DNA from: Arthrobacter sp. H20
Lineage (GTDB): Bacteria > Actinomycetota > Actinomycetes > Actinomycetales > Micrococcaceae
Length of the DNA: 39,029 bases
Assembly (NCBI RefSeq): GCF_000520515.1
Contig: NZ_KI914712.1
Location: 68,496 to 107,524 of the forward strand
Direction: 5' to 3'
Both the position numbers and the translations under genes were made by a program. Shown piece by piece: positions 1-39,029 of the stretch (positions within the stretch are counted from its first letter, which is position 1; each line of letters opens with the position of its first letter). The notes beneath the pieces are model-generated. The model was not told the DNA's origin, ran no database searches, and saw nothing but the letters and a program-made list of their open reading frames with translations.

Positions 1-277
1 GAGCCCGCCGGATGGCCCCGGCGAGCTGCAGCCGCTCTTTCGCCCGCTCCTCCGAGGGGGTTAGCACCACCTTGGCTGGGGGCGCTGCGGGGCTGGCCGG
101 CTTCCCGGCATTCCCCGCAGCACGCGCAGCAGGTTTCCCTGCACCCGAGGCGGCCGCTTTCGGCGTTCGCCTCACCGGCTGCTTGGCAGGGGCGGCACCG
201 TGACGGTCAACGGGGGCAGGTGTCGACGGCGCCTGAGGACCTGCGCTGCGCGGCACCTTGGGGCGGCGGGTAGACAT
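1..277 (-). CDS. FtsB/DivIC-like septum formation initiator, N-terminal part (cut by window edge)
   Basis: An ATG at 277 preceded by a GAGGAG ribosome binding site opens a frame that runs off the left edge after 92 codons. The visible part is basic and low in complexity (start MSTRRPKVPR, then Ala/Pro/Lys/Gly-rich), followed by the start of a charged helix (SEERAKERLQLAGAIRRA). No membrane segment or coiled coil is reached. The call rests on position: in actinobacteria the gene directly after eno is usually a DivIC/FtsB-family divisome protein with a disordered basic cytoplasmic N-terminus. That family is a bitopic membrane protein of the FtsQLB complex. The frame itself is well supported; the family name is an inference from synteny. 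Confidence 0.6.
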   Translation of the reverse strand, partial: MSTRRPKVPRSAGPQAPSTPAPVDRHGAAPAKQPVRRTPKAAASGAGKPAARAAGNAGKPASPAAPPAKVVLTPSEERAKERLQLAGAIRRA

Positions 278-359
278 CAAAACTCCTCAAAATCCTCTGT
301 ACCGGGACAGGTGGCCTGTGGTCCGTCCCTCTAACGAGGGTAGCCGCCGCCGCCGCTAA

Positions 360-1658
<1,299 letters not shown>

Positions 1659-1698
1659 CTAGGGGAGATAAACGCTGTGTGTCAGGTAGGGGGCTACC

Positions 1699-2484
1699 CT
1701 AATCCGGTTGTGGGCTTCGTGGCGGGCTCAGTCCCAGCCTAGTGGAAACGTCGGTGGTAGTGCCGATCATGTCCTCGGGCAGGCCAGCCAGTGACCGCTC
1801 CTGGAGTCGTAGCACTGCGGACCGCAACGCGAGTTCCGGGTCGAGTCCAGCGATGGTGGACCGTTGCACAACTGATAGCAGCAGGTCCCCCAGCTCGGCT
1901 TCGGTCTGCGGTGCTGGGAGGTGTTCCCCAGGGGCGGGCAGAACTCCAGGCTGGGGCAGTGACGAGCCGGTCCGGCGGAGGGTCTTCGCTGCAAGCGCCA
2001 GGGCCGGCAGCTGCCTGGGAATTCCGTGGAACGGGTCGGCCCGCCGGGATTCCTCGGCACGCTTCACCTGCTGCCAGGTTGCCACGATCTCCTCGACTGT
2101 TGCGGTGTTGGAGGTGTGCAGTGCGCCGTCAGGAGTGAAGACGTGCGGGTTGCGTCGGATCATTTTCCGGGTCAGCCCGTCGACGACGTCGGTGAGGTTG
2201 AAGTGTCCGCGCTCCTGCTGCAGCTGGGCGTGCAGCACCACTTGCAGCAGGACGTCACCCAGCTCTCCGCGCACTTCGGCTGCACCACCGGCGGAATCGC
2301 AGGTGCTGTCGTCGAGTGCATCGACCAGCTCGTAGCACTCCTCCACCAGGTATTCGACGAGCGAGGCATGGGTGAGCTCAGCCATCCACGGGCAGTGTTC
2401 CCGCAGCTGGGCCACCACCTCAACCAGCCGGTCCAGCGGGTGCTGGTCTGCTGGTGAGGCGGGGCCCGGTTCTGGCTCAGGCAT
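1699..2484 (-). CDS. mazG: MazG-family nucleoside triphosphate pyrophosphohydrolase
   Basis: Hydrolyses (d)NTPs to monophosphates and pyrophosphate, a house-cleaning activity. Residues about 45-85 carry the MazG core, an all-alpha metal site: EYLVEECYELVDAL followed by ELGDVLLQVVLHAQL, i.e. the EExxE and ExxD pattern. A second, partial repeat near the C-terminus (AELGDLLLSVVQR) fits the two-domain architecture; 261 residues is close to E. coli MazG. The frame stays open to 2565, but the extra 27 codons lie inside add. The ATG at 2484 overlaps the add stop by 8 bp (ATGCCTGA), which suggests translational coupling, and the conserved part starts soon after, so I use it. Confidence 0.9.
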   Translation of the reverse strand: MPEPEPGPASPADQHPLDRLVEVVAQLREHCPWMAELTHASLVEYLVEECYELVDALDDSTCDSAGGAAEVRGELGDVLLQVVLHAQLQQERGHFNLTDVVDGLTRKMIRRNPHVFTPDGALHTSNTATVEEIVATWQQVKRAEESRRADPFHGIPRQLPALALAAKTLRRTGSSLPQPGVLPAPGEHLPAPQTEAELGDLLLSVVQRSTIAGLDPELALRSAVLRLQERSLAGLPEDMIGTTTDVSTRLGLSPPRSPQPD

Positions 2485-3613
2485 CAGCGCGAAAAAAGCC
2501 TTCGGTGATGTAGTCGGCCAGAGCCTCCCGGTCTTCGAGCGGGAGGAAGGCTGCACCGACGGCATTGAGAGTCAATTCCAGCAGATCATCCAGGTCGTAA
2601 TCGAACGTCTCGGCGAGGAGCTCAAACTCGTCGGTCAGGGTGACACCGCTCATGAGCCGGTTGTCGGTGTTGACCGTGACCTTGAATCCCAGCTGGAACA
2701 GCAGATCGATGGGGTGGCTGGCAATGTCACCGCCAAACGCCGCAATCGCTCCGGTCTGGAGGTTCGAGGACGGGCAGATTTCTAGCACAATACCTCGGTC
2801 GCGGACCCACGAAGCTACCTGACCGAGGGTGACGACGCCGAGTTCTGGCTCATCACTGTCGGCGTCGTATTCAATTTCGATGTCTTCGGCGATCCGGACT
2901 CCATGGCCGAGCCGCAGGGCGTGCCCGTGGACCAAAGCATCGACGATACTGTCCAGGCCAGCGGCCTCGCCGGCATGGACTGTGGCGGGGAACTGGTGTT
3001 CGGCCAGGTAGGTGAACGCGTCCTTGAACCGCGATGGAAGGAACCCGTCTTCGGCACCAGCAATGTCAAAGCCCACTGCGCCCTTGTCGCGGTGCCTGAC
3101 AGCAAGTTCAGCGATCTCCTGACCACGGTCCGCGTGCCGCATCGCAGTGATCAACTGGCCCACCTGGATGGCCCGGCCGCCGGCAACTATGGCGTCGACA
3201 CCCTCATCGAGGCCCTGCTGGACTGCCTCGACTGCCTCGTCAAGGCTGAGGCCCTTGGCTGTGTGCTGTTCCGGGGCCCAGCGGACCTCGCCGTAAACGA
3301 CGCCGTCGTCGGCCAGGTCCTCGACGAACTCGCGGGCCACCCGGATCAGACCCTCACGGGTCTGCATGACAGCGATGGTGTGATCGAAGGTTTCGAGGTA
3401 GCGCACCAGTGAACCAGAGTTGGCCGATTCCCTGAACCACTCGCCCAGTGCCACGGCGTCGGTGGACGGCAACTGGTGTCCAACCGCTTCGGCGAGCTCG
3501 ATGATCGTTGACGGACGTAACCCTCCGTCCAGGTGGTCGTGCAGGGACACCTTGGGAAGGCTCCGCAGATCGAAGGAAAGGTCGGTCGCTGGGGAGGTTA
3601 TTGACTCAGTCAC
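2477..3613 (-). CDS. add: Adenosine deaminase
   Basis: Deaminates adenosine or deoxyadenosine to inosine forms in purine salvage. The zinc-binding HxH is at residues 25-27 (SLHDHLDGG). Later motifs are FDIAGAED, the zinc His in TVHAGEAAG, LGHGVRI, EICPSSNLQTGAI and the metal Asp in VTVNTDNRLMSG. The last motif has TDN where animal and E. coli enzymes have TDD; actinobacterial Add proteins commonly have this, so it is not taken as damage. The length, 378 residues, is slightly above the family average. The GTG start at 3613 has an AAGG 8 bases upstream. It lies 52 bp after the dedA-like gene, overlaps mazG, and is close to the nucleoside uptake operon, which fits a shared salvage role. Confidence 0.95.
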   Translation of the reverse strand: MTESITSPATDLSFDLRSLPKVSLHDHLDGGLRPSTIIELAEAVGHQLPSTDAVALGEWFRESANSGSLVRYLETFDHTIAVMQTREGLIRVAREFVEDLADDGVVYGEVRWAPEQHTAKGLSLDEAVEAVQQGLDEGVDAIVAGGRAIQVGQLITAMRHADRGQEIAELAVRHRDKGAVGFDIAGAEDGFLPSRFKDAFTYLAEHQFPATVHAGEAAGLDSIVDALVHGHALRLGHGVRIAEDIEIEYDADSDEPELGVVTLGQVASWVRDRGIVLEICPSSNLQTGAIAAFGGDIASHPIDLLFQLGFKVTVNTDNRLMSGVTLTDEFELLAETFDYDLDDLLELTLNAVGAAFLPLEDREALADYITEGFFRADA

Positions 3614-3665
3614 TTCACTTACCTTACGCGAGGTGCGGTGGCTGTCCTATCGATGCTCTGCACAA

Positions 3666-4325
3666 TCACTGGCTGGCTGAATGGACTTTGGCCGGCTCCG
3701 GGCGCATGGGGGTTGAGCCGCGGACCGCCGCAATAATGCGGTCGACAATGATCCCCAGAATCACGGCGATGCCGATGGCCACGAGCACTCCAAGCAGATG
3801 ATTGTGTTCAAACCAGGATCCAGCGACGACGCCGATTCCCACTGAGTACGTTGACCACACCACGGCTGAAAGAGCTGTGAGCCCAACGAAATTTCGGCGC
3901 GAGTACCCGGTGGCACCGGCGGTGAGGTTGACCGCCACGCGCCCAATCGGTATGAACCGGGCCACGAGAATCAGTGACGCTGGCCGCTTTGCCAGCTCAT
4001 ATCCGGCCCAGGCGAAGGACCGTTGCATGCGGGCAGAGCGCATCCACCGGAAGCGCCGGGTGCCAATGGCCTTGCCCATCGCGTAGGCAATGTTATCGCC
4101 GATGAAAGCGCCAAGCCCCGCCGAAATGATGAGGAACCAGGGGTTGGGGACGCCCTGCGTGATGACCAGTGATGCTAGGCCAACCACTATTGACTCGCTG
4201 GGAAACGGTGGAAAGAAGCCATCAACCGTGCAGCAGATGAATACCAGAAGGTAAACCCACGGTTGTTCGGCGGTGCTCAGGATGAAGGTGCTGGCCGCGT
4301 TCATCACCGTAACGACCATGTCCAT
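3666..4325 (-). CDS. DedA-family integral membrane protein
   Basis: A 219-residue multi-pass membrane protein of the DedA/VTT family. Members are linked to lipid carrier (undecaprenyl phosphate) recycling, membrane potential and envelope stress, but the substrate of this one cannot be read from sequence. Signatures are the re-entrant loop FFPPFPSESIVVG near residue 40, GAFIGDNIAYAMGKAIG near 75, and the amphipathic RFIPIGRVAVNLTAGATGYS near 120, which contains the conserved F-x-P-x-x-R arginine. Two hydrophobic C-terminal segments follow. The ATG at 4325 has a purine-rich stretch (AAGAAGGGG) upstream. It sits 301 bp after deoA, so it is probably transcribed separately from the nucleoside operon, possibly with add. 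Confidence 0.9.
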   Translation of the reverse strand: MDMVVTVMNAASTFILSTAEQPWVYLLVFICCTVDGFFPPFPSESIVVGLASLVITQGVPNPWFLIISAGLGAFIGDNIAYAMGKAIGTRRFRWMRSARMQRSFAWAGYELAKRPASLILVARFIPIGRVAVNLTAGATGYSRRNFVGLTALSAVVWSTYSVGIGVVAGSWFEHNHLLGVLVAIGIAVILGIIVDRIIAAVRGSTPMRPEPAKVHSASQ

Positions 4326-4626
4326 GTGTGACCCACCCCTTCTTCCCGTGCGCTGGCTCTTCGACTGTTATCACGATGCCATCCATCAAGGGTCGCCACC
4401 ATGGGTGAATCCCCTGACGCAACCCCCGTCTGCGCAGGGCGGCGGGACCGGTTTTGTCAGTGCCAGGTTGGTCAGTCGCTGTGATAGCTCAACGTTATGG
4501 GGCCGGGCGGGCGCCCCGCGTCGACCATACGGCTGATCTTCGCGCCGTTCGCGTCCCCCCATAGGGGGACATCAGGGGTGCATCAGGGCTGGACCGAAAG
4601 GTCACGGTCGGGACGGCGGCCAACTA
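4326..4626. other. Intergenic region between deoA end and dedA-like start
   Basis: This 301-bp gap holds no convincing gene. It contains a GTCCCCC/GGGGGAC hairpin (4553-4570) and two CATCAGGG copies 11 bp apart (4570-4577 and 4581-4588). The promoter of the dedA-like gene should lie here on the minus strand, but I could not pick out a clear -35/-10 pair. Confidence 0.5.
4553..4570 (-). terminator. Short GC hairpin downstream of deoA, possible terminator
   Basis: Perfect 7-bp arms, GTCCCCC and GGGGGAC, flank the 4-nt loop CATA. It lies 56 bp past the deoA stop, at the end of the nucleoside operon. No T-run follows on either strand, so intrinsic termination would be weak. Confidence 0.35.
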
Positions 4627-5919
4627 TCAGGCCTCCGCGATCCGATCCAGGATGAGCTGGAATGCGGGTCGGGATCCCTCAGGGGCGATCACTGCTGCAC
4701 CCTGGAGTGATTCGCGTGCGCGGTCGAACTTCTCCGGAGTGTCGGTGAGCAGGGTCATCAATGGTTCACCGGCTCGCACCAGTGCGCCGGGCTTGGCATG
4801 CATCCTGATTCCTGCTCCGGCCTGCACTGCGTCTTCCTTGCGCGCGCGTCCGGCCCCGAGGCGCCACGCGGCGACCCCGACCGATAGGGCATCGAGTTCC
4901 ACCAACACCCCATCAGCGGGGGCATAAATGGTCTCGGATTCCTTGGCCACGGGAAGTTTGGCGCGGGGATCGCCGCCCTGCGCTTCGATCATCGACTCCC
5001 ACACGTCCATGGCCCGCCCGTCCTTCAGCGCTGCGGCCGGGTCTGCATCCTTCACGCCAGCGCAGGCGAGCATTTCCTCGGCCAGCCTGACTGTCAGTTC
5101 GACGACGTCCTGCGGGCCGCCGCCGGCGAGCACCTCAACCGATTCCTGCACCTCGATGGCGTTACCTGCTGTGAGACCCAAGGGGGTCGCCATGTTGGTG
5201 AGCAGGGCAACTGTGTTGACTCCGGCGTCCTGACCCAGGGCCACCATGGTGCGTGCCAGCTCCTGTGCCTGGTCGAGGTTCTTCATGAACGCTCCGCTGC
5301 CCACCTTGACGTCAAGCACCAGCGACCCGGTGCCCTCGGCGATCTTCTTGCTCATGATGGAGGAGGCGATCAGGGGGATCGCTTCGACCGTGCCCGTCAC
5401 ATCGCGCAGCGCGTATAGCTTCTTGTCGGCGGGGGCGAGGCCGGCACCCGCAGCACAGATCACTGCTCCGACGTCGGCCAGCTGACGCATCATCTCGTCA
5501 TTGCTCAGACCGGCGCGCCAGCCAGGGATTGACTCCAGCTTGTCCAGCGTGCCGCCGGTGTGGCCCAGCCCCCGCCCGGAGAGCTGCGGAACAGCCACTC
5601 CGAACACTGCCACAAGAGGTGCCAGCGGGAGGGTGATCTTGTCGCCCACTCCCCCGGTCGAGTGCTTGTCGCTGGTGGCCTTGCCGAGCGCCGAGAAGTC
5701 CATCCGCTCGCCCGAGGCGATCATCGCCGTCGTCCATCGGCTGATTTCGGCGCGGTCCATGCCGTTGAGCAGGATAGCCATGTTCAGGGCTGCCATCTGC
5801 TCGTCGGCGATGGCGCCGCGGGTGTACGCGTCGATGGTCCAGTCGATCTGCTCCGGGCTGAGGGTTCCCCTGTCCCTCTTGATCCGGATGATGTCGACGG
5901 CGTCGAACTGCTCAGACAT
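4627..5919 (-). CDS. deoA: Thymidine/pyrimidine-nucleoside phosphorylase
   Basis: Phosphorolyses thymidine or other pyrimidine (deoxy)nucleosides to base and (deoxy)ribose 1-phosphate. The 430-residue length is typical. The N-terminal alpha domain starts DIIRIKRDRGTLSPEQI. The phosphate-binding block KHSTGGVGDKITLPLAPL (about residues 84-101) and the family signature SGRGLGHTGGTLDKLESIPG (about 113-132) are intact, and SSIMSKKIAEGTGSLVLDVK follows. Whether it is strictly a thymidine phosphorylase or also accepts uridine cannot be decided by eye. The ATG at 5919 has an AAAGGA about 11 bases upstream. It follows cdd by 65 bp and looks like the last gene of the uptake operon; cdd makes uridine that this enzyme family may cleave. 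Confidence 0.95.
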   Translation of the reverse strand: MSEQFDAVDIIRIKRDRGTLSPEQIDWTIDAYTRGAIADEQMAALNMAILLNGMDRAEISRWTTAMIASGERMDFSALGKATSDKHSTGGVGDKITLPLAPLVAVFGVAVPQLSGRGLGHTGGTLDKLESIPGWRAGLSNDEMMRQLADVGAVICAAGAGLAPADKKLYALRDVTGTVEAIPLIASSIMSKKIAEGTGSLVLDVKVGSGAFMKNLDQAQELARTMVALGQDAGVNTVALLTNMATPLGLTAGNAIEVQESVEVLAGGGPQDVVELTVRLAEEMLACAGVKDADPAAALKDGRAMDVWESMIEAQGGDPRAKLPVAKESETIYAPADGVLVELDALSVGVAAWRLGAGRARKEDAVQAGAGIRMHAKPGALVRAGEPLMTLLTDTPEKFDRARESLQGAAVIAPEGSRPAFQLILDRIAEA

Positions 5920-5984
5920 GGGTACTAGTGTCCTTTACTTCGGTAGCTAAGTGGTCAGCGACCCGCATGGCCGCCTTGCAGGTT

Positions 5985-6395
5985 TCAGGAAAGGTGCTCG
6001 GGCCCAAATGCGTCGGGCAGCACTTCGTCGATCGTTTTGATTCCGCTCACGGTCAACAGCCGCATGCCGGGAGCACGGAACTCATAGAGCAGCTGACGGC
6101 AGCGCCCGCACGGCATCAGGGTATTACCGTCCCCGTCCACACAGCTAAAGGCGACCAGCTTCCCGCCGCCGGTCATCTGCAGCTGGCTGACCAGTGAGCA
6201 CTCGGCGCACAGTGTCAGGCCATAGGAAGCGTTCTCCACGTTGCAGCCGGAGACAACCCGCCCGTCATCGGTCAACGCTGCGGCGCCGACCGGGAACTTC
6301 GAATACGGCACATAGGCGCGGCACATCGCCTCGGTGGCAGCTGCGGTGAGCTGCTCCCAGGGGATCTGGTCTGTCTCAGCGGATGTCGACGTCAC
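5985..6395 (-). CDS. cdd: Cytidine deaminase
   Basis: Deaminates cytidine and deoxycytidine to uridine forms; small homotetrameric zinc enzyme of 136 residues. The active site is clear: YVPYSKFPVGAAAL for substrate contacts, CNVENASYGLTLCAE with the zinc Cys and proton-shuttling Glu, and PCGRCRQ with the other two zinc cysteines. The start is GTG at 6395, two bases after the stop of the upstream permease. Its ribosome binding site AAGGAG lies inside the last permease codons, which implies tight translational coupling to the transporter. It is part of the bmp-transporter-cdd-deoA operon. Confidence 0.96.
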   Translation of the reverse strand: MTSTSAETDQIPWEQLTAAATEAMCRAYVPYSKFPVGAAALTDDGRVVSGCNVENASYGLTLCAECSLVSQLQMTGGGKLVAFSCVDGDGNTLMPCGRCRQLLYEFRAPGMRLLTVSGIKTIDEVLPDAFGPEHLS

Positions 6396-6397
6396 GG

Positions 6398-7684
6398 CTA
6401 CTCCTTGATGTACGGGGTGCCGCTGGCAGCTGGTGGGCGCGAGCGGCCCACCAGACCAGCGACGGCCAGGATTGTCACAATGTACGGGAGCATGGCCATG
6501 AACTGGCTCGGTACTGACGTACCGACGATGGAGAGCACGTACTGCAGGTTGGTGAAGAACCCAAACAGCAGTGCAGCGAAGAACGCTCCAATCGGGTTCC
6601 AGCGTCCAAAGATTAGTGCGGCCAGGGCAATATACCCAGCGCCAGCGGTCATATCCCGGGAGAAGGAGCTGACCGAGACGAGTGTGAAAAAGGCACCGCC
6701 GAAACCGGCAACCGCCCCGCCGAGCAGAACGTTCCAGAACCGGGTCGAGTTGACCTTGATTCCCATCGTGTCAGCTGCCTGCGGGTGTTCGCCGACGGCC
6801 CTGACCCGCAGGCCCCACTTGGTGCGGAAGAGCCCGATGTAGATGACAATCACTGCCACATACATCAGGTAGCCGACAATGCTCTGCCTGAACAGGATTC
6901 CTCCAATAATCGGCAGGTCCGAGAAGAACGGGACGCTGATGACCGGCAGGCTCGGCGGAGAGTTGAAAGTGGCCGGATCACGGCTCAGGAGTGTCGAAGC
7001 GAGGAACCCGGTCAGACCGGAGACCAGCACGTTGAGCACCACCCCGACGATGATCTGGTTGACGTAGTACTTGATGCTGAATACTGCAAGCACCACCGAG
7101 ACCAGTGTGCCGGCGAAGGCCGCTGCAATAAGGCCCACATAGGCATTGCCGGAAATCGAGGCGGCTACCGCTGCGGCAAAGGCACCGGACAGCAGTTGGC
7201 CCTCGATGGCAATATTCACGACCCCGACCCGTTCACACAGCACGCCGGAGAGGGAGCCGAAGATCAGTGGAATAGCAAGGGTCACTGATCCGGCGATCAA
7301 ACCGGTCAGGGAGATGCTGGGAATGTTGGCGCTGCCCACCACCCAGGTAAGAAAGCCGATCATGAACAGCAGGCCGTAGATGATCGGGATCCACCTGTTG
7401 ATCGGTCGGCCGTTCCTGACTTGCTCAAAGGCATACACGGCGATCAGAGTGAGCACCACCGCGGTAAACCAGCCCACCGCCACGGCTGGCAAGGCGACAT
7501 CTGCCAGCCGGAACCGGTCGGAGTCGTTGGAAACGCGGAACACTGCTGTCTGGGCTGGACCGCCCAGCGCGAAGACGAGCAGGGCGACCACCGCACCGAT
7601 GCCGAACCCGATGGGTGCCTTCCAGTTCTTCACTGTTGCATTGGTCGATGGCCTCTTGGGCCGAGTGTCTGTTGCGACGCTCAC
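6398..7684 (-). CDS. Nucleoside ABC transporter permease (second permease)
   Basis: A 428-residue multi-pass protein of the BPD_transp_2 (simple sugar/nucleoside, YufQ-like) family. After a basic N-terminus there are about ten hydrophobic segments. The diagnostic segment is GVLCERVGVVNIAIEGQLLSG-like around residues 147-167, typical of permeases paired with BMP-family receptors, and EHPQAADTMGIKV is the cytoplasmic loop that meets the ATPase. The start is GTG in a GTGA overlap with the preceding permease stop (4 bp). The two permeases are expected to form a heterodimer. Substrate class (nucleosides) is inferred from the BMP receptor and from cdd/deoA/add. Confidence 0.92.
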   Translation of the reverse strand: MSVATDTRPKRPSTNATVKNWKAPIGFGIGAVVALLVFALGGPAQTAVFRVSNDSDRFRLADVALPAVAVGWFTAVVLTLIAVYAFEQVRNGRPINRWIPIIYGLLFMIGFLTWVVGSANIPSISLTGLIAGSVTLAIPLIFGSLSGVLCERVGVVNIAIEGQLLSGAFAAAVAASISGNAYVGLIAAAFAGTLVSVVLAVFSIKYYVNQIIVGVVLNVLVSGLTGFLASTLLSRDPATFNSPPSLPVISVPFFSDLPIIGGILFRQSIVGYLMYVAVIVIYIGLFRTKWGLRVRAVGEHPQAADTMGIKVNSTRFWNVLLGGAVAGFGGAFFTLVSVSSFSRDMTAGAGYIALAALIFGRWNPIGAFFAALLFGFFTNLQYVLSIVGTSVPSQFMAMLPYIVTILAVAGLVGRSRPPAASGTPYIKE

Positions 7685-8925
7685 GCCACTCCTCCAACTG
7701 CCGTAGTGGTGGTGGTGTCCTCGGAGGACTGATCGGGCTTGGTGGGCTTCTTCTTTTTCTTCCGGTCAATCCGGAAGATGGCCTTCACCAGCGGCGGAGC
7801 AGCGATGAAGAGCACGATGAGTGACTGCACCACCAGCACAATGTCAATGGGGGTTCCGGTCTGGGTCTGCATCTGCACCCCACCGGCACGGAAAGCACCG
7901 AACAAGAGGCCGGCGAAGAACACCCCCCAGGGATGCGAGCGTCCCAGCAGCGCGACGGTGATGGCGTCGAAACCGAAGCTGGCAGCAATGCCTCCCGTGA
8001 GGACCTTCTCGGTGCCGGCAACCTGTGCCACGCCGGCGAGTCCAGCGAGACCGCCAGCGATCATCATGACGACAACGTATCCCTTGGTGACGCTGATGCC
8101 TGCTGTGCGGGCTGCATGCGGGTTGGCTCCCACCGCACGGAGTTCGAAACCGGCAGTTGATCGGTTCAGCAACCACCACACGCCATAGGTCGCTGCGATA
8201 GCCACCAGGAACCCCAGGTGCAGGCGGTAGCCGGAGCCCAGCAGCAGCGGGAACAGGGCCGAATCGTCCAGCCGAGGGCTAATGGGGTTCGACGATCCGG
8301 GGTTCTGGAAGGCCGGCGTGAACAGGAGATAGGCAACCAGGTACACGGCAACATAGTTGAGCATGATTGTCACGATCACCTCGTGGGCACCGGTGCGGGC
8401 CTTGAGGATACCCGGGATGAAGCCCCAGAGGGCGCCGCCGAAAAATCCGGCCAGCACCGCGATGAGCAGGTGGATGCCAGGTGGCAGGTCGAGCGTGAAC
8501 CCTACCCACGCCGCGAACGTTGCGCCGAGGATGATCTGTCCCTGCGCGCCGATGTTGAACAGGCCGGTGCGGAACGCGATTGCAACGCCGAGGCCCGCCA
8601 GGATCAGCGGGGTCGCTACGGTGAGCGTCTCGGTGAGGGGGCGGAACGCCTGCGCCAGCGTGTCAGCGCCCGGATTGAAGATGGCGCCCTGAAACAGCGC
8701 GATGTAGGCACCGCTGGCCGCTTCCCAGGCTGCCGACAGCAGGTCGCCGGGGCGGCTGAAGAAGTACGACGACGCCTCGGCCACCCGTTCGTCGGTCACC
8801 GCGATCAACAGCCCACCGAGAACTATCGATAGCACTACCGCCAGCAAAGCCACCAGTGAGCTTCCGCCCATGATCCGGTGCAGGACGCTGCGGGAGGCTT
8901 CGTCCTGCTGCAGCTGTGAACTCAT
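7681..8925 (-). CDS. Nucleoside ABC transporter permease (first permease)
   Basis: A 414-residue membrane protein of the YufP-like branch of the same permease family. An N-terminal segment (ALLAVVLSIVLGGLLIAVT) precedes a roughly 60-residue extracytoplasmic stretch. The core has IAFRTGLFNIGAQGQIILGA and the cytoplasmic coupling loop ANPHAARTAGISVTKG. The C-terminus is a charged tail with RKKKKKPTKP and a run of Thr. The ATG at 8925 overlaps the ATPase stop by one base (TAATG), with a strong GGAGGAG site. It is longer at the N-terminus than its partner, which is usual for this pair. Confidence 0.92.
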   Translation of the reverse strand: MSSQLQQDEASRSVLHRIMGGSSLVALLAVVLSIVLGGLLIAVTDERVAEASSYFFSRPGDLLSAAWEAASGAYIALFQGAIFNPGADTLAQAFRPLTETLTVATPLILAGLGVAIAFRTGLFNIGAQGQIILGATFAAWVGFTLDLPPGIHLLIAVLAGFFGGALWGFIPGILKARTGAHEVIVTIMLNYVAVYLVAYLLFTPAFQNPGSSNPISPRLDDSALFPLLLGSGYRLHLGFLVAIAATYGVWWLLNRSTAGFELRAVGANPHAARTAGISVTKGYVVVMMIAGGLAGLAGVAQVAGTEKVLTGGIAASFGFDAITVALLGRSHPWGVFFAGLLFGAFRAGGVQMQTQTGTPIDIVLVVQSLIVLFIAAPPLVKAIFRIDRKKKKKPTKPDQSSEDTTTTTAVGGVA

Positions 8926-10457
8926 TATTTCTCCTCCACTGACTGGCCCAGGGCCTCGTCCGCAGTCATTCCGGCCATCATCAATCCAAGGACGTCTCGC
9001 GGGGTGTTCCCTGGAACCACGCCCATCAGTTTGCCGCGGTGCAGGACGGCGATCCGGTCGGCCAGTTCACTGATCTCGTCCAGCTCGGTCGAGACGATCA
9101 TGACCGGGGTGCCGCTGTCGCGCTCCTGGACGATCCGTTTGTGCAGGAACTCGATGGAGCCGACGTCCACGCCGCGGGTGGGCTGCGAGGCGATGAACAG
9201 GTTCAATGGCCTGGAGAGCTCGCGTGCCAGCACCACTTTTTGCTGATTGCCGCCCGAGAGGGTTCCGACAGCCGATTCCGCCGACTGCGTGCGCACGTCG
9301 TACTCGTCGATCTTTGCTTTGGCGTTGGCCATGACCACAGCGGGTTTCATGGCCAGGCCTTTGGCGAAGGGGGCTTCGTTGTACCAGTTGAGGACCAGAT
9401 TCTCGGCGACCGAGAAGGTGCCAACCAGTCCGTCCACGGTCCGGTCCTCGGGGACAAAGCCGACACCCTGCCGAATCACCTGCCTGGCCCTCATCCCGAT
9501 CAGCTCGGTCCCTTTCAGGGTGGCCGAGCCGCTGACGTGCGGCTGCAACCCCAGGATGGCTTCAGTCAGTTCTGTCTGGCCATTGCCCTGGACGCCTGCG
9601 ACGGCGAGGATTTCTCCCTGGGCGATGTCGAAGCTGACGTCGTCGAGAAGCCGCTGCCCGGTGGCGGATAGCACTGTCAGGTTCCGGACCTGGAAGGTGC
9701 GCTCGCCCGGCTGGGCGGGCGCCTTGTTCAGGCTCAGGCTCACCTGCCGGCCGACCATCATGTTCGCCAGGTCGGTGGTGCTGGTGGAAGGGTCGACGCT
9801 GCCCACCACCGCGCCGCGGCGGATCACCGTGATTACATCGGAGACCGCGCGGACCTCCCGCAGCTTGTGCGAAATGAACACGATCGCGGTGCCGGCCGCC
9901 TTGAGTTGGCCAATGATCTCGATGAGCTCGTCGGTTTCCTGGGGGGTCAGGACGGCCGTGGGTTCGTCAAGGATCAGCACGCTAGCGTTGCGCACCAGGG
10001 CTTTGATAATCTCCACCCGCTGCTGCACTCCCACGGGGAGATCCTCGATCAGGGCGTCGGGGTCGACGTCGAACCCGTACCGATCGGAAATGTCACGGAT
10101 CTTGGCGCGGGTCTTCTCGAGGTCGAGGAGGCCACCCGCACGGGTGAACTCGTCTCCCAACGCTACATTTTCGGCGACGGTGAAGACGGGGATCAGCATG
10201 AAGTGCTGGTGCACCATGCCAATCCCGGCAGCCATGGCGTCGCCCGGGCCCTTGAAGGTTACCGCTTTACCGTCGAGCAGGATGCTGCCCTCGGTGGGTT
10301 CGTACAGTCCGTACAGGACGTTCATCAGCGTGGACTTGCCCGCGCCGTTCTCGCCGAGCAGGCAGTGCACTTCGCCGGGCTTGACGACGAGGTCGATGGA
10401 ATCGTTGGCCACCAGGGTGCCAAACTTCTTTGTTATTCCCTGCAGTTCGAGCAGCAA
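8925..10457 (-). CDS. Nucleoside ABC transporter ATP-binding protein (duplicated ABC domains)
   Basis: A 510-residue cytoplasmic ATPase with two ABC domains in tandem, as in the RbsA/YufO type that drives sugar and nucleoside import. Domain 1 has Walker [10 protein letters not shown] (residues 35-43), signature PVGVQQRVEIIKAL and Walker [16 protein letters not shown]. Domain 2 has a degenerate Walker A (GVQGNGQTE), a full [16 protein letters not shown] signature and a Walker B region FIASQPTRGVD in which the usual DEPT is SQPT, so domain 2 may bind but not efficiently hydrolyse ATP, as is common in this family. The start is TTG at 10457, with GGAG five bases upstream. A long hairpin separates it from the lipoprotein gene. 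Confidence 0.94.
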   Translation of the reverse strand: MLLELQGITKKFGTLVANDSIDLVVKPGEVHCLLGENGAGKSTLMNVLYGLYEPTEGSILLDGKAVTFKGPGDAMAAGIGMVHQHFMLIPVFTVAENVALGDEFTRAGGLLDLEKTRAKIRDISDRYGFDVDPDALIEDLPVGVQQRVEIIKALVRNASVLILDEPTAVLTPQETDELIEIIGQLKAAGTAIVFISHKLREVRAVSDVITVIRRGAVVGSVDPSTSTTDLANMMVGRQVSLSLNKAPAQPGERTFQVRNLTVLSATGQRLLDDVSFDIAQGEILAVAGVQGNGQTELTEAILGLQPHVSGSATLKGTELIGMRARQVIRQGVGFVPEDRTVDGLVGTFSVAENLVLNWYNEAPFAKGLAMKPAVVMANAKAKIDEYDVRTQSAESAVGTLSGGNQQKVVLARELSRPLNLFIASQPTRGVDVGSIEFLHKRIVQERDSGTPVMIVSTELDEISELADRIAVLHRGKLMGVVPGNTPRDVLGLMMAGMTADEALGQSVEEK

Positions 10458-10552
10458 CGGACTCCAACCACCTGTTCTGGATCAGGACCACCACTGCGGC
10501 GACGGCCGGTGAGTGATCGATAAGATTTTTTTGCTGGACACCAGCCTAAACG

Positions 10553-10613
10553 CATAACGCGCCGCCAGCTCCGGGTGCGGATTTACCCTCACACGGAGCG
10601 GCGACGCGTTATG
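10553..10613 (-). promoter_or_regulatory. Long inverted repeat between the binding-protein and ATPase genes
   Basis: Two arms of about 20 bases (10553-10573 and 10594-10613) pair at 19 positions with one mismatch and one bulged A, around a 20-nt loop. The outer half is CATAACGCG/CGCGTTATG. It begins 10 bases past the lipoprotein stop. No T-run follows on the minus strand, so it looks less like a full terminator and more like a partial terminator or a 3' stabiliser letting the receptor be made in excess over the membrane subunits. The role is inferred; the structure is visible. Confidence 0.7.
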
Positions 10614-10622
10614 TCAAAGCTG

Positions 10623-11753
10623 TTACTGCTGTGGGCTGGCGTCAGATTCCACAGTAATGTCGCCGGAGATGATGCCGGCCTGGATTTCTTCCAGTTCAGC
10701 CTTCAGCTCGTCGGAAACTGACTCCTCTTGGTCGTGGAATGGCGCGAGGGCTACTCCACCGTTTTCCAGGGTGCCAACGTAGGGCTCGCTGTCGAAGTTG
10801 CCGTCGACATCGGTGCTGATGACCTCTTCGACTGCTTCACCCATCAGCTTCATGACCGAGGTCAGGATGAACTCGTTGCCAGCGTTGACGGTAAGGAACC
10901 CGTCGGAGTCAACCCAGATGACCTTCGCGTTGGCGCCGTCGGCGTTGGCTTCCTCGACTGCTTCGATAGTGCCTACGCCTACTGGGCCGGCAACCGGCAT
11001 GATGATGTCGGCGCCCTCGTTGATGAAGTTCTCGGTGTTGGTTTTGCCGTTGGCGAGGGATTCGAAGTCGCCGGTGAAGGTACCGGTCTGGGCTTCCTTG
11101 TCCCAGCCGAGCAGCTCGACGTCGGCGTCTTTCTGCTCGTTGTAGTAGGCAACGCCATCAGCGAAACCGTCCATGAAGATGGTCACGGTGGGAATCTGGA
11201 TCCCGCCGTAGGTGGCAACGGTGCCGGTTTCGGTGGTGCCCGCTGCAGCGTAGCCGGCCAGGAATGCCGCCTGAGCCGTGTCATAGATGATGGGCTTGAC
11301 GTTCGGCAGTTCAATCTGGTTGTCATCGACAATTGCGAAGTTGGTGTCCGGGTTGGCTTCGGCGGCTTCGGCAGTGGTTGCTGAAAGCAGGAAGCCCACC
11401 GTGACGATCATGTCGCAACTGCTGGTGACCATCGAGTTGACGTTAGGACCGAAGTCGGTCTCGGCCTGGGATTCGGCTTCGCGAACCTCGATGCCGAGGT
11501 TCTCCTGGGCCGCGGTGATTCCCTCGTAGCTGGACTGGTTGAACGACTGGTCGTCAAACCCGCCCTGGTCCGAGACGATACAGCCGGTGTAATCGACCGT
11601 CGCTTCAGCTGCTTCCCCGCTTGCATCCGATGAGCCTGCTGGCTCCTCTGGCGCGGCGCCACAACCGGCGAGCAGCAGAGCGGAGGCACCGAGCATCGCG
11701 GCTGACAGGGCCGTCTTGTTGTTGAGGCGCGTGGAGCGCTGTGAGTTATTCAA
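10623..11753 (-). CDS. BMP-family (PnrA-like) nucleoside-binding lipoprotein
   Basis: The receptor of the nucleoside ABC importer. The TTG at 11753 is chosen because GGAGG lies just upstream and because it gives a clean lipoprotein signal: basic N-region, hydrophobic ASALLLAG and Cys31 in the lipobox LLAGC. An acidic linker (about 32-50) follows, then the two-lobed BMP domain with the typical start GCIVSDQGGFDDQSFNQSSYEG-like block, VTVGFLLSATTAEAAEANP, NFAIVDDNQIE and QAAFLAGYAAAGTTETGTVA. The mature protein is acidic, as usual for extracytoplasmic binding proteins. It is the first gene of the operon; 376 residues. A longer frame to 11810 exists but places the signal peptide internally. Confidence 0.93.
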   Translation of the reverse strand: MNNSQRSTRLNNKTALSAAMLGASALLLAGCGAAPEEPAGSSDASGEAAEATVDYTGCIVSDQGGFDDQSFNQSSYEGITAAQENLGIEVREAESQAETDFGPNVNSMVTSSCDMIVTVGFLLSATTAEAAEANPDTNFAIVDDNQIELPNVKPIIYDTAQAAFLAGYAAAGTTETGTVATYGGIQIPTVTIFMDGFADGVAYYNEQKDADVELLGWDKEAQTGTFTGDFESLANGKTNTENFINEGADIIMPVAGPVGVGTIEAVEEANADGANAKVIWVDSDGFLTVNAGNEFILTSVMKLMGEAVEEVISTDVDGNFDSEPYVGTLENGGVALAPFHDQEESVSDELKAELEEIQAGIISGDITVESDASPQQ

Positions 11754-11813
11754 AATTCCTCCAGAAAGAAATGAGCCCCACGGCTGAAGATCCCAGTGAG
11801 TGACCGCCACCGA

Positions 11814-11829
11814 CGCACGCTAGCGTGCG
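11814..11829. promoter_or_regulatory. 16-bp perfect palindrome upstream of the nucleoside operon, candidate operator
   Basis: CGCACGCTAGCGTGCG is a perfect dyad centred about 68 bp before the TTG start of the BMP lipoprotein. Its place between the likely promoter and the first gene, and its symmetry, fit a binding site for a dimeric repressor. No regulator gene is adjacent, so the partner is unknown. As RNA it would also form a short hairpin. Confidence 0.5.
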
Positions 11830-11945
11830 CGAGGCTCTGTTTTCACTGATTTGTCGTAGGCGCTGGGCCGCGCCGGGGACCGGCACGATATGAAGACACT
11901 CTAGCGGCGTCGCACCCGACCAGCTACCAATTCAGGCGACGAAGA

Positions 11946-13010
11946 TCACATTGTTCGGGATTTGTTACCAACCGGTATTCCGTTGGAAACCTCGTCTGCC
12001 CACGCCGCGCTTATTGCCTCAAGCGACGAGACCCGGGAGGCGACGTCGTAAGTGGTTCCGGTGATCATCAATTCGCTCACCCCGGTCTGCTGGACCAGCG
12101 CATCAAGTCGCTCGACTACTTGCGCTGCAGTACCCACCGCCTTGATGGCAGGCAGGTGATCCAGCACCATGAGTTCCTGGTCGGTGAGATGGCGGGATGC
12201 TGCCTCCTCCGGAGAGACGATTGGGCCCAACTGACCCGAGCGCAGAGCGAGCGCCATGATCCGCGCCGGCCCGGCCAGGTAGTTGGCCTCATCCTCGGTA
12301 GCGGCGGTGAGGGCCGAGGTGGCGAGCATAGCGTGCGGCTCGTCCAATACCGGCGAAGGCTGGAAGTTGGACCGGTACAGGTTCATGATCGCTGCTGGGT
12401 CCTCGTTGCCGAAGTGGTGTGCGTAGGTGTATCGGACGCCGAGCATCCCGGCCAGCTGCGCTGAGTATCCGCTGGAACCGAGCAGCCACACCTCAGGAAA
12501 ACTGGTGGCCGACGGCGTCGCGACAAGGTTCAGGGCCGTGTCGGGCGAACGGTGATCGCCCAGCAGGCTCATCACCTGCAGGACATGCTGGGGGAACTCT
12601 TCAACGCCGAGTCCCCCAGCTTGCCGACGGAGGGCCATGGCTGTCGCCTGATCGGTGCCGGGAGCCCGGCCGATGCCCAGATCAATCCGGTTCGGATAGA
12701 GCGCCTCGAGCAGAGCGAACTGTTCGGCGACGACGAACGGTGCGTGGTTGGGGAGCATCACTCCGCCTGATCCGAGCCGGATGCGCTCCGTCTGCGAGGC
12801 AAGATGCGCCATCAAGACGGGCGGTGAGGTGGACGCAACAGCGGGCATGTTGTGGTGTTCTGCGACCCAGAACCGCCTGAATCCTAGCCGATCAGCCGCC
12901 TGCGCGAGGGTTGTGCTGTCCGCCAGGGCATCGCCCGAGGACTTTCCAACACCGACTGTGGCGAGGTCGAGGACTGACAGGGGCGGACGGGTATCTACTG
13001 ATGTGCTCAC
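11946..13010 (-). CDS. LLM-class flavin-dependent monooxygenase (luciferase-like, MsnO8-type)
   Basis: A 354-residue cytoplasmic TIM-barrel flavoenzyme of the bacterial luciferase-like superfamily; these use reduced FMN and oxygen, but the substrate is unknown. Typical motifs are SVLDLATVGVGKSSGDAL at the N-terminus, FRRFWVAEHHNMPAVAST (first strand-loop with EHH), RIRLGSGGVMLPNHAPFVVA and ALYPNRIDLGIGRAPGTD. The GTG start at 13010 lacks a clear ribosome binding site. It follows the M20 hydrolase by 86 bp on the same strand; the pair may be co-transcribed, but the context does not point to a pathway. Confidence 0.88.
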   Translation of the reverse strand: MSTSVDTRPPLSVLDLATVGVGKSSGDALADSTTLAQAADRLGFRRFWVAEHHNMPAVASTSPPVLMAHLASQTERIRLGSGGVMLPNHAPFVVAEQFALLEALYPNRIDLGIGRAPGTDQATAMALRRQAGGLGVEEFPQHVLQVMSLLGDHRSPDTALNLVATPSATSFPEVWLLGSSGYSAQLAGMLGVRYTYAHHFGNEDPAAIMNLYRSNFQPSPVLDEPHAMLATSALTAATEDEANYLAGPARIMALALRSGQLGPIVSPEEAASRHLTDQELMVLDHLPAIKAVGTAAQVVERLDALVQQTGVSELMITGTTYDVASRVSSLEAISAAWADEVSNGIPVGNKSRTM

Positions 13011-13096
13011 ACTGGGGTAACCGGCGGGGTGCTGGCTCTATTCCAATTGACTCGACCCAAGGTGTCGGGTGGCCCGGCGGGTGATCGCCTCGGTGG

Positions 13097-14311
13097 CTAG
13101 TACCTGACTCCGCGAATGGCCCGGAGGGCGGCGTTAGCCATAACCCTGATACCACAGCCGATCGCGTGCTCGTCAGGGTTGTAGTCGCCCCTGTGCAGGT
13201 CATAGGTTTCCCCGCCGTGGGTTCGCGTACCCAGCCGCATCATGGCGCCCGGCACCTCCTGTGTCATCCAGGCGAAATCCTCCCCGCCCATCGACTGGGG
13301 GGTCAGGACGACGGCGTCCGGGCCCAGCTCGGCGCGAGCCGCCGCTTCGAGTAGCCCGGTTTCTGCTTCCGTGTTGATCACCGGCGGGACCCCGCGGGTG
13401 TGTTCGAGGTGAACGTCAACGCCGAATGGTGCGGCAATCTGACGGACGGTGCTGTCCAGCAGGTCACCGGCGGATTCCCACGCCTCCCCATCGAGGCACC
13501 GCATGGTGCCCGACATGAAGCCGTGGCCAGGGATCGCGTTGGGTGCGCTGCCAGCGTGGATCTGCCCCCAGACCACCGACACGGCACTCCTGACGTCGAT
13601 GCGGCGGGACAGCACCGCTGGCACATTCACGGCGATATTGGCCAGCGCGAACACCAGGTCCTCGGTCAGGTGCGGACGGGAGGTGTGCCCGCCACGCCCT
13701 GTGAGCTCCACTCGGACCGTGTCCGAGGCGGAGGTGATGGCGCCAATGCGGGTGCCGATGAGGCCCACATCGATGTGCGGATCGCAGTGCAGGGCGACGA
13801 TGCGGGGGACGTCGGCGAGGACACCCTGCTCTATGACTTCCAGGGCGCCGCCCGGCATCATTTCTTCGGCGGGCTGGAAAATCACCCGGATGCGTCCGCC
13901 AAGCGGCTCGTCCTCTTGCATTTTGGCCAGGATCAGTGCCACACCGAGCATCACCGTCGCGTGGATGTCGTGCCCACAGGCGTGGGCAATCCCAGTCGAG
14001 GCAGAGGCGAACGGCAGGCCGGTCTCCTCGAGGACCGGGAGCGCATCGATGTCGGCGCGCAGCCCCAACCGGATGGGCCCTTCCCCAATATCGACGTAGA
14101 GTCCCGTGTATTCAAGCCGCTGCGGCGCCAGTCCAGCGACTTGAAGGCGCTCAACGAGCCGATCCGTGGTGCGGTATTCCTTGTGCGAGAGCTCGGGGTG
14201 GGTATGCAGATCCCTCCTGAACCGGGTCAGTTCCTCAAGCAGCGGGGCAAGCCACACGCCGATCGGAGGAACGGCTGACGGAACTGTTGGCGCACTGCGA
14301 TTGGTCTGCAC
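13097..14311 (-). CDS. M20-family amidohydrolase (HipO/AmhX-like)
   Basis: A dinuclear metal amidohydrolase of the aminoacylase/hippurate hydrolase group, 404 residues. Motifs in order: FRRDLHTHPELSHKEYRTT, RLGLRADIDALPV, GIAHACGHDIHATVMLG (metal ligands His/Asp), FQPAEEMMPGGA (catalytic Glu), IVALHCDPHIDVGLIG, the dimerisation/lid domain starting ELTGRGGHTSRPH, and GGEDFAWMTQEVPGAMMRLG near the C-terminus. The physiological substrate (N-acyl amino acid or other amide) cannot be told from sequence. The GTG at 14311 has GGAGG almost touching it, which is unusually close, so the true start may be a later codon such as the GTG at codon 19. Confidence 0.9.
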   Translation of the reverse strand: MQTNRSAPTVPSAVPPIGVWLAPLLEELTRFRRDLHTHPELSHKEYRTTDRLVERLQVAGLAPQRLEYTGLYVDIGEGPIRLGLRADIDALPVLEETGLPFASASTGIAHACGHDIHATVMLGVALILAKMQEDEPLGGRIRVIFQPAEEMMPGGALEVIEQGVLADVPRIVALHCDPHIDVGLIGTRIGAITSASDTVRVELTGRGGHTSRPHLTEDLVFALANIAVNVPAVLSRRIDVRSAVSVVWGQIHAGSAPNAIPGHGFMSGTMRCLDGEAWESAGDLLDSTVRQIAAPFGVDVHLEHTRGVPPVINTEAETGLLEAAARAELGPDAVVLTPQSMGGEDFAWMTQEVPGAMMRLGTRTHGGETYDLHRGDYNPDEHAIGCGIRVMANAALRAIRGVRY

Positions 14312-14371
14312 CCCTCCAGCCTAGCCACAGCCGGTCCTCACTATGGAACCGTGTGGTCACGTTAAGCGCGA

Positions 14372-14388
14372 GGCCGGCGAACCCGGCC
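14372..14388 (-). terminator. Small GC hairpin after the mannose-1-phosphate guanylyltransferase gene
   Basis: GGCCGG and CCGGCC arms around a 5-nt loop, 7 bp past the stop of the upstream gene. No T-run follows on the minus strand, so it is only a possible weak terminator. Confidence 0.3.
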
Positions 14389-14394
14389 GGAGGT

Positions 14395-15534
14395 CTAGAG
14401 GACGTCGATCTCTCCACTGGCCCGCAGGTGCTCAACTGCCTTCTTGACTTCCTGTGCGTGCTCCTTGGTGGTGACCAGAAGGGCGTCGGGCGTGTCGACG
14501 ATGACCACGTCGTCAATCCCGATCAACGCGATCACCCGTTTGGTGTCGGAGACGACGATCCCTGAGGCATTGTCGGAAAATACGCGGGCCCCCTCCCCCA
14601 TGACTGTCAGCTTGCTGTTCTCGATGGCCGGGTTCAGGCGACCGATGGCAGCAAAGTCCCCGACGTCGTCCCAGCTGAAGTTCCCGGGGATCATCGCTAC
14701 GTCCCCCGCCGCGGCCGCAGGCTCAGCCACCGCGTAGTCAATGGCGATCTTGGGAAGGGTCGGCCAGACCCGCTGGGCAACCTCGACGCGATCAGGGGTA
14801 TCCCACGCCTTGGCGATTTCGGTCAGCCCCGCGTAAAGCTCTGGTTCGTTTGCCTCAAGGTGTCGGAGCATCAAGGCCACCGGGGCAACGAACATACCGG
14901 CGTTCCAGCTGTAGTTGCCGGTTTCGAGGTAGCCACGGGCCACCTCCTCCGACGGCTTTTCGACGAATTCGATGACCGAGTGAGCGCTGGGCGCCCCCGA
15001 GATGTCCAGGGGGTCCCCGGCACGGATGTAACCGAAACCGGTAGCGGGCAGGGTGGGCTGGATCCCGATGGTAACGATGTACCCCTGCGCCGCGGTGTGG
15101 ATCGCCTCGCGGACAGCGTCCTGGAATACCTCGACTGGCGTGATGACCTGGTCAGCGGCAAAAGACCCCATGATGATCGAGGGATCCCGCTGGTACAGGA
15201 TGGCTGCTGCCAGACCGATTGCTGCGGCCGAGTCTTTGGGCTCGGACTCCAGCACCAGGTTGGAGTCCTGGATTTCGGGGATTTGCTGGAGGACTGCCCG
15301 CCGGTGCACCTTCCCGGTGACCACCATAATACGGTCGCCGCTCAGGGGGCCCAGGCGATCGTAGGTAGCGCGAATAAGAGTGCTGCCGGACCTGGTCAGG
15401 TCATGCAGAAACTTCGGGGCGGCAGCCCGGGAGAGCGGCCACAGGCGCGTCCCTACCCCACCGGCGGGTATCACACCGTAGAAGCGCTTCAGGGCCTCAT
15501 CTGAATTCTGGGCACCAGCCCTTTGAGTAGTCAT
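14395..15534 (-). CDS. manC: Mannose-1-phosphate guanylyltransferase
   Basis: Makes GDP-mannose from mannose 1-phosphate and GTP, feeding cell-wall and extracellular glycans. Residues near the N-terminus hold the nucleotidyltransferase signature VIPAGGVGTRLWPLSR with AAPKFLHDL. Further on are VLESEPKDSAAAIGLAA, SFAADQVI, TGFGYI, IEFVEKPS, NYSWNAGMFV and FSWDDVGDFAAIG, all as in ManC-type enzymes. At 379 residues it has the nucleotidyltransferase domain with a short C-terminal part and lacks the phosphomannose isomerase domain of long ManC proteins. The open frame extends to 15594, but the ATG at 15534 just precedes the conserved part. It is divergent from sdhC. Confidence 0.88.
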   Translation of the reverse strand: MTTQRAGAQNSDEALKRFYGVIPAGGVGTRLWPLSRAAAPKFLHDLTRSGSTLIRATYDRLGPLSGDRIMVVTGKVHRRAVLQQIPEIQDSNLVLESEPKDSAAAIGLAAAILYQRDPSIIMGSFAADQVITPVEVFQDAVREAIHTAAQGYIVTIGIQPTLPATGFGYIRAGDPLDISGAPSAHSVIEFVEKPSEEVARGYLETGNYSWNAGMFVAPVALMLRHLEANEPELYAGLTEIAKAWDTPDRVEVAQRVWPTLPKIAIDYAVAEPAAAAGDVAMIPGNFSWDDVGDFAAIGRLNPAIENSKLTVMGEGARVFSDNASGIVVSDTKRVIALIGIDDVVIVDTPDALLVTTKEHAQEVKKAVEHLRASGEIDVL

Positions 15535-15698
15535 CGTTTCCACGGTAGTGCACTGCGCGAAATTCAGCTGGTGCCCCCGCCGTCGGCGCCACACTCAAGC
15601 AGCCCGGCAGGCGCGAGCGCCGCGTCACACTGCTCCCTGTTAACAACGTCACAGCGTAGGGAAGCCTAAATTGAACCCACGGGTGACGCAGCCTACAT

Positions 15699-15704
15699 TA
15701 TAAT
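15699..15704 (+). promoter_or_regulatory. Candidate -10 element of the sdhCDAB promoter
   Basis: A consensus TATAAT hexamer stands out in an otherwise GC-rich divergent region, 82 bp before the sdhC start. A TTGAAC (15671-15676) is upstream, but at 22 bp the spacing is longer than ideal, so the -35 is uncertain. Confidence 0.45.
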
Positions 15705-15786
15705 CAAGCGAAGAGTGCTTTCGCATCGGCGTCTTACCTGCGTGGAAGACACGCAAACGCCGGGCGTTGCAGGGGAGGTTAATTCA

Positions 15787-16164
15787 GTGCCGAAGACACC
15801 AGCAGGCACCCTTTATCGCGGCCGTGAAGGCATGTGGTCCTGGGTAGCTCATCGTATTACCGGAGTAGTGATTTTCTTCTTCCTCCTGGTCCATGTGCTT
15901 GACACCTCGTTGGTGCGCGTGTCCCCCGAGGCTTATGACGCAGTGATCGCTGCCTACAAAAACCCCATCATGGGCCTGGGCGAGCTCGGGTTGGTGGGGG
16001 CCATCGTATTTCACGCGTTCAACGGGCTGCGCGTCATCCTGATCGACTTCTGGAAAAAAGGCCCCAAGTACCAGCGTCAGCTGCTGTGGAGCGTTATCGG
16101 ACTGTGGTTTGTCACCATGGTCGCGTTCTCCATCCGCCATCTCTCGGTTGTCTTCGGAGGATAA
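15787..16164 (+). CDS. sdhC: Succinate dehydrogenase, cytochrome b556 subunit
   Basis: Membrane anchor subunit of complex II. The GTG at 15787 has GGGGAGG 8 bases upstream and gives a 125-residue protein starting VPKTPAGTLYRGREG, as in actinobacterial SdhC; the ATG further upstream (15715) would add a non-conserved leader. There are three transmembrane segments: ITGVVIFFFLLVHVLDTSLV, LGLVGAIVFHAFNGLRVIL and LLWSVIGLWFVTMVAFSI. Histidines in the first two (LVHVL and FHAFNG) are the likely haem and quinone-site residues. It is the first gene of sdhCDAB; sdhD starts 3 bp after its stop. Confidence 0.95.
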   Translation: MPKTPAGTLYRGREGMWSWVAHRITGVVIFFFLLVHVLDTSLVRVSPEAYDAVIAAYKNPIMGLGELGLVGAIVFHAFNGLRVILIDFWKKGPKYQRQLLWSVIGLWFVTMVAFSIRHLSVVFGG

Positions 16165-16167
16165 GCC

Positions 16168-16635
16168 ATGGCTAACCCAGTAATTGAAAGTCCCCGCTCG
16201 GGGCGAGTTGCGCCGGAGTACACGCGCAGAGGATCCAGCAAAGGTAACTTCGAAATGTTGGCCTGGCTGTTTATGCGGGTGTCCGGCATCATCCTGGTGG
16301 TGCTGATCTTCGTTCACCTCTGGACATCCCTCATTGACGGCGAAGGCATCAAGGGCGTCGACTTCGGCTTTGTGGCAGGCAAATGGGCGGACCCGGTCTG
16401 GCAGATCTGGGATCTCGTCATGCTGTGGCTGGCAATGCTGCACGGTACCAATGGCGTCCGCACCATCATCAACGACTATGCGGAGAAGGACTCGACCCGG
16501 TTCTGGCTCAAGAGCGTGCTCTACGCCTCCACAGTAGTCATCATTGTGCTTGGCACGCTGGTGATCTTCACCTTCGATCCATGCCCAGTGATCGACGGTG
16601 TGGCGCACGTAGCTCCATACTGCCCGGCACTGTAG
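16168..16635 (+). CDS. sdhD: Succinate dehydrogenase, hydrophobic membrane anchor subunit
   Basis: Second anchor subunit, 155 residues. A hydrophilic 30-residue N-terminus is followed by three hydrophobic segments: WLFMRVSGIILVVLIFVHLW, IWDLVMLWLAMLHGTNGVRT and SVLYASTVVIIVLGTLVIFT. The RVSGIILVVLIFVH and LHGTNGVR motifs match the conserved haem- and quinone-binding region. The ATG at 16168 has GGAGGATAA just upstream, lying across the sdhC end, so translation is coupled. A 61-bp gap separates it from sdhA. Confidence 0.93.
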   Translation: MANPVIESPRSGRVAPEYTRRGSSKGNFEMLAWLFMRVSGIILVVLIFVHLWTSLIDGEGIKGVDFGFVAGKWADPVWQIWDLVMLWLAMLHGTNGVRTIINDYAEKDSTRFWLKSVLYASTVVIIVLGTLVIFTFDPCPVIDGVAHVAPYCPAL

Positions 16636-16696
16636 GGCTCGCGACGCTTCCGGCCGCCGGCGCGGCCGTCCGGTTACAACAGAAAGAGCAACACGT

Positions 16697-18475
16697 ATGC
16701 AGGTCCACAAGTACGACGTCGTTATCGTGGGTGCCGGCGGAGCTGGCATGCGCGCCGCCATCGAATCAGGTCAACGCGCAAAGACGGCAGTACTGACCAA
16801 GCTGTACCCCACCCGCTCCCACACCGGGGCGGCTCAGGGTGGCATGTGCGCGGCCCTCGCCAACGTCGAAGAAGACAACTGGGAATGGCACACCTTCGAC
16901 ACGGTCAAGGGCGGTGACTACCTGGTAGACCAGGACGCAGCTGAAGTGATGGCCAAGGAGGCCATTGACGCGGTGCTCGACCTCGAGAAGATGGGCCTTC
17001 CCTTCAACCGGACGCCCGAGGGCCGGATCGACCAGCGCCGCTTCGGCGGCCACACCCGTGACCACGGCAAAGCACCGGTCCGCCGCTCCTGCTATGCGGC
17101 CGACCGTACCGGGCACATGATCCTGCAGACTCTCTACCAAAACTGCGTCAAGCACAACGTCGAGTTTTACAACGAGTACTACGTGCTGGACCTCCTCACC
17201 GTTGAGGAAGAGATCACTGTCGACGGCGTCACCAAGCTGCAGACGCGGGTTGCCGGCGTCGTCACCTATGATCTGGCTACCGGCGAGCTGCACGTGTTCC
17301 AGGCCAAGTCGATCATCTTCGCCTCCGGCGGAGTCGGCAAGGTCTACAAGACCACTTCCAACGCCCACACCCTGACCGGTGACGGCATGGGCATCGCGTT
17401 CCGTCGAGGCATCCCCCTTGAAGACATGGAGTTCTTCCAGTTCCACCCGACAGGTCTGGCTGGTCTGGGTATCCTGCTCTCCGAGGCCGCCCGCGGCGAA
17501 GGCGCCATTCTGCGTAACTCAGAGGGCGAGCGGTTCATGGAACGGTACGCCCCGACAATCAAGGACCTGGCGCCCCGCGACATAGTTGCCCGTTCAATGG
17601 CCAACGAGGTACGCGAGGGACGCGGCTGCGGTCCCAACAAGGATTATGTCCTGCTGGACCTCACCCACCTGGAACCAGCCCACATTGACGCCAAACTCCC
17701 CGATATCACCGAGTTTGCCCGCACCTACCTGGGTGTTGAGCCGTACACCGAGCCGGTGCCGGTCTTCCCCACCGCTCACTATGCAATGGGTGGTATCCCC
17801 ACCAATATCAAGGCCGAGGTCCTGCAGGACAACGACACAGTGGTTCCGGGCCTGTACGCCGCGGGCGAAGTAGCCTGCGTCTCGGTGCACGGGTCGAACC
17901 GGCTGGGCACCAACTCACTGCTCGACATCAACGTGTTCGGCAAGCGAGCCGGGATTTATGCTGCGGAGTACGCTCTGACGGCCGATTTCGTCGACATCCC
18001 CGACAACCCGCTGACCGAAACGGAGGCGCTGCTCGACACGATGCGCAGCTCCGAAGGTGGAGAGCGGGTGGCGCAGATCCGCAAGGAACTGCAGGACATT
18101 ATGGACGCGAATGTCCAGGTGTTCCGCACCGAGGAAACCCTGCTGGAAGCACTCAGTGTGATCGATGGCCTGGAGGAGCGGTACAAGCACGTCACCGTCC
18201 AGGACAAGGGAAAGCGTTTCAACCTCGACCTTCTGGAAGCTGTTGAACTCGGCTTCCTGCTCGACATGGCTAAGGTGATGACCGCGGCTGCCCTGCACCG
18301 GAAGGAATCCCGTGGAGGCCACTTCCGCGAGGACTTCCCCGAGCGGGATGACGAGAACTATATGACCCATTCGATGGCGTACAAGGACCCAACGGCCACC
18401 GAGACATCCGGGGTGCGTCTAAAGACCAAGCCGGTTGTGTTTACCCGTTACCAGCCAATGGAGCGTAAGTACTAA
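16697..18475 (+). CDS. sdhA: Succinate dehydrogenase flavoprotein subunit
   Basis: Oxidises succinate to fumarate with covalently bound FAD; 592 residues, normal for the family. The dinucleotide fold GAGGAG is at residues 12-17. His42 in TRSHTGAAQGG is the FAD attachment residue. The catalytic region RRFGGHTRDHG, the substrate block FHPTGLAG, the AARGEGAILRN segment and HGSNRLGTNSLLDI are all present, and the C-terminal domain ends TRYQPMERKY. The ATG at 16697 has GAAAGAG upstream. Its TAA stop overlaps the sdhB ATG by one base. Confidence 0.98.
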   Translation: MQVHKYDVVIVGAGGAGMRAAIESGQRAKTAVLTKLYPTRSHTGAAQGGMCAALANVEEDNWEWHTFDTVKGGDYLVDQDAAEVMAKEAIDAVLDLEKMGLPFNRTPEGRIDQRRFGGHTRDHGKAPVRRSCYAADRTGHMILQTLYQNCVKHNVEFYNEYYVLDLLTVEEEITVDGVTKLQTRVAGVVTYDLATGELHVFQAKSIIFASGGVGKVYKTTSNAHTLTGDGMGIAFRRGIPLEDMEFFQFHPTGLAGLGILLSEAARGEGAILRNSEGERFMERYAPTIKDLAPRDIVARSMANEVREGRGCGPNKDYVLLDLTHLEPAHIDAKLPDITEFARTYLGVEPYTEPVPVFPTAHYAMGGIPTNIKAEVLQDNDTVVPGLYAAGEVACVSVHGSNRLGTNSLLDINVFGKRAGIYAAEYALTADFVDIPDNPLTETEALLDTMRSSEGGERVAQIRKELQDIMDANVQVFRTEETLLEALSVIDGLEERYKHVTVQDKGKRFNLDLLEAVELGFLLDMAKVMTAAALHRKESRGGHFREDFPERDDENYMTHSMAYKDPTATETSGVRLKTKPVVFTRYQPMERKY

Positions 18476-19263
18476 TGAGCACTGAAACAGTCGAAAGAGA
18501 ACCAGCCTCCAAGATCGAGCTTGCCCCGGGGATTGGCGGCGGCGGAGAGATCCCAACGTTCGACATCACGCTAAAGGTCCGCCGGTACAACCCAGAAGTG
18601 TCCGATGATGCTTACTGGGACGAGTGGAAACTGACCATGTACGGCACTGACCGTGTGCTGGACGCCCTGCACAAGGTCAAGTGGGAACACGACGGCACAG
18701 TGACGTTCAGGCGCTCCTGCGCCCACGGCGTCTGCGGCTCCGATGCCATGCGGATCAATGGCCGCAACCGGTTGGCCTGCAAGACCCTGTTGAAGGACCT
18801 CGACACGTCGAAGCCCATCCTGGTGGAACCGATTAAGGGCCTGCCGGTGGAGAAGGACCTCATTGTGGACATGGAGCCGTTCTTCCAGTCCTTCCGCGAG
18901 GTCATGCCGTTCCTGGTCAACCGCGGCCACGAACCGACCAAGGAGCGCCTGCAGTCCTCGGAGGAGCGGGAACGCTTCGATGACACCACCAAGTGCATCC
19001 TCTGCGCAGCCTGCACCTCATCCTGCCCAGTGTTCTGGACCGATGGCCAGTACTTCGGTCCGGCAGCGATCGTCAACGCTCACCGCTTCATCTTCGATTC
19101 CCGCGACGACGCCGGCGACATGCGCCTCGAAATCCTCAACGACAAGGAAGGTGTGTGGCGCTGCCGTACCACCTTCAACTGCACCGAAGCCTGCCCCCGC
19201 GGCATTCAGGTCACCAAGGCCATCTCTGAGGTTAAACAGGCTATTCTGAGCCGTAAGATCTAG
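18475..19263 (+). CDS. sdhB: Succinate dehydrogenase iron-sulfur subunit
   Basis: Carries electrons from FAD to the membrane quinone site through three clusters. The [2Fe-2S] ligands are Cys82, Cys87, Asp90 and Cys102 (RRSCAHGVCGSDAM...LAC). The [4Fe-4S] motif is CILCAACTSSCP and the [3Fe-4S] motif is CRTTFNCTEACPRGI. The 262-residue length includes a roughly 25-residue N-terminal extension with GIGGGGEIP, which is usual in actinobacteria. It is the last gene of sdhCDAB, coupled to sdhA through TAATG and followed by a strong hairpin. Confidence 0.98.
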   Translation: MSTETVEREPASKIELAPGIGGGGEIPTFDITLKVRRYNPEVSDDAYWDEWKLTMYGTDRVLDALHKVKWEHDGTVTFRRSCAHGVCGSDAMRINGRNRLACKTLLKDLDTSKPILVEPIKGLPVEKDLIVDMEPFFQSFREVMPFLVNRGHEPTKERLQSSEERERFDDTTKCILCAACTSSCPVFWTDGQYFGPAAIVNAHRFIFDSRDDAGDMRLEILNDKEGVWRCRTTFNCTEACPRGIQVTKAISEVKQAILSRKI

Positions 19264-19307
19264 TTCAGATTATTCAGCGCCGGTCAGCGGCGGAGGATGA
19301 AGGAGTT

Positions 19308-19345
19308 GGCCCGGGTTCGCTGTGCAGCGAATCCGGGCCGACTTT
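19308..19345. terminator. Bidirectional hairpin terminator between sdhB and the YihY-type gene
   Basis: Arms of 15 bases (19308-19322 and 19325-19339; GGCCCGG outermost) pair fully apart from one G-U, with a 2-base centre. A short T-stretch (CTTTG) follows on the plus strand. It lies 45 bp past sdhB and before the convergent stop of the next gene, so it can serve both. Confidence 0.75.
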
Positions 19346-19366
19346 GCTGTCTGACGAGGTGGCCGT

Positions 19367-20467
19367 CTAGTCTTTCCGCCGGTTCGCGACCCGGCTGCGC
19401 TGCTTCAGGGATCTCCCATGTCGAACCGCGATCCCGGCTTCTGCGTCAGCGGCGCCAATCGCCCCCCACGCGGCGGCGAGTAGGTAGACCTGGCTGAGCA
19501 AGAAGAACCAAACGAACAATCCGACGACGACGGTGAACGGCGCGAGCAACGGGTTGCCCTGGCCGACGCTGGCGAGGAGCAGGGTGCTGAACGTCCGCAA
19601 CACTGTGCTCCCGATGGCTGTGATCAGCGAGGACTGGATGAGCAGCCTCCTGGACTGCTCGATGCCCGAGGCCTGACGGAACAGAATCACTGCCACCGCA
19701 AAGTCCAGTGCCAGCATGACCACAACTCCGGCAAGCTGTGTGAAGGGCCTTCCGGTGTCACCGAATCCCAGCGAGTCAAAGACCACATCGAGCAAGGTGT
19801 TGGCTACCAGCCCGACCACAGTAGTGAGAATCATCGCCACCCCCAACACGAGGAGCGTCCCCAAATCCTTGATCCGCAACAAAATCGGGTTTCCGGCCAC
19901 CGGGGGAAGGGCGAAGATTCCCCTCATCGCCTGTCGTACGCCTGCAATCCAGCCCAGCGCTGTAATTACGGTGATGATCGTGGACACGATCAGGGTGAGC
20001 GTCAGCCCGTCGCCGGCGTTGAACAGTTGTTCGGGTGTAGCCAGCCCCGGTCCGTCCTGCTCCATTTTAAGGATGCCTGGAGCTGCGGAGTTCACCGCTC
20101 CAACGATTAGGTCCTGCAGGGGGATGTTTCCAGCGACCACCAGGCCCATAATCGTGAACCCGGCGAGGAGGAGCGACGCCATGGAGAAGAACAGGCGGTA
20201 GGCGATGCCCGCAGCCATCAGCGGGCCGCGCCGAACCATGTAAAGGTGAAACACTCGAACGGGCCTGAGCACAAAGGTCCGGGCCAGAAGGTAGGTGATG
20301 GTCGCGTCGATCAGGGGGAGCCCAGTGGTCCCTCGACGACGAAGTTTCCCCAGATCCCGGCGGGCGTCAATCACCTTGAGCTTAAGGTGGGCTAACTCGG
20401 CTGGCCGTGGCGCATTATAGTGTTCATCTTCGGCCGGGGTGATTGCCCTGGTAGTGATCCTGGCCAA
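19367..20467 (-). CDS. YihY/BrkB-family inner membrane protein
   Basis: A 366-residue membrane protein. A hydrophilic N-terminus of about 70 residues is followed by VRRGPLMAAGIAYRLFFSMASLLLAG, the typical first segment of the YihY/BrkB family (often misnamed ribonuclease BN), then five more hydrophobic segments and a basic tail rich in Arg/Lys. Members are conserved, and their transport role is not settled. The TTG start at 20467 has GAAGAG 7 bases upstream and overlaps the preceding gene by 44 bp; a GTG at 20374 would avoid the overlap but has no ribosome binding site, so the start is uncertain. Confidence 0.85.
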   Translation of the reverse strand: MARITTRAITPAEDEHYNAPRPAELAHLKLKVIDARRDLGKLRRRGTTGLPLIDATITYLLARTFVLRPVRVFHLYMVRRGPLMAAGIAYRLFFSMASLLLAGFTIMGLVVAGNIPLQDLIVGAVNSAAPGILKMEQDGPGLATPEQLFNAGDGLTLTLIVSTIITVITALGWIAGVRQAMRGIFALPPVAGNPILLRIKDLGTLLVLGVAMILTTVVGLVANTLLDVVFDSLGFGDTGRPFTQLAGVVVMLALDFAVAVILFRQASGIEQSRRLLIQSSLITAIGSTVLRTFSTLLLASVGQGNPLLAPFTVVVGLFVWFFLLSQVYLLAAAWGAIGAADAEAGIAVRHGRSLKQRSRVANRRKD

Positions 20468-21056
20468 AGCTCAACTCTTCCCTCAGTCTCCAGACACCGC
20501 ACGAATCGTGCTCATACAATCCCATAGTACGGACCATGAAGGATGCCTCGAATCCGCGCAGTTGGCCCTCGGCCCAGTCCATGCCCGCCGAACTGACATC
20601 GTGAGCCACCGTGACGTGGGGGTGGAATGGAAACTCCAGTGAACGCTCCAACGGGCCCCGCTGCAGTTTAGTGTGCAGTTCGACGCAGTCGTCGAAACCA
20701 GCCTCAAGCTTCAGGAACACCACTGGCGACACCGGCCTGAACGTCCCGGTGCTCCTGAGTGTTACGGTGAAGGGCTTCTGGCTCCGCGCCACCTGACGGA
20801 CATGGGCGATAGTTGCATCCCAATCGGTTGCCGGGGTGGTGGTCACGAGGGTGATGTGCGCGGGAATCAGCGCGCCCATCGGATCGCCGAACGACGCGCG
20901 CCACTGCTCGAGCTCTGCTGCCAGCGGCTCAGGGACGGCGATGACGACGCCCACGCAGCTTTCCACTGCCTCGTTGCTCCGCGGCGCTTCCCCACAGCCG
21001 GCCGGTGTCGGGTGGCTGGAGCTGGTGGCGCTGGTCGCGCTGGTGGGCTGCTCCAT
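20424..21056 (-). CDS. 2'-5' RNA ligase/phosphoesterase superfamily protein
   Basis: A 2H phosphoesterase. Two His-x-Thr motifs, the defining catalytic pair, are visible: AHITLV and HPHVTVAH, about 90 residues apart. Between them is TFRPVSPVVFLKLEAG, and the Ser/Thr-rich N-terminus (about 30 residues) looks disordered. The substrate is unknown; homologues act on cyclic phosphodiester ends of RNA or nucleotides. The frame is open from a TTG at 21077, but the ATG at 21056, 4 bp after the trpS stop, is preferred. It is embedded in a tight trpS-ligase-YihY string, which suggests co-transcription. Confidence 0.85.
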   Translation of the reverse strand: MEQPTSATSATSSSHPTPAGCGEAPRSNEAVESCVGVVIAVPEPLAAELEQWRASFGDPMGALIPAHITLVTTTPATDWDATIAHVRQVARSQKPFTVTLRSTGTFRPVSPVVFLKLEAGFDDCVELHTKLQRGPLERSLEFPFHPHVTVAHDVSSAGMDWAEGQLRGFEASFMVRTMGLYEHDSCGVWRLREELSFGQDHYQGNHPGRR

Positions 21057-21060
21057 AGGG

Positions 21061-22095
21061 CTAGCGCGCACCGCCAAGCGGAGGAAGGAAACCGACTTTC
21101 GAGTACACCTCAGTTAGCGTAGCCGATGCGATGCTGCGCGCCTTCTCTGCGCCCCTGGCCAGAAGGAGGTCCAGCTCGGCGGGGTCGCCGAGCAGCTCCT
21201 CGGCCCTGGTCCGGATCGGATCGAGGTGCGCAACGACTACGTCGGCCAACTCGGTCTTCAGATGCCCATACATTTTGCCGTGAAAGTCGCCCACTATTTC
21301 ATCGATGCTCTTGCCGGTGAGCATTGAGTAGATGGTGAGGAGATTGGAAATGCCGGGTTTGGCTTCCTTGTCGAACCGGATCTCGGTCTCAGTGTCAGTC
21401 ACGGCTGATTTGATTCGTTTGGCTGTCACTTTCGGATTGTCCATCAGGTTGATCAGGCCGGCAGGCGAGCCTGCGGACTTCGACATTTTCGCCGTCGGGT
21501 TCTGCAGGTCGTAGATCTTCGCTGACTCCTTCTGAATGAAGGGCTTTGGGACCACGAATGCTTCACCGAAACGGGAATTGAAACGCTGCGCCAGGTCCCG
21601 GCTCAGCTCTACGTGCTGGCGCTGGTCCTCCCCCACCGGCACGCCTTCCGGCTGATAGAGCAGAATATCGGCGGCCTGAAGGATGGGGTAGGTAAATAAC
21701 CCAACGCTTGCGCTGTCGGCGCCATGCTTCAGTGATTTGTCCTTGAACTGGGTCATGCGGGACGCTTCACCGAATCCGGTGATGCAGTTCAAAACCCATC
21801 CGAGCTGAGCGTGCTCGGGCACATGGGACTGCACGAACAGGGTGCACTTATCCACGTCCACTCCCCCGGCAATGTACTGTGCGGCGGTGCGGCGGGTGCG
21901 CTCAGCGAGTTCTCCAGGTTCCTGGGGAACCGTGATTGCGTGAAGGTCAGGAATGAAGTAAATCGCCTCATACTCATCCTGCATGCGCACCCAGTGCACC
22001 AGGGCGCCCAGGTAGTTGCCAAGGTGAAGGGAATCACCCGAGGGCTGCATGCCGGAAAGGACCCGCTGCCGTGCGCCGGAGGTGGGAGTAGTCAT
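21061..22095 (-). CDS. trpS: Tryptophanyl-tRNA synthetase
   Basis: Charges tRNA-Trp. Class I signatures: the HIGH-like [14 protein letters not shown] at residues 19-32, the KMSKS motif as TAKMSKSAG near 205, and the intervening [30 protein letters not shown] and [20 protein letters not shown] typical of bacterial TrpRS. At 344 residues it has the usual length. The ATG at 22095 has AGGA 11 bases upstream. No leader structure (T-box) is possible in the 19-bp gap to xth, so it is read from a promoter further upstream. Confidence 0.97.
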
Positions 22096-22114
22096 TGGTG
22101 AAATGTCCTGAACG

Positions 22115-22969
22115 TTAGAGCCGGTAATCCACTACCAGCGGGGCGTGGTCTGAGAAGCGCGTGTCCCAGGACGGCGCGCGGTCGACGACGGCGTCGGCTG
22201 CTGCTGCAGCGAGGCCCTCAGTAGCCAACTGGTAGTCGATCCGCCAGCCGGTGTCGTTGTCGAATGCCTGGCCGCGCCAGGACCACCAGGTGTAGGGACC
22301 GTCGACGTCGCCCGCGAGACGGCGATGCACATCAACGAAACCGAACTCAGCGTCGAAGAACCTGTCGAAGTAGGCCCGTTCCGCCGGCAGGAAGCCCGCC
22401 TTCTTCACATTGCCCTTCCAGTTCCGGATGTCGAGTTGGGTGTGACCGATGTTCAGGTCCCCAACGAGCAGGGTGTGATCGCGGGTGCGGCGCAGCTCCG
22501 GGAGTCGCTCCGACATCACGTCGAGGAACCGGTACTTGTCGGCTTGCTTGGGGCTGTCGACCTCGCCCGAGTGCACGTAGGCGCTGACTACTGTGAGGGT
22601 GATCCCGGAAAGGTCGAAGTCGGCCTCGACCCAGCGCCCGGACGTGGCGAAGTAGTCGTCACCGATGTGGGTGCGCGTTGCGGTAGGTGCCAGCAGTGAC
22701 GCTATTGCGACGCCGGCTCTGCCCTTGGCGGCGGCTTCGGCGTGGAGGATATGCCAGGAGTCCCCGAGCAGGCCCCTCAGGACGTCGTCGGGCGCCCGCA
22801 CTTCCTGCAGGCAGAGGATGTCAATTTCGCGCTCGGCCAGCCAGTCGGCCATGCCTCGCTTGTAGGCGGCGCGGATCCCATTGACGTTGACAGTTGCGAC
22901 ACGCAGCATCGACCCGGTGTCCAGGGACAACTCGGCTGTCGAGGTGGAAAGTGCAGCAGCGGAACTCAC
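22115..22969 (-). CDS. xth: Exodeoxyribonuclease III (AP endonuclease family)
   Basis: DNA repair enzyme acting on abasic sites and 3' ends. The EEP-fold residues are in place: [12 protein letters not shown] (Asn), [11 protein letters not shown] (metal Glu), YVHSGE (Tyr), [14 protein letters not shown] (Asp/Asn) and [11 protein letters not shown] (final Asp-His). The conserved part starts at [11 protein letters not shown]. The frame is open to 23029; I use the GTG at 22969, which has GGTGGAG upstream and gives 284 residues, while an ATG at 22909 would give the bare domain. It is followed by trpS after 19 bp. Confidence 0.93.
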
Positions 22970-23031
22970 CCACTCCACCCTACCGGAGCGCTTTGGCAGA
23001 GGAGAGTAACGGCGTGTGGTGGTTGCCACAG

Positions 23032-23580
23032 TCAGTCGACAACTGTCCCCTCCACTGGGCCGTCGTCGTTCTTCTTCATCATCGAGCGCGCGTTGTGCGA
23101 GGTAATCTCAATGGTTTCGAGCGCCCGACCAACTGTCTCCTCATCGCTGGACTTCCCGGCGACCAGATGGTCGCGGATGACCCGGACCTGGACCTGGACG
23201 ATTTTGAAGCTGTGGTCAAGTTTCATATCTCGGGCCAGCGTTGCCTCATCGACGACGCCGGTCGTGGTGGCGTCCGGGATGCCGTTGGCGCGGTTGAACT
23301 GTTGCTGGGCCTCGTTAATGCGGGCCGCTGCGTTGCGTGCCGCCGTTCGGAGGCTGAACACCACGAAACTAAAGATCAGCAGCCACCCGAGCGAGATGAT
23401 CGCCACCAACCAGCCGACGACATCGTTCTGGTTCGCAGCGAAGACCACCGCCACGAGGAACACAATGAGCATGATGCTCATCCCGATGGTGCCCATGCGC
23501 AGGCTCAGACCTCGGCCCGCACCCGCGGGAGCTCCGGTTGCTGCAGGTTTTTGATTCCCTAGAGGCTTCATAGAGACCAT
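23032..23580 (-). CDS. Unknown two-TM membrane protein
   Basis: I do not recognise a named family. From the ATG at 23580 it has 182 residues: a basic, Ala/Gly/Pro-rich head of about 25, two adjacent hydrophobic segments (SIMLIVFLVAVVFAANQ and VVGWLVAIISLGWLLIFSFVVF), then a long charged cytoplasmic-looking helix region containing RTAARNAAARINEAQQQFNRA, and a polar tail ending EGTVVD. That layout suggests a membrane anchor plus coiled-coil part. The frame extends to 23691, but GAGAGG lies 9 bases before the 23580 ATG; another ATG is at 23571. It heads the unknown-xth-trpS-ligase-YihY string and is divergent from the CHRD-like gene. Confidence 0.7.
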   Translation of the reverse strand: MVSMKPLGNQKPAATGAPAGAGRGLSLRMGTIGMSIMLIVFLVAVVFAANQNDVVGWLVAIISLGWLLIFSFVVFSLRTAARNAAARINEAQQQFNRANGIPDATTTGVVDEATLARDMKLDHSFKIVQVQVRVIRDHLVAGKSSDEETVGRALETIEITSHNARSMMKKNDDGPVEGTVVD

Positions 23581-23756
23581 TCTCGCAAACCTCTCGCAAA
23601 CTAGGGGGCTTCCAGGGTGGGCTTCCACCGTTGGCGAACGCTGCCCGCTCCAATTCTTTTCAGAACCCGAGCCATCCGTGACCCGCACCACTCCGAAGTA
23701 AAAGTATGTGTGCTTATGATTGGCATGCTAATACTCGCACTACGGAGGAAAATCAC

Positions 23757-24539
23757 ATGAATAAGAACTTGCGTCTTCTCGCAGTCCCCACCCTCGCCCT
23801 CGGCATGGTTGCTATGGCCGGTGCACCAGCAATGGCTGACCACGCCAACGGTTCCTACACCGCCACGTTCGACCAGCTCAACGGCACCACTGGTACCGCC
23901 ACGTACACCATGGACATCGATGATACGACGGCGACTGTGAACCTGCAGGTTTCCGGCCTGGCCGAAACCTTCATGGACGCTCCGTACCCCCACGTACAGC
24001 ACATCCACGGTGGCGCACTGGGCGAATGCCCGACCATGGCGGATGACGAGAACGGTGACGGCATCCTCAACACCACTGACGGCGCACCTGCCTACGGCGG
24101 AATCCTCACCACGCTGACCACCAGCGGCGAGACCAGCGCTGCAGAGGGCCTGAACCTCGAGCTGGCTGGCCAGGGCGGAAGCTACTCCATCGAGCGCACC
24201 TTCAAGATGAATGCAGAGACCCTGGATTCCATCGAGGCAGGTACCGCAGTGGTTGTTATCCACGGACTCGACCCAGCTACCGCAACCGGTACCGAAGAAG
24301 CCTTCAACGCACCATCCGATCTGGAGCCTTCACTCCCACTGGGCGCAACCTCGCCTGCACTGTGTGGCGTTGTGACAGCCGCCCAGATGGGTGAAATGCC
24401 TGAAGGTGGCGCCGACACCGGTGTTGCACAGTCCGGCTCAAACAACATGGGCATGCTCGTCCTCGGAGGTGGCCTCGTTCTGGCTGCTGCCGCTGGTGGC
24501 ACCTACGTTGTTCGCCGCAACGCTGCAAACCGCGCATAA
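23757..24539 (+). CDS. Secreted CHRD-like protein with C-terminal sorting signal
   Basis: A 260-residue secreted protein. The ATG at 23757 has GGAGGAAAA just upstream. A Sec signal peptide (MNKNLRLL, then a hydrophobic core) is probably cleaved after APAMA (residue 27). The body is acidic, Thr/Gly-rich, with HVQHIHGGALGECP near residue 80, resembling the HxxHIH pattern of CHRD domains, and a calcium-loop-like DDENGDGILN. The C-terminus is PEGGADTG (about 215-222), a spacer, an Ala/Gly/Leu membrane segment and RRNAANRA. That is the layout of a sortase substrate, but with GGADTG instead of LPxTG. The next gene, 16 bp on, is a sortase, so it is a likely cognate substrate. Confidence 0.8.
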   Translation: MNKNLRLLAVPTLALGMVAMAGAPAMADHANGSYTATFDQLNGTTGTATYTMDIDDTTATVNLQVSGLAETFMDAPYPHVQHIHGGALGECPTMADDENGDGILNTTDGAPAYGGILTTLTTSGETSAAEGLNLELAGQGGSYSIERTFKMNAETLDSIEAGTAVVVIHGLDPATATGTEEAFNAPSDLEPSLPLGATSPALCGVVTAAQMGEMPEGGADTGVAQSGSNNMGMLVLGGGLVLAAAAGGTYVVRRNAANRA

Positions 24540-24555
24540 GGAATAGTCTGATTTT

Positions 24556-25236
24556 ATGATCAGCACTAAGAACGGTCGTCGTCGAGGCTTTGCGGTCTCG
24601 GCGGCGACCGCCCTTTTGATACTTACCGCCTGCGGTGCCGACACGTCCGCAGAAAGCACTGGGACAGCGGCGCCGAGTTCCTCGCCTTCTGCATCGGTTT
24701 CAGCTGCACCGACAGCTGCTCCCACGCCGTCAGAAGAGCCAACCCCGAGCGCCGCCCCCTCGCCCGAACTGCCAGCCGTTCTTGAAGCGTCGACGCCGGT
24801 GTCCTTCACCATCCCGACGATCGATGCCGGATCAGACCTGCTGCATCTCGGGCTCCGGGAAAACGGCTCCCTCGAAGTGCCGCCCGATGGACCAGGGGCA
24901 CCGGCAAGCTGGTATGACCAGTCGCCCACCTCAGGTGAACGGGGCCCCTCGGTGCTGTTGGGCCATGTCAATGCCACCGGCGGTGGCCCCGGCGTGTTTG
25001 CCGACCTTCGAGAGCTGCAGGAGGGCGACGAAATCAACATGGTCCGCGAGGACGGCACGACAGCAGTGTTCGCCGTCGACCGCGGGGAACAGTACCAGAA
25101 GGACAACTTCCCCACTCAAGAGGTGTACGGAAACACCGATGCAGCCGAGCTACGCCTGGTTACCTGCGACGGGTACAACCCGGAGACCGGCGAATTCGAC
25201 GACAACTACGTGGTCTACGCCACCCTTGTGCCGTAG
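24556..25236 (+). CDS. Class F-like sortase with a lipobox
   Basis: A 226-residue transpeptidase-fold protein. The N-terminus (basic, then AATALLILTAC) ends in a lipobox with Cys26, so it is probably a lipoprotein rather than anchored by a TM helix. Residues 30-75 form a Ser/Pro/Ala/Thr linker. The sortase domain has the catalytic histidine in SVLLGHVNATGGGPGVF (His137) and the nucleophile in LRLVTCDGYN (Cys204), with FDDNYVVYATLVP as the final strand. No arginine follows Cys204, although in most sortases the catalytic Arg lies there. It is short and close to class F in its end. Downstream of the CHRD-like gene by 16 bp, it should anchor that protein. Confidence 0.82.
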   Translation: MISTKNGRRRGFAVSAATALLILTACGADTSAESTGTAAPSSSPSASVSAAPTAAPTPSEEPTPSAAPSPELPAVLEASTPVSFTIPTIDAGSDLLHLGLRENGSLEVPPDGPGAPASWYDQSPTSGERGPSVLLGHVNATGGGPGVFADLRELQEGDEINMVREDGTTAVFAVDRGEQYQKDNFPTQEVYGNTDAAELRLVTCDGYNPETGEFDDNYVVYATLVP

Positions 25237-25264
25237 CGGCTGACGGAATTCTGCCGTCCCGCCT

Positions 25265-25307
25265 GGTTGCGGAAGCCCTACCTACTTCAGAAACAGCTTC
25301 CGCAACC
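25265..25307. terminator. 12-bp perfect inverted repeat at the convergent sortase/permease junction
   Basis: GGTTGCGGAAGC (25265-25276) and GCTTCCGCAACC (25296-25307) flank a 19-nt loop. The repeat straddles the stop of the minus-strand permease (25282-25284) and lies 29 bp past the sortase stop. It lacks a T-run on both strands but is well placed for a bidirectional terminator. Confidence 0.5.
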
Positions 25308-26151
25308 GGCTGGTGGTCAGGACCATGCCGGTCAGGATCATCACCAGGTAGTAGAGGATGTGAATGCTCGTCGCTGCGGTGAAGGTGCCCACACTGATCT
25401 GGCGCAGCAACTCAACCCCATGCCACAGCGGCAGCGTCTGGATGAACCACTGGATGCCCTGGGGGTACACGCTCAGCGGGTAGAACGTCGCTGAGAACAG
25501 GAACATCGGCAGCATCACAAAGTTGATCCAGTCCATCTGTTGGAATGTCTTCATGTAGCTGGTAATCGCCATCCCGAACGATGCGAAGCCGAACGCGATG
25601 AGCACCGATGCCGGAATCATGAGCAGGGCCCATGGCGTTGTGATCAACCCCATCAGGCCCATTACCGCAGTGAAACCGGTTGCGTACATCGCCCCGCGCA
25701 GTAGTGCAAGGAAGATCTCCCCGATCGCAACATCCAACGGCCCGAGCGAGGTGTAGAGCATGCCCTGATACAGCTTCGCGAAGTTCATCTTGAAGAACAC
25801 GTTCCAGGTGGAGTCGTACACGGCACCGTTCATCGCCGAGACCGCCAACAGGGCCGGCGCGATGTAGGCCGCGTAGCTGATCGCCTCACCACCGGGTCCG
25901 ACGACTGTGCCGACCAGCGCACCAAGACCGACTCCCATGGAGATCAGGTACAGGACGGGCTCGAAGAATCCGGACACCATGATCAACCAGTTGCTACTCT
26001 TGGTTGCCCTCAGCCCGCGGCTGATCACCGCTCTGGCGTTGCGGGAATACAGGGCAGTGAACCGGCGGGTCTGCACCTCGATCCGGTAATCCTCGTTGGT
26101 CAGTTGCCGGGCCGCCGATCGCCCTGAGGGCTGGAGGAGATTCTCGGTCAC
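25282..26151 (-). CDS. ABC-2 type transporter permease (second)
   Basis: A 289-residue export permease. A polar N-terminus (about 45 residues) is followed by six hydrophobic segments, with SGFFEPVLYLISMGVGLGALVG first, YAAYIAPALLAVSAMNGAVYDSTWNVFF-type block next, and MLPMFLFSATFYPLSVYP near the fifth, the ABC-2/NodJ signature region. The frame is open to 26661, but the upstream part is the other permease in another frame. The GTG at 26151 sits in a GTGA overlap with the stop of that permease, which fixes the start. It forms an exporter with the two genes before it; the substrate is unknown. Confidence 0.88.
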   Translation of the reverse strand: MTENLLQPSGRSAARQLTNEDYRIEVQTRRFTALYSRNARAVISRGLRATKSSNWLIMVSGFFEPVLYLISMGVGLGALVGTVVGPGGEAISYAAYIAPALLAVSAMNGAVYDSTWNVFFKMNFAKLYQGMLYTSLGPLDVAIGEIFLALLRGAMYATGFTAVMGLMGLITTPWALLMIPASVLIAFGFASFGMAITSYMKTFQQMDWINFVMLPMFLFSATFYPLSVYPQGIQWFIQTLPLWHGVELLRQISVGTFTAATSIHILYYLVMILTGMVLTTSRLRKLFLK

Positions 26152-27047
26152 TTTCCCAACCTCCGCGCGTAGGTCCTGTGAGCCAGCCGCCATCCGAGCA
26201 CTGCGAGCCCCACGAGGTACAGGACGTGGATCACCACCAGCCAGAGTGGAACCGGGAAGCCATAGGTGAGCATCCGGCCGAGTTGGGTCCCGTGCCAGAG
26301 CGGCGAGATCCACCCGATCCACTGCAGGTAAATCGGCAGCGTAGCCAGGGGAAAGAAGGTTCCGGAGAACAGGAACATCGGCGTCACGAGGAACCGCATC
26401 ACCAGAGCGAACTGGCCCTTGTCCTCCTGCACGCTTGCCGAATAGGCCATGAGGGGCAGCCCGAAGGATAGACCGCAGAGCACCGCCACGGGGACGGCTG
26501 CCCAGCCCCAGAGCGACGGCGACGCACCGAACGCTGCAACAATCCCAAAGTAGATAGCACTCATCAGGGTCAGCCGCAGCGTGATCGCGATGATGTAGCC
26601 GTTCACTATCTGATGGACGCCGAGCGGGGACGCATGCGGGCCGTAGTACACCCGCCGCCACTTGAAGCCGTCCATCACCGGGTAGGTGAACTCGGTTGCG
26701 GCGGTCATGATCGTTGCCGAGGCGAGCAGTGCCGGTGCGATGAAGGCGAGGTAACTCACCCCGCCGAAGGCCCCGGGGCTGTTCTGGTCCACCAGGGTGG
26801 CCAGGCCGACCCCCATCGCGAATAGGTACATGACCGGGTTGCCAACGCTGTAGGCGATCAGGGTCCAGCGATAGCCGTTCATCACCCGCAGTGAGTGCTC
26901 GGCGTAGTACCAGGAACCGAACCGTCTGGCCCGCTCCGCCGAAACCTGCGGGGGGTGCGCGTGTAGCTGAGGCTTCGCCGTCGTCATCTGGTTGGCAGTC
27001 GTCCCGCCATTGTCGACGCCGGCAGGCGGGCTGGATGGCTCAGTCAA
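26148..27047 (-). CDS. ABC-2 type transporter permease (first)
   Basis: A 299-residue permease related to the following gene, so the pair probably forms a heterodimer. A polar N-terminus of about 45 residues precedes six hydrophobic segments; MYLFAMGVGLATLV, SYLAFIAPALLASATIM and TPMFLFSGTFFPLATLP are the ABC-2/NodJ family landmarks. The start is TTG at 27047, with GGGAGGAG ending 5 bases upstream, and it overlaps the ATPase stop by 8 bp. The overlap indicates coupled translation of ATPase and permeases. Confidence 0.88.
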   Translation of the reverse strand: MTEPSSPPAGVDNGGTTANQMTTAKPQLHAHPPQVSAERARRFGSWYYAEHSLRVMNGYRWTLIAYSVGNPVMYLFAMGVGLATLVDQNSPGAFGGVSYLAFIAPALLASATIMTAATEFTYPVMDGFKWRRVYYGPHASPLGVHQIVNGYIIAITLRLTLMSAIYFGIVAAFGASPSLWGWAAVPVAVLCGLSFGLPLMAYSASVQEDKGQFALVMRFLVTPMFLFSGTFFPLATLPIYLQWIGWISPLWHGTQLGRMLTYGFPVPLWLVVIHVLYLVGLAVLGWRLAHRTYARRLGK

Positions 27048-27981
27048 CGAGGCTCCTCCCGGTCAGGCGCAGGAACACGTCCTCCAGCGAGGAGCGCCGC
27101 ACCAGCGAGGTGATGGGGTGCAGGCCGCGGGAGGTGACCTGCTCAAGAGCTGCCTCGCCGTCGTGAGTGTAGATCAGCACGCGGTCGGGCAGCGGCTCCA
27201 GCCGGTCGCCGATCCCCTGAAGTTCGGCGGCAACTGTGGTGTTGCGTTCGGAACCGAACCGGAGTTCGAGTACTTCGCGGGTTGAGTGTTCGCGGATCAG
27301 CCGGGCCGGCGAGCCCTCGGCCATGATCTTGCCCTTGTCCACCACCACGAGCCGGTCGCAGAGCTGCTCAGCCTCGTCCATGTAGTGGGTGGTAAGGATC
27401 AGGGTGACCCCCGATTCCTTCAACCGGAACAACCGGTCCCAGAGGACGTGGCGTGCCTGCGGGTCCAGCCCGGTGGTCGGCTCGTCGAGCAACAGGATTT
27501 TCGGCTCGTTGATCAGTGACCGTGCAATGGTGAGCCGACGCTTCATGCCGCCGGACAGCGAATCCACCTTGGACTTGGCCTTGTCGGTGAGCTGGGCAAA
27601 TTCGAGCAGCTCGTCGGCCTTCGGTTTGAGGTAGCTCATGGGCAGTCCGAAGTACCGCCCGTAGACCAGGAGGTTATCCCTCACCCGCAACTCCTCGTCG
27701 AGGTTGTCCTGCTGCGGCACCACTCCCAGGTGGGCGCGCACCTGCGGACCGTGCTGTTCAGGATCGAGGCCCATGATGGTCAGTGACCCCGAGGTACGCT
27801 GCGAGACTCCCCCGATCATCCGCATGGTGGTAGATTTACCGGCACCATTGGGCCCGAGCAAGCCGAATGACTCCCCCGCTGGCACATCGAAGGAAATGTC
27901 GTCGACCGCAGCGAAGTCACCGTAGTGCTTGGTGAGGTTGCGGGCGGAGATCACGTAGTCGCGGGGCGTTGAGGTGGGCAC
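27040..27981 (-). CDS. ABC transporter ATP-binding protein (NodI/DrrA type)
   Basis: A 313-residue ATPase of the drug/polysaccharide exporter group. Walker A is GPNGAGKST (43-51), the Q-loop is VVPQQDNLDEEL, the signature is LSGGMKRRLTIARSL, Walker B is LLLDEPTTGLDPQ and the H-loop is LILTTHYMDEAEQLCD. The C-terminal ~90 residues form the extra domain seen in NodI/DrrA (SSLEDVFLRLTGRSL). The GTG at 27981 starts 4 bp after the folD stop, so this exporter is probably read from the glyA-folD transcript. Nothing in the sequence identifies what is exported. Confidence 0.92.
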   Translation of the reverse strand: MPTSTPRDYVISARNLTKHYGDFAAVDDISFDVPAGESFGLLGPNGAGKSTTMRMIGGVSQRTSGSLTIMGLDPEQHGPQVRAHLGVVPQQDNLDEELRVRDNLLVYGRYFGLPMSYLKPKADELLEFAQLTDKAKSKVDSLSGGMKRRLTIARSLINEPKILLLDEPTTGLDPQARHVLWDRLFRLKESGVTLILTTHYMDEAEQLCDRLVVVDKGKIMAEGSPARLIREHSTREVLELRFGSERNTTVAAELQGIGDRLEPLPDRVLIYTHDGEAALEQVTSRGLHPITSLVRRSSLEDVFLRLTGRSLVD

Positions 27982-27985
27982 TTGC

Positions 27986-28885
27986 TCAGCCTAAGGGATG
28001 TGCCCCACGGCGCTCGGCAGCCTCCACCACGTTGGACAGCAGCATTGCCCTGGTCATCGGGCCCACACCGCCGGGGTTCGGTGAAAGCCAGGCAACAACC
28101 GCCCCTGCCGCCGGTTCAACGTCACCGGTCAGCTTCGCTGCGCCGGTCTCCGGGTCGGTGACGCGGGTGACGCCGACGTCGAGCACAATCGCGTCGGGCT
28201 TTAAGTCGACCGCCTTGATCATGCCCGGGAAGCCAGCGGCAGCGACGACTACATCGGCCTGCCGCAGCAGGTGCGGCAGGTCAACGGTTCCAGTGTGGGC
28301 CAGGGTGACAGTTGCATTGATGTCGCGGCGCGTGAGGAGCAGGCCGAGGGGGCGGCCCACGGTGATTCCGCGACCCACCACCAGGACATTCTTTCCGTCG
28401 AGGGAGATACCGTGCCGCCGCAGCAGTTCGACAATGCCGTGAGGGGTACAGGGCAGCGGCGAATCCAGCGGGGCACCCACGTTCAGCACCAGCTTGCCAA
28501 GGTTGACCGGGTGCAGCCCGTCAGCGTCCTTCTCCGGTGCCATCCGTTCGAGAATGGCGTTCGCGTCGAGGTGCTTCGGCAGGGGCAGTTGGACGATATA
28601 GCCGGTGGTGACGTCGTCGTCGTTCAATTCATCGATGACCTTCTCCAGGTCCGACTGCGAGATGTCAGCGGGCAGGTCGCGGCGGACCGAAGTAATGCCA
28701 ACCTGCTCGCAGTCACGGTGCTTCCCTGCAACATAGGAGTGGCTGCCCGGGTCATCGCCCACCAGGACGGTGCCCAGTCCGGGGGTGATGCCACGCTCCT
28801 TGAGGGCGTTGACGCGGGTGGTCAGCTCGGAACGGATAGCGGCGGCGGTCTTTTTACCGTCGAGAATCTGTGCGGTGGGGCTCAT
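27986..28885 (-). CDS. folD: Methylene-THF dehydrogenase / methenyl-THF cyclohydrolase
   Basis: Interconverts 5,10-methylene-THF and 10-formyl-THF. The active site motif [15 protein letters not shown] holds the Tyr-x3-Lys pair; [12 protein letters not shown] carries the conserved Gln, EKDADGLHP the Asp, [14 protein letters not shown] is a signature, and the nucleotide site is [16 protein letters not shown] in place of GRS is the usual actinobacterial form. At 299 residues it is normal. The ATG at 28885 overlaps the stop of the small Cys-rich ORF by 4 bp (ATGA). It works with glyA upstream and purU across the leader in controlling the 10-formyl-THF pool. Confidence 0.97.
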
Positions 28886-29007
28886 GGTGTGGTGCCAGCT
28901 TCCAGTTGCTCAAGCACGAATGCCTTGCCGCGGTCGCAGCAGCCGGTGAAGCAGCACTCGTCGGTGGGAATGTCGTAGTCGGGGGAGGCGGCCGCGGCCG
29001 AGGCCAA
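28882..29007 (-). CDS. Small cysteine-rich ORF between glyA and folD, unknown function
   Basis: A 41-codon frame from TTG (29007) to a TGA that overlaps the folD ATG by 4 bp (ATGA). GAGGG lies 5 bases before the TTG. The protein has an Ala-rich head, then [15 protein letters not shown] with two Cys pairs (CC-x3-CC, residues 18-19 and 23-24), and a polar tail ending LEAGTTP. Third codon positions are strongly G/C until the last few codons, as in neighbouring genes. A GTG at 29034, overlapping glyA by 7 bp, would give 50 residues. The four cysteines could bind a metal or form disulfides; I recognise no family. Confidence 0.6.
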
Positions 29008-29027
29008 CGCACCCTCGGGGAGGTCCG

Positions 29028-30335
29028 CTACCACTGCTCGTGTTCAGGGTAGAGCGGAAAATCGGCGGTCAGGGCCAGGACGCGGGCGCGCAGGGCTGCC
29101 GCCTCGGCGCCGGGCTTCAGCGCGGTAGCGATGATGTCAGCCACCTCCGTGAACTGCGCTGCGCCGAAGCCGCGGGTGGCCAGCGCCGGGGTGCCGATGC
29201 GGAGACCGGAGGTGACCATTGGCGGGCGCGGGTCGAAAGGCACAGCGTTGCGGTTCACTGTGATGCCGATCGAATGGAGCAGATCCTCGGCCTGCTGGCC
29301 GTTCAGCTGCGAGGCCCTCAGGTCGACCAGCACCAGGTGGACGTCGGTGCCGCCGGTCAGGACCGAAACACCGTGGTCGCTCACATCGGTGGACGTCAGC
29401 CGCTCCGCGATGATGCGGGCACCCTCGAGCACACGCTGCTGGCGTTCCCTAAACTCGGGGGATCCGGCAATCTTGAACGCCGTCGCTTTGGCTGCGATGA
29501 CGTGCATTAACGGTCCGCCCTGCTGCCCCGGGAAGACCGCCGAGTTGAGCTTCTTGGCCCACTCCTGTTTCGCCAGGATGACACCCGAGCGGGGACCAGC
29601 GAGAGTCTTGTGGACAGTTGAGGTGACGACGTCGGAGTGGGGCACCGGGCTGGGGTGCAAACCGGCTGCGACCAGGCCGGCGAAGTGGGCCATATCGGTC
29701 CACAGGAGCGCACCAACCTCATCGGCGATAGCTCGGAATGCGGCGAAGTCGAGCTGCCGGGGGTAGGCCGACCACCCAGCGATGATCACCTGCGGCTTTT
29801 CGGCAATGGCCTGGGCTCGGACCCGGTCCATGTCAAGGCGGTGGGTGTCCTGCTCAACGCCGTACGCGGCAACCTCGTACAGCTTGCCGGAGAAGTTCAG
29901 CTTCATTCCGTGGGTCAGGTGGCCCCCGTGGGCGAGTGAGAGGCCCATGATCTTGTCACCGGGTTTGATCATTGCGGCGAGCGCGGCAGCGTTGGCCTGG
30001 GCCCCTGAATGTGGCTGGACGTTGGCGAACTCCGCCCCGAACAGGGCCTTGACCCGCTCGATGGCGAGGCTCTCGGCAACGTCAACGTGCTCGCACCCGC
30101 CGTAGTACCGGCGCCCCGGGTAGCCCTCGGCGTATTTGTTGGTCAGGACCGAGCCCTGTGCCTGAAGCACAGCGCGCGGGGCGAAGTTCTCCGATGCGAT
30201 CATCTCAAGGGTGTCCCGCTGGCGGGCCAGTTCGTCGGTCAGGACTGCGGCAATTTCCGGGTCAATCTCCGACAGGGGGGCGTTGGTGACTGCTGAGGTG
30301 GCAGATCCGGTGGCGGGCAGGGACGAAGTTGTCAC
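29028..30335 (-). CDS. glyA: Serine hydroxymethyltransferase
   Basis: Converts serine and THF to glycine and 5,10-methylene-THF. PLP enzyme of 435 residues. Landmarks are [63 protein letters not shown], the Asp of [16 protein letters not shown] and the PLP lysine in [13 protein letters not shown], followed by [17 protein letters not shown]. The GTG at 30335 has AGGAG 7 bases upstream. A 309-bp leader carries a ZTP riboswitch. The following small ORF starts around its stop and folD is next, so these are probably one transcript. Confidence 0.97.
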
Positions 30336-30449
30336 GGTGAACTCCTGGGTGGGTATGCGTTTCTACTGGTCAGGCTACCCGCTGAGTCTTTGCTTCGGCA
30401 GTACTAGGTCGGCCGAACGAAGTCATCATGGGGCAAGTTCTTGACCATA
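30336..30449 (-). promoter_or_regulatory. glyA leader downstream of the riboswitch (expression platform)
   Basis: About 115 bases between the ZTP aptamer and the glyA start. They hold one hairpin with TTCGGC/GCCGAA arms (30394-30399 and 30412-30417) and the AGGAG ribosome binding site. No T-run follows the hairpin, so control by translation or by Rho is more likely than by an intrinsic terminator. No gene seen. Confidence 0.4.
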
Positions 30450-30600
30450 CGTCCCAGGCGTGCGATCCGTGGTCGGCGCTGCGCGCCGTCGTCGTCGGTG
30501 TGGTCCTCCCGCAGGGGATTCCCCTGCAGCGGCCTTCCCCACGATGACGATGCATGCCGCTTCCTGATGGTGACCCACCTGACGCCAGTCACGGCAGCCC
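30450..30600 (-). ncRNA. ZTP (pfl-type) riboswitch in the glyA leader
   Basis: On the minus strand the leader starts with CCGTGACTGGCG, then AGGTGG, ACCATCAGGAAGCGG and, after a long variable linker, ACGCCTGGG (30461-30453). This order matches the pfl/ZTP motif: GCCG (30595-30592) pairs with CGGC (30559-30556), GGCGT (30586-30582) pairs with ACGCC (30461-30457), and GGTG/CACC forms the small inner hairpin. The linker (about 95 nt) holds a near-perfect GCAGGGGAATCCCCTGC hairpin; linkers of this class vary in length. ZTP/ZMP signals 10-formyl-THF shortage and activates folate genes, which fits glyA-folD. Read by eye, not by covariance search. Confidence 0.83.
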
Positions 30601-30602
30601 CC

Positions 30603-30638
30603 AGTCTATCCCGGTACGCCTTTCATTCGAAGTACGCT
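30603..30638. promoter_or_regulatory. Overlapping divergent promoters of glyA and purU
   Basis: On the minus strand TAGACT (30608-30603) is a -10 candidate with TTCGAA (30631-30626) 17 bp upstream, which would start transcription at the first riboswitch helix. On the plus strand TACGCT (30633-30638) is a -10 candidate ending 6 bp before the purU GTG. The two would compete for the same 36 bp. The palindromic TTCGAA lies at the overlap. Confidence 0.4.
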
Positions 30639-30644
30639 TGATTT

Positions 30645-31508
30645 GTGACTAACTCCCCCGCCCACCCGGCCTCCTTCATCCTCACCCTCTCCTGCGCTGA
30701 TCAACCGGGCATTGTGCATGCGGTCGCCGGTGCGTTGGTGAGTTCGGGCTGCAACATCACCGAATCTCAGCAGTATTGGAGTCCTGATACCGGGACGTTC
30801 TTCATGCGGGTGGCCATGAGCACTGCAGCACCGCGGATGTCGCTGGAAGCCCATCTGGCTCCGGTGGCCGGGGCATTCGGCATGACCTGGGCGCTGCACG
30901 ACGACGGCGCCCCTGCCCGTACCGTGATCCTCGCCTCGACGTCGGCGCACTGCCTCAACGACCTACTGTTCCAGCAGCGCTCGGGCACCCTGCCGATCCA
31001 GATCCCGGCAATCGTCTCCAACCACACCGATCTTGCCGACCTGGCAGCGTTCTACGGGATCCCGTTCCACCACATCCCGGTCACTGCCGCGACCCGGGAC
31101 GCGGCCGAGGACGCCCTCCGCGACGTCATTGCCGAGCACAACGTTGAGCTGGTGGTCCTGGCACGCTACATGCAGATCCTCAGCGACGGTCTGTGCTCGG
31201 AGCTCGTGGGCCAGGCGATCAACATTCACCATTCGTTCCTGCCGTCCTTCAAGGGGGCCAAGCCCTACCACCAGGCGCACGCTCGCGGGGTGAAGCTCAT
31301 CGGGGCGACAGCACACTATGTGACACCGGCCCTGGACGAGGGGCCGATCATCGAGCAGGAGGTCATCCGGGTGGACCATGCCCGCTCGGCCGAGCAGTTC
31401 GTGGCAATCGGCCGCGACGTCGAAGGCCGCACCCTCACCCAGGCCGTGCAGTGGCACGCCGAACATCGGGTGCTGCTCGACGGCAGCAGGACTATCGTCT
31501 TTAACTGA
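30645..31508 (+). CDS. purU: Formyltetrahydrofolate deformylase
   Basis: Hydrolyses 10-formyl-THF to formate and THF, setting the one-carbon pool. An N-terminal ACT domain (FILTLSCADQPGIVHAVAGAL onward, about residues 10-85) is followed by a formyltransferase-fold domain with the catalytic Asn-His-Asp arrangement in INIHHSFLPSFKGAKPYHQAH and ATAHYVTPALDEGPII. SNHTDLADLAAFYGIPF is also typical. The 287-residue length is normal. The start is GTG at 30645. No ribosome binding site lies upstream, and a -10-like TACGCT ends 6 bases before it, so the mRNA may be leaderless. It is divergent from the ZTP-controlled glyA-folD unit. Confidence 0.96.
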   Translation: MTNSPAHPASFILTLSCADQPGIVHAVAGALVSSGCNITESQQYWSPDTGTFFMRVAMSTAAPRMSLEAHLAPVAGAFGMTWALHDDGAPARTVILASTSAHCLNDLLFQQRSGTLPIQIPAIVSNHTDLADLAAFYGIPFHHIPVTAATRDAAEDALRDVIAEHNVELVVLARYMQILSDGLCSELVGQAINIHHSFLPSFKGAKPYHQAHARGVKLIGATAHYVTPALDEGPIIEQEVIRVDHARSAEQFVAIGRDVEGRTLTQAVQWHAEHRVLLDGSRTIVFN

Positions 31509-31587
31509 CCCCCGTCAGTGCCTCCCCTCCCTCCGATGGCCAAGCTGGAGCCCTAATCCACAGGGATCGGCAGTTAGGCTGAGGTCC

Positions 31588-32109
31588 ATGGCCCACATCA
31601 TTGAAATCTTCGGTAAGACACCCGCTATCAGCGACTCCTGCTTCCTTGCTCCCACAGCGTCTATCATCGGCGACGTTGTGCTCGGGGAGGACTCCAGCGC
31701 CTTCTACGGCGTCTCGGTCCGCGGCGATACCGCCCCGATCCGCGTCGGCGACGGCACCAACCTGCAGGACAACGTAGTGCTGCACGCGGACCCGGACTTC
31801 CCCACGACAGTTGGCAACCGGGTCAGCGTCGGCCACTCGGCGGTGGTCCACGGGTGCACCATCGGCGACGACTGCCTCATCGGGATGAGTGCCACGGTCA
31901 TGAACGGCGCAGTGATCGGTGCCGGCTCGCTGGTCGCAGCTGGCGCAGTCGTCCTGGAAGGGACGCAGGTGCCGCCCCGGTCACTCGTCGCCGGAGTGCC
32001 GGCGAAGGTCAGGCGGGAACTCACCGACAGCGAGTTCGAAGGAGTCAGGAAAAACGCCGAGTCCTATCAAGCGTTGGCCGGATCCCACCGTGAAGCGTTA
32101 ACTTCTTGA
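31588..32109 (+). CDS. Gamma-carbonic anhydrase-like left-handed beta-helix protein
   Basis: A 173-residue trimeric hexapeptide-repeat protein of the gamma-CA/PaaY group. The repeats run from about residue 15 to 145 (ASIIGDVVLGEDSSAFYGVSVRGD and so on). Likely zinc histidines are in NVVLHAD and in SVGHSAVVHGC (HxxxxH). A short helix at the C-terminus (SEFEGVRKNAESYQALA) packs back. Members are often annotated as carbonic anhydrase or acetyltransferase, with activity rarely shown. The ATG at 31588 has GAGG 5 bases upstream; the longer open frame to 31378 overlaps purU and is spurious. It follows purU by 79 bp. Confidence 0.9.
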   Translation: MAHIIEIFGKTPAISDSCFLAPTASIIGDVVLGEDSSAFYGVSVRGDTAPIRVGDGTNLQDNVVLHADPDFPTTVGNRVSVGHSAVVHGCTIGDDCLIGMSATVMNGAVIGAGSLVAAGAVVLEGTQVPPRSLVAGVPAKVRRELTDSEFEGVRKNAESYQALAGSHREALTS

Positions 32110-32141
32110 CTACAAGGGGGGCATGTAGCACTCTTTAGTAC

Positions 32142-33344
32142 ATGCCCGCAGGACGCCCGAAGACCAAGCGCGACTTCGACGGGAATCCTCCAAACCCGGG
32201 TTCCCAGTCGGCTCTTCGACAGCGGAATCAGCAGCGAATCGTCAGCGTACTCGCTGGTGGCCCTCAGACTCAGGCGGAACTGGCCCGGCAGACCGGCCTC
32301 TCCACCGCGACGGTCTCCAACATCGTCAAGGCAATGGTCGACGCCGGGCTGGCCACCACAGCGCCCACCACCAGTTCCGGACGCCGCGCTCTCTCGGTCA
32401 TCCTCAACGACAACGGGTCGCTGGCCGTTGGCATCGACATCGGCAGGCGCCATGTACGAGTGGTCCTGGCCGGACTGAACTACCGGGTGGTGCAGGACGA
32501 GGCAGTGGCACTGCCGCTGGGACACTGCGCCGAGGAGGGGCTCAACGCAGCCGAGGATCTACTGGATCGCCTGCTGCTCCGCGAGGGGGCCAGCCGCTCG
32601 TCGGTGATCGGCGCCGGAGTAGGAATACCCGGCCCCATCGACCGCCGGACCGGCACCGTAGTCCAGGGAGCGATCCTGCCCGAATGGGTCGGCATCAACA
32701 TCCTCGCCACCTTCGGGGAACGGCTCGGATTCCCCGTCTTCATCGACAACGACGCCAATCTCGGCGCCCTCGCGCAGGTCACGTGGGGCCCCCATGGTGC
32801 GGTCGAGAACCTCATGTTCCTCAAAGTCGGCTCAGGCATCGGCGCCGGCCTGGTGCTTGGCGGCTCGCTGTACTACGGCCACGTCGGTATTACCGGTGAA
32901 CTGGGCCATAGCACGATCGTTGAACACGGGCTCGTCTGTCGGTGCGGCAACCGCGGCTGCCTCGAAACAGTTGCCTCGACCAGCACCATGATCGACCTCC
33001 TGAGCCGCCGCGCGGACGGCCCCATAACCGTCGACGATCTGGTGACCCTGGCGCTCACCGGCGACACCGCTGCGCTTCGGGTCATTGACGACGCCGGCCT
33101 GGCTCTCGGTAAGGCCGTCGCCAATGTGGCTAACCTGATCAATCCAGAACTCGTGGTGATCGGCGGACCGCTAACCAGCCTGGGTGACATCCTTTTGGAG
33201 CCAGTTCGACGCGGACTGATCCGCCACGCGGTCCCGGTGGTCGGCGAATCGACCGAGGTGTTGATGTCCTCCCTCGGGGACCGCACCGAGGCCCTCGGAG
33301 GCGCCGCCGTCGTTCTCTCGCAGCCCCATCTTCATAACGTTTAG
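32142..33344 (+). CDS. ROK-family transcriptional regulator
   Basis: A 400-residue regulator. Residues 25-75 hold a winged helix-turn-helix of the MarR/NagC type (RIVSVLAGGPQTQAELARQ, then TGLSTATVSNIVKAMVDAGL). The rest is a ROK domain: an ATPase-like start GIDIGRRHVRV, GAGVGIPGPID, FIDNDANLGALAQVTWG, GSGIGAGLVLGGSLYYGHVGITGELGHS and the zinc motif CRCGNRGCLE. The ATP loop is poorly conserved, as in regulators. It lies directly upstream of, and co-directional with, a monosaccharide importer, so it probably controls that operon in response to a sugar. The ATG at 32142 has no nearby ribosome binding site. Confidence 0.92.
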   Translation: MPAGRPKTKRDFDGNPPNPGSQSALRQRNQQRIVSVLAGGPQTQAELARQTGLSTATVSNIVKAMVDAGLATTAPTTSSGRRALSVILNDNGSLAVGIDIGRRHVRVVLAGLNYRVVQDEAVALPLGHCAEEGLNAAEDLLDRLLLREGASRSSVIGAGVGIPGPIDRRTGTVVQGAILPEWVGINILATFGERLGFPVFIDNDANLGALAQVTWGPHGAVENLMFLKVGSGIGAGLVLGGSLYYGHVGITGELGHSTIVEHGLVCRCGNRGCLETVASTSTMIDLLSRRADGPITVDDLVTLALTGDTAALRVIDDAGLALGKAVANVANLINPELVVIGGPLTSLGDILLEPVRRGLIRHAVPVVGESTEVLMSSLGDRTEALGGAAVVLSQPHLHNV

Positions 33345-33375
33345 CTACCGATAGAAGTCGTTTTGCGTTCAAGAC

Positions 33376-33405
33376 TTGACTCCAAGCGGCTTGGCAGTGT
33401 TAACT
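33376..33405 (+). promoter_or_regulatory. Promoter of the sugar importer with a palindrome in its spacer
   Basis: TTGACT (33376-33381) and TTAACT (33400-33405), 18 bp apart, form a -35/-10 pair 35 bp before mmsA. The spacer carries CCAAGCGGCTTGG (33382-33394), 6-bp arms around one base. A repressor bound there would block RNA polymerase; the adjacent ROK protein is the obvious candidate. The match is by eye. Confidence 0.6.
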
Positions 33406-33439
33406 TCCTATCCTGACCACTAGGGGCCAGGAGCTGCCA

Positions 33440-35002
33440 ATGAAGTCACCCGGGAGGATGCGCATGGAACACCACAAAATCCTTGAAATGCGTTCCATCA
33501 CCAAAGAATTCCCGGGGGTCAAAGCCCTCGACCAGGTCTCCATCACGGTAGAGGCTGGTGAAATCCACGCCATTTGCGGCGAGAACGGGGCCGGCAAGTC
33601 CACCCTGATGAAGGTGCTTTCGGGGCTGTACCCGCACGGCACCTATGACGGCAGCATCATCTTCCAGGGCGAAGAGGTGGAGTTCAAGGACATCAGGTCC
33701 AGCGAATCAGCCGGGATAGTGATCATCCATCAAGAGCTCGCCCTGATCCCCGAGCTCTCCATCGCCGAGAACATTTTCCTGGGCAACGAACCCGCCAGGA
33801 ACGGCGTTATCAACTGGGACTCGGTGAACGCGCAGACCCTTGAGCTGATGGCTCGGGTGGGACTCCGCGAGGAGGCGAACACGGCGGTAAAGGACATCGG
33901 CGTCGGCAAGCAGCAGCTGGTGGAGATTGCCAAAGCACTCAGCAAGTCAGTGAAACTGCTGATCCTCGACGAGCCCACGGCAGCGCTGAACGAATCCGAC
34001 TCCCAGCACCTGCTGGACCTGATGGCCGGGCTGCGGTCCAAGGGGATCACCTGCATCATGATCTCGCACAAGCTCAACGAGATCGAGCAGATCGCCGACT
34101 CCATCACCATCATCCGTGACGGAAAGACAATTGAAACTCTCCATGTGAAGAACGATGGTGTTGACGAAGACCGAATTATCCGGGGCATGGTGGGGAGGTC
34201 GCTCGAGTCGCGCTTCCCTGACCACACTCCGACGATCGGCGAGACCTTCTTCGAGGTGCGCAACTGGACCGTTGGCCACCCGGCCGTGGCGGACCGGCTG
34301 GTCTGCAAGAACTCCAGCTTCAAGGTGCGCCGGGGGGAAATCGTGGGCTTTGCCGGGCTGATGGGCGCTGGTCGCACCGAGCTGGCACGCTCCGTCTTCG
34401 GCCGTTCCTACGGAAATTTCATGTCCGGGGAAATCTTCAAAGATGGCAAGCCGCTCACACTCAAGTCGGTGCCGCAGGCTATCAAACACGGGCTGGCCTA
34501 CGTGACCGAAGACCGGAAATCCCTGGGCTTGAACCTGCTCGATGACATCAAGACCACTACCGTTTCAGCAGCACTCAAGAAGATCACCCACGGACTGGTG
34601 GTGGATAACGACGAGGAGTTCGTTGTCGCAGAGAAGTACCGCAAGTCGCTGCGGACCAAGACTCCCTCGGTCAACGAGGGTGTAGCGAAGCTCTCGGGCG
34701 GTAACCAGCAGAAGGTGGTTCTCGCCAAGTGGATGTTCACGGACCCCGACCTGTTGATTCTTGACGAACCTACGCGTGGAATCGACGTCGGCGCGAAGTA
34801 CGAGATCTACGGCATCATCCAGGAGCTCGCCAACCAGGGCAAGGGAGTCATAGTCATCTCCTCGGAACTACCTGAGCTTCTTGGCATCTCTGACCGCATC
34901 TACACCATCTTCGAGGGAGCCATCACGGGAGAGCTTGCCCGTGGAGAAGCCGACCAGGAATCGTTGATGAAACTTATGACCGCCCGCAGGAAGACTGCCT
35001 AG
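33440..35002 (+). CDS. mmsA: Multiple monosaccharide ABC transporter ATP-binding protein
   Basis: A 520-residue ATPase with two ABC domains, as in the GguA/XylG group. Domain 1: Walker [10 protein letters not shown] (47-55), signature [18 protein letters not shown], Walker [18 protein letters not shown]. Domain 2: degenerate Walker [32 protein letters not shown] and [14 protein letters not shown]. The first ATG (33440) has AGGAG 6 bases upstream, and a second (33464) has GGGAGG, so the N-terminus may be 8 residues shorter. The permease gene follows after 14 bp. The length and sequence fit an importer for hexoses or pentoses; the exact sugar is not readable. Confidence 0.93.
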
Positions 35003-35016
35003 CTCTTAGGACCCCC

Positions 35017-36288
35017 ATGACCTCCCTCAAACAAATCTTTGGCGGCGATACGCGGCAGTTCGGGATGATCTTCGCCCTGATTGCCCTGGTCGTCTTCTTC
35101 CAGATCATGACCGGCGGCAACACGCTCACGTCCGGCAACATGATGAACCTCTTCAACGGCAACTCGTACATCCTGATCCTTGCGATCGGCATGGTGTTGG
35201 TGATCATCGCCGGCCATATCGACCTGTCGGTCGGTTCGATTGCAGCGTTCGCCGGCATTGTCGTCGCCCTTGTGATGCGGGACTGGGATTTCCCCTGGTA
35301 CCTGGGGATCGTCGTCGGGCTGCTCCTGGGAGCGCTGATTGGGGCGTGGCAAGGCTTCTGGGTGGCGTACGTCGGCATTCCGGCGTTCATCGTCACCCTG
35401 GCTGGCATGCTCCTCTTCCGCGGCGCCAACCAGTTTGTTGGACAGTCGAACACCGTCCCAGTCCCGCAGGAGTTCCGGTTCATCGGTGCCGGATACCTGC
35501 CGGAAATCGGGCCAGACCTCGGATATAACAACCTCACCCTGCTGCTCGGTTTCGCCCTCATCGCCGCAGTGATCTACAACGAGATGCGCACCCGCAAGCG
35601 CTTCGCCAAGATTGGCGCTGAAGCTCCCCCGGTGTGGGTTTCAGTGGTCAAGATGGCCCTCCTCTGTGGGGTCATCCTTTACGCGACCTACCTGTTCGCC
35701 ACCGGCAATCCCGGCACCTCGTTCCCAGTTCCCGGGCTGATCCTCGGCGCACTGGTCATTATCTACGGGTTCATTTCCACCAAGACCATCATCGGTCGCC
35801 ATGTCTATGCGGTCGGTGGCAACCGGCATGCTGCGAAATTATCAGGCGTGCGCAGTCGCCGGGTCGACTTCCTCGTCATGATGAACATGTCCATCCTGGC
35901 GGCGCTGGCCGGCATGATCTTTGTGGGACGCTCCACCGCATCCGGCCCTTTTGACGGCACCGGCTGGGAACTCGATGCTATCGCTGCCGTCTTCATCGGC
36001 GGCGCGGCAGTGACCGGCGGCGTGGGCACCGTGGTGGGCTCAGTCATCGGCGGCCTGGTGATGGCGGTACTGAACAACGGCCTGCAGCTGCTCGGCGTTG
36101 GCGCCGACCTCACCCAGATCATCAAGGGCCTCGTATTGCTGGTTGCGGTCGCCTTCGACGTCTACAACAAGAGCCAGGGCAAGCCCTCCATCACTGGCCT
36201 GATTATGAAGAATTTCGGCAACAAGGGTAAACCCGAGCTGCCGACAGCCACCGAGACAGTCATCTCCAATGACGTCTCGGCTCGTTGA
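35017..36288 (+). CDS. mmsB: Multiple monosaccharide ABC transporter permease
   Basis: A 423-residue multi-pass permease of the RbsC/XylH/GguB family. The signature IIAGHIDLSVGSIAAFAG is near residue 65, PAFIVTLAGMLLFRGANQF near 128, and ILAALAGMIFVGRSTASGPFDGTGWELDAIAAV toward the end with GGAAVTGGVGTVVGSVIGG. A loop with charged EMRTRKRFAKIGAEAP in the middle makes it longer than RbsC, as usual for MmsB. The C-terminus is a polar tail. The ATG at 35017 is 14 bp after the mmsA stop; a 51-bp gap follows before chvE. Confidence 0.93.
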   Translation: MTSLKQIFGGDTRQFGMIFALIALVVFFQIMTGGNTLTSGNMMNLFNGNSYILILAIGMVLVIIAGHIDLSVGSIAAFAGIVVALVMRDWDFPWYLGIVVGLLLGALIGAWQGFWVAYVGIPAFIVTLAGMLLFRGANQFVGQSNTVPVPQEFRFIGAGYLPEIGPDLGYNNLTLLLGFALIAAVIYNEMRTRKRFAKIGAEAPPVWVSVVKMALLCGVILYATYLFATGNPGTSFPVPGLILGALVIIYGFISTKTIIGRHVYAVGGNRHAAKLSGVRSRRVDFLVMMNMSILAALAGMIFVGRSTASGPFDGTGWELDAIAAVFIGGAAVTGGVGTVVGSVIGGLVMAVLNNGLQLLGVGADLTQIIKGLVLLVAVAFDVYNKSQGKPSITGLIMKNFGNKGKPELPTATETVISNDVSAR

Positions 36289-36339
36289 CCCACACCAACA
36301 CTTCAGCAGATAGTTACCTAGTTCACTAAAGGAGCAGTA

Positions 36340-37422
36340 ATGCGTCAGTACGCACGATCACTAGCGGCAGTCGTCGCGATTTCAGCACTTGCCATCTCTG
36401 GTTGCGGCCGCGATGCCGGGACCGAGACTGAAGGAGAGGGAGGATTCGAGGAGGGTTCAGCGATCGGTGTTGCCCTGCCCCAGAAGACTTCGGAGAACTG
36501 GGTGCTGGCTGAAGGTCTGTTCAACGACGGCCTGACCGAAGCCGGGTACGACCCCGACGTGCAGTTCGCCAACGGCGGGGTTGCCGAACAGCAGAACCAG
36601 ATCAGCTCCATGATCACCAACGGCGTCGAGGTCCTGATTGTCGGCGCCATCGACGGCGCCCAGCTGGGAACCCAGCTGGCACAGGCCAAGGAAGCCGGCA
36701 TCACGGTCATCGCTTATGACCGGTTGCTGACCAACACTGAAGACGTTGACTACTACGTGGCCTACGACAACTTCCAGGTTGGCGAGCTGCAGGGCCAGGC
36801 GCTGCTGGACGGCATGGCTGAGCGTGGCGAAGGCCCGTACAACATTGAACTGTTCGCTGGCTCACCCGATGATGCCAATGCTCAGGTTTTCTTCGATGGG
36901 GCGATGAGCATCCTCGAGCCAGAGATTGAATCCGGCAATGTAGTAGTGACATCAGGTCAGACCGAGTTCAACCAGGCTGTTACCCAGGGCTGGGAAGCCG
37001 GCAACGCGCAGACCCGCATGGACACCCTCCTCACCGGCACCTACGGTTCCGAGGATCTGGACGGCGTTCTCTCCCCCAACGACACGCTGGCCCGCGCCAT
37101 CCTGACCTCGGTCGAGGCCAGCGGCAAGGACCTGCCCATAGTCACCGGGCAGGACTCCGAGGTTGAGTCGGTTCGCTCCATCATGGCAGGAGAGCAGTAT
37201 TCCACCATCAACAAGGACACCCGTGCACTCGTCTCCCACGCCATTGAAATGGTTCAGGGACTTGGCGCAGGCGAAGAACTTGAGATCAACGATCCCGATT
37301 CCTACGACAACGGCGTCAAGGTGGTTCCCGCCTACCTGCTGGAACCACAGATCGTCACCATGGAAAACGCTGCAGACGCATATGCCAACGACCCAACCCT
37401 CTCCGAGATCGTCAACGAGTAG
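36340..37422 (+). CDS. chvE: Multiple monosaccharide ABC transporter substrate-binding lipoprotein
   Basis: A 360-residue receptor. Signal peptide: MRQYARSLAAVVAISALAISG with Cys22 in the lipobox AISGC, followed by an acidic Gly/Glu linker. The sugar-binding fold (periplasmic-binding protein type 1) has IGVALPQKTSENW, VLIVGAIDGAQLGTQLAQAKEAGITVIAYDR, YVAYDNFQVGELQGQALLDGM, FAGSPDDANAQVFFDG and VLSPNDTLARAI with VTGQDSEV, closely like ChvE. Ribosome binding site AAAGGAG is about 6 bases before the ATG. Unlike chvE-gguA-gguB order elsewhere, the receptor gene comes last, directly before the strong terminator. Confidence 0.94.
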   Translation: MRQYARSLAAVVAISALAISGCGRDAGTETEGEGGFEEGSAIGVALPQKTSENWVLAEGLFNDGLTEAGYDPDVQFANGGVAEQQNQISSMITNGVEVLIVGAIDGAQLGTQLAQAKEAGITVIAYDRLLTNTEDVDYYVAYDNFQVGELQGQALLDGMAERGEGPYNIELFAGSPDDANAQVFFDGAMSILEPEIESGNVVVTSGQTEFNQAVTQGWEAGNAQTRMDTLLTGTYGSEDLDGVLSPNDTLARAILTSVEASGKDLPIVTGQDSEVESVRSIMAGEQYSTINKDTRALVSHAIEMVQGLGAGEELEINDPDSYDNGVKVVPAYLLEPQIVTMENAADAYANDPTLSEIVNE

Positions 37423-37434
37423 GTTTTAGCTGGA

Positions 37435-37472
37435 AGTAGCCCGACCCCGATGGGGTCGGGCTACTTTTTTTT
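37435..37472 (+). terminator. Strong intrinsic terminator after chvE
   Basis: Perfect 14-bp arms (37435-37448 and 37452-37465; AGTAGCCCGACCCC outermost) around a GAT loop, with a T tract from 37465 to 37472. It starts 12 bp past the chvE stop and ends the ABC operon. The next gene starts only 25 bp later. Confidence 0.97.
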
Positions 37473-37496
37473 CCTCGGGCAGGCAAGGATGGAACG

Positions 37497-38582
37497 ATGG
37501 ACCCCGCCGCACCCGCCCAGCAGATCCCCCGCCCGCCCTGCGCCGCGCCCGACGCCGGCGATCCGTTCGCAGCCACTGGCGAACCAGTGCGCTGGGGCGT
37601 GGTGGCTACCGGCCGGATTGCCACCAACGTCACCCATGACATTGCCGGGCTGGAAGACAGCGTTCTGCAGGCGGTCAGCTCCCGGTCCCAGGAGTCAGCC
37701 GAGGCCTTCGCTGAGGAGTTCGGTTTCGCGTCCAGTTATTACGACGGCGACGGCCAAACCGGATATCAACGCCTCTTTGACGACCCTGACGTCGACGTCG
37801 TCTACATCGCCACACCGCACGCCCAGCATCATGCGGTGGCCAAGGCGGCCCTTGAATCAGGCAAACACGTGCTGTGCGAAAAGGCGTTCACCGTCAACGC
37901 ACGGGAGGCCGCTGAGCTGATCGACCTGGCCAGGACCACTCACCTGTTCCTGATGGAAGCACTCTGGACTCGCTTCCTGCCCAGCGTCAACCGGGCCTGG
38001 GAGATCATCCACTCTGGTGAACTGGGCGAGATCCAGTGGGTCCAGGCAGATCTTGGGTTCCCCTCGGACCACTCGCGCACCCACCGGCTCTGGGACCCCG
38101 CCGCTGGCGGTGGAGCGCTGCTTGACCTCACCGTTTACCCCCTCACGTGGGCCCTCGGTGCGCTGGGCTTCCCCGCGTGCGTGACCGCCACGGCGGTCCT
38201 GAACGACGACGGTATCGACACCCAGAACGGCCTCACGCTCACCTATGGTGGCGGTGCGCAGGCCCAGCTGACGTCGTCGTTGGTGTCAGCCGGACCGGGG
38301 CAGGCAACGGTATCGGGGTCGGCGGGCTGGCTGCGGACCGGGTCTGTCCTGCACAACCCGAGGGAGCTGACCGTCCAGCCTCATCAGGGTGAGCAGCGGG
38401 TCGAGACCTTTGACCAGGCCGGCCGCGGTTACGTGTACGAACTCCGCGAAACCACCCGGTGCATCCAGCAGGGTCTCACGCAGAGCCCCACCATGCCGTG
38501 GGCTGACACGCTCAACACCATGCGGCTCCTGGACGGCGTGCGGGACCAGCTCGGTCTGCGGTACCGCAACGACGCCGAGTAG
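37497..38582 (+). CDS. Gfo/Idh/MocA-family oxidoreductase
   Basis: A 361-residue NAD(P)-dependent sugar or cyclitol dehydrogenase-like enzyme. After a Pro/Ala-rich head of 28 residues come the Rossmann start WGVVATGRIA, VDVVYIATPHAQHHAVAKAALESGKHVLCEKAF (with the conserved EK; usually EKP) and, in the C-terminal domain, LWDPAAGGGALLDLTVYPLTWALG with the putative catalytic Asp and Tyr. It is close to the trans-dihydrodiol/glucose-fructose branch, but the substrate is unknown. The ATG at 37497 has AAGGATGGA just upstream. It lies after a strong terminator, so it needs its own promoter or readthrough; its neighbourhood suggests sugar metabolism. Confidence 0.88.
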   Translation: MDPAAPAQQIPRPPCAAPDAGDPFAATGEPVRWGVVATGRIATNVTHDIAGLEDSVLQAVSSRSQESAEAFAEEFGFASSYYDGDGQTGYQRLFDDPDVDVVYIATPHAQHHAVAKAALESGKHVLCEKAFTVNAREAAELIDLARTTHLFLMEALWTRFLPSVNRAWEIIHSGELGEIQWVQADLGFPSDHSRTHRLWDPAAGGGALLDLTVYPLTWALGALGFPACVTATAVLNDDGIDTQNGLTLTYGGGAQAQLTSSLVSAGPGQATVSGSAGWLRTGSVLHNPRELTVQPHQGEQRVETFDQAGRGYVYELRETTRCIQQGLTQSPTMPWADTLNTMRLLDGVRDQLGLRYRNDAE

Positions 38583-38596
38583 GCGCCGGTGTGGCA

Positions 38597-39029
38597 TCAA
38601 AGGACGCCGGTGGTACCCAGGAGTGACCCGATGAGGAACGTAGCAACCAGGGCCAGCGCTCCACCGATGACGATCCGCAGTATTGGTCGCTTGACCGGGT
38701 TTCCACCAATTCGCGCGCTCACATACCCAGTTCCTGCGAGGGCCAGTAAGACTGCAACGAAGGTTGCTGGCACACGGATGTCCGCTGCCAACAGCAGAAT
38801 CGTCAGCAGCGGAAGGAGCGCCCCCAGCGTGAAGGCAAGGGCTGATGCTCCCGCGGCGGCGACCGGGCTGACCACAGCGTCCTCCCGCAGGCCCAGTTCG
38901 GCTTCGAGATGGGCTGCCAAGGCGTCGTGTTCAGTGAGCTCGACGGCTACCTGCTGGGCGGTACCGGCGCTGAGCCCCTTTGACTCGTAGATACCGGCCA
39001 GCTCGGCCAACTCGGCCTCGGGTTCGGTT
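38597..39029 (-). CDS. VIT1/CCC1-family transporter, C-terminal part (cut by window edge)
   Basis: The frame enters from the right edge and ends at 38597; its start is outside the window. The visible 143 residues begin EPEAELAELAGIYESKGLS and include TEHDALAAHLEAELGL, the cytoplasmic helix-rich region typical of VIT1/CCC1 iron/manganese transporters. Three hydrophobic segments follow (ALAFTLGALLPLLTILLLAA, FVAVLLALAGTGYVSA, ILRIVIGGALALVATFLIGSLL). The family carries Fe2+ or Mn2+ out of the cytoplasm; the role here is inferred. It is convergent with the Gfo/Idh gene, with only 14 bp between the stops. Confidence 0.85.
   Translation of the reverse strand, partial: TEPEAELAELAGIYESKGLSAGTAQQVAVELTEHDALAAHLEAELGLREDAVVSPVAAAGASALAFTLGALLPLLTILLLAADIRVPATFVAVLLALAGTGYVSARIGGNPVKRPILRIVIGGALALVATFLIGSLLGTTGVL

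Follow-up and report, generated by a model that had tools for sequence, protein, structure and literature searches.

The short open reading frame between glyA and folD in the window (the whole stretch of 39,029 nucleotides from Arthrobacter sp. H20 that was analysed) is almost certainly a real protein-coding gene, judging by the selection recorded in its codons. It encodes a product of 50 residues with a CC-x3-CC stretch. A gene of 50 codons under strong selection lies in a core metabolic operon, and none of the family catalogues that were searched contains a match to it.

A small gene between glyA and folD

On the minus strand, the order of the genes was glyA (30335-29028), the small ORF (29034-28882), and folD (28885-27986). 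The flanking genes are presumably glyA and folD, as family knowledge was applied to their translations. The features are as follows:

27986..28885, minus strand: folD, methylene-THF dehydrogenase/cyclohydrolase, downstream of the small gene (from translation; matched by relatives)
28882..29034, minus strand: small gene of 50 codons, GTG start, TGA stop
28918..28974, minus strand: conserved core, residues 21-39, ending [DE]-R-G-K-A-F (from selection and motif sharing)
29028..30335, minus strand: glyA, serine hydroxymethyltransferase, immediately upstream of the small gene (from translation; matched by relatives in tblastn)
30453..30596, minus strand: probable ZMP/ZTP riboswitch leader of glyA (30555-30596 by model, the CGCCTGGG half by eye)

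The position of the small ORF given in the initial annotation was confirmed by translation. Its GTG start overlaps the glyA stop by 7 nt and its TGA overlaps the folD ATG by 4 nt, the latter as the ATGA that had been described. The mostly G/C third positions reported earlier were also found, the GC content by codon position being 0.69/0.51/0.84 over codons 1-45. According to the protein search, the gene is present as a single copy in its own genome, where the two other matches (E 0.2 and 0.3) were at chance level. Divergent from glyA, a gene named purU (formyl-THF deformylase) from its sequence is located at 30645-31508 on the plus strand.

The dN/dS check on an alignment that had been proposed earlier revealed purifying selection. 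For 28 sequences, the window's own included, the ratio by Nei-Gojobori count was 0.20 over codons 3-45, 0.34 over codons 3-20, 0.10 over codons 21-45, and 0.018 (~0.02) over codons 26-38, with synonymous variation present at every codon from 26 to 38. The four cysteines were invariant in all 28 sequences of this genus. Moreover, residues 22, 26, 29-31, 35-38, and 41 (I22, E26, F29, T30, G31, R35, G36, K37, A38, and L41) were invariant while their codons varied. The five other frames were interrupted over codons 1-45: two had a stop in every one of the 28 sequences, and the other three in 10, 8, and 7 of them. A chance ORF was rejected, the dN/dS values of the 28 sequences lying far beyond chance.

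The 41-codon version beginning at TTG, which the initial annotation had favored, was not retained. Codon 10 was TTG in 5 of 28 sequences, and residues 6, 9, and 12 were kept on either side of it, so that conservation extended N-terminal of the TTG. Codon 1 was GTG in 20 sequences and ATG in 8; this triplet and Val-2 are dictated by the overlapping end of glyA (GAR-TGG-TAG) and are not independent evidence. Since P6 was conserved in 27 of 28 sequences and A9, S12, A14, and A15 in all 28, a start of translation at the GTG/ATG overlapping the glyA stop is supported.

Upstream of glyA, no Rfam model matched anywhere in the window at the gathering score. At the E-value threshold, a partial ZMP-ZTP match was obtained at 30555-30596 on the minus strand; it scored 27.3 bits (E 0.064), where the gathering score is 39. 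Downstream of this match, CGCCTGGG was recognized by eye near 30460 on the same strand, which we take to be typical of the ZMP/ZTP riboswitch. The linker of the probable riboswitch is long, and Rfam scored the first half alone, below gathering. A ZTP riboswitch upstream of glyA is regarded as likely, though not proven.

Distribution, losses, and a second location

The search with the window protein covered 395 family genomes, and 31 of the 38 belonging to the window's genus, its own included, were matched strongly, at E 3e-16 or better. Two of the seven without a match were only 83% and 68% complete. The same 31 genomes were recovered with a 22-row profile built from these relatives. In a set of 57 genomes, 35 of them from the genus, all 29 strong matches fell within the genus. 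Among 596 candidates listed from named genome contigs, one was confirmed, in a contig of an Arthrobacter MAG (L033). The initial annotation had proposed that loss of the cysteine pairs or of the frame in relatives with the same synteny would speak against the gene; both were kept, and the motif CC-x2-GCC-x-[KR]G-x-A-[FY] was found in all 31 carrier loci.

The arrangement was equally constant. GlyA and FolD flanked the small gene in 32 loci of 29 genomes (tblastn); for the other two carriers (G022 and G014), whose proteins both entered the tree, the placement was established by reading the junction. All 30 rows (29 genomes) began with GTG or ATG and had the 7-nt overlap with the glyA stop, and in 28 of these the inferred folD start lay -29 to +1 nt from the small-gene stop. 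The remaining two rows read on into folD, one in frame (L023, 349 residues) and one out of frame (L019, 109 residues). Given this operon arrangement, the small protein should be co-produced with the enzymes of folate one-carbon metabolism. The in-frame case, around 1501-2550 of L023 in a one-contig genome (G003), either represents a fusion that arose naturally or has lost the stop, with folD starting internally.

Five junctions of the genus (G001, G004, G011, G017, and G033) had a glyA-folD gap of ~4 to 87 nt and no small gene, and CC-x2-GCC was absent from these loci in any frame. Thus, the small gene is dispensable. The 52-nt gap of G017 reads LLEQPNEDDPHE into folD, which by eye resembles the C-terminus of carriers (for example FLLEQL...EDDPHE in L021), and the gaps of G001 and G011 retain a similar stretch. 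The gap of G017 looks like a deletion remnant of the small gene. A quick tree built from GlyA+FolD (50 rows) had a branch with SH-aLRT 88 that held the genus rows on one side, and the presence of the gene required three changes; the chosen outgroup did not form one side of any branch in this tree. The distribution is compatible with a single gain in the genus followed by two or more losses. These natural losses within one genus provide ready comparisons, and the gene is short enough for synthesis.

For other genera, 24 loci were read (one genome each), with glyA before folD in 22 and gaps of ~ -4 to 195 nt; CC-x2-GCC was found in none of the 24. At one locus (L144, G079), a glyA match was absent before folD, and a stretch resembling a ZTP riboswitch was seen by eye within 150 nt upstream. 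At another (L146, G063), a second folD copy, ~44% identical to that of the window, directly followed a purU-like end (by eye).

A diverged homologue, DFDLDEDCCLGGCCAKGTAY, was found in a second genus of the family (g36) as a separate gene near purA/bioB and not between glyA and folD. The window protein alone gave weak matches in five genomes of this genus (E 6e-4 to 0.0086) before any profile existed. When 197 family genomes were searched with profile A3, six genomes of the second genus matched at E 1e-13 to 4e-12, partly by construction, since four of the 15 rows of A3 came from that genus; the same search gave eight strong matches in the window's genus and four other genomes at E 0.002-0.03. 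The alignment of profile A1 (first genus) with A5 (second genus, five sequences) by hhalign had a probability of 95.1% and E 3.2e-8 over 23 columns. CC-x2-GCC-x-[KR]-G-x-A was common to the window gene and the homologue, and the four cysteines were kept in all six second-genus loci.

Each of these six loci has its own ATG with a Shine-Dalgarno-like GAGG or AGGAGG ahead. The PurA start lies ~130 nt downstream of the homologue in three of them (L036, L037, and L107), while bioB adjoins it in L039, L190, and L040. Two of the latter, L039 and L040, also have purA further along. Neither glyA nor folD was matched by tblastn in the fetched surroundings L036-L043, and the one glyA-folD junction of this genus that was examined (L133) had no insert. 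In L039, at 2346-3635, the BioB beside the CC-x3-CC gene carries a C-terminal Cys/Gly-rich tail (SSGGCCGSGGCGG).

Members of the family were seen in these two genera and in none further. The 22-row profile gave ~30 weak matches (E 0.001-0.1) among family genomes, a minority of which were inspected; the loci inspected from outside the two genera included L038 and L041-L043. L038 (G077) was rejected as a homologue, its CCLPGCCDCG lying in another frame of a large ORF, and the weak family matches L191-L194 showed no CC-x2-GCC. Across 396 genomes of the order, the pattern [DE]CC-x2-GCC occurred at 46 places in 44 genomes. Three places were the known gene, 40 others were examined, and three (G468, G533, and G460) were left out. 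The fuller motif CC-x2-GCC-x-[KR]G-x-A-[FY] was found at one of the 40, the second-genus locus L107, and some of the others sit in long frames (L098, for example, of 662 codons).

At the level of the phylum, CC-x2-GCC-x2-G matched 75 of 346 genomes, and a reversed control pattern also gave many matches; among the 30 loci listed, the fuller motif was present in the window's own alone. Profile A3 run against 168 class genomes returned the window's own genome and one weak match (G1225, E 4e-4), which was rejected because, by our reading, it overlies a long open frame of an unrelated kind and is not in that frame. The small gene was not found in the plasmids searched, and none of eight candidates was confirmed in the viral contigs searched.

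Proposed function and competing readings

There is an even chance that the product is a small, trans-acting, probably cytosolic protein that uses its cysteines for soft-metal or thiol/disulfide switching and acts on a partner. Its layout would comprise a variable N-terminal half (residues 1-20), the CC-x3-CC stretch, and a C-terminal G-K-A-F-L-L-E-x-L that is probably helical. A soft metal ion (of the zinc, iron, or copper type) would be bound by the four cysteines, or these would alternate between the thiol and disulfide states; once loaded or oxidized, the protein would act on a partner or pass the metal on. Because the second-branch gene is separate with its own Shine-Dalgarno and selection acts on residues other than cysteine, it is highly probable that the small protein works in trans. 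It is reasonably likely that the CC-x3-CC stretch carries out metal or thiol chemistry. The sequences show coding, selection on the protein, synteny, loss in some genomes, and homology to the separate second-genus gene; from them we infer translation in the cell, metal or redox chemistry, co-expression, and any effect on one-carbon metabolism. Should metal or redox state be sensed through the cysteines, the gene would link that state to the supply of folate one-carbon units.

The initial annotation had also offered a coupling leader peptide. On this reading, a cysteine-rich ORF would act in cis, sensing charged tRNA-Cys or carrying ribosomes from glyA to folD, which would suit the paired cysteine codons and an ORF that overlaps the glyA stop in every one of the 30 rows and overlaps or abuts the inferred folD start in 28 of them. 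In cysteine-responsive attenuators, a terminator or antiterminator separates the ORF from the gene that it regulates, and conservation is limited to the cysteine codons. Polycysteine leaderless short ORFs of mycobacteria are reportedly attenuators of this kind. Short ORFs of this type are already published, as far as an entry in the reference list of PMC7790235 indicates (Canestrari 2020, on polycysteine leaderless short ORFs of mycobacteria). Like those ORFs, the small gene is actinobacterial and has adjacent cysteine codons ahead of a metabolic gene, but it lies inside an operon, has conserved non-cysteine residues and no attenuator spacer, and has a homologue that is a separate gene.

Conservation in the 28 sequences was not confined to cysteine codons but extended to the ten other invariant residues from I22 to L41, and the homologue of the second genus is a separate gene and not a leader within an operon. 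Moreover, 28 of 30 rows had no spacer before folD that could hold a terminator or antiterminator, and a simple consensus scan of the window found no terminator-like site on the minus strand between 27900 and 30700. In addition, 22 of the 24 loci of other genera have glyA before folD without the small gene. The leader peptide is therefore disfavored and considered very unlikely.

The protein could alternatively be dedicated to FolD or GlyA, binding one of them as a partner or allosteric regulator and adjusting one-carbon flux to the metal or thiol state of the cell. Synteny speaks for the initial suggestion of such a partner, as the gene is placed between glyA and folD in all 31 carriers and 28 of 30 rows have the inferred folD start at -29 to +1 nt from the small-gene stop. 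The in-frame frame of L023 is a single case compatible with contact with FolD, although folD may start internally there. A dedicated partnership is weakened, however, because the homologue occupies a second location near purA/bioB, the L133 junction of that genus is empty, and five genus genomes lack the gene, at least two losses having left glyA and folD in place. It is accordingly regarded as rather unlikely.

A further, rather improbable reading is that of a new tetracysteine micro-protein family, belonging to one actinobacterial family, which would sense the soft-metal or thiol state and directly tune one-carbon and purine metabolism. One genus would have placed it in the glyA-folD operon, probably under ZTP control, and another near purA/bioB.

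Relation to known families and cysteine motifs

The small protein had been described as undescribed, and the family searches agree, since it matched no family in Pfam, NCBIfam, or PDB searches beyond chance. Pfam gave no match for the window protein, 15 relatives, or two full-length second-branch proteins at E up to 10, a cut-off that is nominal because HMMER filters discard most matches above about 0.1. NCBIfam gave none for the window protein and a chance-level E of 0.36 in one of 15 members, and the two matches of the PDB profile search (E 0.25 and 0.66) were taken as chance. Judging by titles and the starts of abstracts, none of the papers listed concerned this gene.

The families Oxidored-like (PF09791) and DUF5522 (PF17653) have small cysteine motifs with CC-x-x-G-C and CC-x3-C-x2-C. 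The small protein shares the CC-x-x-G-C stretch with both and might be considered a short, strongly diverged member of this CC-x2-GC-x2-C type. However, its fourth cysteine is adjacent to the third and not three residues on (CC-x3-CC against their CC-x3-C-x2-C), and neither Pfam model was matched by the window protein or the 15 relatives at E up to 10. Membership is thus very improbable. Whole-genome searches for PF09791 and PF17653 also gave no match, but 14 control genomes equally gave none, so this is not evidence of absence.

The structure model was poor (mean pLDDT 52.9, pTM 0.23, from an alignment of two sequences) and hints at a helix over residues 32-45. Tetracysteine CC-x2-CC sequences are biarsenical-binding tags, and bacterial metallothioneins are small cysteine-rich proteins. 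Like the metallothioneins, the product of the gene is small and cysteine-rich, but it has only four cysteines. With the biarsenical tags it shares two cysteine pairs in a short stretch, whereas here three residues separate the pairs and the sequence belongs to a natural conserved family.
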